A stretch of DNA of 64,000 bases from Synechococcus sp. BSA11S (GTDB lineage Bacteria; Cyanobacteriota; Cyanobacteriia; PCC-6307; Cyanobiaceae), in the NCBI RefSeq assembly GCF_014224355.1, contig NZ_VNWP01000004.1, positions 1-64,000 on the forward strand, read 5' to 3'. A program made the position numbers and the translations under genes. Below the pieces are notes generated by a model. The model was not told the DNA's origin. It was given only the letters and a program-made list of their open reading frames with translations, and did no database searches. This document shows, piece by piece, positions 1-64,000 of the stretch (within the stretch, counting starts at the first letter, position 1; each line of letters opens with the position of its first letter).

Positions 1-64
1 GCCGGGTCCGCTTTTTGGCTGTGGACTGCTCGTAATCACCAAAACCGAACTGCTTGACGCCCAT
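1..64 (-). CDS. IS5-family transposase, N-terminal 21 residues (partial)
   Basis: ATG on the minus strand at 64, followed by an open frame to the window edge. The encoded start, M-G-V-K-Q-F-G-F-G-D-Y-E with a later AKKRTR stretch, matches the typical N-terminus of IS5/IS4-type DDE transposases (a short Q/F-G-F-x-D-Y/E segment followed by a basic KK-x-T-R stretch). The catalytic domain is outside the window, so it cannot be said whether the enzyme is intact. Confidence 0.65.
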   Translation of the reverse strand, partial: MGVKQFGFGDYEQSTAKKRTR

Positions 65-132
65 GAAGCCTGTAAACGGTTGGGATCACAAGGCCATTCT
101 CGCGCAGGGTGGTGGGGTTTTCCAGAGTCTCC
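1..132 (-). mobile_element. IS5-type insertion sequence, one end (runs off the left edge)
   Basis: On the minus strand the interrupted DUF4160 gene reads up to a CTAA tetranucleotide (plus positions 133-136), a YTAR-type target as used by many IS5-family elements. Directly after it the sequence changes to GGAGACTCTGGAAAACC, a plausible terminal inverted repeat, and 68 bases later the transposase start codon appears. That distance is normal for an IS5 end. The other end lies outside the window, so the boundary and the target duplication are inferred. Confidence 0.6.
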
Positions 133-295
133 TTAGCCCAATGTTGCGGGCAAGCTCAATGGACGGACTTAGCCAGAATTTCGCTTCACCGTCTGGATGA
201 CTAACATGGACATGAATACGGCTTTCTTCGCGCGAGAAGAAGAAAAACCGGAATTCGCCATCACGGAAGACAGTTGGTGACAAGCATGCTCCCAT
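133..295 (-). pseudogene. DUF4160 family protein, truncated by an IS5-type element
   Basis: The frame starts around 295 and reads SPTVFRDGEFRFFFFSREE, then HVHVSHPDGEAKFWL and ELARNIGL. This is the classic DUF4160 order: P-T-V-F-R start, F-F-F/Y-S, H-V-H-V, and AKFWL. DUF4160 proteins are about 75-90 residues and end in an acidic helix; here homology stops after NIGL at the CTAA target and the frame runs into IS sequence. DUF4160 genes are often found with DUF2442 or other small cassette or toxin-antitoxin-like genes, and their function is unproven. Nothing downstream of the break is in this window. Confidence 0.6.
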
Positions 296-345
296 ACGTC
301 ATTGACAGCATAGCCCTGCTGCCATGGGCGGAATGGGATCATCAG

Positions 346-522
346 CTACATCCAAGGATAGACGCCGATATAGCGTCTCGCCATCTCCAAAACGCTTGTC
401 TCCATCTTTCCAACAGCATTTAGGCGGGCCCGGTATCCACCTCTCTCTCGCTCCCAGTGCCGTTTAAGATCTCTGATGTCTGGATGCCATTGGCTGAAAC
501 CCCTGCCAGCATAAGGCCCTTT
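346..522 (-). pseudogene. Start-less ORF, possible gene remnant of unknown function
   Basis: A 58-codon open frame on the minus strand between TAG stops, ending at 346-348. It has protein-like content (…WHPDIRDLKRHWERERGG… and …ETSVLEMARRYIGVYPWM) but no start codon near its 5' end. It lies between the DUF4160 remnant and the integrase remnant, so it is most simply read as the 3' part of a decayed cassette or IS-borne gene. I do not recognise the family. Confidence 0.25.
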
Positions 523-562
523 CTAGCCTTTGCTTTCGTTGAAGAGAACTTAGGCGGGTCCG
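420..562. repeat. Direct repeat TTAGGCGGGYCCG, two copies 130 bp apart
   Basis: TTAGGCGGGCCCG at 420-432 and TTAGGCGGGTCCG at 550-562 differ by one base. They lie in the decayed left-end region beside an integron-integrase-like remnant. The TTAGGCGGG core resembles the L'-R' arm of some integron attC sites, but the expected GTTRRRY core is missing from both copies, so this is only a resemblance. Confidence 0.35.
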
Positions 563-611
563 AGAAGTAGATGTTCGCTGCGTTACTGAAGGTAAGCTGG
601 GCTTATCACAC

Positions 612-788
612 GAAAGGGGGCCTCGATTCAGGACATGGGTTTAGTTCATTGTGGTCGTCACGTCACTGTGCCCCAGCAGGTGAGGCTTCATGCGAATGCC
701 GAACGTTGTGTCAGCTGGCCTGACAGCTGATTCCTTGGGTCAGGACAACTCGTTTCATGGGCTTCTGGATCACGGATGCGTTGATGGA
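612..788 (-). pseudogene. Tyrosine recombinase remnant, integron-integrase-like C-terminal domain
   Basis: Reading the minus strand from about 788, segments in different frames match the C-terminal catalytic domain of IntI/Xer recombinases in the right order: SINASVIQKPMKRVV (like the helix before the catalytic box), HNVRHS (like HTLRHSF, box II His-Arg), then HLLGHSDVTTTMN, a stop codon, and THVLNRGP (like ELLGHxDVxTTMIYTHVLNRGP). The catalytic Tyr codon has become the stop or lies next to it, and about 15 residues between RHS and LLGH are missing. It has at least one frameshift and one nonsense change. The glucosylglycerol hydrolase gene begins its 3' end only 115 bases away, so the 5' part of the recombinase is gone. 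Confidence 0.65.
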
Positions 789-902
789 GTCAGAGGCTTG
801 CGTGGCAGGTCCATCGCCCATCAAGAGCATCCTGGCGTTGGTCCCTGAGGCTGGTGGAGATTGGTGCGGATGGGCTCAGATCCATAGCCCTGCAGGTTGT
901 TT

Positions 903-3413
903 TCACGGCACGCGTGTGGCTTCCAGGGGCTCCAGGAGCAGGGCCTGGCTGTCTTCCAGGGTGATCGACGCGCCGGCCAGCTGGGCGTCTGAAATCTTCA
1001 GCCCCGGGGAGCCCAGCCGCAGCGACCAGCCTGCTGTCTGATCCGGAAACAACTCCGGTAGGCGGATGGCCATCGGCTCCCCGCCCATGTGGGAGACCAG
1101 TGCCACCGCCGCACCTCCGCCGCCAGCCCGCCGCCATCCATAGAAGATCGTGGTGGTGGGGGTGGTGAGCAGATCCAGCCGGTCGTCGCCACCTGCCAGG
1201 TTCTCGCTCAGCCAGGGCCGGGCTCGGCGGAACTGACGCAGGGCGAGGTTGTAGTCGGCCTGCTCGGGTTCCACCCGATCGACGTGCCGCCAGATGTTGC
1301 AGGCTTCGTGCATGTCCTCCATGAAGCGGCGGGCAAAGGCCTTCAGCCAGGCCACGTCCACCACGGGGGTATCGCCGCCGGCCTCGATGGGCACAACGCT
1401 CTGGCAGGCCGCCACCATGCGTTCAAGGTCGTAATCGGTGGCCTCGATCGCTTCACCAAGGGCAGCGAGGAACCGGCGCAGCGTCTCGAACTCCTTGAAC
1501 CCCAGCTGCTTGATCGCCTGAAACAGACCTGGATCGCGGTACTGCTCAGGACTGAACTGCCAGTCCAGAAATCCCGGAGCCTCCTCCGCCACCACCTTCA
1601 CGCCATAGCGGTCATCGGTGTTGCGGAAGAACCCCCAGGGTGCTCGCATCAGGCAGTGGATGAAGTCCATCGGCAACCCCGGCGAGAAGCCGTAGGTGAG
1701 GGCACCGATTGCCGGGTTGTCGTAAGCATTGGCCAACACCTCCGGGAGGGTGCTGCCCAGGCGGGGGTTGATCCCCTCAGTCGTCACCACCTGGGTGCCG
1801 CGCCGAAGAGTGTCGTGGTTGCCGCAGCCGGTGACCCAGCGGGAGCCGAACTGCATCTTTTCGCACACCCGTCGCCACTTGCGCGCCCAGAACCCCTGCA
1901 AGGCCGGAGTGTTGTGGGCGAAGATCAGCGGTCCCCACTGATAGGCCTCGCTGCGCAGCTCCACCAGATCGCGGTACGTGGAGATCTCCTCCCAGCCCTC
2001 CGACGGCCAGGGGCGGCCGTCCTCATAGATCACAAAGGGGCGCCAGCGGGCAGGGCCGATCTCCTGCACCAGATCACCCATGGCCATCAGATAGGGATCG
2101 TCGTACTCCACCCGCTCGCTGAGCGGATTGAAGTACTTGAAGTCCTGGCCACCATCGATGCGGATGCCATCCGCGCCGGTGTTCACCTTGCGGCGCTGCA
2201 TCTCCAGCAGGATTGCACGCACCACCGGGTTCTGGTGGTTCACATCCTGGCCATACATGTTCGGACCCTTGAGGTAGCGGCCGTTGAGAAGCTCAATCGC
2301 CTGATTGTCGGCATGGCCGTAGACAAGGTCGTAGATCAGGCGGATCGGCCCGGTGGGGAAGGTGTGCAACTCGGTGATGAACTCCACCAGTTCATCGGGT
2401 CGCAGGGTTTCCAGCAGTGCTGGATTGGTGGCGGCACTGCCGAAGATCACCACGTCGTAGCCCCAGTTCTGCAGTTCGGGGCGGCGCAGCCTCGCCCGTA
2501 CCCTCCCCGGCGTGCTCAGAATCACCTCGGTTTCGGGATCCAGGCTGCTCTCGTCGTCGGCCCTCAGGCTGAAGGCTTCGTCGTCGCCACCTGTCCCGGC
2601 TCGAGGTTCCACGCCGGGCTCGATGGGCAGCAGCTGCACAGCGTCGTACCCCACCAGATTGGTCTCCGCCGGAGTCAGCGGCATGCCGGCACGAACTTTG
2701 CGGGCCAGCTCCCGGAACAGGGCGGTGAGTCCGGAGATGTAGCCGTTCGGGGAGGCGGTGCGCACATGAAGCTGGAGGATGTTGCCCGGCGCAGGGATCC
2801 CGTACACCGATGGGGCGCCGCCATGGTCCTCGAGCGGCTGGGCTGCCAGCTCGGTGGCCATCGCCTCGTAGTAGGACCGGTCGGCTCGGCGCTGCTGCAG
2901 CCCCTCGAGGTCGTAGACCTCGGCAGGCGCGTAGATCCCGAACGGATAGGACGCCGCCAGGGGATCACCCACCACGCGCACGGCGTTGGTGTCGGGGGAG
3001 AGGTAGCGCAGCCAGTAGAGCGAGCCAATTGTGTCGGCGTCGCCAGCCTGCAGGCCGCTCACCACTCCCCAGCGGTAGTCGCCCTGCTTCTCGAGCTGCA
3101 CCGCCTGGCGATGGAAGCGCACCATCTGCTCAGGGCTCCTGGGATCGATCGACTCCAGCGGCGTGAACACCTCCAGCAGGATGTTGCGCGGCTGAATCAC
3201 GTCCCCGGCGAGCTCCGGAGTCCAGAAGCCGATCGTGGTGAGCCCGTCAGGCTGCCAGTGGGCGCCGAGGCGGGTGGCGAACTGGCGGGCCTTCTCCAGG
3301 GTGGTGGCGTCGCTGGTTTCGATCGCCGCGGCCCAGGCCAGCAGCTCGGCGGTGGGCCCGGCCTCGAGCGCGACCGGAGCCAGGGACAGGGGAGAACGGG
3401 AGCCTTCGGACAC
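903..3413 (-). CDS. gghA: Glucosylglycerol hydrolase-like GH13-type enzyme
   Basis: An 836-residue cytoplasmic protein without a signal peptide. It resembles the cyanobacterial glucosylglycerol hydrolase family (Synechocystis Slr1670 type), which splits the osmolyte glucosylglycerol when salinity falls. GH13-like barrel motifs can be seen in order: LIYDLVYGHADN (motif I), GADGIRIDGGQD (motif II, nucleophile region), and VTGCGNHDTLRRG (motif IV, N-H-D). The N-terminal 200 residues hold family-specific segments (YWLRYLSPDTNAVRV, YPFGIYAPAEVYDL). The family assignment is by remembered similarity. No ggpS or ggpP gene is in the window. Expression is expected to be salt-dependent, but no clear operator can be seen. 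The 3' end faces the decayed mobile region. Confidence 0.65.
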   Translation of the reverse strand: MSEGSRSPLSLAPVALEAGPTAELLAWAAAIETSDATTLEKARQFATRLGAHWQPDGLTTIGFWTPELAGDVIQPRNILLEVFTPLESIDPRSPEQMVRFHRQAVQLEKQGDYRWGVVSGLQAGDADTIGSLYWLRYLSPDTNAVRVVGDPLAASYPFGIYAPAEVYDLEGLQQRRADRSYYEAMATELAAQPLEDHGGAPSVYGIPAPGNILQLHVRTASPNGYISGLTALFRELARKVRAGMPLTPAETNLVGYDAVQLLPIEPGVEPRAGTGGDDEAFSLRADDESSLDPETEVILSTPGRVRARLRRPELQNWGYDVVIFGSAATNPALLETLRPDELVEFITELHTFPTGPIRLIYDLVYGHADNQAIELLNGRYLKGPNMYGQDVNHQNPVVRAILLEMQRRKVNTGADGIRIDGGQDFKYFNPLSERVEYDDPYLMAMGDLVQEIGPARWRPFVIYEDGRPWPSEGWEEISTYRDLVELRSEAYQWGPLIFAHNTPALQGFWARKWRRVCEKMQFGSRWVTGCGNHDTLRRGTQVVTTEGINPRLGSTLPEVLANAYDNPAIGALTYGFSPGLPMDFIHCLMRAPWGFFRNTDDRYGVKVVAEEAPGFLDWQFSPEQYRDPGLFQAIKQLGFKEFETLRRFLAALGEAIEATDYDLERMVAACQSVVPIEAGGDTPVVDVAWLKAFARRFMEDMHEACNIWRHVDRVEPEQADYNLALRQFRRARPWLSENLAGGDDRLDLLTTPTTTIFYGWRRAGGGGAAVALVSHMGGEPMAIRLPELFPDQTAGWSLRLGSPGLKISDAQLAGASITLEDSQALLLEPLEATRVP

Positions 3414-3717
3414 GTCGTCTGCAGAGCGGGATCAGAACACAGGCAGGCAGGCGGCCAGCCGCCCCACCAGCGGCCTCAGGGTGCCACGGGTGCCATGCGC
3501 CGCTGCTCACAGTCTTCGGCCGGGGGTTGGGGGTTTCCCTGCCACCGCCGCTTTCACCGAGTTTTAGTCATTTTTTTGTGACGCACGGCTTCAAGTCTTC
3601 AGCCTGCCTTTTCTGTGAGCTGATCGGAGCATCAAGCCTGAAGACCTGAGTCCTTTGGTCGACCCGAGAGCCCCTCACAGAAGAAAGCCGAACATTCAGC
3701 CGTTGAAGATCGGTTTC

Positions 3718-4107
3718 ATGGTCTGCCCATGCAGGCGGTTTGGCGCACTGTTGCCGGTTGTTCTGGGGGCAGCCTTGGCTCTTCTTTCGGCTTGGCCTCC
3801 CTCGGTGATTGCTGCTCCGCAGGGAAGGTCTTTTTCTGATGCGCTCTGGAGGATGATTGAGTCCTGTCTGGCACCTGAGCAGGCGGGAAGTTACTGCAAG
3901 TATCCCTCCTTTCTCCTCTCCTGCTGTCATGATCGCTGCCGCCCGGATCAGGGTGTGGTTTGGGCTCTGACTCCAGGCCATGTGGCCATCCGCAACTTCA
4001 ACAGTTGTGGTTGTGAGCCTGCCTTCGTGGCTGGCTTGGCCATGCCTTGCCAGAAGATCACAGGCCTGGAGTACCCACGGCGGCCGAATGGAACCTGTCC
4101 GATCTGA
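3718..4107 (+). CDS. Secreted Cdh-like protein (CDP-diacylglycerol diphosphatase-like N-terminal part only)
   Basis: About 129 residues from the ATG at 3718; earlier in-frame starts exist, but this one begins a good signal peptide (RRFGALLPVVLGAALALLSA, cleavage near AAP). The mature part shows the N-terminal pattern of CDP-diacylglycerol pyrophosphatases: ALWRMIESCLAPEQ, a G-x-V segment, and AMPCQKITGLEYP, comparable with the family LLxPTxxITGIESP. The family continues with about 100 residues including a HIT-like H-x-H-x-H site; here the protein stops soon after the LEYP segment. It contains nine Cys in the mature part, unusual for Cdh. So it is either a truncated gene or a distinct Cys-rich secreted family. 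Catalysis is unlikely. Confidence 0.4.
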   Translation: MVCPCRRFGALLPVVLGAALALLSAWPPSVIAAPQGRSFSDALWRMIESCLAPEQAGSYCKYPSFLLSCCHDRCRPDQGVVWALTPGHVAIRNFNSCGCEPAFVAGLAMPCQKITGLEYPRRPNGTCPI

Positions 4108-4145
4108 GGGGATCCCCGCCAGGCCTGCGGATCCTTTCGTTCATG

Positions 4146-4463
4146 TCAGCGCGTGCTGAGTTTTCCAAGTCCGCTGTCCAGCAGGCTCACCATTGTATGA
4201 GCAGCACCACTGACGGCTTGGTCCACTGTAAGGGCCAGGTCGCTGACCGAAGTCGATTCGCGTCCCGCCAGCCTCGCCTCAAGCAAGCATCGCTTGTCCA
4301 TGACACCTGACTTCGACGTGCTGTTTTCGTCACTGAGGTGTACTTCCAGCCTGGTGATGTGATCGGAGAAGCGTGCCAGAACGTGTTTGAGGGTTTCCTC
4401 CACGCTTTGAGCCAGTGCTTCGGCACCGCTGATGTTCTTGTCTGTATTGACTTGGATACGCAT
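4146..4463 (-). CDS. HPF/RaiA-type ribosome-associated factor
   Basis: About 105 residues starting MRIQVNTDKNISG at 4463, preceded by GGAG nine bases upstream, which favours this start over two ATGs further upstream. The layout fits the RaiA/HPF (S30EA) N-terminal fold: an initial beta strand, a long helix (EALAQSVEETLKHVLARFSD), ITRLEVHLSDEN with the typical xVxLxD strand, then CLLEARLAGRESTSV and a second helix. Members bind the 30S A/P-site region and silence or protect ribosomes in darkness or starvation. The dimerising C-terminal domain of long HPF is absent. Monocistronic, convergent with the Cdh-like gene. Confidence 0.6.
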   Translation of the reverse strand: MRIQVNTDKNISGAEALAQSVEETLKHVLARFSDHITRLEVHLSDENSTSKSGVMDKRCLLEARLAGRESTSVSDLALTVDQAVSGAAHTMVSLLDSGLGKLSTR

Positions 4464-5036
4464 GTCGGGCGTCTCCATGGATGACAGGCAACCTAGGCCT
4501 ATTTTCTTGTTGGCTAAAATTGTTTGCAATGCCAATCATGGCTTCACATCCCTTATGAGGTGCCCATTCCCAGGGTCGACGGCTGAAGGTCCTGCTTGTT
4601 GCACGGGACTGGCTTTCCGGGGCGCTGGTGTTGATTGGGTGAATGGTTTCTAAACGCCCTTTTGGGTTCGCCGGCTTGCTGTCAAACAGCGATCCATTGA
4701 AGTAAGATCATCATCAGCGTCTTGTAGTATGCGATGGTTGCTGCTAAATCGGGTCTGGTAGGCACGAGTTTCCCCGGTGATCTCTTGAGTTTTTTGTGAT
4801 ATGGCTATGATTGGGTTCAAGTTGTTGTGGTCTGCCTCGACCCTTGCATCGCTAGTCCATTTGGTAGTTCACTTGGACTAATGCTCGCAGCTTCTAGCCA
4901 TCGCAGGCAGCAAAGATGACGTCCTGCCCGCTGATCAGGCGTTCATCAGCTGCCTGGGCGCCATCCGGATCGGGAATTTCGAGTGAGGGTTGTCCTTTGA
5001 ACTCTGTAGGGCGCAGAACAGCCCCAGCCCGCCCTT
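4464..5036. other. Intergenic stretch, no gene recognised
   Basis: This 570-base gap holds the 5' side of the HPF-like gene and the 3' side of the TPR gene. It is less GC-rich than its neighbours. Short open frames are present on both strands but none has protein-like content. No rRNA, tRNA T-loop signature or convincing terminator was seen. The HPF-like promoter must lie at its left end, but I see no clean -35/-10 pair. Confidence 0.3.
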
Positions 5037-6005
5037 TCAGGAGCCCTGGCTATTCATGTAGGTGCGGACGTTACGCACCGCCTGGGTGGCGTAAGGATCT
5101 CCAGGCCTGGCCTGAAGGGCCGCCTGGAAGTAGTTCAGGGCCTCGGCGAAGTGATGGCGCTCGTTGGCGTCATAGCCCAGGCGCATCATGCGATCATAGC
5201 TGATCGCGTTGATGGCCGCAGGCCGGCCGGATGTGGTCTGAATCAGGGCATGTTTCTGGTTCCAGAAGGCGATCGTCGCCATGCGGTCGTTGGGTCGCTC
5301 GTAGAGGGCGCTCCGGAAATAGTCGATCGCCAGGCTGGGTTCCTTCTCCTTGGCTGCTGCATAGCCCAGGCGCATGTAGCGGTCATAGGAGGATTCCCCG
5401 GCATAGCCCACGGCTGCCCCACTCAAAGAGGCCTGCTCGATCTGAGGAAGGGCCACTCCCTTCTCGCCGCCGATATAGGCGCTTACGTTGCGCACGGCCT
5501 GGGTGGCGAAGTAGTCCCCTGGCCGTTGCTGCAGGGCCCTTTTGAAGTTGATCAGGGCCGACTGGTAATCCCGGGCATGGGTTTCGTCATAACCCAGACG
5601 CATGTCCTTGTCGTAGGCACTTTCAGGGGGCGTGCGATCGTTCGGGGAAAGCTTGGCATGCAAGGCACGTCGTGCGTTCCAGTAAGCGATTGTGGCCTCT
5701 CGATCGTCTGGCACGTAGAGCAGGGCTTCGCGGAAGTGGCTGGTGGCTGCCGTGTAGTCGCCGCGCTTCGAGGCTGCAAAACCAAGCCGCATGGCCGTGT
5801 TGTAAGGCGATCCAACAGCCTGCACCGCCTGGCTGATCAAGTTGGCTGACACGTTGCGGCTGCTCTGGCTCCAAGGCTCGCTGGCCTTTGCAGCTGAAAT
5901 CATCAGCAGGGCCGTGGCCAAGACGGAGGAGAGCCAGGCGGATGCAGCCAGCCCCCGCCGGCAGATTTTCGAGGGGACTGCATCGACGGATTGAGCAACC
6001 ATCAC
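5037..6005 (-). CDS. Exported TPR-repeat protein with a duplicated two-module array
   Basis: A 322-residue protein with an N-terminal hydrophobic segment (residues 20-40, SAWLSSVLATALLMISAAKA) suggesting export. It then has four repeat modules at about 68-116, 131-178, 207-255 and 270-317. Each opens with Y-x3-MRLGY/F, has a TPR-like A-L-x2-F-x2-AL-x2-R/V-P-x-D core and closes with an AT-x-A helix. Modules 1 and 3 end in ATIAY/FWN…AL, while modules 2 and 4 end in ATQAVRNV…Y, so a two-module unit was duplicated. TPR proteins in this setting usually scaffold protein complexes at membranes, but the partner is unknown. It is transcribed alone; a small nested repeat lies about 150 bp upstream. Confidence 0.7.
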   Translation of the reverse strand: MMVAQSVDAVPSKICRRGLAASAWLSSVLATALLMISAAKASEPWSQSSRNVSANLISQAVQAVGSPYNTAMRLGFAASKRGDYTAATSHFREALLYVPDDREATIAYWNARRALHAKLSPNDRTPPESAYDKDMRLGYDETHARDYQSALINFKRALQQRPGDYFATQAVRNVSAYIGGEKGVALPQIEQASLSGAAVGYAGESSYDRYMRLGYAAAKEKEPSLAIDYFRSALYERPNDRMATIAFWNQKHALIQTTSGRPAAINAISYDRMMRLGYDANERHHFAEALNYFQAALQARPGDPYATQAVRNVRTYMNSQGS

Positions 6006-6155
6006 GAAAAGAGCACCAGTTCCAGAGATAGACAGTCACGGGCAGGACTGCCCAGGCTGTTATCGGATTGAGACAATGGTCATCACGTGACCTGGCTGTT
6101 GCCCAGCAGCGTCACCTGCCTGGTGTTGCCTCTGGTTTCTGCGTGCCGAAGAGCA

Positions 6156-6193
6156 GTCAGTTGTCCATAAGCCAGGTTTCCATAAGTCAGTTG
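6156..6193. repeat. Nested direct repeats upstream of the TPR gene
   Basis: Two copies of GTCAGTTG (6156-6163 and 6186-6193) enclose two copies of TCCATAAG (6164-6171 and 6179-6186). The repeat spacing of 15 bases for the inner pair is about one and a half helical turns. It lies in the non-coding gap between the MBL exonuclease 3' end and the TPR gene start. It could be a regulator-binding site or chance; no protein can be named. Confidence 0.35.
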
Positions 6194-6297
6194 CCTGTTC
6201 GTCTGCAACGTGTTCAGCGTGCAGATGGTTGATTGTGGCCATCTCAATGGCACGCCAGGCATCCTTAGCGATCCATCAGCTGGTCGGCCCCGCCTGC

Positions 6298-7338
6298 TCA
6301 AGGCGGCATGGGGTCCTGGGTCTCCCCTTCATCATTGCGCTCCCCCTCGAACGCCCGACCCAGGGGTGCGGCGCTGAGGCCTTCCACCTCGCGCAGGTAA
6401 CGCGCCAGCCCATCGCTGTTGCCGTGGGTCACGTACACCTGGCGGGCAGCGGATTGCCTGACCGTGTGCAGCAGGCCGTCCCAGTCGGCGTGATCGCTGA
6501 GGGTGAAGCCACGGTCGAAGCCGCGTCGCCTCCGGGCGCCGCGCACGGCCATCCAGCCGCTCACGAAGGCGGTCTGCGGATTCTTGAAGCGCTTCATCCA
6601 CACCGAGCGGTGGGCCGAGGGGGGGGCGATCACCAGGCGGCCCGCCAACGCTTCGCTGCGTGGCAGCTCACTCACCGGGCGGGTGGGCACCATGGCGATC
6701 CCCTGCTGCCTGTAGGCGGGCATCAGGGTCTGCACGGCCCCATGCAGGAGCACCTCCTCCTCCACCCCGAGGGCCGCCAGTTCCGCCAGCAGCCGCTGGG
6801 CCTTGCCGAAGGCATAGGCGAACAGCAACGACGGTCGCTCCGGTGCACTCCGCCACCACTGCAGGATGTCGGCCGCCACCTCACGACCCGGCCTCCAGCG
6901 GTACACCGGCAGCCCGAATGTGGCCTCGGTGATCAGCACATCGGCCCCCACCGGCTCGAACGGGGCACAACTGGGGTCGGCTTCCCGTTTGTAGTCGCCG
7001 CTGATCAGCCAGGTTTCCCCGCCCGCGGTGATCCGCACCTGGGCAGAACCCAGCACATGTCCGGCGGAGTGGAACGACACCACGGCCTCGCCGATCCTCA
7101 GCTCCGTGCCGTAGTCCACTGCCGTGAGCGTGATGCCGGCGCCCAGCCTCTGGCGCAGCACCGCCTCGCCGCTGTCCACCGCCCAGTAGGCGCCGCAGCC
7201 CGATCGGGCATGGTCGGCGTGGGCGTGGGTGATCAGGGCCTTGGCCACCGGCCGCCAGGGATCGATCCAGGCGCCGACCGCCGGGCAGTAGAGCCCCTGG
7301 GGGGTGAGCTGAATCAGGCCGCCGGCAGGCAACGCCAT
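6298..7338 (-). CDS. MBL-fold (ligase-associated) DNA exonuclease
   Basis: About 346 residues from the ATG at 7338; the open frame extends further upstream, but into the divergent aldolase gene. The metallo-beta-lactamase HxHxDH motif is present as THAHADHARSG, followed by SAGHVLGSAQV, ISGDYK, the beta-CASP-like segment and YVTHGNSDGLARYL near the end. This is the arrangement of the ligase-associated exonuclease / mRNA 3'-end processing-like family, which normally sits beside an ATP-dependent DNA ligase and an Lhr-type helicase in a repair operon. Here neither partner follows: the next gene downstream is the unrelated TPR gene. Divergent from fba with a gap of under 100 bases. Confidence 0.75.
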   Translation of the reverse strand: MALPAGGLIQLTPQGLYCPAVGAWIDPWRPVAKALITHAHADHARSGCGAYWAVDSGEAVLRQRLGAGITLTAVDYGTELRIGEAVVSFHSAGHVLGSAQVRITAGGETWLISGDYKREADPSCAPFEPVGADVLITEATFGLPVYRWRPGREVAADILQWWRSAPERPSLLFAYAFGKAQRLLAELAALGVEEEVLLHGAVQTLMPAYRQQGIAMVPTRPVSELPRSEALAGRLVIAPPSAHRSVWMKRFKNPQTAFVSGWMAVRGARRRRGFDRGFTLSDHADWDGLLHTVRQSAARQVYVTHGNSDGLARYLREVEGLSAAPLGRAFEGERNDEGETQDPMPP

Positions 7339-7432
7339 GGCGCACTCCGGTGGCCGCGCTGCCGCCGGGATGGGGAATCGACGCATCCTGGCGGCCGCTG
7401 CCCGTTGACGGCGGCAGATCGCTCCCCTAGCC

Positions 7433-8539
7433 ATGGAGCAGGCCCTGCAGGATTCCATGGCGCTCGAGACCCATCGCGAGGAGCTGGAGGCCACCGCCGC
7501 CGCCCTTGCCCGCCCCGGCAGTGGCCTGCTGGCCGCGGATGAATCCACCGGCACGATCGGCAAGCGCTTCGCGGCGATCGGCCTGGAGAACAGTGAGGAA
7601 CACCGTCGCGCCTACCGCACTCTGCTGGCCACCGCCCCGGGGCTGGGAGCGTCGATCAGTGGGGTGATCCTCTACGAGGAAACCCTCTTTCAGGAAGCCG
7701 CTGCAGTGGGTGGTCTGGCGGCTGGATCGATTCTCGAGCGCTTCCGGGACCAGGGCCTGGTGGTGGGCATCAAGGTGGATCAGGGGGTGGAGCCCCTCCC
7801 TGGGGGCTTGCCCGGCGAGAGCTGGTGCACCGGCCTCAAGGGACTGCGGGAGCGGGCAGCCCGCTATTACGCGCGCGGCGCCCGTTTCGCCAAGTGGCGG
7901 GCGGTCTTGCGCATCAGCGCCGATGGCTCCCCGTCGGAGCTCTGTGTGCGTGAGAACGCCTGGGGACTGGCCCGCTACGCCCGCACCGTGCAGGAGGAGG
8001 GGCTGGTGCCGATCGTGGAGCCCGAGATCCTGATGGACGGCAACCACGACATCCTCACCACCGCTGCGGTGCAGGAATGGGTGCTGCGCACGGTGTATGA
8101 GGTCCTCGGCCTCAATGGGGTGTTCCTGGAGGGCAGCCTGCTCAAGCCCTCGATGACCCTGCCCGGCGCCAGTTGTCCCCAGAGGCCCAGCCCCGAGCAG
8201 GTGGCCGAGTTCACGGTTCGCACCCTGCGGCGCTCGGTGCCGGCTGCCGTGCCGGCGATCCTCTTTCTCTCCGGTGGTCTGGGCGAGGAGGACGCCAGCG
8301 TGTACCTCAACGCCATCAACCATGTGCCGGGCTCGCCCTGGCACCTCGGCTTCTCCTACGGTCGCGCCCTTCAGCATTCCTGCCTCAGCCACTGGGGCGG
8401 CAGCGACACGGCGGCCGGTCAGGCGGCCCTGCTGGCGAGGGCCACGGCCAATGGCGATGCGGCCCGGGGGCTGTACGTGGCCGGATCCCAGCCTTCCGAC
8501 GATGCGGCATCGCTGTTCGTGGCCAACTACAGCTACTGA
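7433..8539 (+). CDS. Class I fructose-bisphosphate aldolase
   Basis: A 368-residue Schiff-base aldolase that interconverts fructose-1,6-bisphosphate with DHAP and glyceraldehyde-3-phosphate in the Calvin cycle and glycolysis. Family signatures: GLLAADESTGTIGKRF near residue 30, SGVILYEETLFQ, GIKVDQG, ARFAKWRAV (active-site Lys), IVEPEILMDGNHD, VFLEGSLLKPSM (Schiff-base Lys of the GxxLKPxM motif), FLSGG and FSYGRALQ. Length is normal. A second in-frame ATG eight codons in (7457) is an equally good start. Cyanobacteria commonly carry this enzyme in addition to the class II aldolase. Confidence 0.93.
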   Translation: MEQALQDSMALETHREELEATAAALARPGSGLLAADESTGTIGKRFAAIGLENSEEHRRAYRTLLATAPGLGASISGVILYEETLFQEAAAVGGLAAGSILERFRDQGLVVGIKVDQGVEPLPGGLPGESWCTGLKGLRERAARYYARGARFAKWRAVLRISADGSPSELCVRENAWGLARYARTVQEEGLVPIVEPEILMDGNHDILTTAAVQEWVLRTVYEVLGLNGVFLEGSLLKPSMTLPGASCPQRPSPEQVAEFTVRTLRRSVPAAVPAILFLSGGLGEEDASVYLNAINHVPGSPWHLGFSYGRALQHSCLSHWGGSDTAAGQAALLARATANGDAARGLYVAGSQPSDDAASLFVANYSY

Positions 8540-8550
8540 GCCGGCAAGCC

Positions 8551-9519
8551 TCAGGCGCTCAGCTCCAGCATCCGCTGGATCGGTGCCAGGGCCTTCAGGC
8601 GGATCGCTTCATCGAGCTCGATGGCCGGCTCCATCCGCTCCAGACACTGCCAGAGCTTCTCCAGGGTGTTCAGGCGCATGTAGGGGCAGGCATTGCAGCT
8701 GCAGCCGTCCTGACCCGGCACCTCCAGGAACGTTTTCTGCGGAAGCCGCTGACGCATCTGGTGCAGGATGCCCGGCTCGGTGAGCACCAGGAACGTGCTC
8801 GCTTCGCTGGTGCCGGCGCGGCGGAGCAGCTGGCTGGTGGAGCCGATGAAGTCGGCCAGATCCAGCAGATTGGGCAGGCACTCCGGGTGGGCGATCACTT
8901 CCGCCCGCGGGTGCTCCAGCTTCAGCCGCAGCAGAGCCTGCTCACTGAAGGTTTCATGCACGATGCAGCCCCCCGGCCAGAGGGTGAGCTCGCGGCCGCT
9001 CTCGCGGGCCACCCAGCGGCCCAGGTTCTGATCCGGCGCGAACAGCACCGGCCGATCGGCCGGCAGCTGCTGCACCAGGCGCACCGCGTTGCTGCTGGTG
9101 CAGATCAGGTCGCTCTGGGCCTTCACCGCCGCCGAACAGTTGATGTAACTCACCACCAGGTGGTCGGGGTGCTCGGCGCGAAAGGCGGCAAAGGCGTCGG
9201 CGGGGCAGGCATCGGCCAGGGAGCAGCCCGCCTCCAGATCAGGCAGCAGCACCGTTTTGTCAGGGCTGAGGATCTTGGCGGTCTCCGCCATGAAGTGGAC
9301 CCCGCAGAAGACGATCACCTCGGCGTCTGTGCCGGCGGCCTGGCGGGAGAGCTCCAGCGAGTCGCCGATGAAATCGGCCACGTCCTGGATCTCGGGACTT
9401 TGGTAGTAGTGCGCCAGGATCACGGCCTTGCGGGCCTGGCGCAGCTTGTCGATCGCGGCCGGCAGGTCGTGGGGGACGGCTGGGGCTGTGAGGGCCGCAA
9501 AAACCAACCTCGACCTCAA
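8551..9519 (-). CDS. nadA: Quinolinate synthase A
   Basis: A 322-residue enzyme that condenses iminoaspartate with DHAP to quinolinate in de novo NAD synthesis, using a [4Fe-4S] cluster. Motifs: [55 protein letters not shown], and the C-terminal [12 protein letters not shown] carrying the cluster ligands. The start is a TTG-type codon at 9519 with another TTG a few codons downstream, so the exact N-terminus is open. Its 3' end lies 12 bases from the aldolase stop (convergent). Confidence 0.93.
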
Positions 9520-9562
9520 CTGGGGCAGGATGACCCCAGCCTAGGGAGTCGCCACGGCCCAC

Positions 9563-10447
9563 ATGCGTCTAGCCATTGCCGGGGATCTGCACGGGCAATG
9601 GGACCGGCGTGATGTGGCCCTGTTGGCTCGCCTCTCCCCTGATGCGCTGCTGGTGGTGGGCGACCTCAGCGACGGTCAGGAGCGCATCGCCGCCAGCCTG
9701 GCCAACCTCGAACTTCCGGTGGCCTGCATCCTCGGCAACCATGACACCGGCAAGGACCACAGCGGGCGCAGGCTGCAGCGCCAGATCGACCTGCTCGGCG
9801 AGCGCCACTGCGCCTGGGCCGTGCGCCACCTGGCGCCACCCGGCCTGGCTGTGGTGGGGGCCCGCCCGGGCAGTGCCGGCGGCGGTTATCACCTCTCCAA
9901 GCCGATCCAGGCCCTTTGGGGGCCGGTGGAGTTGGCCGAGTCGGCCGGGCGGATCGCCGCGGCAGCTCTGGCGGCAGATCCGGATCTGCCCCTGGTGTTG
10001 CTGGCCCATTGCGGGCCCAGCGGCCTCGGCAGCCTGGCCAGCGACCCCTGTGGCCGCGACTGGAAGTCGCCCGCCTGCGACTGGGGCGATCAGGACCTGG
10101 CGATGGCGATCGAGCAGATCCGCCCGCACCGGCCGCTGCCCCTGGTGGTGTTCGGCCACATGCACCATGCCCTCAAGCGCGGGCGGGGGGAGCGACGCAG
10201 CTTTCTGATCGATCGTCGCGGCACCGCCTACCTCAATGCCGCCTACGTGCCCCGCCATGCGGTGGACGGCACGGGGCGGCAGCTGCGTCATCTGGCCTGG
10301 GTGGAGCTGGAGGCCGGCCAGCTCCGCCATGTCAGCCACCGCTGGTACGACACCGAGGGTCGGTTGCTCTACGAACAACGGCTGCACGACCTGCCCGTGG
10401 CGGGGCAACAGCCTGTTGCTGATCACTCTGAGGCGCTGCGGTGCTGA
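9563..10447 (+). CDS. Calcineurin-like metallophosphoesterase (TIGR04168-type)
   Basis: A 294-residue protein with the metallophosphoesterase signature set: AGDLHGQWD (D-x-H), VVGDLSDG (GD), ILGNHDTG (GNHD), LLAHCGPSGLG (H), and VVFGHMHH (GHxH). It matches the cyanobacterial/plant TIGR04168 family of unknown substrate. No signal peptide, so cytoplasmic. Its stop overlaps the start of the next gene by seven bases, so translation is probably coupled to the glycosyltransferase-like protein. Confidence 0.8.
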   Translation: MRLAIAGDLHGQWDRRDVALLARLSPDALLVVGDLSDGQERIAASLANLELPVACILGNHDTGKDHSGRRLQRQIDLLGERHCAWAVRHLAPPGLAVVGARPGSAGGGYHLSKPIQALWGPVELAESAGRIAAAALAADPDLPLVLLAHCGPSGLGSLASDPCGRDWKSPACDWGDQDLAMAIEQIRPHRPLPLVVFGHMHHALKRGRGERRSFLIDRRGTAYLNAAYVPRHAVDGTGRQLRHLAWVELEAGQLRHVSHRWYDTEGRLLYEQRLHDLPVAGQQPVADHSEALRC

Positions 10448-11508
10448 TCTATGCCGCCATCAGCGGCCACGGCTACGGCCACGGCTCCCGCAGCGGCGCG
10501 ATCCTGCTGGCCCTGGCGCAACTGCAGCCCTCCTGGCGGCTGGTGCTCTCCACGTCATTGCCCGAGTCTTTTCTGCTCACCGTTTTTGGTGGGGTTCCCT
10601 TCGAGCGGCGCCCCTGCACCTGGGATGTGGGGGTGGTGCAGGCCGATGCGCTCGGGGCTGACCCCGCCGCCACCCTGTTGGCCCTCGACGACCTCGAGCG
10701 GCGCCTGCCCGGGCAGATCGCCGCAGAGGCCCGCTGGCTGAAGGCCCAGGGCGGACCGGTGCTGCTGCTGGGTGATGTGCCTCCCGCTGCTGCGCGGCTG
10801 GCCGAGGCCGGGGGGTGGCCCCTGATCTGGGTCGGCAATTTCGGCTGGGATGCCATCTATGCACCGATGGGTGGTCCCTTTCCCGCCTGGGCCGAGCGTT
10901 GCCTCCAGCTCTACCGCCGGGGCCAGGGACTGGTCCATGCTCCCTTTTCCATGGCGATGCCCTGGGGGCTGCCTGAGCTGCGCATCGGCCTCACCGTGGC
11001 GCCGCTCCGCGTGCGGGCGGAGACTCTGCGTCAACGGCTTGACCTTCCGGAGCGGGCACGCTGTGTGCTGGTGAGCTTCGGTGGCCTGGGATTCCAGCTG
11101 GGGGAGGAACCCTTCCACCGCTGGCCGGATCATGTCTTCGTGAGCACGGATCCCTCGGCCGCAGGGGCGGCCAACGTGCGGCTGCTCCCGAAGGGTCTGC
11201 GTCTGCTGGAGTTCATGCCCCTGGTGGAGCGGTTGATCACCAAGCCCGGCTACAGCAGCTTCTGTGAAGCCCTGGCCCACGACGTGGGCATCCACCTGGT
11301 GCACCGAGAGGGCTTTGCCGAAGCCCCGGTGCTGGAGGAAGGCCTGCGCCGCCATGGCCGCCACCGCCTGCTCAGCCAGCAACAGTTGCGCGAGGGCGAC
11401 TGGCAACTGGATCAACCGTTGCACCCGGCGTCCGCTGGTCCCCTGGCGCGGGATGGCGCTGAGACGGCCGCCTGCTGGCTGGAGCAACAGGCTCTGGTCA
11501 ACAGCTGA
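10441..11508 (+). CDS. GT-B-fold glycosyltransferase-like protein
   Basis: A 355-residue protein starting with GTG inside the preceding gene. The N-terminus IYAAISGHGYGHGSRS is the glycine/histidine-rich loop of MurG/UDP-glucosyltransferase-like and arabinokinase-associated GT domains. The C-terminal half has VLVSFGGLGFQ and a nucleotide-sugar-binding-like region (LLEFMPLVERLITKPGYSS, with the typical K-P-G-Y-x-S/T-F-x-E-A). Similar domains occur at the N-terminus of L-arabinokinases. Substrate unknown. Co-transcribed with the metallophosphoesterase. Confidence 0.6.
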   Translation: MLIYAAISGHGYGHGSRSGAILLALAQLQPSWRLVLSTSLPESFLLTVFGGVPFERRPCTWDVGVVQADALGADPAATLLALDDLERRLPGQIAAEARWLKAQGGPVLLLGDVPPAAARLAEAGGWPLIWVGNFGWDAIYAPMGGPFPAWAERCLQLYRRGQGLVHAPFSMAMPWGLPELRIGLTVAPLRVRAETLRQRLDLPERARCVLVSFGGLGFQLGEEPFHRWPDHVFVSTDPSAAGAANVRLLPKGLRLLEFMPLVERLITKPGYSSFCEALAHDVGIHLVHREGFAEAPVLEEGLRRHGRHRLLSQQQLREGDWQLDQPLHPASAGPLARDGAETAACWLEQQALVNS

Positions 11509-11937
11509 AATTGCTGGGGAGCATTGCAGCGCAGGCGATCTGGTGTCGGTCGCTACTGCCGCCGATGGCGCAATCAGCAGAACTGATCGTCAGGATGTCG
11601 AATGATTTTGCATCAACAAACCCTGTGCTCAACAGTGATGTGAACCTTGCAGGCAATTCTGATAGCTGGTGGACGGTTGTTCGACCGTCACTGATGCGAT
11701 CCCTGGAGTAAGGCTCGTTCGACAAATTGCTGTCCAACCCAAGCCCGCCGAGATGTACTCTTCCATCGCTTCGACGGTTTCTTCTGAGTTGCCCAGTGAT
11801 CACTAAACCTGAGTGCACCCATCAGGGTTGCTGATCCACATCACAAGTCATTTTTTCATTCAGACAGTTCTTGCTTCGCTCAGCAGTACAGAGCCTTCCT
11901 GAACTTTCTCCCATTTCGCTCCTCCAGCAGGGCAGCG
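11509..11937. other. Intergenic stretch with one hairpin, no gene recognised
   Basis: About 430 bases between the glycosyltransferase-like gene and the muramidase gene. Short frames here have no convincing protein content. A perfect hairpin GACGGT-TGTTCG-ACCGTC lies at 11672-11689 but lacks a following T-run, so it is not a standard terminator. Confidence 0.3.
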
Positions 11938-12768
11938 ATGTCCCAGGCCGATTCCACACGGGATCAACCCAGGTCTGACGGTGACCATGTTTCGTCCTCT
12001 CACCCCTTGCCAGTCTTGATCTCTCCCGCTTCCTGCATCCGTCGACTGTGCCTGCCGGCGCTGGCTCTGGCCTTGACCGCCCCCGCCCATGCCACGGCCT
12101 GGGAGGAGATCCGACTGCCGGGAGCTGCGCCGGCCAGCCAGCCCCGTTCCATGGCGATCGCCAGGCCCGGAGATCAGCCGGGGTTGCGCACCATCTTCGC
12201 GATCACTCCGGAGCGCAGAGCGCTGCTCAACACCATCCGCTTCGCGGAGGGCACCTGGGCCAATGGCGAAGATCTGGGCTACCGGATCATGTTCGGCGGC
12301 AGCCTGATGGCCTCCCTGGATCGCCATCCGGATCGGGTCAACCGCACCGCCCGCTATGCCAGTGCCGCCGCCGGTGCCTACCAGTTCATGCCCTTCACCT
12401 GGTCGATGGCCACCCGGGCTCTGGGCATCAGAGGCTTCGGCCCCCATGTTCAGGACCAGGCGGCGATCTTCCTGATCCAGCGCCGGGGAGCATTGGCGCT
12501 GGCTGATCGCGGCGTTTTCACCCCCCAGCTGGCGGCCAAGCTGGCGCCGGAATGGGCTTCCTTCCCCACCCTTGCCGGCCGCAGCTTCTACGGCCAGCCC
12601 GTCAAGCGCTACACCCAGCTCAGGGCCTTCTACGAGGCCAACCTGGCCAGCCTGCGGGCGATCGACAATGTCCGCACCGATCTGGCCCAGGCTGCTCCCC
12701 CGGTGAGGCCCGCCTGCAACGACGACAGTCTCAGCTGTGCCCTCCAGAAGATCGGCGATGAGCGCTGA
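11938..12768 (+). CDS. Secreted lysozyme-like muramidase (GH24/GH104 type)
   Basis: A 276-residue protein. A signal peptide lies at about residues 35-52 (RRLCLPALALALTAPAHA, cut at AHA-TA). The mature protein has the lambda-lysozyme-like fold signature: LLNTIRFAEGTW with the catalytic Glu, GYRIMFGGSLM, SAAGAYQFMPFTW and RGFGPHVQDQAAIFLIQRRGAL. It should cleave or transglycosylate peptidoglycan in the periplasm. A C-terminal tail with two Cys (PACNDDSLSCALQK) could form a disulfide. The long N-terminal region before the signal suggests the true start may be further in, but no better ATG is seen. Confidence 0.72.
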   Translation: MSQADSTRDQPRSDGDHVSSSHPLPVLISPASCIRRLCLPALALALTAPAHATAWEEIRLPGAAPASQPRSMAIARPGDQPGLRTIFAITPERRALLNTIRFAEGTWANGEDLGYRIMFGGSLMASLDRHPDRVNRTARYASAAAGAYQFMPFTWSMATRALGIRGFGPHVQDQAAIFLIQRRGALALADRGVFTPQLAAKLAPEWASFPTLAGRSFYGQPVKRYTQLRAFYEANLASLRAIDNVRTDLAQAAPPVRPACNDDSLSCALQKIGDER

Positions 12769-12786
12769 AGGCCTGGGGGCTGGCTC

Positions 12787-13626
12787 TCACTCACCACCGC
12801 CGGAACTTTCTCCGGCGGCAGCTTGACCCACGGTTTTCTGGGCGATGAGGTAAGCGGCCACGGCGCTGCCCAGAAACCCCAGTCCGTTACGCAGCACCGG
12901 CAGCCAATCCGAGGTGCGGGTCACCACCGGCCCCAGACCGAAGATCACGAAGAGCATCACCCACAGCGGTGAGAGCAGCAGCACCCAGCTCCAGGCCACC
13001 ACCTCGCCCTGTTTGCGGGGGTAGCCGGCAAAGCCGACGATCAGGCCCCCCAGCGCCGAGGTGCAGAAGGTGAGCAACCACTGCTCCTGGGGCAGACCGG
13101 GCACCACCTGGCAGCCACCCCTGTCCAGGCATGTTTCCACTGCCGTGAGCGCATCCACGATCGCGCCGTCCTCGCCGTGGTCACGCACGTAGTACTGGTT
13201 GCCGAAGCGGGTCTGCAGCTCCACCCAGAAGGTGCGTGGCATCAGGGCGAAGAGCGCATCGCCCACGTTGAAGTTGAGCAGGTTGCCGCCGCGGGGATCG
13301 GCCACCAGCAGCAGACTGCGCTCATCGAGCCCCCAGAACTCCTTCACCGCCAGACCGGGGGTCCGCTCGTACTGGGTCAGAACCCGCAGTTTCCAGCCGC
13401 TGCTGGCTTCGAATTCGTCGAGCTGCTGCTCGAGGCTCGAGCGCTGGCCATCGGTGAGCGCCCGGGCCAGATCGATCACAGGGGTGGGGTGATCAGGCAG
13501 GAGAGAGGGATTGTCGGCGGCCTGGGCCATCCCTCCCGCAGCCCCCCCCAGCGGCACCAGCAGCAGCACCGCTGCGGCCAGAACGCCAAGCAGGCTGCGA
13601 AGGAAAGAGCTGGCGCCAGGTGCCAT
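12787..13626 (-). CDS. TPM-domain protein, Psb32/TLP18.3-like
   Basis: A 279-residue protein with an N-terminal signal/anchor (SFLRSLLGVLAAAVLLLVPLGG) and a TPM domain: VIDLARALTDGQRSSLEQQLDEFEASSG, LRVLTQYERTPG, DERSLLLVADPRGGNLLNFNVG and FGNQYYVRDHGEDGAIVDAL. Two or three membrane segments follow in the C-terminal third. Psb32 homologues sit in the thylakoid lumen or membrane and speed photosystem II repair and assembly. The length and C-terminal anchor fit this family. It is divergent from the methyltransferase gene. Confidence 0.72.
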   Translation of the reverse strand: MAPGASSFLRSLLGVLAAAVLLLVPLGGAAGGMAQAADNPSLLPDHPTPVIDLARALTDGQRSSLEQQLDEFEASSGWKLRVLTQYERTPGLAVKEFWGLDERSLLLVADPRGGNLLNFNVGDALFALMPRTFWVELQTRFGNQYYVRDHGEDGAIVDALTAVETCLDRGGCQVVPGLPQEQWLLTFCTSALGGLIVGFAGYPRKQGEVVAWSWVLLLSPLWVMLFVIFGLGPVVTRTSDWLPVLRNGLGFLGSAVAAYLIAQKTVGQAAAGESSGGGE

Positions 13627-13673
13627 GGGGCTGCTTCAGTGGCCCTTCATTCTCTCTGAGCCGCCTCCCCCCC

Positions 13674-14870
13674 GTGCCGCTGCCCGCCTGGCTGGAACAG
13701 CGCCTGCTCCAGGCCGGCGGCAGCACGCCCTTCCGCACCTACATGGAGTGGGTGCTGCACGACCCCGAGCATGGGGCCTACGGCGCCGGCCGCCTCAGCA
13801 TCGGCCCCCGGGGTGATTTCGCCACGGCCCCGTCCCTCGGCCCTGATTTCGCCGCCCTGCTCGCCCCCCAGATCGCCCGCTGGTTGCAGGAGCTTCCCAG
13901 CGGACCCCTGAGCCTGGTGGAGGCCGGCCCCGGCGAAGGCAGCCTGGCGGCCCAGCTGGCGGAGGAGCTGATGGTCGGCTGGCCCCAGCTGGCCGAGCGG
14001 CTGGAGCTGGTGCTGGTGGAGCCCAACGCCGGCATGGCCGCACGCCAGCGGCAGCGCCTGGAGGGCTGCCCCCTGCCGGTGCGCTGGAGCGGCTTTGCAG
14101 AGATGGCTGCAGCTCCGCTCACGGGAGTGGTGCTGGCCCACGAGGTGCTCGATGCCCTGGCGGTGGAGCGGATCGAGCGCAGCGGGACCCACTGGTGCCG
14201 ACAGCAGGTGACGCTCCGGAAGGGGACCCTGCGGTTGGAGCCCGGGGAGCCCCTGGAGCCGGAGGATGGGGCGCGACTGGAGCCCCTGGGACTTCTGCCC
14301 CTCGATCAACGGCGCCCTGAGGGCTGGTGCAGCGAGCTCCATCCCGGGCTGGCCCCCTGGATGGCGGGCTGTGGCGCTGCCCTGGCCCAGGGCCGGCTGC
14401 TGGTGATCGATTACGCCCTCGAGGCCTGGCGCTACTACGCCCCCCAGCGAAGCAACGGCACCCTGATGGCCTATCGCGCCCAGCAGGCCAGCTCCGATCC
14501 CCTGCTGCAGCCAGGTGAGTGGGATCTCACTGCCCACCTCTGCCTCGAGAGCGTGCTGGAGGCCGCCGCCGCCGCCGGCTGGCAGGTCCTCGGCCAGACG
14601 CGCCAGGGGGAGGCCCTGCTCGCCCTCGGTCTGGCCCAGCGGCTGCATGGGCTGCAGCAGCAGCCGGCGGGCGGCGCCGCCGAGGGCGACCGGAGCGTTG
14701 GTCCCCAGGATCTGGCGGAGCTGCTGGCCCGGCGTGAGGCCCTGCTGCGCCTGGTGGATCCCGTTGCCCTCGGCGACTTCCGCTGGCTGGCCTTCAGCCG
14801 GGGCGAGGCCGCCTCGGCGCTGGCCTCCGGCGCGGACTTGTTCCTGCAGGATCCCGGGAAGGGCACGTAA
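13674..14870 (+). CDS. MidA/NDUFAF7-type SAM-dependent methyltransferase
   Basis: About 398 residues if started at the GTG at 13674 (VPLPAWLEQRL). The ATG at 13620 would overlap the divergent Psb32-like gene start by seven bases, which leaves no room for promoters. Family motifs are F-x-x-YMEWVLHDPEHGAYG, GDFATAPSLGPDFAALLA, VEAGPGEGSLAAQL (SAM-binding glycine motif), VLAHEVLDAL and LLVIDYALEAWRYY. Relatives methylate an arginine of mitochondrial complex I, and the bacterial substrate is unknown. Ten bases before the 2OG oxygenase gene, so probably one operon. Confidence 0.78.
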   Translation: MPLPAWLEQRLLQAGGSTPFRTYMEWVLHDPEHGAYGAGRLSIGPRGDFATAPSLGPDFAALLAPQIARWLQELPSGPLSLVEAGPGEGSLAAQLAEELMVGWPQLAERLELVLVEPNAGMAARQRQRLEGCPLPVRWSGFAEMAAAPLTGVVLAHEVLDALAVERIERSGTHWCRQQVTLRKGTLRLEPGEPLEPEDGARLEPLGLLPLDQRRPEGWCSELHPGLAPWMAGCGAALAQGRLLVIDYALEAWRYYAPQRSNGTLMAYRAQQASSDPLLQPGEWDLTAHLCLESVLEAAAAAGWQVLGQTRQGEALLALGLAQRLHGLQQQPAGGAAEGDRSVGPQDLAELLARREALLRLVDPVALGDFRWLAFSRGEAASALASGADLFLQDPGKGT

Positions 14871-14879
14871 CTTGCCCTG

Positions 14880-15830
14880 ATGGAGTCCACCATCCTCGAT
14901 GTCGACCTGCTGGCCTTCGAGCAGGGTGACGCTCGCAGCCGGCGGGCGGTGCTCGATGGGGTGCGGCGCAGCCTGGCCACTGGCTTCGTGTACACCAGCA
15001 GCGATCTCTCTACCGATCTGCTTGACACCGCCTACGGGATGCTGGAGCGCTTCTTCGCCCTCGATGGAGACACCAAGGGACGCTTCAGGGCTGTCGGTGC
15101 CTCCGGGCAGACCGGCTACACGGGGTTGCTGGTGGAAACCGCCGCCGGCAGCGAGCGAGCCGACTGGAAGGAGATGCTCAATTGGGCGGCGCCGATCCCG
15201 GCCGCCCATCCCCTGCGCCGCCGTTATCCCCTGCTCTATCCCGACCCGCTGCTGCCGGAGGCGGTGGTGCCGGGCATCAGTGAGGTGCTGCAGCGCTTTC
15301 ATCGGGCGCTCGCCGATCTGCAGCGGCGCTTCCTGCGGGTGGTCGCCCTCGGCCTCGGCGCCGCCGAGAGCTTCTTCGAGGAGATGGTCAGCGAAGCCCC
15401 CACCCTCAGCCGCGCCATCCGCTACCCGCCCATGGCGGCTGCCCCCGGCCCCGGGCACCTCTGGGCCGCCGCCCACGGCGACATCAACCTGATCACCGCC
15501 CTGCCCCGGGCCACGGGGGCCGGCCTGGAGGTGGAGGTGGCCGGCGGCTGGGTGCCGGCGCTGCCGCCCGAGGGGCGGGTGATCATCAACAGCGGGCTGA
15601 TGCTGGAGCGGCTCAGCAACGGCCTGATCCCCGCCGGCCTGCACCGGGTGGTGGCGCCCCCCGATTCCGCTGAGGAGAGGCTGAGCGTGGTGCAGTTCTG
15701 CCATGCCCGGCCCTCCACCCTGCTGGCGCCCCTGGCCAGCTGCTGCACCCCGGACAATCCCCAGCGCCTGGCCGGGGTGCTGGCCGCGGATGCCCTCGAG
15801 GATGTGCTCTACCGAATCAACCTCCTGTAG
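14880..15830 (+). CDS. 2-oxoglutarate/Fe(II) oxygenase, isopenicillin-N-synthase-like
   Basis: A 316-residue member of the non-heme Fe(II)/2OG dioxygenases. N-terminal domain: DVDLLAF…RRSLATGFVY…LLDTAYGMLERFFAL. The iron triad is HGD (AAHGDINLITALPRA) with the distal His in AGLHRVVAP, and the 2-oxoglutarate Arg is in ERLSVVQF. The family hydroxylates or desaturates many small molecules; the substrate is not predictable here. It probably shares a transcript with the methyltransferase. Its 3' end overlaps the convergent phosphoesterase by 14 bases. Confidence 0.8.
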   Translation: MESTILDVDLLAFEQGDARSRRAVLDGVRRSLATGFVYTSSDLSTDLLDTAYGMLERFFALDGDTKGRFRAVGASGQTGYTGLLVETAAGSERADWKEMLNWAAPIPAAHPLRRRYPLLYPDPLLPEAVVPGISEVLQRFHRALADLQRRFLRVVALGLGAAESFFEEMVSEAPTLSRAIRYPPMAAAPGPGHLWAAAHGDINLITALPRATGAGLEVEVAGGWVPALPPEGRVIINSGLMLERLSNGLIPAGLHRVVAPPDSAEERLSVVQFCHARPSTLLAPLASCCTPDNPQRLAGVLAADALEDVLYRINLL

Positions 15831-16878
15831 CGGAGGACCTCCGGGTCTGAGCGCGCCCGCGCCTGTCGCTCAGGCGCGGCGGCAGTCGCTGCGGATCCAC
15901 CGCCTGGAGCGTGCGCATGTTGACGGTGCTGTCCCGGCGGCGGCCGCTGCTCCAGTCGTAATCGAGCACGGTCAGGGTCTGGAACGGAGCGGTGCGTTGG
16001 CCAAGCAGCCGGCGCGGACCGCTGCCGAGGGCCCCCAGCTGGATCAGATCGAGCTGCCCGGCCCGCCCGGGGTAATAGGCGTGCTGATGGCCACTGATGT
16101 AGGCCTCCACCTGGGCGCGCTCCAGGATCTGACGCAGCTCCCGGTCCCTGGCCACCACATTGCCGGCGGTGTCGCGTCCCTGGGCCACCCCCAGCAGGGG
16201 AAGGTGTCCCATCACCAGCCGCCGCTGTGCCCCACGGGCCGCAGCGCTGGCCAGGCTCCGCTCCGCCCAGCGCAGCTGTTCCGCGGGAATCTGCGCTGAG
16301 GAGGCATCGAGCACCAGCAGGAACAAGTCGTCCTGGAGCACTGAATAGAAGAAGGGAAAGCCGGAAGCGTCCAGGAAGGTCAGCCCCAGATTCCTCTGCT
16401 GGCCACGCCAGAAGCGGCTGGCCTCCTGCCGCTCGCGTTCGAAGGAATAGCGGCCGCCCACCCGGCTGCTGGAGGCGTCGTGGTTGCCCATCGCCGGCAG
16501 GAAGGGCAGCCCTGCCCTCCGCAGGGGCCTGAGCACCTGGCGATCGAAGCCCGCCCACATGGCCTGGAGCCGGGAGGTGCTCAGGCTCGCCTTCTGCCCG
16601 GCCACCATGTCGCCGGCGCAGACCACCAGATCGGCGCGCATCGAGGGGATCAGGGCGATCCCTCGTCCCACCTCCGGGATGTAGGTGGTGGAGCCGTAAC
16701 TGGAATTGAGATCACTGATCAGCACCAGGCGCCGATCGCCACGGGGGGGGAGCTTCAAGCCGGTGGCGGGAGCTGCAGCCGGGGCTGCCTGCAGCTCCCG
16801 CCAGGTGCCGAAGGCGGCAGCCCCCAGGGCCAGGCCACCCAGGCCGAGGATCTGGCGTCGGGTCAGGGTTGGGGCCAT
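15817..16878 (-). CDS. Tat-exported metallophosphoesterase
   Basis: A 353-residue protein. The N-terminus LTRRQILGLGGLALGAAAFG is a Tat signal (twin arginine), so it should be exported folded. Metallophosphoesterase motifs: VLISDLNSSYG (D-x-N instead of the usual D-x-H), VVCAGDMVAG, PAMGNHDASS, VMGHLPLLG and ISGHQHAYY. This order fits the calcineurin-like fold of purple acid phosphatase-like and 3',5'-cAMP phosphodiesterase-like enzymes. It may release phosphate in the periplasm; the substrate is unknown. The D-x-N change at the first metal site is seen in some related families. Confidence 0.78.
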   Translation of the reverse strand: MAPTLTRRQILGLGGLALGAAAFGTWRELQAAPAAAPATGLKLPPRGDRRLVLISDLNSSYGSTTYIPEVGRGIALIPSMRADLVVCAGDMVAGQKASLSTSRLQAMWAGFDRQVLRPLRRAGLPFLPAMGNHDASSSRVGGRYSFERERQEASRFWRGQQRNLGLTFLDASGFPFFYSVLQDDLFLLVLDASSAQIPAEQLRWAERSLASAAARGAQRRLVMGHLPLLGVAQGRDTAGNVVARDRELRQILERAQVEAYISGHQHAYYPGRAGQLDLIQLGALGSGPRRLLGQRTAPFQTLTVLDYDWSSGRRRDSTVNMRTLQAVDPQRLPPRLSDRRGRAQTRRSSATGG

Positions 16879-16953
16879 GGGCGCGTCGCTGCCGCTATCG
16901 GCCCATGCTGCCGCGACCGGTCCAGAGTGGCTTCTTCATTCGGCACAGCCGGC

Positions 16954-17340
16954 ATGACCACGCCCCAGATTCACACCACCCTGGTGCTGGCGGCCGATCA
17001 GCCCGATCGTCTCGCTGGGTTCTATGCCGCCCTGCTCGACACCCGCGCCGAGCAGGGGCTCCAGGCGCAGCACTGGCGGTTGGCCTGGCCCGGTGGTGGC
17101 CGGCTGGAGATCTATGCCCCTTCTTCCAGCCGACCCCAGCCCCGCAGCTCCGGCCGCCTGGCCCTCTGCCTGCAACGCTCCTGCTCAGCCGCGGATCGTC
17201 TCCAGCAGCTGCAGGCCTGGGTGGAGCAGGCCATGGCTCTGGGGGCCATGGCCCCGGAGGCCCCCCGGCTGGAATCGTTCGGTGCCGAAGCCTGGCTGCA
17301 CGATCCAGAGGGAAACCGGCTGCTGCTGCTGGTCTGCTGA
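16954..17340 (+). CDS. VOC-superfamily (glyoxalase-like) protein
   Basis: A 128-residue single-module VOC protein starting MTTPQIHTTLVLAADQ at 16954. It shows the betaalphabetabetabeta pattern DRLAGFYAALLDT, LAWPGGGRLEIYAP, SGRLALCLQ and the C-terminal EAWLHDPEGNRLLLLV. The D-P-E-G-N-x-L close is the hallmark of the family. Substrate and metal are unknown. The open frame extends upstream but overlaps the divergent phosphoesterase, so the short start is preferred. Confidence 0.72.
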   Translation: MTTPQIHTTLVLAADQPDRLAGFYAALLDTRAEQGLQAQHWRLAWPGGGRLEIYAPSSSRPQPRSSGRLALCLQRSCSAADRLQQLQAWVEQAMALGAMAPEAPRLESFGAEAWLHDPEGNRLLLLVC

Positions 17341-17436
17341 GACCAGCGTCCCGTGCGCTGAACCCCAATAGGCTGCTCCGGGCCAGAACCCTGGCTCGCC
17401 CTCCACCTGTGGGCACCAACCGATGCGAAGGATCCG

Positions 17437-17652
17437 ATGAGCAGCAACGAATTCCGCTACGAGCCGGTGGAGAAATTCGGCGAGGGTCTCACCACCAGCC
17501 GCCCCTGGAACACCACTGCCCTGGCCGGCGTGGAGCTGCTGAACGGGCGCGTCGCGATGCTGGGCTTCAGCGCGGCCATTGTGGCTGAGGGGCTCACCGG
17601 CAAGGGCATCGTCGGTCAGCTGCAGGCCGTGCTGGCCTGGTACCTCGGCTAA
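17437..17652 (+). CDS. High-light-inducible (Hli/Scp) chlorophyll-binding protein
   Basis: A 71-residue single-helix LHC-like protein. The chlorophyll-binding motif VELLNGRVAMLGFSAAIVAE (E-x2-N-G-R-x-A-M-x-G-F) forms the membrane helix at about residues 32-52, preceded by a polar N-terminus. Hli proteins bind chlorophyll and carotenoid, protect PSII assembly intermediates and are induced by light stress. Start supported by AAGGAT just upstream. Its stop overlaps the stop region of the convergent PEBP gene by four bases. Confidence 0.9.
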   Translation: MSSNEFRYEPVEKFGEGLTTSRPWNTTALAGVELLNGRVAMLGFSAAIVAEGLTGKGIVGQLQAVLAWYLG

Positions 17653-18239
17653 CGGCCGTAGAAGGAGGTGAAGGAGGCCTTGCCCAGGCTCTGGCTGTTC
17701 ACCATGAAGCCCACCAGGGCGGCTGAGGGTTCGGGGGGCAGCTCCAGGGTCTTCACTTTGAGCGCGTGCAGGGTGAAGGTGTAGCGGTGGGGGGCGTTGC
17801 CCACCGGCGGGCAGGGTCCGCCCCAGCCAGGGGTTCCGTAGTCGCTGCGGATCTGGCGGGCACCCGGCGGCAGGCCGGAGCCATCGCTGCGCCCCGCGCC
17901 GGTTGTCAGCCGTGAGCTGCTGACGGGGATGTCCACCATCAGCCAGTGCCACCAGCCACTGCCCCCGGTGGGGGCATCGGGATCGTGCACCAGCAGGGCG
18001 AAGCTCTGGGTCTGGGGAGGCGGCTGGCTCCAGCTCAGGGCCGGGGAGATGTTCTCCCCCTCGCAGCCGAAGCCGTTGTACACATGCTTCAGGCCAATGC
18101 TGCCGTTGGCCTCCAGGTCGGAGCTGCTCAGGCTGAATTGACCCGCGAGGGCCTCGGCCCCCAGGCCACTGATCACCACCGCCAGCAGGGCACTGGCGGC
18201 TCGCCTGATTCGGCGGGAGCGTTTGAAGATCGGCAACAT
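17649..18239 (-). CDS. Exported YbhB/YbcL-type PEBP-like protein
   Basis: A 196-residue protein with a signal peptide (RRAASALLAVVISGLGAEALAG). PEBP-fold signatures are GFGCEGENISPALSWSQPP, SFALLVHDPDAP, GWWHWLMVDIP and the C-terminal HRYTFTLHAL. The ligand pocket residues D-x-D-A-P and the H-W-x-x-x-x-I segment are intact. Bacterial members are described as Raf-kinase-inhibitor-like by homology only; the ligand is unknown. Monocistronic. Confidence 0.82.
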   Translation of the reverse strand: MLPIFKRSRRIRRAASALLAVVISGLGAEALAGQFSLSSSDLEANGSIGLKHVYNGFGCEGENISPALSWSQPPPQTQSFALLVHDPDAPTGGSGWWHWLMVDIPVSSSRLTTGAGRSDGSGLPPGARQIRSDYGTPGWGGPCPPVGNAPHRYTFTLHALKVKTLELPPEPSAALVGFMVNSQSLGKASFTSFYGR

Positions 18240-18285
18240 GGAGGGGTGAGCTTTATGGCCTGAGGCTATGCGCCCCGGGCCTGAA

Positions 18286-18834
18286 TCAGAGGCAGCCCTG
18301 GACGGAGATGCGGTAGCTGAACCCCAGCGCGCCCGGGTCGTTGCTGGCCCCCACCTTGAAGTTCATCTGGCTGGCCTGCTTGCCGGCAACGGCGGGAAAC
18401 GGGCCGAACATGCGGCCGGTGCCCATGGGCGGATTCATGGTTTCATTCACCACCTGCAGTGAGCTGCCATCGCTGAATTTCATGAAGCCCTCCACCGGAT
18501 ACTTGGCGCCGGGGTCGGATGAATTGGCGGTGAAAAAGAACTTGTAGCTGGTGTAAGGCTTGTCGACGATGAAATCGGTGTTCCAGTTCGTCTTGCCGAT
18601 CAATTTGCCCCGACTCACCGACTTGGCCACGATCGGGGTCGTGCCGTTGCCGCCGATGGGATTGAGGAAGGTGCAGCGGGGCGCGGCCTGGGCAAGGCCA
18701 GCCCCAGGCAGGGCCAGCACCAGGCCGCTGGCGACGGTCAGTCCAAGGCCAGCGAGCCGACGGCCTGGGAGCGAATGACCTGAAAACGGTTGAAGCAGCT
18801 CAGTCGTTGTCTCATCGTTCATGGTCTTGGTCAT
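18286..18834 (-). CDS. Secreted protein of unknown function
   Basis: A 182-residue frame. A hydrophobic segment (AGLGLTVASGLVLALPGAGLAQA) at about residues 28-50 suggests secretion with cleavage after AQA. The mature part is rich in beta-type segments (SYKFFFTANS, VEGFMKFSDGSSLQVVNETM, SYRISVQGCL) and has two Cys, one near each end (PRCTF and QGCL), which could form a disulfide. Not recognised as a known family. It is downstream of the broken AI-2E gene on the same strand with a 170-base gap. Confidence 0.55.
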   Translation of the reverse strand: MTKTMNDETTTELLQPFSGHSLPGRRLAGLGLTVASGLVLALPGAGLAQAAPRCTFLNPIGGNGTTPIVAKSVSRGKLIGKTNWNTDFIVDKPYTSYKFFFTANSSDPGAKYPVEGFMKFSDGSSLQVVNETMNPPMGTGRMFGPFPAVAGKQASQMNFKVGASNDPGALGFSYRISVQGCL

Positions 18835-19002
18835 GGTCAGGCATCAAGTCCAGAGGACTGTTCATCCTGCCACTGCCGTCCCCATGGGGTAGTTCAAGAC
18901 TGGTGCTCCATGCAGGGATGAATGTCCGGCAACAGTGCATGCAGCACACAGCCGGGATCGGAGCGATCCAGGTCCACACCGTCAGGAGGGTGGTGTTCGA
19001 TC

Positions 19003-20084
19003 TCAGGCTTGTGATTCAGCCGATCTCGGTGTATCGGATGAGGGGTTGGAAGACCGCCAGTCGTCGCCGAGGGCTTGAACCATGCTTGCCACCGGAATCT
19101 CCACCAGAATTCCAGGCAGGCCGGCGATTTTTGCCCCCAGAAAGAGGGTCAAAAAAGCCAGAGTGGATTCAAACCCACCAGGCTGCCCATGACCCTGGGA
19201 ACAATGATGTTGTCGAGGATCTGACCAAGAACAAACGCGACTACGAAGACGGTGATCCCCATGGAAAAGTCGTGCAGCATCAGGAACAGGCTCACGCTCA
19301 GCTGGGCAATGGCACCCATGAAGGGGAGCAGGCTGAACAGTCCGATCAAGAAGCCAAACAACAGTGCAAACGGAACTCCAATCAGACCAAACACCACAGC
19401 AAGGGTAACACTGAATCCCACCGCCAGAATCAGTTGGCCATGGATGAATTGTTGAAGGCGTTTGGGTGGACCACTGCGAATCCGGAATCGCCACCAGACT
19501 GGCAACCACTCTGTGACCCCATTCCAGGCAGCAGGCCCGCCCAACAGCAGGAACACCGTCAGAATGATGGTGATGAACAGCCCAAGTCCAGCACTCATCC
19601 CAGCATCGAGAAGACTGGGTAGTGACCCGATCAGAGTTTCAGTGGCTGCCGTCAAGTGTTGGCTGACCAGTGTCATCAGATTGTCTGGATTGATCGATGT
19701 ATCCTGAATCCAGTCCAGCTCCAGGAGGCGGGACAGCAAACCCTGGGTTGAATCGATCCAGGTCGGCATGTCATTGATCAGTTTCTTCAACTGGCTGGCC
19801 AGCAAGGGCAACAGCAGGGCAATGACTCCACCGCCCAGTACCACGGCAACAAGCAAGATCACCAGAAGGCTTTGTCCTTTGCTCAGCCCCCACCTCGCCA
19901 GGCGGCCTCTGGGGAGGTCAAGGATGATGGCCAGCACCAGCGCCAGGGTGAAAAGCGTCAGGAAGGGATGGAGATAGCCGAGAATCTGCAGCAGGACCCA
20001 GGCATTCAGGAACCAGAGAGGCAGCAGCAGGCTGTTGCGAAACCATTGGGTCTGGTTCCATGGGTTGCCATCGGTCTTGGCCAT
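19003..20084 (-). pseudogene. AI-2E family transporter, broken by a single-base frameshift in a T tract
   Basis: Start ATG at 20084, preceded by AGGTGG nine bases upstream. The first frame encodes several membrane helices typical of the AI-2E/YdiK-PerM family (LPLWFLNAWVLLQILGYLHP, LVILLVAVVLGGGVIALLL, FGLIGVPFALLFGFLIGLFS, LGQILDNIIVPRVMG) up to SLVGLNPLWLF-stop at 19149. The missing C-terminus, LTLFLGAKIAGLPGILVEIP and so on, continues in another frame to 19003. The switch coincides with a run of six T on the coding strand (19151-19156); seven T would restore one frame of about 360 residues. It may be a true pseudogene, a phase-variable gene, a transcriptional-slippage gene or a sequencing error. 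Confidence 0.75.
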
Positions 20085-20530
20085 CAAGCAAATCCACCTG
20101 AAGGATATAGTTTCCCCCCCCGGTTGCAGGCAAGCCAAGGTCAGGCTTGGATCGGCTGTCATGTTTAGGCATCTGCGCTGGTGTTGAGGCCCATCCCCCT
20201 TGCAAGGCCCTGGTTCGCCCACCCGTGGCCTTGCCCATCTCGGCCACGACCAGGTCAGATCAGACGCGAAGGCCCATCAAGGAGCGTCTGAGCCAGACGG
20301 CGTGAGTGAATCCTTTTGTGGTCATCATTGAATTTTCACTGTTTCCTTTTTCGCCTGCTCGGGGGCGGCAAGGTCGGTGTCGTCATTCAAAGCGATCCTC
20401 TTGGATCTATCCTTGCGCGAGGAACCCTGGCTGGCCAATCATTTGGAACAACTCCATGTTGTGCACCCAACCTCTCTGATGCCACAGGAGTGGCAGTTCC
20501 TGATCCTGAGCCGTCGATCCTGATACCGCC
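20085..20530. other. Divergent intergenic region between two broken transporter genes
   Basis: A 446-base stretch between the AI-2E gene (minus) and the CDF gene (plus), which should hold both promoters. It contains an inverted repeat CAGACGC (20261-20267) / GCGTCTG (20284-20290) with a 16-base loop. No ORF with protein-like content and no RNA gene was recognised. Confidence 0.3.
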
Positions 20531-21473
20531 ATGCATGAAGTCACTAGCGAGCGGCGGTCGATGCGGACCGCCACCGGCTTGAATCTTCTGATGGGTGTGG
20601 CCGGGATTCTGGCCTCCTGGTGGACCCAGGCCCAGGCTCTGGCCCTTGACGGGCTGGTATCCGGGCTTAATGCAATGGCCATCATTGTGGCTGCGAGGTT
20701 GAGCGGAAGCCTTGGCCGACCGCAGGATCGTCGCTATCCATTCGGGTACTGGTCCCTAGAGACCATCTACCTGGGTGGGCGCTCACTGATGCTTCTGGGC
20801 ATTATTGCATTCGCTGCGATCTCATCGATCGAAAGGATTCTCAGTTACATGATCAATGCGGATGGTGCCGTTCCACCACGTTTTGACCTGATTGTCCCTT
20901 ACTCCGTGCTCCGTGCTGATGGTGGCTCTTTGTCTTGTGATGGCCGCCACCCACCATCGCAACTGGCTGCGAGGAGGCCGGCAGAGTCGGTTGCTAGCGA
21001 TTGAAGGGCGGGGGGCTTTGCTTGATGCCGGGATCAGCGCTGGTGTTGGTGTTGCGTTCGCCTTAACGCCTCTGCTCTCGGCCACGCCACTGGAGTGGGT
21101 CATCCCGATCAGTGATGCCATCGTTGTGTTGGTGCTTTGCGGCTTGTTGGTGAGATCACCTCTGCGCAGCCTGATGGCTTCTGTCGCTGAGTTGGGAGGA
21201 GAGTCAGCCCATCCCAGCATTCAACGCCAGGTGATCAACCATGTTTCGCCTGAGCTCACTGCTCTGGATATCACCCTTGTGGATTTAGCTCTGTTCCCTT
21301 CGGGCAGGGCCTTGCAGGGCATCCTCTACCTCGATCCCCATCGCGCCATGGTCTCTTCAGAGGTGGATCAACTGCGGGATTCTCTGGAGCGATTGTGTCG
21401 CTCTCGGTTTCCAATCGTGACATTGGAGGTTGCTCTCAGTCAACGAGAAGCGCTGCTTGGAAAACCTGCTTGA
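20531..21473 (+). pseudogene. CDF-type cation efflux transporter, frame broken by a 7-bp duplication
   Basis: Frame one from 20531 gives SERRSMRTATGLNLLMGVAGI, DGLVSGLNAMAIIVAARLSG (D in TM2, as in cation diffusion facilitators) and DRRYPFGYWSLETIYLGG. It then becomes nonsense after DLIVPYSVL. The rest, VALCLVMAATHHRNWLRGG, LLDAGISAGVGVAFALTPLL, SDAIVVLVLCGLLVRSPL and a C-terminal cytoplasmic domain, is in another frame to 21473. Removing one copy of the tandem CTCCGTG at 20902-20915 restores one protein of about 311 residues. The family exports Zn, Fe, Mn or Co from the cytoplasm; metal specificity is not predictable. Confidence 0.8.
20902..20915. repeat. 7-bp perfect tandem duplication in the CDF gene
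   Basis: CTCCGTG at 20902-20908 is repeated at 20909-20915. Deleting one unit joins CCT TAC TCC GTG to CTG ATG GTG GCT and gives an unbroken CDF reading frame. A seven-base unit changes frame with every gain or loss, so it can act as an on/off switch. Confidence 0.85.
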
Positions 21474-21498
21474 TCCGAACTCTCCTGAAGTCTACTCT

Positions 21499-21955
21499 CT
21501 AAGGGGCAGATCGTGAGGCAGGGTCAGCTTCGGCGCTCGGCTGTGAATGGGCATCGGCGAGATCGTGAATCTGTTCCAAATAGCTGGTGTAGGTGGGCGA
21601 TCCATCGGGGGCGTAGTTGAGGTTCTTGTACAGCCCGGTTAAACGGGTGAATAAGTCTCGCACAGTTGCCTTGTCGTCGAATGGATAGGTGCGGTCGATC
21701 AGCCTGCAGACCAGATCAAACGAAGTTTTCTGTCGCTCGATCGGACAGCTGGAGCCCACCTCATCGTAAGCGTCCTGCTGGAGATAGACCATGTCGATGA
21801 AGAGAGACTTCTGATAGAGAATGAAATTCTCGATGGTGACCCCTTCCTCGCCGGTCACCTGAATCATCTGGTTCACGGCATCTCCGCGGCGCAGCAGGTC
21901 GTTCATGGCCCGCACATGGGGCACCCAGTCTGGGGCGACATGTCTGCTGAACCAT
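21499..21955 (-). pseudogene. C-terminal fragment of a V-type ATP synthase A subunit
   Basis: The open frame carries the C-terminal helical domain of V/A-ATPase catalytic subunit A: LLRRGDAVNQMIQVTGEEG, YQKSLFIDMVYLQQDAYDEV and a final segment with FTRLTGLYKNLNYAP. Upstream in frame, FDQLQGWFSRHVAPDWVPHV still fits the family, then a TGA stops it near 21970. The nucleotide-binding domain (Walker A) is absent, so only about the last quarter of a 580-residue subunit is left. The neighbouring plus-strand fragment shows that this is a recombination junction. Confidence 0.72.
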
Positions 21956-21990
21956 CCCTGGAGTTGGTCAAAGTAGCGCGATCAGGAGAT

Positions 21991-22125
21991 CAGGATGTCG
22001 GCCTGGCCCTTGGCGCCCAGGCCGGCGAACCTCGATTGTCTGAAGTGTTGCGGGAGGCTGGCTTCAGAAGTGTGCGCCGCGCCGCTGAAACGCCGTTCAA
22101 CCTGATTCTCGAAGCACGCAAGTAA
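21991..22125 (+). pseudogene. C-terminal fragment of a class I SAM-dependent methyltransferase
   Basis: The frame reads DVGLALGAQAGEPRL, then SEVLREAGFRSVRRAAETPF followed by NLILEARK and a stop. This is the very conserved C-terminal end of a large group of bacterial methyltransferases (typically VGLALGAQAGExRLxEVLxEAGF…RRAxETPFNLVLEARP). Only about 45 residues remain; the SAM-binding domain is missing. The homology starts within 40 bases of the point where the opposite-strand V-ATPase fragment begins. Confidence 0.65.
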
Positions 22126-22158
22126 CGCGGCCCAGGGTGCTACAGCGGGGCGGCCCGA

Positions 22159-22539
22159 TCAACGGGGTGGCCCGTTGTAGATCAACTCCTCCACCACGCG
22201 GCCGTCCGGGGAGATCTGGATCTCCGTTTCCAGGGTGGGCGGCAGGTCCCTCTCCTGCCAGGCGGGGGGGCCACCCATGAAGCGGAAGATGAAACCATCG
22301 CTGTCGTTGCTGATCAGGCAGGGATTGTCGGGATCAGCGGTGGCGAACATGCAGCTGGCCGGGCGGTAGGCCTGGAGCCCTCCGTTGATCTTCACAGCAC
22401 GGGTGCGGGCCATGTTGATGGCGCGCACCGCTTCGACCGGCACGCGGTCCTGGGCCTGGAGTGGCAGGGTCGCGCACAGCAGGGCCGAAACACCACCGAG
22501 AACGAGGCGTTGGGAAAGGTTTTTGGTTCGGAGTTGCAT
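22159..22539 (-). CDS. Small secreted protein of unknown function
   Basis: About 126 residues from the ATG at 22539. A signal peptide is clear (NLSQRLVLGGVSALLCATLP, cleavage near LQA-QD). The mature part begins with a helix (PVEAVRAINMARTRAVKING) and has two Cys 12 residues apart (PASCMFATADPDNPCLISN), then a beta-rich end (FIFRFMGGPP, TEIQISPDGRVVEELIYNG). No family recognised; the extracytoplasmic site and a likely disulfide are the only functional hints. Confidence 0.55.
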   Translation of the reverse strand: MQLRTKNLSQRLVLGGVSALLCATLPLQAQDRVPVEAVRAINMARTRAVKINGGLQAYRPASCMFATADPDNPCLISNDSDGFIFRFMGGPPAWQERDLPPTLETEIQISPDGRVVEELIYNGPPR

Positions 22540-22743
22540 GGACACCCGCAGCAGATACCCTTGCTCTAGGAACGGACCTCCCGACTGGCAAGGTGTAAGG
22601 ACAGGTTGTTCACTTTGAGTTGATCCTCTTGTGAGGGGAAGCTGGCAGACAGCCACCAGGTGCTTTTCATAGAGAGTGCGTTGCTGTTCTTATCCTGGAG
22701 GAATCCCGTCGCATCAACGACTGATACAGAGGCAATTGTTGCC

Positions 22744-23268
22744 TCAAGTTTCTTTTGTCTTGGAACTGGGCTTCGATCTCCTTTGTCTGACAACTGCTTT
22801 TTGCATGAACAAGTTGTTTGGAATGGAGAGCACAGATCCGTCGCCACCCTGTAAAACGACAAAGAATAGCCCAATATCGAGGATCGTGCCTTCTACGGCG
22901 AATTCAACATCAAGAATTTTCACCTTATCGCCAATGCCTGCGGGATGGCCAAAAAAGATGATTATCGTTGATGTGATATTTGATAAAATTGACCATTGCG
23001 CAAAGAATGCGATTCCAAGGATTGTCAGCATTGATGATACGAAGAAGATCAGCTCAGATCGTTCAACGCCCCAGATTGAGAGAAAGCCACCGACAATCAC
23101 AAAGAATAGCAAAAAGTCTATAATCTTTGTGATCACTGTGGCCCTGGGTTTTCCGTATGAGTATTTTCGCTGAGCGGCTTTGATGGCTGCAACGATGATT
23201 CGTCTTGCCACAGCGGAGGCAAGCAAGACGGCAAGTGTCTCAAGGATCTGGGCGGTGTATAGTTCCAT
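22744..23268 (-). CDS. Small MscS-type mechanosensitive channel
   Basis: A 174-residue protein with two or three membrane helices (ETLAVLLASAVARRIIVAAI; ATVITKIIDFLLFFVIVGGF; LIFFVSSMLTILGIAFFAQW) and then the MscS beta domain: SNITSTIIIFFGHPAGIGDK, EGTILDIGLFFVVL and VLSIPNNLFMQKAV. The G-D-x-V and I-P-N-N signatures are family hallmarks. The C-terminal alpha-beta vestibule is missing, as in minimal MscS relatives. It would release solutes on hypo-osmotic shock. The gene is clearly AT-rich against its neighbours, which suggests transfer. Confidence 0.8.
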   Translation of the reverse strand: MELYTAQILETLAVLLASAVARRIIVAAIKAAQRKYSYGKPRATVITKIIDFLLFFVIVGGFLSIWGVERSELIFFVSSMLTILGIAFFAQWSILSNITSTIIIFFGHPAGIGDKVKILDVEFAVEGTILDIGLFFVVLQGGDGSVLSIPNNLFMQKAVVRQRRSKPSSKTKET

Positions 23269-23481
23269 TTTATTTGATTCGAGTTGATTGAATGATTTTA
23301 GGAATTGCCTGCTGATATCGCTGCTTCTCTCTCTTCTCCACCCTATGCCATATACATGTCAGAGGAAAAGGCCAGCCACAGCACACTCAGAAGAAGCATC
23401 AAAGATTGCCCCTGTCTCGATCAGCAGATTCTGCTGAGCACCAAGTCCCTCAGCGCCGCTGGCCACGGCTGAGGCATCACC

Positions 23482-24390
23482 TCACACCCCCTCCCAGATC
23501 ACGGCGATCCAGCGGTCGCCTGTGAACAAGCCCTTACCCCAGTTTTCCTCCAGATCCTGCAGGGGTTTGGCAGCTACAGCCTGCTCGGCGCTCAATCCTT
23601 GCTGTTTCAGAGCCGAAAGACGCTTGCTGGCGGTGGCGAGCATGGTGCGATAGCTCTGCAGCTCAGTTTTGCCCCCCACGGCTCCATGCCCGGGGATGAT
23701 GCGGGTTTGCGGCCCCGCGAGGACAAGAACACGGTCCACTCCGGCGATCGCCCCAGAGAGGCTGCCGCCATTGGTGGTGTCGATGAATGGATACATGCCG
23801 TTGAACCACACATCACCGGTATGAATCACGTCGGCTGTGTTGAAGTGCACGATGGCATCGCCGTCCGTGTGAGCGCCAGGCAGGTGCAACAGGTCGATGG
23901 TCTCGTCATCGATGTGCAGCCGCAGTGTGTTCTCGAAGGTCAGCACCGGCAGGGCCTCGGGCGTAGCTGGTGGGGTCACCCTCTCGAATGCCGGGATCCT
24001 GGAGCCCTCGGCCAGACGCTTGCGCACATTCGTCTGGGCCACGATCGTGGCGCCGCTGCGGGCAAAGCCTGCGTTGCCGTCGGTGTGGTCGTGATGGAAG
24101 TGGGTGTTGACCAGCCAGGACGGATCTGTACCGCCCAAAGATCTGACGGCCGCCCGCACGGGCACGGCCAACCGCGCAAATTTGGAGTCCACCAGCAGAG
24201 TGCCTTCCGAGCCGGTGAGCACCCCGATATTTCCGCCCTCTCCCTTGATCATCGCCACGGACCCCCGCACAGGTGATGCCGCGACCGTCTCGGGCTCAGC
24301 GCTGAAAGCAGTCAGCTGTGGATGACTGATCAGGTCGATCAGCAGAGCCGCAAACAGGCCAAGTGCGAGCAGAGCACGGGAACGATGCAT
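23482..24390 (-). CDS. Exported MBL-fold metallo-hydrolase
   Basis: About 302 residues from the ATG at 24390 (MHRSRALLALGLF), which gives a good signal peptide. The metal-binding motif is complete: VNTHFHHDHTDGN (H-x-H-x-D-H), LPGAHTDGDAIVHF, VIHTGDVWFNGMYPF and IIPGHGAVG. This spacing fits the periplasmic MBL hydrolases of the SoxH/quinoprotein-relay or lactamase-like group. Substrate unknown. A GCGATCGC (HIP1-type) octamer lies in the gene at 23744. Confidence 0.8.
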   Translation of the reverse strand: MHRSRALLALGLFAALLIDLISHPQLTAFSAEPETVAASPVRGSVAMIKGEGGNIGVLTGSEGTLLVDSKFARLAVPVRAAVRSLGGTDPSWLVNTHFHHDHTDGNAGFARSGATIVAQTNVRKRLAEGSRIPAFERVTPPATPEALPVLTFENTLRLHIDDETIDLLHLPGAHTDGDAIVHFNTADVIHTGDVWFNGMYPFIDTTNGGSLSGAIAGVDRVLVLAGPQTRIIPGHGAVGGKTELQSYRTMLATASKRLSALKQQGLSAEQAVAAKPLQDLEENWGKGLFTGDRWIAVIWEGV

Positions 24391-24445
24391 GGCTGAATCA
24401 GGCGCGATGAGGCGCATTCTCCAGGACCCCGGTTGACGTCAGGGG

Positions 24446-25990
24446 ATGGCTACGGTCGCGGCCATGGGCCCGGTACAGGTCGTCTGGTTCAAGCGGGATC
24501 TGCGGGTGGTCGATCACCAGCCGCTGCTGCAGGCCAGCCTGCTTGGCCCGGTGTTACCTCTGGTGGTGGTGGAGCCGGAGCTCTGGCGGCAGAGCGATGC
24601 CTCTGCCCGCCAGTGGGCCTTCGCCGCCGAGAGCCTGGAGGATCTGCGCCGGGCCCTGGCCGGGCTGGGCCAGCCGCTGGTGGTGCGGACCGGCCAGGTT
24701 GAGGAGGTGCTGGAGCGGGCCCGCCACCGGTTCGGAGTTGCGGGCCTCTGGAGCCATCAGGAAACCGGCAACGGCTGGAACTATGCCCGCGACCGGCGCG
24801 TGGCCCACTGGGCCAGGAGCCACAGCATCCCCTGGATCGAGATCCCCAGCTTCGGCGTGATCCGCCGGTTGGGTGGCCGCAACGGCTGGGCGCGCCGCTG
24901 GGAGGCGCGCATGGCCGAGCCGATGGCTCCGCCGCCGGAGGCCCTGCAGCCGCTGGATAGCCTCGATCCTGGCCTGATTCCTTCGGCCAACGAGCTTGGG
25001 CTGGCGGCTGACCCCTGCCCGGGCCGGCAGATCGGGGGGAGGCAGGAGGGGTTGGCGCTTCTCGAGAGTTTTCTGAACGGGCGGGGGGCTCGCTACCACC
25101 GTGAGCTGTCCAGCCCGTGCACGGCCTTCGCCAGTTGCTCGCGCCTGTCGCCCCACCTCGCCTGGGGCACCCTGTCGATGCGTGAGGTGGTGCAGCTCAG
25201 CCGCCGGCGTCGCGTCGTGCCGGTGGGCTTCGAGGCGCGGCTGCACTGGCACTGCCACTTCATCCAGAAGCTCGAAAGCCAGCCGGATCTGGAGTTCCGC
25301 GAGCTCCATCCCCTCACCGCCGGGCTGCGCAGCAGTGACCCCGAGCGGCTGGCGGCCTGGGCCGAGGGGCGCACCGGGCTGCCGTTCGTGGATGCCTGCA
25401 TGCGGGCCCTGATCGCCACGGGCTGGATCAATTTCCGCATGCGGGCCATGCTGATGTCAGTGGCCAGTTACCACCTGTGGCTGCCCTGGCGCGAGAGCGG
25501 GCTGCATCTGGCGCGCCTGTTCGTCGACTACGAGCCCGGCATCCACTGGAGCCAGTGCCAGATGCAGTCGGGCACCACGGGCATCAACACGATCCGGATC
25601 TACAACCCGATCAAGCAGGGTCAGGATCAAGACCCGGCTGGCACCTTCATCCGCCAATGGCTGCCGGAACTGGCCGCCGTGCCGGCCGTGCACCTCCATG
25701 AGCCGTGGACGATGGCGGTGCCCACCCAGCAGCGCCTGGGCTGTGTGCTGGGTGAGCACTACCCCCTTCCGATCGTGGAACCCGCCTCCGCCGCCCGGGC
25801 CGCCCGGGAGAGGATCTGGGCCCGGCGGCAGGAACTGGGCTTCACGGAGCTGGCCGATGCGATCCAGCACAGGCACGGATCCCGCCGCTCCGGCCTGGCG
25901 GCCAGCGGTGGCAGGCGTCGTCGCCGATCCATGCCAGCAGGCTCCGGCGATCAGCAGATCCAGCTGCCGCTGGATCTGGATCTGGCCTGA
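24446..25990 (+). CDS. Photolyase/cryptochrome-family flavoprotein
   Basis: A 514-residue protein; a second ATG six codons in (24464) gives the more usual start MGPVQVVWFKRDLRVVDH. The N-terminal antenna-binding Rossmann domain (VVWFKRDLR) is followed by the FAD-binding domain: GARYHRELSSPCTAFASCSR, SRLSPHLAWGTLSMREV, LHWHCHFIQKLE, GLPFVDACMRALIATGWINF, RMRAMLMSVASYHL, and FVDYEPGIHWSQCQMQSGTTG. This is the class I photolyase/cryptochrome pattern, so light-driven DNA repair or blue-light sensing. The C-terminal 60 residues are basic. Its stop abuts the stop of the convergent thioredoxin-fold gene. Confidence 0.85.
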   Translation: MATVAAMGPVQVVWFKRDLRVVDHQPLLQASLLGPVLPLVVVEPELWRQSDASARQWAFAAESLEDLRRALAGLGQPLVVRTGQVEEVLERARHRFGVAGLWSHQETGNGWNYARDRRVAHWARSHSIPWIEIPSFGVIRRLGGRNGWARRWEARMAEPMAPPPEALQPLDSLDPGLIPSANELGLAADPCPGRQIGGRQEGLALLESFLNGRGARYHRELSSPCTAFASCSRLSPHLAWGTLSMREVVQLSRRRRVVPVGFEARLHWHCHFIQKLESQPDLEFRELHPLTAGLRSSDPERLAAWAEGRTGLPFVDACMRALIATGWINFRMRAMLMSVASYHLWLPWRESGLHLARLFVDYEPGIHWSQCQMQSGTTGINTIRIYNPIKQGQDQDPAGTFIRQWLPELAAVPAVHLHEPWTMAVPTQQRLGCVLGEHYPLPIVEPASAARAARERIWARRQELGFTELADAIQHRHGSRRSGLAASGGRRRRRSMPAGSGDQQIQLPLDLDLA

Positions 25991-26770
25991 TCAGCCGAGG
26001 AAAGGATCCAGGAAACTGAGCGGCCTTGCCATGGTTGCGGAGAAGCCGAGGATGCCGCGGTCCCGGTGGCTGTAGAGCAGCGTGTCGTCGGCCTCGAGCA
26101 GAAAGGTGCCGCCCCGCTGGGTGAGGAAGTCGTCGCGCGGCACGTAGGTGCGCCAATGGCCCAGCACCTCGCTCATGTTGCGCAGGCGCACCGTGGCCAG
26201 CTCGAAGGGTCGCTGGAACCCGGTCCCGCCTGCTCTGGCGAAGAACGACCCCTTGAGCGGCGGCAAGGGCCCAGCCTGGATGGTCTCCTCATCGCCGATC
26301 CGCTCGGGAGCGCTGCGATCGCCCGTGTAGCCGCGCAGTACCTCGGCCAGGGTGCCGGGGGAACCGATGCCGGCACACATCAGCAGCAGGTTCGGCCACG
26401 GCCCGCCGATCTGTCGCAGGCCCTCGTAGAGCCCCAGGGCCCGATGCAGCTCGGGTTCGGCGTCCACCTCGAGGCATTCGAGTGGAAACCCCGTGAAGGC
26501 GCAGAAGCGCTGGCGGCCCGCCTCGTCGCCGATGCCGATCGCCAGCACGGTGATGCCGGCAGACTCCAGCTGCGGCAGGACCGGCACCAGAGCCTGGGCG
26601 TATTCGAGGCTGTCGAAATCCCCCAGCTGGCTGAGCAGCAGCACGAGGCGGCGCTTGCCAGCCCCCATCCCGTTCACTCCCGCCAGCCGCTTGAGCAGGG
26701 GAGCGGGTGCAGGCAGACGTGCCTCGCTGCTGGCTGGATCGGAGCTGGTCACAAGCAACGCGACGGTCAC
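25991..26770 (-). CDS. AhpC/TSA-like thioredoxin-fold protein
   Basis: A 259-residue protein with a thioredoxin-like core (RRLVLLLSQLGDFDSLEYAQ, AGITVLAIGIGDEAGRQRFC, FTGFPLECLEV) and a C-terminal RDDFLTQRGGTFLLEADDTL…YSHRDRGILGF segment, as in PRXL2-like peroxiredoxin relatives. The usual peroxidatic T-x-x-C at the end of the first strand is absent; the Cys at RFCAFTGFPLEC are later in the fold. Peroxidase activity is therefore uncertain. It overlaps the upstream photolyase-like gene by four bases (ATGA), so the two are translationally coupled and may function together. Confidence 0.65.
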   Translation of the reverse strand: MTVALLVTSSDPASSEARLPAPAPLLKRLAGVNGMGAGKRRLVLLLSQLGDFDSLEYAQALVPVLPQLESAGITVLAIGIGDEAGRQRFCAFTGFPLECLEVDAEPELHRALGLYEGLRQIGGPWPNLLLMCAGIGSPGTLAEVLRGYTGDRSAPERIGDEETIQAGPLPPLKGSFFARAGGTGFQRPFELATVRLRNMSEVLGHWRTYVPRDDFLTQRGGTFLLEADDTLLYSHRDRGILGFSATMARPLSFLDPFLG

Positions 26771-28281
26771 GGCACGACCATCGTGGCGCGCTCCAGAAAC
26801 GCCTCGGCGCTGGCGCTCAATCCATCCCGCCGCTGCGGGTCCATCCGGTCCAGCAGGCGCACCATCATCGAGAGGCGCGGGTTGGACTGGAAGAAGGCCC
26901 GGTGGCGGTCGATGAAACGCCAGTAGAGCCCGTCCCAGATCTCACACCACGGGCCCCGCTTGAAATCGCCCATCTTGAGGATGTAGTTGGAGCCGCAGAT
27001 GTAGGGCTTGGTCGCAAAGATCCCGCCGTCACTCATCTGACCCATGCCGTAGACGTTCGGCCCCATCACCCATTCGTAGGAATCCAGGTAGCGCTCCATG
27101 AACCAGCGGTGCACCTCCAGTGGATGGATCTCACAGAGCAGCATCAGGTTGCTGATCACCATCAGCCGCTCGATGTGGTGGTTGTAGGCCAGGCGGTTGA
27201 CCCGCCCGATGGCCGCATCCAGGGGCGGCAGACCGGTGCTGCCGTCGTGCCAGCAGGGCGCCAGCCGCCGCTGGTGGTTCCAGAAATTGGCCTCGGCCTG
27301 GCGTTCGCCGTGCATGCGATCGATGCCCCGCACGAACTCGCGCCAGCCGATGACCTGGCGCAGGAATCCCTCCAGCGAGGCGATCGGCACCGGCTGCTGG
27401 CTTTCCTGCCGCTGCTGCACATGGGCCAGGGTGGCCGCGATCACCTCGGCCGGATTGAGCAGGCCGATGTTGATCAGGGGAGAGAGCAGGGAATGGTGCA
27501 GGGTGTCGCGGCTCTGGCTGAGGGCGTCTTCATAAGGCCCGAATCCATCGAGTCGTTCCTGAAGAAACCGCTGCAGCCAGGCCTGGGCCCCGGCGTGATC
27601 AAAGGGAATCCACAGCGGGCCCAGCTGCCCGGGGTGGGCGGCGAAGTGGGTGGTGACCAGCGCCCGCACGGCTGACTCATGGGGGCTGGCCACCACGGCC
27701 GGTAACGGCGGTTCCTCGTAGCCCTTCGGCAGCCGGCGGCGGTTCTCGGCATCGAAGCTCCAGCGCCCCCCCGTGGGGCTGCCGTCGGGTTCGAGCAGCA
27801 GCCCCAGGCGTCGGCGCTGGCGCTCGTAGAAGGTCTTCATGAAGGGGCGTCGGCGCCCTTCGAACCAGGTGCGGCTGTCGGCAACGGATTCGAGGAAAGC
27901 GGGCGAGGGCAGAACGGTGAGCCGCAGCCCCTGTTCCCGGCAGAACTGCTGCAGCCTGGCCTCGAAGCTGCGGTCGGCGACCTCCGCCACCTGCAGCTCC
28001 CGGCCATCGTCCAGCTCGGTCGCCAGCCGCTCCCAGAACGAAACACTCGCCGAGGCGGGCAGCTCGAAGTAGCGCACCACCAGGCCCCGCTCGATCAACG
28101 CGTCGCGGAAGCTGCGCATCGCCACGAAGGTGTGGAGCAATCGCAGCTGGTGGTACCGGTAGGTGGAGGCCACCGCGAGGTCTTCGATCATCAGCACCCG
28201 GCTGCCGGCCGCGAGTTGCAGCGCCGAGGAGGTGAACCAGTCGCGGTGCAGCTGATCGCCCAGGATCAGGGTGAGGACCAT
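26767..28281 (-). CDS. FeS-BCP-type (prokaryotic 6-4-like) photolyase lacking most cluster ligands
   Basis: A 504-residue member of the deoxyribodipyrimidine photolyase-related family: MVLTLILGDQLHRDW, RRRPFMKTFYERQRRRLGLL, PTGGRWSFDAENRRRLP, IGWREFVRGIDRMHG, RLAYNHHIERLMVISNLML, YEWVMGPNVYGMGQMSDGG, and TKPYICGSNYILKMGDFKRG. Family members such as PhrB bind FAD, a ribolumazine and a [4Fe-4S] cluster. Compared with PhrB from memory, the M-R-C site reads PPLDAA and the Y-C-x-x-C pair is deleted between MGDFK and WCEIW; only the last Cys seems kept. The cluster is probably absent. Forms an overlapping pair with the thioredoxin-fold gene. Confidence 0.75.
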   Translation of the reverse strand: MVLTLILGDQLHRDWFTSSALQLAAGSRVLMIEDLAVASTYRYHQLRLLHTFVAMRSFRDALIERGLVVRYFELPASASVSFWERLATELDDGRELQVAEVADRSFEARLQQFCREQGLRLTVLPSPAFLESVADSRTWFEGRRRPFMKTFYERQRRRLGLLLEPDGSPTGGRWSFDAENRRRLPKGYEEPPLPAVVASPHESAVRALVTTHFAAHPGQLGPLWIPFDHAGAQAWLQRFLQERLDGFGPYEDALSQSRDTLHHSLLSPLINIGLLNPAEVIAATLAHVQQRQESQQPVPIASLEGFLRQVIGWREFVRGIDRMHGERQAEANFWNHQRRLAPCWHDGSTGLPPLDAAIGRVNRLAYNHHIERLMVISNLMLLCEIHPLEVHRWFMERYLDSYEWVMGPNVYGMGQMSDGGIFATKPYICGSNYILKMGDFKRGPWCEIWDGLYWRFIDRHRAFFQSNPRLSMMVRLLDRMDPQRRDGLSASAEAFLERATMVVP

Positions 28282-28418
28282 CGCGGGGTGAGTGTCTGCC
28301 GCAGGTCATAGCGGCGCATCGGATGGTCCAGATCGAAGCGGTCCGGCAGGCCTCCCAAGCTGCGTGCACAGGTGGAGCCCGTCATGATGAAACGTGGATC
28401 CCGGCTGAGCGTCCAAGG

Positions 28419-29120
28419 ATGAGAATTGACTCCAACCTGCGCCGTCGCGCCCTCAGATCTGCCGTGGCCCTGCTGGAAACGGCCCGAGATCCGGCCACGG
28501 TGGTGGTGAAAGGTCTGCCGGTGATGGAGATCCTCAACGACTCACCGCTCGGGGAGATCACGCGCAGTCGGCTTCTGCAGGATCCTTCCCTGGTGGCGCT
28601 CGCGGCTGAGCGCTACCAGGGGGAGTGGCCGGAACCCGAGCGCCTGCGCGCCATGCCGCCAGGAAGCCTCGGGCGTTTGTATCAGGAGCGGTTCGACCGG
28701 CTCGGCCTGCATGGTCTCCCGCCCCTCGCCTGCCCCAGAGAAGCCGACGATGGCGCTTACCTGCAGCAGAGGCGGCTCACCACCCATGACGTTCATCACA
28801 CCGTGTTCGCCACACCGGTGACCGTGGCGGGAGAAGCTGCCGGCGCCGTCTATTACGCCGCCGCCCTCAATGAGTTCGGCCCTGGGGCGATCCTTTCCGC
28901 CTGGATGTTCCATGCGATGGAGAACCCCGATCAGAGCGCCCTGATCTGGAGAGGGATCCGTTTCGGCCTGGAGCTCGCTGAACAGGTCGGCGCCTCCCTG
29001 CTGGCCATGCGCTGGGAGGAGGGATGGGAGGAGCCCATCGCCACGTGGAGGGAACGGCTCGGGCTCAGCGCGCTGCTCAGGACCACGCCGTTCCCGGAGG
29101 AGCTGGCCCTGCTCAGCTGA
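28419..29120 (+). CDS. Coq4-like protein
   Basis: A 233-residue protein started at MRIDSNLRRRALRS (28419). It shows the Coq4 family scaffold: an N-terminal helical region, MPPGSLGRLYQERFDRLGL, then the conserved R-x-x-HDxxH region RLTTHDVHHTVFATPVTVAG and AALNEFGPGAILSAWMFHAM. The HDxxH metal-binding motif is intact. In eukaryotes Coq4 acts in ubiquinone assembly; cyanobacteria use plastoquinone, so the role here is open (possibly quinone or isoprenoid lipid handling). It is divergent from the photolyase pair. Confidence 0.72.
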   Translation: MRIDSNLRRRALRSAVALLETARDPATVVVKGLPVMEILNDSPLGEITRSRLLQDPSLVALAAERYQGEWPEPERLRAMPPGSLGRLYQERFDRLGLHGLPPLACPREADDGAYLQQRRLTTHDVHHTVFATPVTVAGEAAGAVYYAAALNEFGPGAILSAWMFHAMENPDQSALIWRGIRFGLELAEQVGASLLAMRWEEGWEEPIATWRERLGLSALLRTTPFPEELALLS

Positions 29121-29491
29121 ATCCTGCCTGCAGTTGAGCGAGCCGCTGTTGGGGAAGCCCTGGGCCTGCTGCGCCCGCATCGGCCCCAGCTCGAATCAGG
29201 ACCATGGCAGCAACCGAATGGTAATTTGAAGGTTCAGGAATGGATTGATTCGTCGTATCGGCAGAGCCGATCGATTCGGTACGGGAGCAGCGTCAGCCAC
29301 CACCTCCCGCACAAGCAACCGAACCCCCAACCCCGCCAGGTCCGCTTCGAACCGGCCGGTTCGCCTCATGCCCATTGATCAGGCTGGATCGGTCTTTCGG
29401 GAACGACACAGCCCCATCGCAGGGCAGGGTCGGGGATGAACTCAGCATTTCCGGAATTCCTTCAGACACGGCCAACAGACCCGCCCACGCC
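29121..29491. other. Intergenic stretch, no gene recognised
   Basis: About 370 bases between the Coq4-like and SHOCT genes. The SHOCT frame is open upstream to 29375, but its added residues are low in protein character, so the region is treated as leader and promoter. No RNA gene or clear regulatory motif seen. Confidence 0.3.
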
Positions 29492-30706
29492 ATGGAACAG
29501 ATCACCGATGCAGGCCGGAAAGTCGCCAGCGACCTGGCCCGTCAGTACGGGTTCAGTCAGGACGCCGTCACCCACATGATGCTGGCGATGCTGCGCGGCA
29601 AAGGCGCCATGGCCCAGTTCGACCATCCGGAGTTCGCCGGCTCCGGCCAGTGGATGCGGGGGGGGATGCTGATGGTCAGCGACATGTTCAACCACTCCCT
29701 CAAGGTGCGGGTGGATGGTCTCTGCCAGGCGATCTCAGCACAGCTTGGCGGCCACCAGCCCCAACCGGCCAGCACGGGAAACTTCCAGGCCCAGAGCAGC
29801 GGCGGCTGGGCCACCGCGTCGGCGATGCCGGCGATGGCCCCCATGGCCTCAACAGGCGGTGGTTCGCCCCTGTTCGTGCCTGATCCCCGAGACACCTGGT
29901 GGCCTGCCGAGCTGGGCGCCCCTGCAGCGGTGGGCAGCCAGAACGACATGAGCTACGCCTTCTTTCCCAGCGCCGGCCGGCTGGCCATTCAGTCGAACGG
30001 CCAGGTGTCGGTGTACGACACAGGCCATCATCAGATCGCCGGCCTGTCCCAGCAGCAGGGCGCCGGCGGCTCCGTGGTTTTCGCAACCCCGGGCGGCACG
30101 GTGAGTCTCTCCAGCCTCACCTCGATGGGCGGCGGCAGCCAGCAGCAATCGAGCCATGGGGGCAGCCAGCAGCAGAGCAGCTACGGCGGCGGGCAGCAAC
30201 AGTCCTCCGCCGGCACCGCCATGACCCCGATGGCGATGCAACCGATGCAACCAATGGCGATGCAGCCCATGGCTGGATTCGAGAGCTGGTGGCCTGCGGA
30301 TCTGGGCAGCCCCAGCGCCACCGGCGCTCAGAACAACCTGCGTTACGCCTGGTTCGCCGATTCGGGCTGCCTGGCCGTGGAGCATGACGGAACCCTCAGC
30401 CTGCTGGATGCCCGCAAGCATCCGATCAACGGGATCGCCCAGGCCAGCGGCAGCACCGAGGTGATGTTCTCCACGCCGGAGGGCACGGTGAGTCTCTCGA
30501 GCCTGCCACCGTTCTCCCCGAAAATCCCCTCCAGTGCATCGGCCCCGGCTCCGGCCGAATCGGTGGTGGAAGCGCCAGTTGCAACCCCCACCTCCAGCGG
30601 GGATGTGATCAGCGCCCTGGAACGTCTGGGTGAGCTCAAGGCCAAGGGGGTGCTGAGCGAGGCGGAATTCACCGAGAAGAAGAAGGAGCTGCTGAGCCGG
30701 TTGTAA
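29492..30706 (+). CDS. Repeat protein with two WWPA-type domains and a C-terminal SHOCT motif
   Basis: About 404 residues from the ATG at 29492 (MEQITDAGRKVASDLA). An N-terminal alpha-helical part (to residue 85) is followed by two homologous domains of about 74 residues at about 136-209 and 266-339. Both open with WWPA-E/D-LG-A/S-P and close with GTVSLSSL. Between them is a low-complexity linker with QQQSS, GGG and MQPM repeats. The last 35 residues (ALERLGELKAKGVLSEAEFT, then EKKKELLSRL) are a SHOCT motif, a short helical hairpin used for oligomerisation. No signal peptide or membrane segment. Function unknown; I do not recognise the WWPA domain. Confidence 0.7.
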   Translation: MEQITDAGRKVASDLARQYGFSQDAVTHMMLAMLRGKGAMAQFDHPEFAGSGQWMRGGMLMVSDMFNHSLKVRVDGLCQAISAQLGGHQPQPASTGNFQAQSSGGWATASAMPAMAPMASTGGGSPLFVPDPRDTWWPAELGAPAAVGSQNDMSYAFFPSAGRLAIQSNGQVSVYDTGHHQIAGLSQQQGAGGSVVFATPGGTVSLSSLTSMGGGSQQQSSHGGSQQQSSYGGGQQQSSAGTAMTPMAMQPMQPMAMQPMAGFESWWPADLGSPSATGAQNNLRYAWFADSGCLAVEHDGTLSLLDARKHPINGIAQASGSTEVMFSTPEGTVSLSSLPPFSPKIPSSASAPAPAESVVEAPVATPTSSGDVISALERLGELKAKGVLSEAEFTEKKKELLSRL

Positions 30707-30915
30707 GAAACCGGCGTCGGCCAGGCCCCAGGCGGGAGAGCCTCAGCCTGGATGGATCGGAGGGCGATGACGGCGCCGTAGTTGGAGGGGGAGCTCTGGC
30801 CTGGCAGCATCCCGACCATCACCGTGCGCATCCAGGGCCTCCGCAACGGCCATGCGTCAGAGCGGAACCGTTCCTGCCTTACGAGTCTGCGCACCAGCAT
30901 CAGTCTCGCCCTCCA

Positions 30916-31200
30916 TCACGGAGTGACAGTCACGGAGATGTCGATGTCACGGATTGGGGCGGTAACCCTTTCGAATCCCGTCCCCGGTCCGTTCCGGAAC
31001 ACGACGAGTTCTACGCGAGGAGCCGAATGGTGGCCGGTACTTGTTCGGATCAAGTTGCTGATGATGTTATTGGTTTCCGGTAGCTTCACTGAATCGAAGG
31101 TGTCGTTGAAGGATCGCAGGTGGATAGAGAGGTTCCCTGGATCGCCGCGCACTTCGGCGTGATGATCGATGGCAAGGGCGGTTGAATGCAATCCATCCAT
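30916..31200 (-). CDS. Possible small protein of unknown function
   Basis: An open minus-strand frame within a 575-base gap; possible ATG starts at 31200, 31242 and 31284. It contains protein-like segments (LSIHLRSFNDTFDSVKLPET, ISNLIRTSTG, VELVVFRNGPG, TGFERVTAPIRDIDISVTV). A plus-strand frame overlaps it but looks less protein-like. No family recognised and no clear ribosome-binding site. It could also be a remnant. Confidence 0.3.
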   Translation of the reverse strand: MDGLHSTALAIDHHAEVRGDPGNLSIHLRSFNDTFDSVKLPETNNIISNLIRTSTGHHSAPRVELVVFRNGPGTGFERVTAPIRDIDISVTVTP

Positions 31201-31282
31201 CTCCAGGCATCTGCAGGTGACAACCGGGGCCTGAGCAATCATTCTTGCTAGAGTTAAGTCAGAAGCCCTCAGTACCGAAGCC

Positions 31283-31924
31283 ATGAAGATCAAGCATTTT
31301 ATCAATCTGCACAAGGGGGCTACGCCTGTGTTTGTCCTTGGGTTGATGATTGCCTATCAGAATTTTACAGTTGGTCCTTGGGTGTATCTTTCTCTCCACG
31401 GGACTTATGGAATCCTGTGGCTGCTAAAAGACAGAATCTACCCTGACAGGCAATGGGAGCAGGAGGTTTCATCGCTGACAGGTGTTCTCGGCTTCGGAGT
31501 GATCAGCTTGTATTGGATCGCCCCATTCATTCTCATCAGCAGCCGTATTGAGCCATCTCTGCCGTTGATCGCGGCGGCAGTGGCGATCTGCATCTTGGGA
31601 ATATTCTTGCACTACAGCAGTGATGCTCAAAAGTATTATACGCTGAAATACAGGTCTGGTCTGATTGAAGAGGGCTTCTTTGCGCGCTGTCGGAATACAA
31701 ATTACTTAGGGGAGATTCTGATTTATTTTGCCTTTGCGATGCTGGCATCAAGCTGGATTCCCTTTGCTGTTCTGGGAGGGTTCATTGCTGGAGTCTTCAT
31801 TCCAAATATGCTCAGGAAAGACAAGTCTCTGCAGCGCTATCCTGGCTTCGAATCCTACAAGGCTCGCTCAGGGCTATTGCTTCCCAGGCTTTTAATTCCC
31901 AGTCCCTCAGGGTCTGAAGCCTGA
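31283..31924 (+). CDS. DUF1295/isoprenylcysteine methyltransferase-like membrane enzyme
   Basis: A 213-residue membrane protein with five or so helices (PVFVLGLMIAYQNFTV; GVLGFGVISLYWIAPFILIS; LPLIAAAVAICILGIFLHYS; IPFAVLGGFIAGVFIPNML). The C-terminal signature SGLIEEGFFARCRNTNYLGE followed by ILIYFAF and LQRYPGFESYKARSGLLLP is that of the steroid 5-alpha-reductase / isoprenylcysteine carboxyl methyltransferase superfamily (R-N-x-x-Y-x-G-E). Substrate unknown. Base composition is AT-richer than neighbours, suggesting acquisition. Confidence 0.72.
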   Translation: MKIKHFINLHKGATPVFVLGLMIAYQNFTVGPWVYLSLHGTYGILWLLKDRIYPDRQWEQEVSSLTGVLGFGVISLYWIAPFILISSRIEPSLPLIAAAVAICILGIFLHYSSDAQKYYTLKYRSGLIEEGFFARCRNTNYLGEILIYFAFAMLASSWIPFAVLGGFIAGVFIPNMLRKDKSLQRYPGFESYKARSGLLLPRLLIPSPSGSEA

Positions 31925-32179
31925 CCTGTCCTTTTGTGGCATCGTCGGCAGGCCATGGAGAACGGCGAATGGCAACCAGCAACCGGAGCGCCATCTCGAT
32001 CCACCCTCCCAGCCCGAGTAACGCGTTGACCTGCCACGCTGATGGAGCCCTCAGGCAGATGGCGCTCAGTGATGAGGTCTTCGGCGTCGAGCAACAGGTC
32101 ATCCTCGATGACCAGCTGGCCCGTCTGCTTCCTGAGGAGTCGTTGGATCCATGGCCTCAACCCTCTGTATGAGGAACTG

Positions 32180-32932
32180 ATGGCCCTGCGTTTCCAGGCC
32201 CTGTGTTTACTCGAGGAGGAGGCCAGCTCCACTGAGGAGGCTGTTCAGGAGGCTGAGGGGGGAGATCCACCCTTCGAGGCCAGCAGGCTTCAGGGTGCCG
32301 CGGTCTTGAATGGGGTTGTGGCTACTGGATGCATTCCGATTTCTCGTCGACCCCTGGTTCTGGTTCACGGGCTGCTGGACAGCCCAGCGGTGTTCAGCAG
32401 GCTTCGGCAGGCGCTGGGGGAGCGACGACCGCATCTACTGATTCCTGCCCTGCCGTTGCGCTTCGGTCTCACTCCGATCGAGCAGGCGGCTGAACTGCTC
32501 GGTGGCCACATTCAGGCAACCCTGGGGATGGAGCAGCCGATCGACCTGCTGGGTTTTTCGATCGGGGGCGTCATCGCCCGCACCTGGATCCAGCTGCTGG
32601 GGGGACACCAGCGCACCCGGCGCTTCATCAGTGTTGGCAGCCCCCAGCAGGGAACGCTCACGGCCCAGCCATGGTCCGGGCGTGTCTTCAAGGGCATCGC
32701 CGGTCTGAAGTGGGGCAGCGGCCTGCTGTCGCATCTGAACGGCAACCTCGACACCCTCCACAGGATCGAGTGCCACAGCTTTTACTCCGCCATAGATCTG
32801 GCCGTGCTGCCGGGATGGCGCGCCGTCCTGCCGATCGGCGCTCGCACGCAGCTGCCGGTGGCCACACACCCCCAGCTGCTGCGTGATCAGGCCGCCATCA
32901 GACCCCTGGCCCAGGAATTGCTCCGGGTGTGA
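32180..32932 (+). CDS. Lipase-like alpha/beta hydrolase
   Basis: About 250 residues from the ATG at 32180, preceded by GAGGAAC. The open frame reaches back to 32042, but that part is not protein-like. Oxyanion-hole segment PLVLVHGLLDSPAVF, nucleophile elbow LLGFSIGGVIARTW (G-F-S-I-G-G) and ISVGSPQQGT follow lipase class 2/3-like order. A catalytic Asp and His are expected in the C-terminal third, but the His is not obvious. No signal peptide, so it probably acts in the cytoplasm. Its stop overlaps the start of the glycosyltransferase gene by a TGATG-type junction, indicating a three-gene operon. Confidence 0.7.
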   Translation: MALRFQALCLLEEEASSTEEAVQEAEGGDPPFEASRLQGAAVLNGVVATGCIPISRRPLVLVHGLLDSPAVFSRLRQALGERRPHLLIPALPLRFGLTPIEQAAELLGGHIQATLGMEQPIDLLGFSIGGVIARTWIQLLGGHQRTRRFISVGSPQQGTLTAQPWSGRVFKGIAGLKWGSGLLSHLNGNLDTLHRIECHSFYSAIDLAVLPGWRAVLPIGARTQLPVATHPQLLRDQAAIRPLAQELLRV

Positions 32933-34086
32933 TGCAGGTGGGCAGAGTCCCTCTGCCCATAGGGTTGATGAGTCCGGCGGTTCGGTTGTCGATGGGCTGG
33001 GTTGGCGTTTCAATCGTGGTGCGCTGGCTGCTGGGCTGGGTCCTGGGCCTGCGCTTTCCCGTGCTCCCCGCCGGCTCCCCGGTGGACCCGCCCACCGTGT
33101 CGGTGATGATCCCCGCCCGCAACGAGGAGTCCACCCTTCCGCATCTGCTGGATGGTCTCGCCCGACAGAGCCTCAGGCCCCTGGAGGTGATCGTGGTGGA
33201 TGACCACTCCACGGATCGCACCAACGCCATCGCCATCAAGCCCCGCAGCGGCCTCCCCGTGAGCGTGCGCGCTTCGCCATCGTTACCGCAGGGCTGGTGC
33301 GGCAAGACCTGGGCGCTGCACAACGGTGTCCTGGCCAGTCGTGGTGAGCTGCTGGTGTTTCTCGACGCCGACACCGAACCCGGACCTGAGTTCCTCGAGC
33401 GTCTGGTGGCGGTTCATCAGCAGCTCGGTGGACTGGTGACGGTCCAGCCTTACCACCGCACCGAGAAGCCCTATGAGCAGCTCTCGCTGCTGTTCAACCT
33501 GGTGGGGCTGATGGCCGTTCCCCTGGGAGCGGGCTGTGGGGTGGCCTTCGGGCCTGCGATGGCCACCAGCCGCGTCGATTACGAGCGCAGCGGCGGTCAC
33601 GCGGCCGTCGCCGGCAAGGTGGTCGAAGACTGGTTTCTGGCCCATGCCTATGAACAGGTGGATCTGCCGGTGAGTGCGTTCCTCGGCCATGGCCAGATCG
33701 CCTACCGCATGTATCCGGGTGGTCTTGGCGACATGGTGGTGGGGTTCAACAAGAATTTCGCCACGGCCGCCGGTGAAGTGCGCTGGAGCTGGATGCTGGC
33801 GGTGGTGCTCTGGCTCTCCGGGCTGTTCTGGGCCGCCTGGTGCCTGCCTGCCTCCCTGCTGGGCTGGCCACTGGTGGGTGATCAGGCCGTGCTCAGCAAC
33901 GCTCTGGTCTACGGGGCCTATGTGCTCCAGCTGCTGGTGATCACCCGACTGATCGGACGCTTCTCCTGGATCAATCTGCTCTTTCCAGTCCCTGTCCTGT
34001 TTTTCCTCGGGGTGTTTCTGCAGGCGATCGTCAACCTCGAGCGGGGCGAGGTGCGCTGGAAGGGTCGCACATTCAGCACACGCTGA
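32929..34086 (+). CDS. Membrane glycosyltransferase family 2, CrtQ/HpnB-like
   Basis: A 385-residue protein starting GTG-ATG at 32929/32932. An N-terminal membrane helix (VGVSIVVRWLLGWVLGLRF) precedes the GT-A domain: VSVMIPARNEESTLPHLLDG, VIVVDDHSTDRT, LPQGWCGKTWALHNGV, LVFLDADTEPG (D-x-D), and the late EDWFLAHAY acid pair. Three or four C-terminal membrane helices follow. The W-x-GK-x-WA-x-x-x-G motif and C-terminal helices match CrtQ (glycosylation of diaponeurosporenoate) and hopanoid-associated HpnB. It transfers a sugar to a lipid-like acceptor at the membrane. One base overlaps the next gene. Confidence 0.78.
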   Translation: MMQVGRVPLPIGLMSPAVRLSMGWVGVSIVVRWLLGWVLGLRFPVLPAGSPVDPPTVSVMIPARNEESTLPHLLDGLARQSLRPLEVIVVDDHSTDRTNAIAIKPRSGLPVSVRASPSLPQGWCGKTWALHNGVLASRGELLVFLDADTEPGPEFLERLVAVHQQLGGLVTVQPYHRTEKPYEQLSLLFNLVGLMAVPLGAGCGVAFGPAMATSRVDYERSGGHAAVAGKVVEDWFLAHAYEQVDLPVSAFLGHGQIAYRMYPGGLGDMVVGFNKNFATAAGEVRWSWMLAVVLWLSGLFWAAWCLPASLLGWPLVGDQAVLSNALVYGAYVLQLLVITRLIGRFSWINLLFPVPVLFFLGVFLQAIVNLERGEVRWKGRTFSTR

Positions 34087-34589
34087 TGGGAACACTCAGA
34101 GGGTGGGGTGCGGTGGCTGCCTCGGTCAGCCTGTGGCTGCTGTGGTCAATCGTGATCGGGTCGCTCGCCAATCAGCTGCCGGATCGGCTGCTTGGCTGGC
34201 GTGATCCCTGTCAGCCTGACCACCAGAGTGCGGTCCCTCTGCGGATCTACGAACGCTGGCTGGGGATCCGGATCTGGAAGCCCTGGATTCCTGATGCCGG
34301 CGATGCCCTGCCGGGGGGCGTCAGCAAGGCGAGCCTGGCCCGCAGGGACCCGTTGGCCCTGCAACGGCTGAGCCTGGAGACCCGTCGGGCGGAGCTGGTG
34401 CACTGGGCGCTCTGGCCCGCCTGGATGGTCACGGTTCTGTGGCTGCCACCGTCTGGGGTGCTGATCAATCTGGTCTTCGCGACCCTGTTCAACCTCCCGT
34501 GCCTGCTGCTGCAGCGCTACAACCGCCTGCGCCTGGGCAGGACTCTGAGGAGGCTCTCGAGCAAGCCCCTCTCCAGCCGGCAGCGATGA
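34086..34589 (+). CDS. CrtO-like glycosyl-carotenoid acyltransferase
   Basis: A 167-residue membrane protein whose ATG overlaps the GT stop (CTGATG). It has helices at LWLLWSIVIGSLANQLPDRL and LWPAWMVTVLWLPPSGVLIN. The middle carries the family pattern of glycosyl-4,4'-diaponeurosporenoate acyltransferase: YERWLGIRIWKPWIPDAGDA and LSLETRRAELVHW (E-T-x-R-x-E-L-x-H). In Staphylococcus, CrtQ then CrtO make the glycosylated and acylated carotenoid staphyloxanthin. The same gene pair here suggests an acylated glycosyl lipid or xanthophyll. The acceptor in this organism is unknown. Confidence 0.7.
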   Translation: MGTLRGWGAVAASVSLWLLWSIVIGSLANQLPDRLLGWRDPCQPDHQSAVPLRIYERWLGIRIWKPWIPDAGDALPGGVSKASLARRDPLALQRLSLETRRAELVHWALWPAWMVTVLWLPPSGVLINLVFATLFNLPCLLLQRYNRLRLGRTLRRLSSKPLSSRQR

Positions 34590-34612
34590 GAAAGGCACGA
34601 CAGCGGCATCCC

Positions 34613-36811
34613 TCAGGGGCAGACGAGCCCGGCCTCCAGCTCCAGCGCCACCGCCAGGCCCTCGTCTTCCACATGCCTGGCCAGCACCAGCCGGTGCAGG
34701 CCAGCTTCGGTCACAAAGCCATCCTGGGCCGGATCGAACCTGGCGCAGACCCGCAGGGGGACGGCCAGGGTGATGCGCCGTGCTTCTCCGGCTCCCAGGA
34801 GCAGGCGCTGAAAGGCCACAAGGTTTCGAGCCGGACGCTCGACCTCCCGAGCGGGTGGTTCCAGGTACAGCTGCACCACCTCGGCCGCCTCCACCTGGCC
34901 TGTGTTGGTGACGGTGACGCTCGCTCGCAGCTGATCCATCTGCCTATCCGCGCGCTGGAGCTCGGCTGTCAGGTCGGAGGCCGTGAAGCGGCTGTAGGAG
35001 AGCCCGAAGCCGAACGGAAACGCCGCCGGATGGCCGTCACGCTGCAGGCGCCTGTAGCCATGCCAGAGGTCGTAGACGACCCGCCTCGCCCGGGGTTCGA
35101 AGGGCGGCAGGTGGGTGGCCTGGGTGGGCACGGAGAAGGGGAGCCGGCCGGAGGGCGACACCTTCCCGAACAGCACATCGGCCAGGGCCGCCCCCCCTTG
35201 CTCGCCCGGGTACCAGAGCAGCAGCAGGCCAGGAACCAGCTGCCGCCATTCCTCCATGAGCATGGCGCCACCGCCCATCAGCACCACCACGGTGCGTGGA
35301 TTGGCGGTGGCGACCTGGCGAATCAGGGCCACCTGATCCGCGGGCAGGCTCAGGTCGGTGCGATCACCGGCGGCAAAGTCGCCACCCTGGCGGGCTGAGC
35401 CGAAGCTGGTGATCCAGGCGAGCAGGTCGGCCACCGGACGCCACAGCGGCATCAGCCGGCGCCGCCCCAGCAGGCGCAGCATCCAGGCGGGCGGAGGAAC
35501 CAGGCGCAGGATCGGGGCGATGTCCCCCGGGTGGATGTGCTCCCCCTCCAGGCGCCAGTCCAGACCGGCCACCACCACAGCGGCGTCGCACCGCGCCGCC
35601 AGCTCCGCTGCTTCTGGGGGGTTGCTGCCGCTGGCCTGCTCGATTCGCAGCTCAGGAGCCGCTGCCCGCAAGCCATCCAACGGCGTCACCACTGTTCCGG
35701 GCAGTGGCCTGGTGTCTGAGGATCCCCGATCCCCCAGATTCGCGACCGAAGCCAGTCGGCCGATCACGGCCAGCGAGGTCAGGCCGGTGAAGGGCAGCAG
35801 CTGCCCCTCGTTGCGCAGCAGCACGATCGAGCTGGTGGCCGCCTCGCGGGCCAGGGCCAGGTGCTGCTCGCAGGAGCGCCGCGAGGCGGGGTAGGCCCCT
35901 GGGGGCACGCCCAGCTGCACCTGCAGCAGCCTCAGCACGGCCTCGTCGACGCAGCGCATCGGTACCCGGCCGTCGGCCACGGCCTCGGGCAGGCAGCCTG
36001 CGAAGACCATTCGGAAGGGCATTTCCAGGTCCTGGCCGGCCAGCAGGGCGGCGACGCCATCTCGCACCCCGAAGATGAAATCGCTGACCACGAAGCCTGT
36101 GAATCCCCAGCGCTCCTTGAGGATCCGCCGCAGCAGCTGCGGGTGCTGGCCGCACCAGAGGCCGTTGACCTGGTTGTAGGCGCTCATCATCGAGCCGGCG
36201 CCGGCCTCCACGCAGTTGCGGAAATGGGGGAGATAGAGCTCGTGCAGCACCCGCTCGCTGACCTGCACGTCGACCAGGAACCGGGAGCTGTCGATTGAAT
36301 TGAGAGCGAGGTGCTTGACGCAGGCCACGGCATGGCGCTCCAGCCCCCGGGTCATGGCGGCGCCCATGGCGCCCACATGCACCGGGTCCTCCCCGTAGGT
36401 CTCCTGAGCCCTGCCCCAGCCGGGGTGGCGGAGGAGGTTGATGCACACGCCGGCCACCCAGTTGGCGCCGAAGGATCTGGCCTCGCGAGCGATGGCCTCC
36501 CCGATGCGTTCCTCCAGATCGGGATCCCAGCAGGCACCCCGGGCCATCGGCACCGGGAAGGTGGTGGCTCCACCTTCAAGCACCACGCCACGTGGGCCGT
36601 CGACGAACTGAAGTCCCGACAGGCCCAGACGTGGCACCTGCCCCGCCGGCCAGGGATGGCGGTGGGAGGCCTGATCGAGGGCGATATCCGCCATGCCGGA
36701 CCAGAACGGGGTGTCACCGTCGAGCAGCGCCAGCTTCTCGGCCGTGGTGAGCTCCGCCAGCAGCTCCAGGGCCTGGGCTTTGATCGAACCTCCGGGGTCG
36801 TTCATGGTCAC
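34613..36811 (-). CDS. Glycoside hydrolase family 3 beta-glucosidase
   Basis: A 732-residue cytoplasmic GH3 enzyme. N-terminal domain: LQFVDGPRGVV, FPVPMARGACWDPDLEERIG, GRAQETYGEDPVHVG, ACVKHLALNS and FTGFVVSDFIFGVRDG (S-D-x, catalytic Asp). The second domain has SIVLLRNEGQLLPF, VVVLMGGGAMLMEEW and LLLWYPGEQGGAALADVLFG. A fibronectin-III-like C-terminal domain follows (FPFGFGLSYSRF, VTVTNTGQVEAAEVVQLYLE). It would hydrolyse beta-linked glucosides or oligosaccharides. No signal peptide. It is convergent with the CrtO-like gene and sits beside a decayed IS, so it may be acquired. Confidence 0.88.
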   Translation of the reverse strand: MTMNDPGGSIKAQALELLAELTTAEKLALLDGDTPFWSGMADIALDQASHRHPWPAGQVPRLGLSGLQFVDGPRGVVLEGGATTFPVPMARGACWDPDLEERIGEAIAREARSFGANWVAGVCINLLRHPGWGRAQETYGEDPVHVGAMGAAMTRGLERHAVACVKHLALNSIDSSRFLVDVQVSERVLHELYLPHFRNCVEAGAGSMMSAYNQVNGLWCGQHPQLLRRILKERWGFTGFVVSDFIFGVRDGVAALLAGQDLEMPFRMVFAGCLPEAVADGRVPMRCVDEAVLRLLQVQLGVPPGAYPASRRSCEQHLALAREAATSSIVLLRNEGQLLPFTGLTSLAVIGRLASVANLGDRGSSDTRPLPGTVVTPLDGLRAAAPELRIEQASGSNPPEAAELAARCDAAVVVAGLDWRLEGEHIHPGDIAPILRLVPPPAWMLRLLGRRRLMPLWRPVADLLAWITSFGSARQGGDFAAGDRTDLSLPADQVALIRQVATANPRTVVVLMGGGAMLMEEWRQLVPGLLLLWYPGEQGGAALADVLFGKVSPSGRLPFSVPTQATHLPPFEPRARRVVYDLWHGYRRLQRDGHPAAFPFGFGLSYSRFTASDLTAELQRADRQMDQLRASVTVTNTGQVEAAEVVQLYLEPPAREVERPARNLVAFQRLLLGAGEARRITLAVPLRVCARFDPAQDGFVTEAGLHRLVLARHVEDEGLAVALELEAGLVCP

Positions 36812-36949
36812 TCCCCTTGAGGCCCCTGCTCAATGGTCCTATCCAAACAGGTGCCAGATCACCGCAGAGGACAGAACACCCTCCCCCCCTGCGTCAGGAA
36901 AGAAGGCCGCTCGGTCTGACCCATCCACCAGGGGGCCAAACCGAGGACC

Positions 36950-38289
36950 ATGAAACCGATCTATGACCAGGCCATGCGGGCCGAGATCCGCGATCGCATG
37001 AGCCCGCCCAACCGGGGGAGCGTGGCGGAGATTGCCCGCTCCACCGGGATCACCACCCAGACCCTCTACAACTGGCGCAGGCAGTGGCAGAACGAGGGGC
37101 AGCTGGTGCCGGCCACCAGCTGCCGCCTGAGCAGTGGGGCGCATCGGACAAGCTGGCCGCAGAAAGAAAAAGCTCTTTCGGAGGCGGCAACATTGCTGTA
37201 GCGGAACGCTTCCGCGAAGCGGTTGCTCTCAAAAAAAATCGATCAGCTTTGGCTGCGAGAAGAGGAGTCCTGATTCCGCCAGAGCAGAGAAATAAAGCCA
37301 TGGACTTTCTCTATGAAGGCCTCCATGCAGGAGCTTCCATCAAGGCTGTTGTAGATCTGATCGGCACCTGTTCACGCACTCTGCGGCGCTGGGGGCTTGA
37401 TATCAGCGACCAGGGATTCAGGGTGGATCGCCGCAAGGGTGCCCCATGTGAAGTGGCTCACAGATTCACGGCGTAAGATCGTAGCCATTCTTGCTGAGGA
37501 GAGAGTGGATGTGGGTTCAGAGTCGACGATCTATCGCATCATGCGGCAGGAAGGCCTTCTGAATCATCGTGGCAGGGCCCGATCTCCCCGCGAGCCAAGG
37601 CCAGTCCCGGTGCTGGAGGCAACAGGCATCCATCAAGTGCTGGCATGGGATATCACTCTGTTGCCTGGCCCGGCGAAAGGTCAGTTCTTCTACCTTTACA
37701 TGGTGCTGGATGTGTGGAGCCGCCGCATCCTTGGAGTGGAAGTGCACGAGCGGGAATGCAGCGAGCTGGCCAGCGCATTCTTTGATCGCGTCTGCCGCGA
37801 TGAAGGAATCAGCAAGGAGACTGCTGCGGTCGTTCACTCGGACAATGGCGCCCCCATGCGATCATTCACATTGGCTGCCAAGATGGCGGAGCTGGGTGTG
37901 TCACTCTCGTTCTCGAGGCCGCGCGTGAGCAACGACAACGCCTATGCCGAATCGTGGTTCCGCACGATGTAGACGCAGTCTCGCCGAGCGGTTAATACCA
38001 CCAGAGTGATCCGCTCAGGCGATTCCGGGATCTGCTCTCGGTGAAAGCCTGGGTGGAAGGCTTTGTCGACTGGTACAACGCTGAGCACCGGCACAGCGGC
38101 ATCAAGTATGTGACGCCCAATCAGCGGCACTACGGCCAGGCGGATGCGATCTGCGCGATCCGTCAGCAGACCTACGAAGAGGCTCGGCAGAAGCATTCGC
38201 AGCGCTGGAGTCGTCACATCCGTGACTGGAGCCTGCCACGGGTTGTGAGCATCAACCATCCCCGTCCCCAGCAACCTGTCGCGGCTTGA
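36950..38289 (+). mobile_element. Decayed IS3-family element (orfA/orfB in several frames)
   Basis: Transposase pieces occur in order but in changing frames. orfA helix-turn-helix: NRGSVAEIARSTGITTQTLY, NWRRQW; then PPEQWGASDKLAA and KEKALSEAATLL in different frames. orfB starts with IPPEQR…LRRWGLD, then SRRKIVAILAEERV. Its DDE domain has VLAWDITLLPG, VVHSDNGAPM and SFSRPRVSNDNAYAESWFRT, then a TAG stop at 37970. The C-terminus VEGFVDWYNAEHRHSGI resumes to 38289. Lesions include at least two frameshifts, an internal deletion after DKLAA, an A-tract change near 37231-37238, the TAG and a small palindromic insertion. It cannot encode an active enzyme. Terminal repeats were not resolved. Confidence 0.85.
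37193..37227. repeat. 25-bp double palindrome inserted in the IS with a 5-bp target duplication
   Basis: TTGCT at 37193-37197 and again at 37223-37227 flank a 25-bp insert (37198-37222) that is absent from the reconstructed transposase frame. The insert holds two overlapping hairpins: GCGGAA-CGC-TTCCGC (37201-37215) and CGCTTC-CGC-GAAGCG (37207-37221). Joining the sequence across one TTGCT rebuilds …EAATLL-LKK…, the expected protein, apart from the adjacent A-tract. The insert brings an in-frame TAG. This looks like a transposed miniature element. Confidence 0.7.
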
Positions 38290-38567
38290 CCCTCAACAAT
38301 CCAGGCCCCCGTGGCTGTCCGAGGGCGCCCCTCTGTCAAGCGAACGGCAACAGCCGCGATCAGGGGCCGGACGTCCCAACCCCGACCAAAGATAGCCATG
38401 GATGACAACGACACCTCGGCCGCGGGGACACTGAACCTCAACCCGCAGGACACTCAATTTCGGTGCTCAGCTCAGCACCCCGAGCGGACAACTTCCCTGA
38501 TAGGTCCCGCGACCTGATCGACGTTTGAGGTGGGCGCTTTAATGGATCCACGCCTGGTCATGGATTC

Positions 38568-38873
38568 TTGAAAAGCCTTTTAGTCCTCATCAGCTGTTGT
38601 TTCACATCAATGGCAGTACCTGCCACCGCTCAGACTCAGGACTGCATTCAGCGTTCAGCGCAGCTTCTGAAGCAACTTGGCGCCAGTGCTGCCCGATCCA
38701 TCGATGCCATGGCTGAGAGGCAACGCCAGCAGCTTCGCTCCCAGGGTTGCGATCCTCAGACCACTGGGTTTGACATCGAGGTCGAAAGCATCAAATTGAA
38801 CCAGGACCTGGATTCAAGACCCAGGACGCAGGAGCCGTTCCGCTTCGACCAACTCATCAAGATTGATTATTAG
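38568..38873 (+). CDS. Small secreted protein of unknown function
   Basis: A 101-residue frame starting with TTG at 38568; no better ATG is available. The N-terminus (KSLLVLISCCFTSMAVPATA, cleavage after ATA-QT) is a signal peptide. The mature part is helical (QRSAQLLKQLGASAARSIDA, MAERQRQQLRSQ) with two Cys (QDCIQ and QGCDP), then a polar tail. No family recognised. It follows the IS region after a 280-base gap with no gene recognised. Confidence 0.45.
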   Translation: MKSLLVLISCCFTSMAVPATAQTQDCIQRSAQLLKQLGASAARSIDAMAERQRQQLRSQGCDPQTTGFDIEVESIKLNQDLDSRPRTQEPFRFDQLIKIDY

Positions 38874-38958
38874 TCGTTCATCCTTCATTTCCCTGCCCTG
38901 CAGAGCGGGACGGCCTTGGCCTGACGGTTGCTTGATGTCGTCGTGATGAGCGCCGTCG

Positions 38959-39153
38959 TCAACGTTGTAGCAGCCAGCGCAGCAGCGACAGCGCAATGAT
39001 CAGGCCGACTCCGGTGTTCCAGATCAAGGACGATCGATTGGACAGGTGCTGGAGCCTGGGCGGCAGAAGTTCTCCCCAGCGCTCCAGCACCCCGGTGGCG
39101 ACCAGCAGCAGCGCGATCGGGATGCCGATGGCCAGTACCAGATCCCACGCCAT
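38959..39153 (-). CDS. Small two-helix membrane protein
   Basis: A 64-residue frame with two hydrophobic segments (LVLAIGIPIALLLVATGVLE and WNTGVGLIIALSLLRWLL) separated by a polar loop (RWGELLPPRLQHLSNRSSLI). No family recognised. Probably a hypothetical membrane protein; the stop is followed by a T-poor region without a clear terminator. Confidence 0.5.
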   Translation of the reverse strand: MAWDLVLAIGIPIALLLVATGVLERWGELLPPRLQHLSNRSSLIWNTGVGLIIALSLLRWLLQR

Positions 39154-39237
39154 GGCCGATCACGCTATGGGGTACTCGCCGTACCCAAGGTCTTCAAGGC
39201 TGCTGCAGACACTGTCTTCTGACAACCCTGGCAAGGC

Positions 39238-39516
39238 TCACAAAGATCTGCCGGGCTGGCTTTCGCTTCTCCTGTTGTGGCGATGGCGGCCGAGCGGTTC
39301 GATCCAGTGTTCACGGATGACGTCATTGTGCAGTTTGGCCAGGGGCAAACGGCAGCCGAGCTGGATTTTTCCCTGATCGATCAGACGGCCGAGTCGCAGG
39401 GCTGTGGCCTCCTCGACCCGAGAAAAACAGGGCTGCTGCGCCACCACCCAGTCGAGCTCGAGGGGGGTGATCACGCCGCTGGAGAGGGACTCGATGAACA
39501 GCTCTCCGACCGTCAT
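39238..39516 (-). CDS. Small conserved-looking protein of unknown function
   Basis: The frame is open from 39543; the ATG at 39516 gives MTVGELFIESLSSGVITPLE and is the more likely start. It continues DWVVAQQPCFSRVEEATALRLG and RLIDQGKIQLGCRLP, a helical unit resembling short cyanobacterial hypothetical proteins I have seen, then a basic tail (HRHNRRSESQPGRSL). Cytoplasmic. Role unknown. Confidence 0.55.
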   Translation of the reverse strand: MTVGELFIESLSSGVITPLELDWVVAQQPCFSRVEEATALRLGRLIDQGKIQLGCRLPLAKLHNDVIREHWIEPLGRHRHNRRSESQPGRSL

Positions 39517-39652
39517 GGAAACATTGCGGAATGTAACCATCATGGCTCGTCAGCGTCCGCTCCGTGGACAGACCCCCTGCGGCGTCACGAGAGGGGCTCC
39601 TCACATTTCTTAATCCGGCGAGCCATGCTGGGGTGGATCCGCTCTCCAAGCC

Positions 39653-39754
39653 ATGACCACTCTCAACTTGCTCGAAGTGTTTCTGGGCTTCCTGTGCGCA
39701 TGCGTGGCGCTCTGGACCTACAGCCTCTCCAGGCCTACCAACCCGCAGAACTAA
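39653..39754 (+). CDS. 33-residue single-helix membrane peptide
   Basis: A short frame, ATG at 39653 and TAA at 39752-39754, encoding MTTLNLLEVFLGFLCACVAL then WTYSLSRPTNPQN. It has one hydrophobic helix of about 18 residues and a short polar C-terminus, the format of photosystem or cytochrome b6f small subunits. It does not match PetN, PetM, PsbM, PsbT, Psb30 or PsaM as I remember them. No strong Shine-Dalgarno. It stands 78 bases before the DoxX gene. Confidence 0.4.
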   Translation: MTTLNLLEVFLGFLCACVALWTYSLSRPTNPQN

Positions 39755-39831
39755 GAGCCTCGGGCGGTCCGGCCGCAGCCATCACCGCCGTTCTGATCTC
39801 TCCCCCACTCCCTGTCTCCGTTCCAGATCCG

Positions 39832-40371
39832 ATGTCCAGCTTCCTGAGCCGTTACTTTCTCAAACACGACGTCTTTACCAGCGCCGGCCTTCTCATCCTG
39901 CGCCTGGCGATTGGCACGATGATGATTCACCACGGCCAGGAGAAGCTGGCCAATCCTGAAAGCTTCGCTTCCGCCTATCTGGTGCCGTTGCATCTGCCAT
40001 TTCCGCTCGTGATGGCTCATCTGGCCGGTCTTTGCGAAATCTTCGGTTCCTGGTTTGTGATCCTTGGATTTCTCACTCCGATCGGCGCGCTGGCCCTGGT
40101 TGGAACGATGGCTGTGGCTGGCTATCACCACATCCTGACCAGCGGATTCAACATCTATCTGCTCGAGCTTGTGGTGCTCTATCTCGGGGGAAGCCTGGCG
40201 ATTCTGCTCAACGGCCCCGGTCGCATCTCCATTGATGCTGGAATCGTCTCCGGCCTGTCAGCCGTCGATGACACCTCCCCAGAACGCCCCGTTGGCATCT
40301 ACGGAGAACCTGCTTCGGTGGTGGTGGGAGCGCAGATCAGCGCAGCCCTGACCAATCGCGGCCGTCACTGA
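39832..40371 (+). CDS. DoxX-family membrane protein
   Basis: A 179-residue protein started at MSSFLSRYFLKHDVF (39832); the frame is open further upstream, but that part shadows other genes. Four helices with the DoxX signature: GLLILRLAIGTMMIHHGQEK, LAGLCEIFGSWFVILGFLTP, IGALALVGTMAVAGYHHILT and LLELVVLYLGGSLAILLNGPG. The G-R-I-S-I-D end is typical. DoxX relatives act as small quinone- or thiosulfate-linked redox membrane proteins, and the substrate here is unknown. An extended C-terminal tail of about 45 residues is not family-typical. Confidence 0.8.
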   Translation: MSSFLSRYFLKHDVFTSAGLLILRLAIGTMMIHHGQEKLANPESFASAYLVPLHLPFPLVMAHLAGLCEIFGSWFVILGFLTPIGALALVGTMAVAGYHHILTSGFNIYLLELVVLYLGGSLAILLNGPGRISIDAGIVSGLSAVDDTSPERPVGIYGEPASVVVGAQISAALTNRGRH

Positions 40372-40386
40372 GGGCGCACAGTCCGA

Positions 40387-40839
40387 TCAGCTGCCGATCC
40401 AGTGGACGCTCAACTGGCGGCGGTGGGGGCGGCTGCGATGTTCCCACAGGTAAACCGCCTGCCAGCGTCCCAGCAGCAACCTGCCCTCTTCGAAGCTGAG
40501 GCTGAGGTTCGTGGCCGTCAGGGCGGTGCGGACATGGGCCGGCATGTCATCCGGACCTTCGTCGTCGTGGGCCCAGGCCCGCAGAGGACCCTCCCCACTG
40601 ATCGGACGGACTCCCTCCTGGGGCACCAGAGCGCGGAGGTAGGCCGCCAGATCCTGCAGCACCCGGGGGTCGGCATTTTCGTTGATGGTCAGGCTGCAGC
40701 TGGTGTGGAGGACTGTCAGGTGGAGCACGCCCAGCCGCAGTCCAGTGGCAGCAAGGCTTGCCTCCAGCTGCCCCGTCAGATCGTGAAATTCCTCGCCGGT
40801 GGTGGTGAGCTCAAGCCGGTCCAGGTGCTGGCGCAACAT
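40387..40839 (-). CDS. YjbQ-family protein
   Basis: A 150-residue protein from the ATG at 40839 (MLRQHLDRLELTTTGEEFHD). Family motifs: HLTVLHTSCSLTINENADPR, VLQDLAAYLRALVP, DDMPAHVRTALTATNLSLSF and LLLGRWQAVYLWEHR, then RQLSVHWIG. YjbQ/UPF0047 proteins form trimers with clustered His residues and show weak thiamine-phosphate synthase activity in vivo. Cytoplasmic. Convergent with DoxX with a 15-base gap. Confidence 0.88.
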   Translation of the reverse strand: MLRQHLDRLELTTTGEEFHDLTGQLEASLAATGLRLGVLHLTVLHTSCSLTINENADPRVLQDLAAYLRALVPQEGVRPISGEGPLRAWAHDDEGPDDMPAHVRTALTATNLSLSFEEGRLLLGRWQAVYLWEHRSRPHRRQLSVHWIGS

Positions 40840-41023
40840 CGGGGGAGGATGGGTTGGAAACGGCGGGAAACGGGACAGGCGCAGCTTCCGGTTGTCGACC
40901 AAAGCTTGGCCGTCACCCATCGCTTGCGCCCGAGTCGCGTCTTGTTGCAGAGCCGCACGCCTGCTGGGCTCATGGGCATGCTTCCCAAACTTAGGCTCAT
41001 GACACGTCCTGCAACCCCCAGCA

Positions 41024-41335
41024 ATGCCTTCTGCTGCGCCTACCCCCCACGCTCCTCGCGTACGGATCGCGGGGCGGAGCGGTGGGACCAGCCGCTGGTG
41101 GCTGTGGTTGCTGAGCCTGGCCATCCCCCTGGCCATCGGGGGCTTCGTGGCGGCTGCCCAGGCTCAGAAGGTGGTGCCCAAACTCAAGAGCATGTGTCCA
41201 CTGGGTTACGTGGATCTGTTCAACGGGAAATGCAGCACTCTTGGTGCAACCACCTACACCGTCACTCCCACCAAAGGGGATGCCTGCCCCTCCGGCTGGA
41301 TGAACGTGGGAGGTGGCTACTGCCGGCGCCAATGA
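41024..41335 (+). CDS. Secreted Cys-rich protein with two CPxG repeats
   Basis: A 103-residue protein with a signal/anchor at about residues 25-47 (WWLWLLSLAIPLAIGGFVAA). The mature part carries two similar motifs, CPLGYVDLFNGKC and CPSGWMNVGGGYC, i.e. C-P-x-G-[YW]-[VM]-x5-6-C, which likely form small disulfide loops. It ends CRRQ. No known domain assigned, but it has the look of a small exported structural protein. It is a single gene divergent from yjbQ. Confidence 0.6.
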   Translation: MPSAAPTPHAPRVRIAGRSGGTSRWWLWLLSLAIPLAIGGFVAAAQAQKVVPKLKSMCPLGYVDLFNGKCSTLGATTYTVTPTKGDACPSGWMNVGGGYCRRQ

Positions 41336-41348
41336 CCCCTCTCGGTGC

Positions 41349-42062
41349 TCAGCTCAGCTCCTCGAGATGCCAGCTCACCAGGCCCTGGCAGACCGCCATC
41401 ACGGCAGCCTGCGTTCGCCCGCTCGCCCCCAGTTTCTGAAAGGCTGATCTGAGGTGGCTGCGCACCGTCTCCACCGACAGGTGCAGGCGTGACGCGATCT
41501 GTGGATTCTGGTATCCCCGCACCACCAGTTCCAGCACCTCCTGTTCCCGCTCACTCAGGCCTGGCCCTGCCGGATCCCGGCTGGTGCGGCAGGACAGGGC
41601 CAGCAGATCCCTCAGCTGGGGCTCCATGTAGAACCCTCCGCCGAGCACGGCGCGGGTGGCTGCCACGAGATGGCCGAAACCCACGCCGCGATCGGCACAG
41701 ATGCCGTCACAGCGGGCTTCCAGGGCAGCACGGACCAGGGGCGGTGATTCCTCCTCGAGCAGGATCAGACAGGGCAGCTCCGGATGGAGAGCCTTGGCGC
41801 GGCGCACCAGCTCCAGGCCGCTGCCGGGGCGCAGGGGGTGGGTCACGAACAGCAACTGCGGCTGTCGCTCACTCAGGAGCTGCAGCGCCTCGCTTTCCCC
41901 GGTGGCGGAGCCGAACCACTGGCAGCGATCGCCGATCACACCCGTGAGCAGGGAGATCACCAGCCGGCGGCCACTGGCCACCATCAGGCTCCTGCTCGCC
42001 AGCAAAGACATCACCTCCTGGCGTGATTGGGCCGCCTGTTCCAGGAATCCCTCAGAGTTCAA
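41349..42062 (-). CDS. LuxR/NarL-type regulator with a receiver lacking the phospho-Asp
   Basis: A 237-residue protein. The C-terminal 65 residues form a LuxR helix-turn-helix: LSEREQEVLELVVRGYQNPQ followed by IASRLHLSVETVRSHLRSAF and QKLGASGRTQA. The N-terminal part folds like a receiver (LQLLSERQPQLLFVTHPLRP), but at the phosphorylation site T-H-P replaces D, and the first acidic pair near the start is replaced by ASGRR. So it is an atypical response regulator, active without phosphorylation or sensing another signal. No partner kinase is adjacent. Confidence 0.75.
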   Translation of the reverse strand: MNSEGFLEQAAQSRQEVMSLLASRSLMVASGRRLVISLLTGVIGDRCQWFGSATGESEALQLLSERQPQLLFVTHPLRPGSGLELVRRAKALHPELPCLILLEEESPPLVRAALEARCDGICADRGVGFGHLVAATRAVLGGGFYMEPQLRDLLALSCRTSRDPAGPGLSEREQEVLELVVRGYQNPQIASRLHLSVETVRSHLRSAFQKLGASGRTQAAVMAVCQGLVSWHLEELS

Positions 42063-42076
42063 CCTGCCCCCGGAGT

Positions 42077-42550
42077 TCAGTAGTAACGGAGGGGGTTCTG
42101 GCGGATCGCCAGCTGCACTTCCAGCAGGAAGAGCACCAGTCCGATGATCAGCGAGGCCATCGCCAGCACGAACACCGGCACCACGATCGCCGTCAGATCC
42201 AACGCCGCCACGGCGCTGATGAACATCACGGCGATCACCCCGGCCACCAGCAGAGCGGTGGACGTGGTGCAGAGGATGGCGCGGTTGATCAGGAAGGTGC
42301 GGCGGCGCTGAACTTCCAGGGTGCCCCGCAGGCGCTTGGCCTGGGCCAGATCGCTGCGCTCCATCGCTTCCTGGATGAAACGGGTGCGATCGATGATCCG
42401 CGCCAGACGGGTGGTGAACATCCCCAGCAGACCGGTGATGCCCGTGAGCAGGAACACAGGCGCCACAGAGAGCTGGATCGCCCTGGAGAGCCCCGCCACG
42501 GCGGATTGCTCACTGAGAGCGCGGCTGGTGAAGATCTCGGCCAGCAACAT
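42077..42550 (-). CDS. DUF2721 membrane protein
   Basis: About 157 residues started at MLLAEIFTSRALSEQSAVAG (42550). Three helices: SRAIQLSVAPVFLLTGITGL, INRAILCTTSTALLVAGVIA and VVPVFVLAMASLIIGLVLFL. The conserved cytoplasmic loop MFTTRLARIIDRTR and the final E-V-Q-L-A-x-R are DUF2721 features. Function unknown; the family is widespread in cyanobacteria. Just upstream of the LuxR-type gene (15 bases), so probably co-transcribed. Confidence 0.75.
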   Translation of the reverse strand: MLLAEIFTSRALSEQSAVAGLSRAIQLSVAPVFLLTGITGLLGMFTTRLARIIDRTRFIQEAMERSDLAQAKRLRGTLEVQRRRTFLINRAILCTTSTALLVAGVIAVMFISAVAALDLTAIVVPVFVLAMASLIIGLVLFLLEVQLAIRQNPLRYY

Positions 42551-42683
42551 GGAGCTCGACCAGCAGGCCAGTTCAAGGGCCTGTCCCTTCAACTTACCGA
42601 GACTGGGACAGTTCATCCCGGCAGAGCCGAGGCTCCGTCAGGATCACTGGACGTTGAAGGCCGGTTCGTCCTTCCCTGTGACG

Positions 42684-43106
42684 ATGACCACGATTCTTTG
42701 CCACTACGCGGGGTCCCTGCGCTGCAGCGCCAGCCACGGCCCTTCCGGCTCCGAGCTGGTCACCGATGCCCCCAGCGATAATCAGGGACTCGGGGAGCGT
42801 TTCTCGCCCACCGACCTGGTGGCCACGGCCCTGGCCACATGCATCCTGACGGTCATGGGGATCGTGGCTGAACGCCACGCCATCCCGCTCGAGGGTTGCA
42901 CCGCGCGGGTGGAGAAACGAATGACCAGCGGCGGGATCAGGAAGATCGAGAGGCTCACGGTCTGGGTGGCGCTGCCCGATGGCCTCGACGACGGACAGCA
43001 GCGGCTGCTGCGCAGGGCCGCTGAAGGCTGTCCTGTGAAGCGAAGCCTCGAGGCTGCCGTGGCGATGGAGCTGCACTGGGAGACGCTCAGGGCAGCAGCT
43101 GGCTGA
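42684..43106 (+). CDS. OsmC-family protein
   Basis: A 140-residue protein (ATG 42684; the frame is open upstream but unlikely). OsmC/Ohr fold: MTTILCHYAGSLRCSASHGP, GLGERFSPTDLVATALATCI with the first peroxidatic-type Cys, VEKRMTSGGIRKIERLTVWV and AEGCPVKRSLEAAV with the second Cys (C-P-V). These Cys positions fit thiol peroxidases that reduce organic hydroperoxides with lipoyl or glutathione-type partners. Cytoplasmic. Confidence 0.85.
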   Translation: MTTILCHYAGSLRCSASHGPSGSELVTDAPSDNQGLGERFSPTDLVATALATCILTVMGIVAERHAIPLEGCTARVEKRMTSGGIRKIERLTVWVALPDGLDDGQQRLLRRAAEGCPVKRSLEAAVAMELHWETLRAAAG

Positions 43107-43188
43107 TTCACTGCGCCGGCAAGACCCAGATCTGTTCAGCGGTGGCTGAGCCGCAGCGCCATGCTTGTGGCCACTCACCCTCCTTTCC

Positions 43189-44739
43189 ATGCACCAGCCG
43201 GGTCAGGCCCTCCTGCGTCTCCGTGAGCACCTGCACCAGACCCGGTTGCTCGGATCGATCAACAGCGCGCTCTATTACGACCAGAACACCGTGATGCCGG
43301 CGGCAGGTGCCGACTGGCGTGGCCAGCAGCTGGCCCTGCTGGCCACCCAGCTGCACGAGCGTCAGAGCAGTCAGGTCTATGCCGATCTGGTGGCGGCGGC
43401 CGAAGAGGAGATCAACGGCCAAGCCCCGGCCTCCACGGTGCGCAACCTCCGCCTGCTGCGCCAGGAGCTGGAGCGGCAGCGCTGCCTGGACCCGAAGTTG
43501 GTGGAGCGGATCGCCAGGGCCCAGTCCCGCGGCAATGCCGTCTGGCAGGAGGCCAGACGCAGCAATTCCTTCGAGGTCTTTGCACCCGCCCTCGAGGAGC
43601 TGCTGCAGCTCCGCCGTGAGCAGGCCGCCCAGCTGGCGGATACCGAACCCGCGGGGCGCAGCCCCTGGGAGATCCTGGCGCAGCCGTTCGAGCCCGATGT
43701 CAGCAAGGCCCGCCTCGAAGAACTCTTCGTCCCCCTGGCCGAGGGAATCCCGCCGCTGCTGGAGCGCGTCTGCTCACTCTCCCCTGGGGAAGGTTTCGCT
43801 CCGGAAGCTTCCGGGGTCGCCGAGGCCACGGCCATCCCCGAGCCGCTGCAGGAGACCCTGTGCGCGGAACTGCTTGATAGCTGGGGATATGACCCCTCCC
43901 GCTGCCAGCGCTCGCGCTCGGCCCACCCCTTCTCCAGCACCCTGGGTCCGGCCGACTTCCGCATCACCACCCGGGTGGTTCCCGGTCAACCCTTCTCTGC
44001 CTTTCTGGCCACCGCCCATGAGTGGGGCCATTCCCTCTACGAACAGGGGCTCCCCCGCGGCGACGACCATTACTTCCCCTGGCCCCTGGGAGAAGCCACC
44101 TCGATGGGGGTGCATGAATCGCAGTCGTTGTTCTGGGAATGCCGGGTGGCGCGCAGCCAGGCCTTCGCCTCTCGCTGGCATCCCCGCTTCACCAGGGCCC
44201 TGGGCGGCGATCCCTGGGGCGGCAGCCACCACTTCTGGCGGGGGCTCAACCCGATGCGGCCCGGCCTGATCCGCGTGGAAGCCGACGAGCTCACCTATGG
44301 CCTGCACATCGTGCTTCGCTTCGAGCTGGAGCTGGCCCTGGTGGAGCAGGGGCTGCCGGTGGCGGAGCTGCCCGAGCTGTGGAACCGCCGCATGGGCGAG
44401 CTGCTCGGCATCAGGCCCCAGCGGGATGCCGAGGGCTGTCTGCAGGACATCCACTGGGCCGAGGGCCTGTTCGGGTATTTCCCCTCCTACGCACTCGGGC
44501 ACCTGATCAGTGCCCAGCTGGCCGAGACCATGGAGCGCCAGCTCGGGCCGATCGAGACCCTGGTGGGTTCAGCCGAGGAGCTGCGTCTCCAGCAGTGGCT
44601 GGCTCAGACCGTCTGGCCCCTGGGGCGCTCCGTCAACGGCGAAGAGCTGGTGAGCCAGGTCACGGGGGCGCCCCTGAGCGCCACTCCATTTCTCACCTAC
44701 CTCAGCGACAAGGTGGATCGGCTGCTCGAGGGCGCCTGA
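43189..44739 (+). CDS. Carboxypeptidase Taq-type (M32) metallopeptidase
   Basis: About 516 residues from the ATG at 43189. The M32 zinc motif HEWGHSLYEQGLP (HExxH) is followed by MGVHESQSLFWE, where the Glu is the third ligand. Other family segments are LGSINSALYYDQNTVMPAAG, RITTRVVPGQPFSAFLATAH, IRVEADELTYGLHIVLRFEL and HLISAQLAETMERQLG. Length is normal. It removes C-terminal residues from peptides in the cytoplasm. Its 3' end is about 70 bases from ppa on the same strand. Confidence 0.92.
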   Translation: MHQPGQALLRLREHLHQTRLLGSINSALYYDQNTVMPAAGADWRGQQLALLATQLHERQSSQVYADLVAAAEEEINGQAPASTVRNLRLLRQELERQRCLDPKLVERIARAQSRGNAVWQEARRSNSFEVFAPALEELLQLRREQAAQLADTEPAGRSPWEILAQPFEPDVSKARLEELFVPLAEGIPPLLERVCSLSPGEGFAPEASGVAEATAIPEPLQETLCAELLDSWGYDPSRCQRSRSAHPFSSTLGPADFRITTRVVPGQPFSAFLATAHEWGHSLYEQGLPRGDDHYFPWPLGEATSMGVHESQSLFWECRVARSQAFASRWHPRFTRALGGDPWGGSHHFWRGLNPMRPGLIRVEADELTYGLHIVLRFELELALVEQGLPVAELPELWNRRMGELLGIRPQRDAEGCLQDIHWAEGLFGYFPSYALGHLISAQLAETMERQLGPIETLVGSAEELRLQQWLAQTVWPLGRSVNGEELVSQVTGAPLSATPFLTYLSDKVDRLLEGA

Positions 44740-44805
44740 GCCGACTGCCGGTGTCGGCAGGCCTGGCGTCCGTAAGATGCCGCCGCAGCCGCTTCGCGAC
44801 GCCCC

Positions 44806-45393
44806 ATGGCGAACATCGACCACGCCCCAAGCCGCACCATGCTCAACCTGCTGCATGTGCTGCCGGCGTTCGCCGATGAAGCGGAACTGCGGCTGAATGC
44901 GATTGTCGAGGTCAACTCGATGACGATCAACAAGTACGAGCTGATCACCGAAACCGGTCATCTCAAGCTCGATCGAGTGGGCTACTCCTCGCTGTCCTAT
45001 CCCTTTGCCTACGGCTGCATCCCCCGCACCTGGGACGAGGACGGAGATCCCCTGGACATCGAGATCGTGGGCGTCACCGAACCCCTGGTGGCCGGCAGCC
45101 TCGTGGAGGCTCGAATCATCGGCATCATGACCTTCGACGACGGCGGCGAAGTGGACGACAAGGTGATCGCTGTGCTGGCCGATGACAAGCGCATGGATCA
45201 CATCACCAGTTACGAGCAGCTGGGCGAGCACTGGCTCAAGGAAACCCAGTACTACTGGGAGCACTACAAGGATCTGAAGAAGCCCGGCACCTGCAAGGTG
45301 AATGGGTTCCTCAACACCCAGGAGGCGGTTCGGATCATCAAGGAGTGCGAGACCCGCTATTTCGAGCAGATTGACGCCAAACTGGTGAACTGA
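44806..45393 (+). CDS. ppa: Inorganic pyrophosphatase
   Basis: A 195-residue family I pyrophosphatase; it hydrolyses PPi from biosynthetic reactions and pulls them forward. Active-site residues: VEVNSMTINKYELI, SYPFAYGCIPRTW, DEDGDPLDIEIVG (D-x-D-P-x-D), DDKVIAVLADD and HYKDLKKPG. The length and order match plant/cyanobacterial-like members. A conserved cyanobacterial core gene, transcribed towards the L,D-transpeptidase. Confidence 0.95.
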   Translation: MANIDHAPSRTMLNLLHVLPAFADEAELRLNAIVEVNSMTINKYELITETGHLKLDRVGYSSLSYPFAYGCIPRTWDEDGDPLDIEIVGVTEPLVAGSLVEARIIGIMTFDDGGEVDDKVIAVLADDKRMDHITSYEQLGEHWLKETQYYWEHYKDLKKPGTCKVNGFLNTQEAVRIIKECETRYFEQIDAKLVN

Positions 45394-45444
45394 TCCGCCC
45401 AGGGCGCGGTCGTCGTCCACCTCTCCACAGCTTCAGTTCCTCGC

Positions 45445-46188
45445 ATGCGCTCCAATCCCATTCGTCCAGTGCTGGCTCCCTCCTCTCTGGCCGTCGGTCT
45501 GCTCGCTGGTCTTTCCTCCCTCTGGGTCGCCGGTTCCCCTTCGGCTCTGGCCAGTTCCGGTGGGATCATCACCCCCACGGCTCCGATCCCCAGCCCGCCG
45601 GCGATCGTGCCGGAGGCTTCCCCGACCGGGGCCGGCCAACCTCCCAGTGCCGAGCCAGCGGGCGCAAGCAGCCCAGCCGCGAAGCTCACGGCACCTTCCA
45701 CCGACCCCACCAACGCCGCACCTGCACCAGAGGCGCCGCCTGCAGCAGCCATCAAGCAGGAAGTGCCCCAGGCAGCCCCGGTGAGCAACTCCAGAATCCT
45801 GCTGGCCCTCGGCAAGCGGGAGATTCGCCTTGAGCGTGATGGCAACGTGTATGGCCCCTGGCCGGTGGCGATCGGTGATCCAGCCACCCCAACGCCTCTG
45901 GGCACGTTCAAGGTGATCAACAAAGTGGTCAACCCTCAGTACGTCAGCACCAAGTCAGGCAAGAAAAAGGGCTCCATTGGCCCGAATGGTCCCCTGGGTG
46001 ATCGCTGGATCGGCTTCAGCACCAAAGGTCCCAACCAGTTCGGCATCCACGGCACTCCCAGTGCCTGGTCCTGGACCGTGAGCTCCCGCTCCGCAGTCAC
46101 CAACGGCTGTGTGCGCATGTTCCACCAGCACGTGCGCAAGCTGTTCGAAATGGTGGAGGTGGGAACCCCGGTGGTGGTGGTGCGCTGA
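45445..46188 (+). CDS. L,D-transpeptidase (YkuD-type), exported
   Basis: A 247-residue protein with a signal peptide (SSLAVGLLAGLSSLWVAGSP). A Pro/Ala-rich linker spans residues 40-115, which should reach through the peptidoglycan. The catalytic domain starts RILLALGKREIRLERDGNVY and has PTPLGTFKVINKV, FGIHGTPSAWSWTV and SAVTNGCVRMFHQHV (S-x-G-C-V-R, catalytic Cys). It forms 3-3 cross-links or anchors proteins in the wall. Lies about 50 bases after ppa. Confidence 0.88.
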   Translation: MRSNPIRPVLAPSSLAVGLLAGLSSLWVAGSPSALASSGGIITPTAPIPSPPAIVPEASPTGAGQPPSAEPAGASSPAAKLTAPSTDPTNAAPAPEAPPAAAIKQEVPQAAPVSNSRILLALGKREIRLERDGNVYGPWPVAIGDPATPTPLGTFKVINKVVNPQYVSTKSGKKKGSIGPNGPLGDRWIGFSTKGPNQFGIHGTPSAWSWTVSSRSAVTNGCVRMFHQHVRKLFEMVEVGTPVVVVR

Positions 46189-46190
46189 TC

Positions 46191-48176
46191 TCAGACCTGC
46201 AGCTGGCGGGCCAGGGCCCTGGCCATCCCATCCCGGCTGGCCAGACCCACCAAGCTCCTGACCGGCAGCCCGGTGTTCGGCAATCCAGCCGGGAGTAGGT
46301 CTGAACTGGGGCTTTCCAAGGCGAAAACGGGCACCTGACGAAGTCCATTGGGTACCAGCTGATCTTCCAGCTGTGCCAGGTTGGCCCCCTCATGCAGCCA
46401 GAGCAGGTCGGAGCGTCGGCATTGCTCAAGCGGCAACGGCAGCCCGTCACTGCCGTGGCTGGCGCTGATCGCCCGCTGCAGGTCGACCAGGGTCACCACA
46501 CCGATCACCCAACCTTCACGTTCCACCACCAGGCAGTGGCCATGGGCTTCAATCAGCAGGCCCAGGGCCTCGCTGGCAGGGGTCGTCGCTGCGAGCACCA
46601 GTGGCGCCTCGCCCTCAAGGGCTTCATTCACCATCAGGGATGCCAGTCCCTGGCGCCGCCGCTCCTCGGCTGGATCCGGGCCCAGCAGTCCGGGATCCGC
46701 CAGTCCATGCCAGCGCTCCACCAGCACGGCGCTGAGGCCGGCGGCCGCCATCAAAGGCAGCACGATGCGGATGTCGTGGGTGAGCTCGAACAGCAGCAGC
46801 AGTGCCGTGAGCGGCGCCCTGGCGCTGCCTGCGAGCACTGCCGCCATCCCCACCATGGCGTAGGCCGGTGGCTCGGCCACAGGCAGCCCCAAGCCACTGT
46901 CCCCCAGCAGCTGTCCATAGCCGTTTCCCAGCACCGCCCCCAGGACCAGGGCCGGTGCGAAGCCACCACCCACAAAGCCGGTGGCGTTGCTGACCGCCGT
47001 GGCCAGCAGCTTCACTGCCAGCAGGGCCGCCAGGGTGGTGAGCGCCACGCCACCTTCGCTGCCCAGCAGCGCCTCGATTGTGTCGTAGCCCACGCCCAGC
47101 ACCTGGGGGAACCCCAGCGCCAGGACCCCCACAGCCAGGCCACCGAGTCCGTTCAGCAGCCAGAGGGGTAGACGGGCGCACTGGCGCTGCACGGGCCCAC
47201 TGCGGCCGGCGGCCAAGAGGCTCACCAGTGCCCACGACATCAGGCTGGCCACCAGGCCCAGACCCAGGTAAAGGGGAAGCTCCAGGGGTGAGCGCACCTC
47301 ATAGGCCGGCAGGCGAAAGATCGGCTCATCCCCCAGGCAGAGCTGCGTGACCAGGGAGGACGCCACCGCCGCCACCAGCACCGCCCGCAGGCTGGGCCTC
47401 CCAGGAATGGCGCTGTAGGCCCCTTCAAAGGCGAAGAACACACCGGCGATCGGAGCTTTGAAACCAGCCGCCAGACCAGCCGCCACGCCTGCGGCCACCA
47501 GCGCTTTCTGGGATTCGGGCGGCAGCCCTCCGCGCAGCCCCACCCAGAGACCCAGGTTGCCGCCGCTCTCCACGCTCGGGCCTTCAGGTCCCAGCGAAGC
47601 GCCACTGCCCAGGCTCAGGGATGCCGCCACCAGCCGCAGCACGGGCAGGCGTGGCAACGCTTTCACGGCCCCGTCCGCCATCGCCATCAGGCTGGGCAGC
47701 CCGGGCCCCAGGTCGCGGCCCAGCTGTCTCAGCAGCCCCACGGCCACTCCCCCCAGCAAGGGGGCCATCACCACAGGCCAGGAGGCCAGCCAGCCGGTGG
47801 GCCCGATCGGGGGCAGGGATGTGGGCTCAGGCAGGGGCGCCGGCGGTGGAGGCAGAAAGACGATGCCCCCCAGGCCGATCTGCACAAGGACCTTCAGGGG
47901 TGTGCCGGAATCTGGATCCGGGGCGCTGAACACCTCCACCGTGGTCGGATCCAGCTCGTGAGGACTCACCAGGTCGAGCACCCACTCCACCAGGGTGCCG
48001 AACATGAAGTTGTTGATGAAGCCCAGCAGGTAATGGAAGCCCACCACCGCCATGCCTGTGAGGATCCCCACCAGCGCAGCCCAGGCCAGCAGGCTCCACT
48101 GGAACGGCAGCCCGCGGGTGTCGCCCTCCAGAGGTGCGCCGAAGCCTGCTTCAGGCTTCAGGCCTGACCGCTGCAA
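46191..48176 (-). CDS. ClC-type chloride channel/antiporter with CBS domains
   Basis: About 661 residues. The TTG at 48176 is chosen because GGAGGAG lies just upstream; the nominal upstream ATG would overlap hemC by 77 bases. ClC filter motifs: [20 protein letters not shown] (with the gating Glu of G-x-E-G-P), [20 protein letters not shown] (G-x-F-x-P). The gating Glu favours a Cl/H exchanger. About ten membrane helices precede two C-terminal CBS motifs ([40 protein letters not shown]), which may bind adenine nucleotides. Translation probably coupled to hemC. Confidence 0.85.
48141..48159. repeat. Perfect inverted repeat at the hemC stop codon
   Basis: GAAGCCTG (48141-48148), a CTT spacer and CAGGCTTC (48152-48159) form a stem of eight base pairs with a three-base loop. 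On the minus strand it covers the hemC stop and lies just after the ClC start. It has no T-run, so it is not a classical terminator. It may affect coupling of the two genes. Confidence 0.5.
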
Positions 48177-49104
48177 AGATCTCCTCCAGAATCTCCCCGG
48201 CCCCCTGGCTGCGCAACAACAGGGCAAGGCTGTTGCCGATCGCTTCGGGATCCTGTTGCGGTCCGCGGGCTTCGTCCCGGATCAGGCGCAGGCCATCAAG
48301 GCTGGCCACCATGCCCGTGAGCACCAGATCCTCCCCCTCGAAGCGGCTGTTCACGCCAATGGGCACCTGGCAGCCACCTTCGAGCTGGCGCAGGAAGGCC
48401 CGCTCCGCCAGACAGCGGCGGGCTGTGGGGGTGTGCTCCAGCACCTTGATCTGCTCCAGCACGACGCTGTCGCCCTGCCGGCATTCGATGCCGAGGGCAC
48501 CCTGGCCCACCGCATGCAGCGAAATCGAGGGATCGATCAGAGCATCGATGCGATGGCCCAGGCCCAGACGTCCCAGGCCGGCCGCCGCCAGGATCAGGCA
48601 GTCATAGTCGCCGGAATCGAGCTTCTCGAGGCGGGTGATCACATTGCCGCGCACATCCTTGAATTGAAAGTGGGGGAAGTGGTGGCGCAGCTGGGCCAGG
48701 CGCCGCAGCGAGCTGGTGCCCACCACACTGCCCTCGGGAAGGGTTTCAAGGCTGCATCCCCGGTGGCGCTCATGGAGCACGAGGGCATCAGCGGGGTCTT
48801 CACGCTCGGTGACACAACCCAGCATCAGACCCTCGGGAAGGTTGGTGGGCAGATCCTTGAGGCTGTGGACAGCGATGTCAGCCCGGTCCACCAGCATCTG
48901 AGCTTCCAGCTCCTTGGTGAAAAGGCCCTTGTCTCCGATCTTGGCGAGCGCCACATCCAGGATCTTGTCGCCCTGGGTGGCCATCGCCTCGATGCTGATC
49001 TCCAGGCTCGGGTGGGCCTGGGCCAATGCATCGCGCACCCAGTGGGTCTGGACCATGGCCAGCTGGCTGCGGCGGGAGGCGATGCGCAGAGTGGTGCCAG
49101 CCAT
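48151..49104 (-). CDS. hemC: Hydroxymethylbilane synthase (porphobilinogen deaminase)
   Basis: 317 residues from the ATG at 49104. It joins four porphobilinogens into hydroxymethylbilane for heme and chlorophyll synthesis. Motifs: [68 protein letters not shown] and [14 protein letters not shown], with the dipyrromethane-cofactor Cys in GGCQVPIG. Length normal. Followed without a gap by ClC; 90 bases from DUF1824. Confidence 0.95.
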
Positions 49105-49198
49105 CAATCGATTCCTCAGCCCGGCCGCGTGGCCGTCGAACAGCGGTCAAGCCTAAGGACCGGGCGGCCCGTCCCAGCCTCCGTGTCCTGCTCCGTGA

Positions 49199-49654
49199 TC
49201 AGCCGAAAAAGTCGAGAGGCAAGGGACCCCAGGTGCCGGTGGCCTCCGGATGGCCATCGCTCTGGCCACCGATCAGCAGCCCTTCGCCAAGTCCTGACTC
49301 GGTGCGCAGCAGAAAGCGCCCTGTGCGCTGGTTCCCTTTCAGGAATACAGGGCCTTCCACCTCCCCTTCACTCTCGGGTTGCAGAGGGTCCCACCCCTGG
49401 GCCGCTTCGCAGGCACGCAGGGCCGCCAGGGCGGTCTGCGCCGAAGGAGCCATCACTCCGACCGTCAACCAGTCGCAGGCCGCCAGACGAGCGTCCAGCT
49501 CCCCGCGCAGGGCCTGGCGCTGAACGGTGTCGAGCGGAGGAGCCGTGCGCAGGCCCCTCAGGCTGTCCAGATCCAGGGCCGCCCGCTGATCGGACTGGAG
49601 TTGCGGATCGCCGGGGGTGGCGGGGCTGGACGCTGGGGTGCTGCTGGCGTTCAT
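49199..49654 (-). CDS. DUF1824 family protein
   Basis: About 151 residues from the ATG at 49654 (MNASSTPASS). The segments LRGLRTAPPLDTVQRQALRG, DWLTVGVMAPSAQTALAALR, GPVFLKGNQRTGRFLLRTES and GEGLLIGGQSDGH match the cyanobacterial DUF1824 family. No membrane segments. Function unknown; it is a conserved soluble protein of cyanobacteria and some plastid-bearing lineages. Upstream is a PAP2 phosphatase 17 bases away. Confidence 0.75.
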   Translation of the reverse strand: MNASSTPASSPATPGDPQLQSDQRAALDLDSLRGLRTAPPLDTVQRQALRGELDARLAACDWLTVGVMAPSAQTALAALRACEAAQGWDPLQPESEGEVEGPVFLKGNQRTGRFLLRTESGLGEGLLIGGQSDGHPEATGTWGPLPLDFFG

Positions 49655-49670
49655 GACGATCTGCTCTGGC

Positions 49671-50357
49671 TCAGCCACTCTGACGGCTGGAGCAGAAGCG
49701 CATGCTCGTCAGGCAGATGCTCAGCCAGATGAAGCCCACGGCTGCTCCGGCGACGATGTCGGTGAGCCAGTGCACCCGGCAGTAGAGCGTGCTCACCCAG
49801 ATCAGACCCACCCAGAGGGCGGAGCCCAGCACCAGGGGGCGGCGCAGATGCGGGTAGCGCTCCGCCAGGATCGTGCACATCAGGAAGTAGAAGACCACGG
49901 CACCGGCGGCATGCCCGCTGGGAAAACTGCGGCCGATCACCTCCACCAGTCGACCCAGGGGCCTGGAACGATCAAATTGCGGTTTCAACCAGCGATCCAC
50001 GATCAACAGGATTCCGCTGGTGGCGATGGCCAGCCAGATGAGCTGGTTCCATGACCGCTTGATCAGCAGAAAGATCAGGGCCGCCAACACCAGGACCGCG
50101 GTGAATCGGGTGCCGCTCAGTTGATAGACCATCACCAGAACACGGCCCAGTCCCTCTGGGATCCGCTCCCCAATCCAGACCAGTACGGCCTCATCGAAGC
50201 CGGGATCCTGCTGGCTGAGCACAACCTGCTCGATCAGGATCACCAACGCTGCAGCCAGGCCGCAGGCCAGCAGGCGGGCCGGACCGAACAAGCGAAGCCA
50301 GCGGCGGATGGCTGCAACGGTCGGCGCGGAGAGGATCGGGGATTGGGAGGGGATCAA
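49671..50357 (-). CDS. Membrane PAP2-family phosphatase
   Basis: A 228-residue protein with five or six helices. All three PAP2 motifs are present: KPQFDRSRPLG (K-x6-RP), SFPSGHAAGAVVFYF (PSGH) and CRVHWLTDIVAGAAVG (R-x-H-x3-D). It should dephosphorylate a lipid phosphate such as undecaprenyl diphosphate or phosphatidate on the outer leaflet. Just upstream of DUF1824 and 37 bases downstream of the GT39 gene on the same strand, so these three probably form an operon. Confidence 0.85.
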   Translation of the reverse strand: MIPSQSPILSAPTVAAIRRWLRLFGPARLLACGLAAALVILIEQVVLSQQDPGFDEAVLVWIGERIPEGLGRVLVMVYQLSGTRFTAVLVLAALIFLLIKRSWNQLIWLAIATSGILLIVDRWLKPQFDRSRPLGRLVEVIGRSFPSGHAAGAVVFYFLMCTILAERYPHLRRPLVLGSALWVGLIWVSTLYCRVHWLTDIVAGAAVGFIWLSICLTSMRFCSSRQSG

Positions 50358-50394
50358 GTGATCAGGCGATCAGATCGTGGGTGTTCCGGGTCAC

Positions 50395-52224
50395 TCATCG
50401 TGCCCGATCGTTGGGCGTTGTGCTCCTCGGAACCCGCCAGAGTTGATGACCGCTGCGGCCTTCCAGCAGCGTGGCCCCCGGCAGCAGCCGGGACAGATCC
50501 CTGAGCCTGTGCTCCTCCCCGAAGATCAGCACGCTGCTGGTGGCCGACTCCGGACCCATGGGCTCGTTCAGAGCGTCCCGCGCCCCTTCCGGGCTGTCCA
50601 GGAAGCGGGCCTGCCGGCGGCTGTAGAAGACGACGCTGTATCGCTTGTAGCCCACCACCCAGAGTGGTTCGCCGGCGCCGGCCAGCTGTCCCGCTCTCTC
50701 CGCCAGCTCCCTGACCGGTCGCTGACGCTGGGTTTCCATCAGAGGCGCCAGCGTTGGCACCACCAGGGTGAGCAGCAGAAGCATGGCGGCCAGATCCGGC
50801 AGCCAGAGAGCCCTCGGACGGCCCGCTCGCAGCAGCAGGACGACCAGGGCGATCGCACTGCCTGCCAGGATCAAGGCCAGCACAAGCGGCAGCCCGGAAC
50901 GGGAGAGGGCCTCGGCGAAGCGGGGATAGGCCGGATCCGTGGCGGCCCAGCGCGGCGCCAGAGCGGCAGCAGGGGCCAGGGCCGCGAAGACCAGGGCATT
51001 GATCCAGGCGCTCCAGCGCTGGGGCCGGTCCGGCCAGTCCCCGGAGGTGATCTCGCTGTCTGAGCCTGGCGCAGGGGCGACGTTGGCCAGAGGGAACCAG
51101 TAGAGGGCCAGCAGCAGGGCTGCGGCAGGGACCAACGGCAGGATGTAGCCCGCCAACTTGGTGGCGGCGGCCGAGAAGAACAGCAGGACAGCCAGAAACC
51201 AGACCAGGCAGAACTGGGCCAGCTGGGCCTGGGGGGGCTGCCGGCGCCAGGCCTTCAGCTTCCAGAAACGCAGTCGCACCAGCGCCAGCGGCAGATGGAA
51301 CGACCAGGGCAACAGCAGCAGCAACACCCAGGGGAGATAGAAGTGCCAGGGACCGGCGTGGCGGTAGAGCACCGATGTGAAGCGCTGGATGTTGCTGAAG
51401 CCGAAGAAGCCTCCGAGGAATGCCATGCCATGGGCGTGGGCGGCCAGGACGTACCAGGGCAGCACCACCACCAGGAAGATCAGCGCGACCGGCAGCAGAG
51501 GCAAGCGCCGGAGGAAGGCCAGCAGCTGGCCCTGGATGATCAGAAACACCAGTACCACCAGTCCAGGCAACACCAGGCCCACCGGCCCCTTGGCCAGCAC
51601 GGCGATGGCGCTGAACAGGGGCATGGCCACGAAGCCCAGACGGCGGGCTCCGCTGCCGGGCGGCTGGCTGTAGCTGAGAAAGAAACCGAACAGGCTCAGG
51701 GCGATGGCACTGGCCAGAAACATGTCGGTGACAGAACTGCGGCCCCAGCCGATCCATCCCGGATTCAGCGCCAGCAGGGCCGCGCCGAAGGCTGCCCTCC
51801 GCCAGCGCGAGCGCAGCTCTTCCTCGCCCGAGGCGCTGAACCAGAGCAACCCGAAGCCCGCCAGCACCACGGCACTGGCCGCAAGGGCCACCGGCAGGCG
51901 CGCGGCCCACTCGCTCACGCCGAACAGGCGAAAGCTGAGGGCCACCATCCAGTACCCCCAGACGGGGTAATCAAAGAAAAGCTCGCCATTCCACATGGGG
52001 GTGATCCAGTCACCCCGCTCAACCATCTGACGCCCCACCTCCACGAACAGGGCCTCGGTCTTGTCCATCAGGCTGAGGGAGCCGAGGTTCTGAAAGAACG
52101 CCAGCCAGCAGAGCAGCAGATAGGCGAAGCCGCTCACCATCCACAGCCGGCGCTGATCTCGCTCCAGCCAGGTCATCCAACCCTGAGTGATCAACACGAA
52201 GTCTGGCAAGGGACAGGTGACCAT
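50395..52224 (-). CDS. Membrane glycosyltransferase family 39/83 (ArnT/PMT-like)
   Basis: A 609-residue multi-span protein; ATG 52224, or 52176 (MTWLERDQRRLWMV). The lumenal loop after helix 1 has LSLMDKTEALFVEVGRQMVE and DWITPMWNGELFFDYPVWGY, with D and E positions of the GT-C active site. About eleven further helices are followed by a soluble C-terminal domain (YKRYSVVFYSRRQARFL). GT-C enzymes use polyprenyl-phosphate sugars to modify lipid A, proteins or glycans. The adjacent PAP2 gene, which can recycle polyprenyl phosphates, supports a shared role. Confidence 0.8.
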   Translation of the reverse strand: MVTCPLPDFVLITQGWMTWLERDQRRLWMVSGFAYLLLCWLAFFQNLGSLSLMDKTEALFVEVGRQMVERGDWITPMWNGELFFDYPVWGYWMVALSFRLFGVSEWAARLPVALAASAVVLAGFGLLWFSASGEEELRSRWRRAAFGAALLALNPGWIGWGRSSVTDMFLASAIALSLFGFFLSYSQPPGSGARRLGFVAMPLFSAIAVLAKGPVGLVLPGLVVLVFLIIQGQLLAFLRRLPLLPVALIFLVVVLPWYVLAAHAHGMAFLGGFFGFSNIQRFTSVLYRHAGPWHFYLPWVLLLLLPWSFHLPLALVRLRFWKLKAWRRQPPQAQLAQFCLVWFLAVLLFFSAAATKLAGYILPLVPAAALLLALYWFPLANVAPAPGSDSEITSGDWPDRPQRWSAWINALVFAALAPAAALAPRWAATDPAYPRFAEALSRSGLPLVLALILAGSAIALVVLLLRAGRPRALWLPDLAAMLLLLTLVVPTLAPLMETQRQRPVRELAERAGQLAGAGEPLWVVGYKRYSVVFYSRRQARFLDSPEGARDALNEPMGPESATSSVLIFGEEHRLRDLSRLLPGATLLEGRSGHQLWRVPRSTTPNDRAR

Positions 52225-52323
52225 CCTGGCTTCCGCGAGGGTGGATGGTCCCGCCCACCGCGCTGGTGGCCACGGGGCACGACCAGGGGCAGATTCGTTC
52301 AGTGCCCGTTCGGGCTGCCGAAG

Positions 52324-53760
52324 TTACTTGATGTACTCCTTGAGCACACCATTGCGGTTGGGGTGGCGTAGCTTGCGCAGGGCCTTGGCTTCGATCTGGC
52401 GAATTCGCTCGCGGGTCACGTCAAAGATCTGGCCAATCTCCTCAAGGGTTTTCATGCGACCGTCGTCGAGGCCATAGCGAAGGCGCAGAACATCCCGCTC
52501 TCTCGGACTGAGGGTTGCCAGCACCCCTTCAAGATCTTCCCTTAGAAGATTCTTGGCCACATCCTGCTCAGGATTCTCGATGTCGGCCTCGATGAAGTCG
52601 CCCAGGCGTGAATCTTCTTCCTTGCCGATCGGTGTCTCCAGGGAAATGGGGAGTTGGGCAGACTTGGCGATGAAGCGGAGCTTCTCGATCGTCATCTCCA
52701 TGCTTTCAGCAATCTCCTCCTCAGTGGGTTTGCGGCCAAACTCCTGCGACAGCACCTTGGTGGTCTTCTTGATGCGTGAGATGGTTTCGTAGAGGTGAAC
52801 GGGCAAGCGAATGGTGCGGCTCTGGTCGGCGATGGCACGGGTGATCGCCTGACGGATCCACCAGGTGGCATAGGTCGAGAACTTGTAACCCTTCTCGTGG
52901 TCGAACTTCTCGGCGGCGCGGATCAGGCCGAGGCTGCCTTCCTGGATCAGATCCTGGAAGGAAAGGCCGCGGTTCATGTACTTCTTGGCAATCGAAACCA
53001 CAAGGCGAAGGTTCGACTGAACCATTTTTTCCTTGGCCCGGCGCCCCAGCATCAGACGCCGACGGAATTTGACCGGTGGCATGTCCACCAGTACCGCCCA
53101 TTCCTTGTTGTCGGGATGATGACCGTTGTCCTGCTCGAACTGGGCGGCCAGCTCCTCAAGCAGCAGCAGATCAGCGATCTTGCGCGCCAGCTCGATTTCC
53201 TCATCGGGACGGAGCAGACGGATTCGGCCGATTTCCTGCAGGTAGACCCGGATCGAATCTTCGGTGTAAACGCCCTTGGGTCCAACCTTGATGCTGGCCA
53301 GCGCCTTTTCCTTGGCGGTTATTTTCTTGTCCTTGGCGCCATCGGCGGCACCCAGCAACTGGTCGGCTGCGGCGCTCAGATCCTGGCTGCTCGCGGCCAC
53401 GGCAGCCGCCTTGCCCGCCTCAGCCTTGGGCTTGGCCTTGGCTCTGGACTTGGGGGCCGCTTTGCTGGCCGTTGTCTTGGCTGCGGCCTTGGTGCCGCTG
53501 GTTTTGCCGGCTGGGCTTTTGCTGGTGGCCTTGGTGGCCGCCTTGCGGGTGCGCGTGACCTTGTTGGCCGCCGTCACGGCCGCCGCATCGGGACTGACAG
53601 CAGGGGAGTCCGGCGTCTGCCCGTCGTTCGCGCTGGCCTTGGATTTCTTGGCGGCGGCTTTCGGTTTGCCCTTGACCGCCACCTCGGCTCCCGTCTGAGC
53701 GGCGACGGTCAGGATTTCTGGAGCGCCTGGCTTGGGGCTGGCGGCGGACACTGGGGTCAT
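52324..53760 (-). CDS. rpoD: Principal sigma-70 factor with a long basic N-terminal tail
   Basis: About 478 residues from the ATG at 53760 ([11 protein letters not shown]). Sigma regions are complete: 1.2 ([20 protein letters not shown]), 2 ([40 protein letters not shown]), 3 ([20 protein letters not shown]) and 4 ([40 protein letters not shown]). Residues about 30-145 are low-complexity and Lys/Ala-rich, like histone H1 tails. It is the vegetative sigma factor, giving promoter recognition to RNA polymerase. Single gene; divergent from priA across about 390 bases. Confidence 0.95.
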
Positions 53761-54150
53761 AGCGGGGCTGCGGCGGAAAACGGAATGATCGACTGGTGAA
53801 AAAGTTGGGTCGAAAGGATCAGTTCTGGCCACGCGGCCAGACAGACGTGCGCGATGACACCATCACGACACAAAATGTTGCTTCAGAGCACCGGTTCTCC
53901 TTGGGGAGAACCTGACCCGAGATCAGGCGCCATCAGGTGCCTTTTCGAAGCAGCAGGGGCAACAATGACCTAACGACATGGAACGGCCCGGAGGCCAGGC
54001 AGTGCTGTCAGGGGTGTTCGCAGACCGGGAGGCTCGGTGGAGGGTTGCTCCGATCGGCCTGCTCTTCAGGTCTTCCCACTGGACGGAACTCTGCCTGGTT
54101 CCGACAGCAGCCAGTTGAGCTGCTCAACGGTCCTATCTTAAGAAGCCCCT
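53761..54150. other. Divergent promoter region of rpoD and priA
   Basis: About 390 bases without a gene. The rpoD frame is open upstream to 53832, but that leader has poor protein content. The region carries the promoters of rpoD (minus) and priA (plus). Near priA there is a perfect palindrome (54114-54128) and a TATCTT hexamer at 54134; no matching -35 is seen. Confidence 0.35.
54114..54128. promoter_or_regulatory. Palindrome GTTGAGC-T-GCTCAAC just upstream of priA
   Basis: A perfect 7-1-7 palindrome ending 22 bases before the priA ATG. It could be an operator overlapping the promoter or a leader hairpin. It does not match the cyanobacterial LexA-type consensus I remember. The priA ATG itself lies inside CCCC-TAT-GGGG (54146-54156), a small inverted repeat. 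Confidence 0.4.
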
Positions 54151-56430
54151 ATGGGGTTTGCAAGGCGAATCCTGACGCCGCTGGACACGTCCACCACCCC
54201 CCTCTGGGTCCAGGTCTGGGTGGAGGCCGGTCGTGAGGGTCGTATCTTCACCTACGCCGCTCCGCCGGAACCCAGGCTTGCGGCCGGGGATCTGGTCCGG
54301 CTTCGCCTGAGGGGACGTCGCCAGATCGGCCTGGTGGTGGAGGTCCTGGCAGCGCCCCCGGACGATCTCGATCCCGCCGTGATCCAGCCGGTGGAGGGGC
54401 TTCACCAGGCCGCCGCCGTGGACACCCAGTGGCAGGCCCTGCTCCAGGACGTGGCCCATCAGTGCCACACCAGTCTGTTCAGAACGCTGAAGACGGCCTT
54501 GCCCCCCGGTTGGCTGGGTCAGCAGACGGGCCGGGCACCGGCACCGGGTCGCACCCAGCTCTGGCTTGAACTGGTGGAGGTCCCCATGCCGCTCACCTGC
54601 CGGCAGAGGGAACTCACCGAGCGGCTGCGGGGACGACCAGGCGCGGCGGCCCCAATGACCACGATCACGCAGTGGGGCTTCAGCCGCTCCCTGGTGCAGA
54701 ACCTTCAGGACAAAGGTTGGTTGTCCAGCAGCAAGAGGCCACTGCCTGACGGCACGGCGGCGCCCGGACCCTGGCCCCACCAAGGGAATCCAGAGGAGCC
54801 CCGCCAGCTGAACCCTGAGCAGCAACAGGCTCTTGAGCAGATCCTCGCGGGCTCCAGCGGCCAGGAGTTCCTCCTCTGGGGAGTGACCGGGGCCGGCAAG
54901 ACAGAGGTGTACCTGCAGGCAGCGGCCGCCTGCCTGGCCTCGGGCCGCAGTGCCCTGCTGCTCACTCCCGAGATCGGACTGATCCCCCAGTTGCTCGACC
55001 GCTGCCGGGCCCGTTTTGCCGGGAGCATCCTGGAGTTCCACAGCGGTCTGTCTCAAGGGGAGCGGATCGCTGCCTGGCGCCGCTGTCTGCAGGCCGGTGG
55101 CCGGGAGCCCCTGATGGCCGTGGGCACCCGCTCAGCGGTGTTTCTGCCCCTGGCGCCCCTGGGCCTGGTCATCCTCGACGAGGAGCACGACACCTCCTAC
55201 AAGCAGGAGAGTCCAATGCCCTGCTACCACGCCAGGGAGGTGGCCCGCCTGCGCTGCCGCCAGAGTGGCGCGCGGTTGGTGCTGGGGAGCGCCACACCTG
55301 CGCTGGAATCCTGGCTGGCCTGTCGGCGCCCTGGCCAGACCACCACCCTGCTGCGTCTGAGCCAGCGCATCAGCGGTCAGGCCGCAGCGCCTGTGCGCGT
55401 GGTGGACCTGCGCCAGGAACTGGCCGAGGGCCATCGACGGCTGATCAGCAGAGCCCTGATGGCGCGCATGGAGCACCTGCAGGAGCGGGGGGAGCAGGCG
55501 GTGGTGCTCGTGCCCAGACGCGGCTACAGCAGCTTTCTCAGTTGCCGCAGCTGCGGCGAGGTGGTCGAGTGCCCCCACTGCGACGTGGCCCTCACGGTCC
55601 ATCGCCTGCGGGATGGCAGCCAGACACTTCGCTGCCATTGGTGCGGTCACCGCCAGCCCCTGGAAGCCCGATGCGGCGGCTGCGGTTCGGCGGCCTTCAA
55701 GCCCTTCGGCGCCGGTACCCAGCGGGTGATGGAGCAGCTGGAGCAGGAGCTGGCCGGTCTGCGCCTGTTGCGCTTCGACCGGGACAGCACCCGAGGCAGG
55801 GATGGGCACCGACGCCTGCTGGCGCGGTTCGCGGCCGGTGAGGCGGATGTGCTGGTGGGGACCCAGATGCTGGCCAAAGGCATGGACCTGCCCCGGGTGA
55901 CCCTGGCAGTGGTGCTGGCGGCGGATGGCCTCCTGCACCGACCGGATCTGCGTGCTTCGGAGCACTGCCTGCAGCTTTTGCTGCAACTGGCCGGGCGAGC
56001 CGGGCGAGGAGAGCGTCCCGGGGAGGTGATCGTTCAGACCTACCTGCCGGATCACCCAGTGATCCGGCACCTGATTGATGGCCGCTATGACGCCTTTCTC
56101 GAGGAGGAACTGGAGATCCGCCGCCAGGCGGGACTGGTGCCCTTCAGCCGAGCCTGCCTGTTGCGGCTTGCAGGGGCCTCCGCTGCGGCCACGGCCACCG
56201 CAGCCGCCTCGCTGGCCGAAAGGCTGAGGCCACGGGTGGACCGGGCCCGCTGGCAGCTGATCGGACCGGCACCGGCACCGGTGGCACGGGTGGCTGGCCG
56301 GTACCGCTGGCACCTGCTTCTGCATGGTCCACCAGCCAGCGACCTGCCACTGCCGCCTGAGGCCGACCTGCGTGCCGGCCTGGACCGCAGCGTCAGTCTC
56401 GCGATCGATCCCGATCCGATCGAGCTCTAG
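54151..56430 (+). CDS. priA: Primosomal helicase PriA
   Basis: A 759-residue superfamily 2 helicase that reloads the replisome at stalled forks. Motifs: EFLLWGVTGAGKTEVYLQAA (Walker A), LVILDEEHDTSYKQE (DEEH box), LVLGSATPALESW, the Zn-binding run CRSCGEVVECPHC and CHWCGHRQPLEARCGGCG, DVLVGTQMLAKGMDLPRVTL, and LAGRAGRGERPGEVIVQTYL. N-terminal DNA-binding domain: VWVEAGREGRIFTYAAP. Length is normal. The 3' end converges on DUF3153. Confidence 0.95.
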   Translation: MGFARRILTPLDTSTTPLWVQVWVEAGREGRIFTYAAPPEPRLAAGDLVRLRLRGRRQIGLVVEVLAAPPDDLDPAVIQPVEGLHQAAAVDTQWQALLQDVAHQCHTSLFRTLKTALPPGWLGQQTGRAPAPGRTQLWLELVEVPMPLTCRQRELTERLRGRPGAAAPMTTITQWGFSRSLVQNLQDKGWLSSSKRPLPDGTAAPGPWPHQGNPEEPRQLNPEQQQALEQILAGSSGQEFLLWGVTGAGKTEVYLQAAAACLASGRSALLLTPEIGLIPQLLDRCRARFAGSILEFHSGLSQGERIAAWRRCLQAGGREPLMAVGTRSAVFLPLAPLGLVILDEEHDTSYKQESPMPCYHAREVARLRCRQSGARLVLGSATPALESWLACRRPGQTTTLLRLSQRISGQAAAPVRVVDLRQELAEGHRRLISRALMARMEHLQERGEQAVVLVPRRGYSSFLSCRSCGEVVECPHCDVALTVHRLRDGSQTLRCHWCGHRQPLEARCGGCGSAAFKPFGAGTQRVMEQLEQELAGLRLLRFDRDSTRGRDGHRRLLARFAAGEADVLVGTQMLAKGMDLPRVTLAVVLAADGLLHRPDLRASEHCLQLLLQLAGRAGRGERPGEVIVQTYLPDHPVIRHLIDGRYDAFLEEELEIRRQAGLVPFSRACLLRLAGASAAATATAAASLAERLRPRVDRARWQLIGPAPAPVARVAGRYRWHLLLHGPPASDLPLPPEADLRAGLDRSVSLAIDPDPIEL

Positions 56431-56438
56431 GCCACACC

Positions 56439-57554
56439 CTAGGGAGAGGGCAGCTCGGGCCAGCCGAATCCCGCCTGCCGGCGCAGGCGCTGCAGCAGCA
56501 GGCTGAGACCCAGCAGGCTCGCAATCAGCAGACTGCCCACTCCAAGGGAGCTCCAGCGCCAGCTCCGCAGCTCCAGCCGGTTGAGGGCCCCCAGCTCAAG
56601 GGGCCAACACAGCCCATCACGCTCCGGCACCACCGACCGTGGCCGGGCCCTGCGCACCGCCTGTTCCCCAACGGAGCTGAGCCTCAAGGTCATGCTCAGG
56701 CCCGGCAAGGGCTGCACACCGCGAAGATCCAGCTCGAAGCCGAGCTGCTGACGAACCCCCAGCAACCAGTTGTGCTCCTTCAGCGTTAACTCCGGAGCTG
56801 GAAGCCTGGTGCCCGTGAGATCTCCCGCGTCTTTGGCGAGACGCTGCATCAGGGCAGCCGCCTGGGCCGAGGACACCACCCCGCTGCTGAGGCTGAGGCG
56901 TCCCTGATCCGGATCCTGGGACAGCCTGATCCGGGTCAGGTCGGGATCGGCGGCGAGGGTGCCTGCGAACTGTCGCTGCCAGGGCAGCCAGCGCCCACTG
57001 GCGCTGGTGAGGGTCTGGGTCAGCTCGAGCCGGCCCGGCCCGGCGAAGCCCAGGTCGGTCTCGATCCTCAGGCAACCCCCCAGCAGGCCTGCGAGCAGCA
57101 GCAGTGTGGCCAGCACAACCACGGCGAAACCGAACGGTGCCCGGGTGGGACCGACAGGTGGTGGCGGTGGCGGCTCAGGCCGGCGTCTGTCCGGGCGGGC
57201 CGGAGCCCCGGGCAGGGCCCGTTGCTGCAGGGATTCCACCCCTCCGATCGCCGGCAGGGTGAGCGACCAGTTGTCCGGTCGCTTCAGGCTGGGGGCTTCA
57301 AGAATCAGGCTCAGGTCGCGGGCCTGGCGGCGCAGGTCGGGATCGGCGCAGGCCTTGAGACCGCGCATGCAGCTGGCGGCCCGCTCGGTCTCTCCCTGCC
57401 CGATCAGGGCTGTGGCCATCAGCATCCGCGCCCGCCCGCCCATGGGGGCCGTGATGGCATGGGCGGCCACGATCGGCTCCAGCAAACGAAGGCAACGGCC
57501 ATACTCCCCGCGTTCCAGGGCAGCCTGTGCCGGCGCCAGGAGGTCCTCAGCCAC
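56439..57554 (-). CDS. DUF3153 family protein
   Basis: About 371 residues from a GTG at 57554, eight bases inside the argB stop region, consistent with translational coupling. The N-terminal part is TPR-like ([40 protein letters not shown]). After a Pro-rich linker a membrane segment ([20 protein letters not shown]) leads to the DUF3153 domain: [42 protein letters not shown]-terminal anchor helix ([20 protein letters not shown]) ends it. Function unknown; cyanobacterium/plastid lineage family. Confidence 0.7.
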
Positions 57555-58464
57555 GCCTGGGCGGACCCTTACGCGCAGCTGTACGGCTGCTGCCCAACAC
57601 CATCGTGCCGACACCGGCATCGCTGAACACTTCCAGCAGAAGGGCATGGGGCACCCGGCCATCAAGGATGTGGGCCGCTCCGACCCCCTGGGCCAGAGCC
57701 CTGATGCAGCACTCGGTCTTGGGCGTCATGCCGGCATTGACAATGCCTGTGCGAATCAACTCCCGGGCTTCAGGCAGGGTGATCTGGCGCAACAGGCTGG
57801 AGGGATCCTCCCGGTTCTGCAGGATCCCAGGGGTGTCGGTGAGCAGGATCAGCTTCTCGGCCTGCAGGGCTGCCGCCAGTTCCCCGGCCACCGTGTCGGC
57901 ATTGATGTTGTGGGCCTGGCCACTGGGGTTGGCTGCCACGCTGGAGATCACCGGGATATAACCGCTCTGCAAGAGGGGGGCGAGCACATCGGGGTTGACC
58001 GCAGCCACCTCCCCCACCAGGCCATGGGAGCCCTCTCCCCAGGTGCGCGCTTCCACGAGTGAGCCATCACAGCCGGAAAGCCCGACGGCCCGGCCGCCGA
58101 CCCGGTTCAGGCCGTTGACGATCTGTTTGTTCACCCGGCCCACCAGCACCATCTCCACCACATCCATGGTGTCGGGATCGGTCACCCGCAACCCATCACG
58201 GAATTCGGCAGGGATCTTCAGCTTCTGGAGCCACTGGTTGATCTCCGGCCCCCCTCCGTGGACCACCACGGGCTGAACTCCCACACAGGCCAGCAGGGCC
58301 AGATCGCGAAAGACCGCATCCCGCAGATCTTCCCGCACCATTGCCGCACCGCCGTACTTGACGACCACCCGGCGGCCGGCGAAGCGCTGGATGTAAGGAA
58401 GTGCCTCGCTGAGAACCGAGACCCGCAGAGTGTCCTCTGCGCTGATGACGGGGTCCTGGCTCAA
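57547..58464 (-). CDS. argB: Acetylglutamate kinase
   Basis: About 305 residues from a TTG at 58464 whose last two bases form part of the DUF2854 TGA stop (TTGA junction). It phosphorylates N-acetylglutamate, the controlled step of arginine synthesis, where PII (GlnB) relieves arginine inhibition in cyanobacteria. Motifs: [68 protein letters not shown] and [11 protein letters not shown]…[11 protein letters not shown]. The open frame extends further upstream but overlaps DUF2854. One unit with DUF2854 and DUF3153. Confidence 0.92.
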
Positions 58465-59036
58465 GAGACGGTGGGGGTTGGGGTGGGCTCGGCCACATCT
58501 GTGGCGGGAAGCAGGCTCAGCTCCAGGTCCGATTCGGAGATCGCGCGCAGCTCGGCGCGCAAACCCGGGCCGAAGAAGCGACCCAGCCGTTCCTGCTTCG
58601 CCTGCCAGCGCTCCGGTGGGACCCCATGGCAGCGGAAGTGGAGCACCAGGCCGTACCCGCCGTCGCAATCCTGCTCAGCCACGCTCACCAGTTCGGGGGG
58701 CTGGTCGTCGTTCCAGAGCTTGAGCGCTTCGAGGGAGCTTTCCAGATGCGCTTTCTGGCCATATCGCCAGCGGGTGACGTCCTTGAGCAGCTTGCGCAGC
58801 GGTTCGCTCTCGGGGCGCTCGCGCAGCTCGCGCAGCTCCGATGCAGGTGTGAGCCGGGTCGCCGGAGGCAGCTCCGACGACTTCAGGGCCAGGCCCCCCA
58901 GCAAGACCGGAACGCCATAGAACACGCCCGCGAGGCTGATGTTGGGGCTGTCGGTGGCATAGGCGATCGAACCGATCACCGTCAGTGCCGCGCCAAGGAT
59001 CGTCAGCAGACTGCCGGGTGATGTGAGTGCTTCCAT
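58461..59036 (-). CDS. DUF2854 membrane-associated protein
   Basis: About 191 residues from the ATG at 59036 ([20 protein letters not shown]). Two membrane helices ([20 protein letters not shown] and [20 protein letters not shown]) begin it, then a soluble part with [36 protein letters not shown] and [20 protein letters not shown]. These features define DUF2854, found in cyanobacteria and plants; role unknown. First gene of the unit with argB. Confidence 0.75.
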
Positions 59037-59065
59037 GTGGCCATCTTCCTGCAACGCGGTCCAGG

Positions 59066-59332
59066 ATGGCCACTGATGCCAACCCGATGCCTGAGGCCAT
59101 GGATCACCCCAGCCCCGCTTCTGATCCCGGTGCGAATCAATCAGCCCAGGACCCTTCCCTGTCTGACCCGAGCACCCTCACCCTTCTGGATCAGCTCACC
59201 CAGGACCGACTCTGGTTGCTGCAGCAGATCGATGCGGGGCGCTGGCCCGAGCTGAGGCTGGATCTCGCTGCGCTGGAGCGGGAGATCGGACAGCTGATCG
59301 ACCAGGCACGCCAGCGGCTCGAGCCAGGCTGA
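59066..59332 (+). CDS. Small hypothetical protein
   Basis: About 88 residues from the ATG at 59066. The N-terminal 40 residues are disordered and polar; the rest is helical with a coiled-coil-like pattern (TLLDQLTQDRLWLLQQIDAG; LDLAALEREIGQLIDQARQR). No family recognised, but short proteins with this pattern occur in picocyanobacteria. Convergent with ssb. Confidence 0.5.
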   Translation: MATDANPMPEAMDHPSPASDPGANQSAQDPSLSDPSTLTLLDQLTQDRLWLLQQIDAGRWPELRLDLAALEREIGQLIDQARQRLEPG

Positions 59333-59347
59333 AGGTGGCCTGCTGCC

Positions 59348-59845
59348 TCAGAAGGGGATCTCATCGTCGTCCTCGGCCAGGTCCGGAACCAGCGGGGCGG
59401 TGTTCCAGGTGGGGGGCGGCCCTGCAGCAGGCCTGGGGGCCGGCGCGGCGGGGCGAGACACCTCTCTCGCTGAGGCGCCAGCGGGCTTGGGCGTGGGTGA
59501 TGGAGCCGACGGGGCCATCGACGGGGCCGGGCTGGAGCCCTGGGCCATCAGAGGGTGCAGACGGGAGAGGGTGAACTCGGCCCGTTTTTCCTTGAGGCCA
59601 TCGGCGCGGGTCATGGTGCTCATGCGCAGCCGCCCTTCGATCATCAGCCGCTGGCCCACCTGAACCCGGTTCTGCAGATCCTGGGCGAGATTGCCCCAGC
59701 CGACCACCTTCAATTGCCCTGGGGGATCGTCAGGACGCAAACCGTCAAGCTGGACGGCCATTTCCGCCACCGGGGTCTGGTTGTCCTGGGTGTAGCGCAC
59801 CTGGGGTGCCTCCAGCACCACCACCTCAAGCAAACAGTGATTCAC
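59348..59845 (-). CDS. ssb: Single-stranded DNA-binding protein, cyanobacterial type
   Basis: About 165 residues from the GTG at 59845 (NHCLLEVVVLEAPQVRYTQD); the ATG at 59872 is possible. OB-fold features: NQTPVAEMAVQLDG, GQLKVVGWGNLAQDLQNRVQ, GQRLMIEGRLRMSTM and RAEFTLSRL. A long Pro/Ala-rich linker leads to the acidic C-terminus AEDDDEIPF, which docks replication and repair proteins. The role is ssDNA protection during replication and repair. Divergent from cobK. Confidence 0.88.
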   Translation of the reverse strand: MNHCLLEVVVLEAPQVRYTQDNQTPVAEMAVQLDGLRPDDPPGQLKVVGWGNLAQDLQNRVQVGQRLMIEGRLRMSTMTRADGLKEKRAEFTLSRLHPLMAQGSSPAPSMAPSAPSPTPKPAGASAREVSRPAAPAPRPAAGPPPTWNTAPLVPDLAEDDDEIPF

Positions 59846-59893
59846 GACCCCCTCGGCGACAGCGGGCCCCATCCTGATGCACCGACCCAACCC

Positions 59894-60766
59894 ATGGCCG
59901 CCAGCAGGGCGGGACGACGGCCGTCGATCTGGCTGCTGAGCGGCACCGGTGAGGGCCCCCTGCTGGCCAGCAGGCTGCTGGCCTCCGGTTGGAGCGTGCA
60001 AATTTCGCTGGTGAACGAGGATGCCCTGCGGGCCTATGCACCCCACCCCCATCTGCTGGGGCGTGTGGGAGCTCTGGCCGGCCCCGAGGCGATCGAGTCG
60101 GAACTCCTGGGGGGCACCCTGGCCCCCTTCCGCTGGGTGATCGATGCCAGTCACCCCTTCGCCACGGCCATCAGCACCGATCTGGCGGCGGTCTGTGCCC
60201 GCATCGGGCAGCCCCTGCTGCGACTCTGGCGTCCGGCGGTGCCGCAGCCGCCTGGATCGAGGCTGACGCTGCTTGACCAGCTGCAGGACCTGGCCGACCT
60301 GGATCTGGGGGCTGAACGCCTGCTGCTGGCGATCGGGGCCCGCCATCTGGCCAAGGCCGTGGCCCTGGCCGGCGCTCGGGCCAGTTTCGCCCGCATCCTG
60401 CCTACCCCCTCCAGCCTGCGACTGGCCCTGGGCGCTGGCCTGCCGGCAGAGGCCCTGGCCTGTCATCGGCCGGGCTCGGGGCCTCCACGGGCAGAGGGCT
60501 GCTCGATCGAGCGTGCCCTGCTGGAGCAGTGGCGCATCACGGCGGTGCTCTGCCGCCAGTCGGGGGGAGCGACCGAGCGGCTCTGGCAGGAGCTCTGCGC
60601 TGAGCTTGGTCTCTCCCTGCTGTTGCTGAAGCGCCCTGAGGAGCCACTCTCCGGGGCGCGGCTGTGGTCGCTGGAGGAGTTGCTGGATCAGGTCGGCGGG
60701 TTCAGCCCAGGTGCTTGGTCACCAGACCCGGCAGCGAGACCCGCGGGCGGGGCCCCAGCTGGGTGA
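59894..60766 (+). CDS. cobK: Precorrin-6A reductase
   Basis: A 290-residue protein from the ATG at 59894. It reduces precorrin-6A (or cobalt-precorrin-6A) with NADPH in corrinoid synthesis. Family features: SIWLLSGTGEGPLLASRLLA (nucleotide-binding start), RVGALAGPEAIESELLG, FRWVIDASHPFATAISTDLA (D-A-x-H-P-F), and ITAVLCRQSGGATERLWQEL. The last about 20 residues are low-complexity and overlap the convergent kinase by 65 bases. This is the only cobalamin-pathway gene in the window besides shared hemC. Confidence 0.85.
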   Translation: MAASRAGRRPSIWLLSGTGEGPLLASRLLASGWSVQISLVNEDALRAYAPHPHLLGRVGALAGPEAIESELLGGTLAPFRWVIDASHPFATAISTDLAAVCARIGQPLLRLWRPAVPQPPGSRLTLLDQLQDLADLDLGAERLLLAIGARHLAKAVALAGARASFARILPTPSSLRLALGAGLPAEALACHRPGSGPPRAEGCSIERALLEQWRITAVLCRQSGGATERLWQELCAELGLSLLLLKRPEEPLSGARLWSLEELLDQVGGFSPGAWSPDPAARPAGGAPAG

Positions 60767-61703
60767 TCACCTGACCGGCGCAGAGAGATCCCAGCTGGCC
60801 GCAGCGCTCCAGTGGTTCTCCGCGGCAGAGTCCCCAGAGAAAGCCGGCGGCATAGAGATCACCAGCTCCGGTGGTGTCAACCAGGGGGCCAAGCACGTAA
60901 GGAGGAATTTGATGCACACGCCCTTCCCCGATCACCACCGACCCGAGGGCTCCACGGGTGAGCACGGCGATCGAGCAGCGGCCCTTCACCTGCTCGATCG
61001 CGGCCTCGAAATCATTGCAGCGGTAAAGCGCAGTGATCTCGGCTTCATTGGCGAAGAGCACATCCACATGGCCATCCACCAGCTCCAGGAAGCTGTCCCG
61101 GTGGCGGTCGACGCAGAAAGCGTCCGAGAGGGAGAGGGCGACCTGGCCACCGGCGGAGCGCATCACCTCGGCGGCGGCGAGGAAGGCCCGTTTGGCTGCC
61201 TCGCCATCCCAGAGGTAGCCCTCCAGGTAGAGCAGGCCGGCCTGGCGCACCAGATCCAGGTCCAGATCGTCGGGGTCGAGGTCCACCGAAGTGCCCAGAT
61301 AGGTGCACATCGTGCGCTGGGCATCCGGGGTGACCAGGATCAGGCAACGGGCCGTGGCGGGCCCGTCAAGGGCGGCCGGGGTCTCGAAGCGAGCCCCCAC
61401 GGAACGGATGTCGTGGCTGAAGATCGCCCCAAGCTGGTCGTCGCGCACCCGGCCGATGAATCCGGCCCGGCCGCCGAGCTGGGCCAGGCCGGCCAGAGTG
61501 TTGGCGGCGGAGCCGCCGGAGGTTTCCAGCCCAGGGCCGGCAGCGGCGTAGAGCTTCCGGGCCTGCTCCGCATTCACCAGGGACATGCCTCCCTTGCTCA
61601 GGCCATGGGCCTCGAGGAAGGCGTCGTCGGAGGTGACCAGCACATCGACGATGGCGTTACCGATGCCGACGACATCAAGCGTGCGTGTGTCGCTGCCCAT
61701 CAT
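60702..61703 (-). CDS. PfkB-family sugar/adenosine kinase
   Basis: A 333-residue kinase; its ATG overlaps the purA stop by one base (TGATG). Ribokinase-fold motifs: DVVGIGNAIVDVLVTSDDAF, TSGGSAANTLAGLAQLGGRA (G-G-x-x-x-N) and the C-terminal PLVDTTGAGDLYAAGFLWGL (D-T-x-G-A-G-D, catalytic Asp). It resembles adenosine-kinase-like PfkB proteins. Coupling to purA suggests a purine nucleoside substrate, but sugar kinases of this group are also possible. Confidence 0.82.
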   Translation of the reverse strand: MMGSDTRTLDVVGIGNAIVDVLVTSDDAFLEAHGLSKGGMSLVNAEQARKLYAAAGPGLETSGGSAANTLAGLAQLGGRAGFIGRVRDDQLGAIFSHDIRSVGARFETPAALDGPATARCLILVTPDAQRTMCTYLGTSVDLDPDDLDLDLVRQAGLLYLEGYLWDGEAAKRAFLAAAEVMRSAGGQVALSLSDAFCVDRHRDSFLELVDGHVDVLFANEAEITALYRCNDFEAAIEQVKGRCSIAVLTRGALGSVVIGEGRVHQIPPYVLGPLVDTTGAGDLYAAGFLWGLCRGEPLERCGQLGSLCAGQVITQLGPRPRVSLPGLVTKHLG

Positions 61704-63022
61704 CAAACGTTCAGCAGGGCCCGCTTCGGGCCGTGGATGGGGTCTTCCACCACGATCGTCTGGTCCCGCTGGGCCCCGAGGGACACGATCGCGATCGGCA
61801 CCTCCATCAGTTCCGCCAGAAAGCGCAGGTAGGCCATGGCGGTGGCAGGCAGATCCTCGAGGGAGCGACAGTCCGCCGTGGAGCATTGCCAGCCCGGCAG
61901 AGACTGAAAGATCGGGCGGCAACGGGCGAAGGTCTCGGCGCTGCTGGGGAAGTGGTCGATCCGCTCGCCGTCGAGCTCATAGGCCACGCAGACCTGGATT
62001 TCATCGAGCTCGTCGAGCACGTCCAGCTTGGTGATCGCCAGACAATCAAGCCCGTTCACCTCCACGGCGTAGCGCCCGATGACGCCATCGAACCAACCGC
62101 AGCGCCGGCGGCGGCCGGTGGTGGTGCCGAACTCGCCGCCCCGGTCGCAGAGGTGGTCGTTGAGGCTGCCCTGAAGCTCCGTGGGGAAGGGCCCTTCGCC
62201 CACACGGGTGGTGTAGGCCTTGGCCACTCCGATGACCCGGTCGATCAGCGTGGGACCCACCCCGGCCCCGATGCAGGCTCCCCCGGAGACGGGATTCGAG
62301 GAGGTGACGTAGGGGTAGGTGCCGTGGTCGAGATCGAGCAGGGTGCCCTGGGCACCCTCGAAGAGAATGTTCTTGCGGGAGCGGGCCGCCTGGTGGATCG
62401 TGCGGGTGCAATCGACCACATGGGGGGCCAGGCGTTCCCCGTAGGCGAGATATTCCTTGAGCACCTCCTCGGGATCCAGTGGCTCGAGGCCGTAGATCCT
62501 CTCGAGGATCAGATTCTTTTCGGCCAGGGGACCCATCAGCCGCTCGCGCAGTCGACCGGCATCAAGCAGATCGATCACGCGGATGCCGTTGCGATCCGAC
62601 TTGTCGGCATAGGTGGGGCCGATTCCCCGGCCGGTGGTGCCGATGCGGCGCTCACCCCGGCGTTGCTCCATCGCCTGGTCGAGCAGGCGGTGGTAGGGCA
62701 TCGTGACGTGAGCTGTGGAAGCCAGTTTCAGCCCGGAAATGTCGATGCCGAAGTCGTCGAGCATGTCGAGCTCATCGAGCATGATGCGCGGATCGACCAC
62801 CGTGCCTGAGCCGATCAGGCAGATGGTGTCGGGGTAGAGAATTCCAGAGGGAATCAGGTGCAGCTTCAGCACCTTGTCGTCGACCACGATCGTGTGGCCT
62901 GCATTCACACCGCCTTGATAACGAACCACCACATCGGCGGATCGGCTCAGCAGATCAGTGATCTTGCCTTTTCCCTCGTCGCCCCACTGTGCACCGATGA
63001 CGACAACATTGGCCAAGGACAC
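61703..63022 (-). CDS. purA: Adenylosuccinate synthetase
   Basis: A 439-residue enzyme that makes adenylosuccinate from IMP, aspartate and GTP, the first AMP-specific step. Start GTG at 63022, or TTG two codons on (ANVVVIGAQ). Motifs: [74 protein letters not shown] and [20 protein letters not shown]. Normal length. Followed directly by the PfkB-type kinase. Confidence 0.95.
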
Positions 63023-63153
63023 AGCGGCCCGCAGCCGCTTCTAAGCACAAGGGACAAGAGTCTCAGATGACGAGCCCCTTCGTCAAAGGGCCGGGGTCTG
63101 CGATCAAACTGGATCCCCGCACTCCAGAGGGTCCGGCATGCCCTGATCGGTGA

Positions 63154-63642
63154 TCAGGTCCCACGCACCACCGTTGTTTCGGCTTTCTTCAGTTCCTTCT
63201 CGAGGCGGGTCTTGAGCGCCTCAGGCAAGGGACGGTTGGCGTAGTTGGTGTAGTGCCCAGCCAGGGAGTTCATGGCGGTCTGCATGGTGGTGAACGACGG
63301 CAGTCCGTTCACCCGGGCCTTGGGCCTGTACAGAGCCACGTAATCGTTGATCAAGACGCGGGCCTCGGCTTCGGCTTCCGCACGGCCCGGATCATCCTGG
63401 CTGAGCGCAATGGCTCCCAGCAGCGATTCAGCGACGGTCATGGTGTCGTCGACGTAGGAGCCACTCAGACTGTTGCTGGCGCTGCCGCAGGCGGTGAGTG
63501 AGAGGCTGAGGCATAGCCCGATCGCCACCAGAGGCGTGAGAGTCCGGCTCCACCAGCTGCCGGAGAGCAGATCCCCCAGGGATGATCTCAGGGCAGTGCG
63601 AATGGCTTGGGAGAAGGACCTCCAGACAACAGTCATCAGCAT
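63154..63642 (-). CDS. psb27: Photosystem II assembly lipoprotein Psb27
   Basis: About 162 residues from the ATG at 63642, or 63636. The signal has a lipobox LSLTACGS, so it is a thylakoid-lumen lipoprotein. The four-helix body follows: YVDDTMTVAESLLGAIALSQ, AEAEARVLINDYVALYRPKA, LPSFTTMQTAMNSLAGHYTN and LPEALKTRLEKELKKAETTV. Psb27 binds CP43 in assembling and repairing PSII before the oxygen-evolving complex forms. The N-terminal presequence is longer than average. Downstream of proS on the same strand. Confidence 0.88.
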   Translation of the reverse strand: MLMTVVWRSFSQAIRTALRSSLGDLLSGSWWSRTLTPLVAIGLCLSLSLTACGSASNSLSGSYVDDTMTVAESLLGAIALSQDDPGRAEAEAEARVLINDYVALYRPKARVNGLPSFTTMQTAMNSLAGHYTNYANRPLPEALKTRLEKELKKAETTVVRGT

Positions 63643-63664
63643 CTCCACACGTGGTTGGGGGATC

Positions 63665-64000
63665 CTAGGAGTTCCCCGTCGCTGCCAAACCCAGTCGATC
63701 GGCCTCGATGTGCTGCTGCACCACGGCCACCACCTCAGTGACGGGACACTCCCGCTTGCTGCCACTCGAGCGCTCCACCAGCTCCACCAGCCCGGAACTG
63801 GCGCCGCGACCCACCACGACCCTCCAGGGGATCCCGATCAGATCGGCATCCTTGAACTTCACACCGGCCCGTTCGTTGCGATCATCCAGCAGCACCTCGA
63901 GGCCCACCTGCTCAAGCGCGTCGTGGAGCTGTTCTCCCAGAGCCACCTGGACGGAGTCCTGGGCACTGGCCACCACCACGATCACCTCGAAGGGGGCGAT
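63665..64000 (-). CDS. proS: Prolyl-tRNA synthetase, C-terminal part (runs off the right edge)
   Basis: The last about 111 residues of the enzyme; the frame stays open to the window edge. This is the anticodon-binding domain: PFEVIVVVASAQDSVQVALG, LEVLLDDRNERAGVKFKDAD, LIGIPWRVVVGRGASSGLVE, then the end of bacterial ProS (VVAVVQQHIEADRLG). The catalytic domain lies beyond the window. ProS charges tRNA(Pro). Its stop is 23 bases before the psb27 start, so the two may be co-transcribed. Confidence 0.9.
   Translation of the reverse strand: MAPFEVIVVVASAQDSVQVALGEQLHDALEQVGLEVLLDDRNERAGVKFKDADLIGIPWRVVVGRGASSGLVELVERSSGSKRECPVTEVVAVVQQHIEADRLGLAATGNS

Follow-up and report, generated by a model that had tools for sequence, protein, structure and literature searches.

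The question raised by this locus is how a palindromic insert of this small size came to lie inside a transposase gene. The window, a stretch of 64,000 nt from Synechococcus sp. BSA11S, reads TTGCT (37193-37197), GTAGCGGAACGCTTCCGCGAAGCGG (37198-37222) and TTGCT (37223-37227) inside an IS3-family element. The first-pass annotation regarded it as a MITE-like palindromic element of 25 bp with a 5-bp target duplication. The sequence, coordinates and hairpin arms at 37193-37227 were all as it described, and the arms GCGGAA/TTCCGC and CGCTTC/GAAGCG pair perfectly. It was also right in seeing a very small, non-autonomous and dispersed mobile unit in an IS, as other copies and empty sites were found; its borders, its target duplication and its label need correction. 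We consider it probable (roughly 85%) that the feature is one copy of a 25-nt mobile family of Cyanobiaceae, which replaces a single A at its target, is inserted in trans as a folded single strand, and entered an IS3-family element here. The features of the locus are as follows.

36950 to 37201, forward strand: remnant orfA of the IS3-family element, which terminates in the TAG of the unit (from the sequence and the comparison with the sister copy)

37193 to 37198, forward strand: left flank of the target, TTGCTG; the unit enters after the G, in the target context Y-S-A (from the empty copies L090 and L091 and the target logo)

37199 to 37223, forward strand: mobile unit T-H1-T-H2-T, which replaces a single target A, net +24 nt (from comparison of filled and empty IS copies)

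37200 to 37210, forward strand: hairpin 1 (H1), AGCG-GAA-CGCT, with GNA triloop (from stem covariation)

37212 to 37222, forward strand: hairpin 2 (H2), CCGC-GAA-GCGG, with GNA triloop (from stem types and pair counts)

37224 to 37227, forward strand: TGCT of the host, which predates the insertion and with the last T of the unit mimics a TTGCT target duplication (from empty copies)

37231 to 37238, forward strand: A-run, presumed to be where the -1 frameshift from orfA into orfB takes place (from the sequence)

37397 to 37972, forward strand: interrupted part of orfB that contains the integrase core rve (PF00665, E 7.7e-15)

The 25-nt unit reads T-AGCGGAACGCT-T-CCGCGAAGCGG-T, and its 20-mer core with up to 3 mismatches occurred once in the window, with 0.01 occurrences expected in shuffles. 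The IS copy of the window is decayed. A sister copy lies on another contig of this genome (C40); relative to it, the window copy has lost 209 nt inside orfA at 37160/37161 and differs by a one-base indel near 37121. The unit is at the same place in both copies, and the sister copy's orfA, which is intact, gave a match to HTH_Tnp_1. In filled IS copies the in-frame TAG of the unit lies upstream of the A-run, whose role as frameshift site is presumed from IS3-family biology. A 91-nt stretch of the window gave no match in the plasmid collection searched.

With the orfA protein we searched 251 Cyanobiaceae genomes and found close relatives of the IS with and without the unit. The empty copies L090 and L091 have OrfA identities of 97% and 95%, and their junctions read GCAACATTGCTGATGCTGTCAAAAAAG and ATGCTATC, respectively. 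The empty copy L090 reads ...ACATTGCTGATGCTGTCAAAAAAG where the filled copy L092 reads ...ACATTGCTGTAGCGGAACGCTTCCGCGAAGCGGTTGCTGTCAAAAAAG, or, divided into three parts, GCAACATTGCTG-TAGCGGAACGCTTCCGCGAAGCGGT-TGCTGTCAAAAAAG; 25 nt stand in place of one A, a net gain of 24. In a more distant group of IS copies this junction is either empty (CTGCTGATCGCCTC) or occupied by another variant (CTGCTGTAGCCGCAGGCTTCTGCGAAGCAGCACGCCTC), also net 24. The empty copies place the unit at 37199-37223, so the borders 37198-37222 were misread. There is no target duplication, because the empty sites read TTGCTG/A/TGCT: TGCT stood downstream before the insertion, and the preceding T is the unit's own; the repeat seen by the first-pass annotation appears because the target itself is nearly repeated (TTGCT-GA-TGCT). 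Excising the insert with one TTGCT does keep the frame, as had been claimed, but the product differs from the true empty site; the insertion amounts to net 24 and not 30 nt.

A degenerate search pattern, GTAGNNGNANNCTTCYGCGNAGCRGT, was matched in 75 of 300 Cyanobiaceae genomes, and the reversed pattern used as control gave zero matches. Further copies, which had been proposed as a check of mobility, are present in the same genome (eight places) and across the family. Outside Cyanobiaceae the pattern was found in 1 of about 210 cyanobacterial genomes, as two imperfect matches. The 20-mer with up to 2 mismatches revealed copies in further sequence contexts. Exact 20-mer matches in proteobacteria and other non-cyanobacteria (L035-L038, L041, L042, L044-L048) do not start with GTAG and were taken to be chance coding matches. 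In the fetched loci there were 109 well-formed copies, forming about 60 to 65 site clusters by crude grouping; 84 of the 109 start with GTAG and 23 with CTAG. The plan T-H1-T-H2-T is fitted perfectly by 97 non-redundant copies. A search for the sequence of the element in the set of papers covered returned unrelated matches only.

The copies are mostly inside transposase and HNH genes. By motif recognition, not by family search, the host genes include IS1182, IS66, IS256, IS630, ISAs1, IS3 and IS5-like transposases, an HNH endonuclease gene and a GIY-YIG-like gene. Insertion occurs on either strand and in more than one reading frame; one frame of the unit reads TAG, and the other frames add about eight amino acids. 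Because the longest-ORF search is unreliable in GC-rich DNA, the frames given are restricted to sites with a recognisable known protein motif. Different copies of one HNH endonuclease gene family are struck at three positions, QPLML/IELLG, LVGG/ELSD and VDHIIP/KN (L151, L181, L195 and related loci).

Empty counterparts were found for 99 of 143 filled rows, and because empty sites were so plentiful, the borders, target and structure could be read exactly. Among Cyanobiaceae site pairs of at least 75% identity, 76 of 92 differ by exactly net 24, and several of the other values derive from gapped alignments of diverged pairs. The empty sites which the first-pass annotation proposed to compare thus exist; the 5-bp duplications expected at them are absent, as none of the 92 filled/empty pairs has a target duplication. 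The best pair, L126 (filled) and L179 (empty), are two IS copies in one complete genome; the alignment spans 826 nt and has 11 mismatches, and its only gap is of 24 nt. Among 80 sites, the base that is replaced is A in 75, the base before it is G or C in 73, and the one before that is T or C in 76, while position +3 of the target is G in 56. The target context is therefore Y-S-A, often Y-S-A-W-G. The base after the last T of the unit is often unlike that of the empty site, which is unexplained by simple replacement of one base. In GAAA/GAAG targets the change is A to G, and elsewhere T to A or G to A or T; these changes may be later mutations, because some of the pairs are diverged (75-85%). 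Copies are also nested. Two loci, L079 (near 2402-2440) and L152 (near 700, minus strand), each have a unit whose second hairpin is shorter, inserted in the GNA loop that closes the second hairpin of another unit; the GAAG of the host unit fits the target.

Each hairpin is 11 nt long, with a 4-bp stem and a triloop, and every loop is GNA (GAA, GCA, GGA or GTA). H1 was fully paired in 71 of 73 strict matches, in which the pattern had left its inner stem bases free, and its inner pairs are CC/GG, GC/GC, CG/CG, AC/GT and TC/GA. The stem of H2 is CCGC/GCGG (58), CTGC/GCAG (38) or CTCC/GGAG (5). Both stems vary by compensatory changes. For 48 distinct units the covariation score was 0.284. Shuffles gave 0.102, with 0 of 500 reaching the observed value, and slid structures scored 0.009-0.084. 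Pairing was present in 99% of cells for H1 and 98% for H2; the outer N-T-A/T-N-G pairing is weak (68%) and was not relied on. The two-hairpin fold is conserved.

GNA triloops are a class of extraordinarily stable DNA mini-hairpins, and they form in RNA too. DNA folding gave the two hairpins in all three copies tested; in RNA folding the window copy adopted another structure. This suggests a single-stranded DNA form, as support and not as proof, and the part of the argument that concerns GNA loops depends on their known chemistry.

With a covariance model of the unit, a related form was detected in 30 genomes outside Cyanobiaceae. This sister form, checked in fetched loci, is GTAGCTTGCTT-H2-GT with a first hairpin of 8 nt; the unit is 22 nt as T-AGCTTGCT-T-H2-T, which can also be written TAGCTTGCTT-H2-T. 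At least 25 copies are present in one genome. Long tRNA arrays hold many of the copies that were fetched (L249-L256, from other cyanobacteria), inside the T-loops of tRNA genes. Swapping the sister form for one A restored the T-loop GTTCRA in 11 of 11 tRNA copies (the tally is 7 if TTCGA alone is counted and TTCAA omitted), and ARAGORN called a tRNA in 10 of the 11 after the swap. It is an independent test of the boundary rule, as the tRNA data were unused in deriving it, and the Cyanobiaceae rule was applied as it stood. Copies in tRNA genes, in transposases and beside group II introns show that the element affects host genes as well as other mobile elements.

The replacement of one base is an unusual insertion signature which narrows the range of mechanisms, and an obvious enzyme is lacking; the genome of the window gave no match to Y1_Tnp or RVT_1. 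Because the element codes for nothing, the inserting activity would act in trans. The intermediate would most likely be a folded single strand, DNA or RNA, whose ends are drawn together by the two mini-hairpins. As the hairpins would unite the ends of the element, the strand could bridge the position of a single nucleotide when it is joined, and replication or reverse transcription would then copy it. The window copy entered the IS3-family element at the orfA/orfB junction, with its TAG ahead of the frameshift site, and afterwards the unit was probably either carried along by that IS or inserted anew at this site of related copies.

Insertion or copying of element RNA by a reverse transcriptase (RT), that of a group II intron or a different one, is a possible route, though we think it rather unlikely. 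Elhai and colleagues are said to have proposed RNA intermediates for the small dispersed repeats (SDRs) of cyanobacteria. RVT_1 genes were present in 8 of 15 element-rich and 1 of 15 element-poor genomes (p 0.014), and in the genomes G204, G242 and G168 group II introns (RF01999) begin precisely where an element copy ends. The RTs examined in these three genomes belong to group II introns (RF01999, RF00029), and several of these appear to use the element as target, so the association is confounded. The introns are at the CTAC (once CTAT) end of the element, on the opposite strand, as ...GTCTAC/TTGTGCCACGAG (L231-L234 in G204, L239 in G242, L241 in G168). All six introns of this type that were examined adjoin a good or degraded element copy; the introns of G023 (GTGTGTCACGAG) do not. 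Such a position better fits introns that use the element as hairpin target, and it looks as if the element is a structured target for them; attack of a group II intron on a structured DNA target is described in PMC10190682. Also against an RNA route, the window's genome, with its eight copies, and the rich genomes G163, G051, G261 and G077 had no RT match, and the window copy as RNA lacks the conserved two-hairpin fold. An element copy was also seen inside a group II intron, apparently ahead of the RT gene, at L239 (1114) and L241 (1161; minus-strand coordinates).

Beyond the preferred reading of a folded single strand inserted in trans, a broader idea can be offered tentatively. The unit would represent a class of transposase-free mobile DNA, in which a nuclease-resistant folded oligonucleotide, made of two GNA mini-hairpins whose ends adjoin, is joined into the one-nucleotide gap left by a lost A and replication fixes the insertion of 22-25 nt; the class would be cyanobacteria-wide, would hit transposase genes and the T-loops of tRNAs, and would offer group II introns sites at which to land. 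A folded-DNA plug in a one-nucleotide gap would, as speculation, explain both why one base is replaced and why a transposase is lacking. We hold this wider picture to be doubtful, about as much as the RNA route.

It is very unlikely that the unit is a REP/REPIN-type element, with GTAG end and hairpin, which depends for its movement on a Y1 (HuH) transposase associated with REPs (PMC3116915, PMC3733652). The 84 of 109 copies with GTAG begin with the REP tetranucleotide, REPs and RAYTs are reported in cyanobacteria (PMC6006769, PMC3733652), and GTAG-type REPs resemble the unit in being short, dispersed, sometimes genic hairpin DNA (PMC3733652, PMC3116915). However, Y1_Tnp was absent from the window's genome and the eight genus members examined, so that this genome has no Y1/RAYT gene, and the element was found in 7 of 23 Y1-positive and 55 of 228 other genomes (Fisher p 0.61). 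In addition, CTAG is also used (23 of 109), the unit has two separate 11-nt GNA hairpins where REPs have one long imperfect hairpin, one base is replaced, and genes and IS elements serve as sites, with many copies within genes.

It is still less credible, close to excluded in our judgement, that the unit is an inherited and immobile normal part of the IS3-family element which aids orfA/orfB expression. The homologous orfA/orfB junction is occupied in about ten diverged IS copies, and the unit sits directly before the A-run. However, the close relatives at 95-97% OrfA identity are empty, including seven copies in the complete genome G023, so the unit does not belong to the normal make-up of the IS family found in the window. 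The same unit is also present in IS1182, IS66, IS256, IS630, ISAs1 and HNH genes. In a tree of ten IS copies the filled and empty ones interleave and form no separate clades, and well-supported branches force at least two changes. This could be explained by recurrent insertion at CTG/A, IS-IS recombination or precise loss; some loss or recombination is possible because of this interleaving.

Equally improbable is a MITE-like 25-bp palindrome placed in trans by a DDE transposase with a 5-bp TTGCT duplication, since, although TTGCT repeats are present and the unit is mobile and non-autonomous, the true empty site is TTGCTG/A/TGCT, other site pairs have base replacement without duplication, and the ends are T...T without terminal inverted repeats. 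The unit resembles MITEs (for example Nezha in cyanobacteria, cited in PMC3733652) in being non-autonomous and needing functions in trans, but it is far shorter and lacks both their terminal inverted repeats and their target duplication, so that the MITE label does not hold.

The unit is among the smallest mobile DNAs known, and close to the lower size limit of anything mobile in genomes. The nearest known elements are the SDRs, which Elhai and colleagues reportedly described in 2008 from Nostoc punctiforme and relatives, that is from filamentous heterocyst formers, as mobile repeats of 21-27 nt. Three SDR families are said to share a secondary structure with compensatory changes, and copies to nest. 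The insertion rule makes the mechanism of cyanobacterial SDRs testable. The SDR work of Elhai et al. 2008 is cited in PMC4390886 and PMC3116915, and SDR5 enters HIP1 between the third and fourth base, GCG/ATCGC (PMC4390886), at a G/A step as the Cyanobiaceae unit does. The dispersed units of 25 nt (Cyanobiaceae) and 22 nt (sister) are within the SDR size range, and the Cyanobiaceae unit further matches SDRs in its conserved structure with compensatory changes and in its filled and empty sites and nested copies, which reveal mobility. It differs in host, Cyanobiaceae, and in stem sequences. By the description of SDRs, the Cyanobiaceae unit is probably of the SDR kind. The replacement of one A, the T-H-T-H-T plan, the copies in tRNA T-loops and the adjoining group II introns are established here. 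The Rickettsia palindromic elements (RPE; PMC3733652) are also small palindromic units in ORFs which add amino acids in frame; they have another host, one frame of our unit gives a TAG stop, and the likeness is a general resemblance.

The window has six T-(GNA hairpin)-T motifs in total, compared with 0.85 in mononucleotide shuffles. Four of these are single motifs outside the element, at 3891, 6803 and 63948 on the forward strand and at 52712 on the reverse strand, and they may be chance or unrelated.
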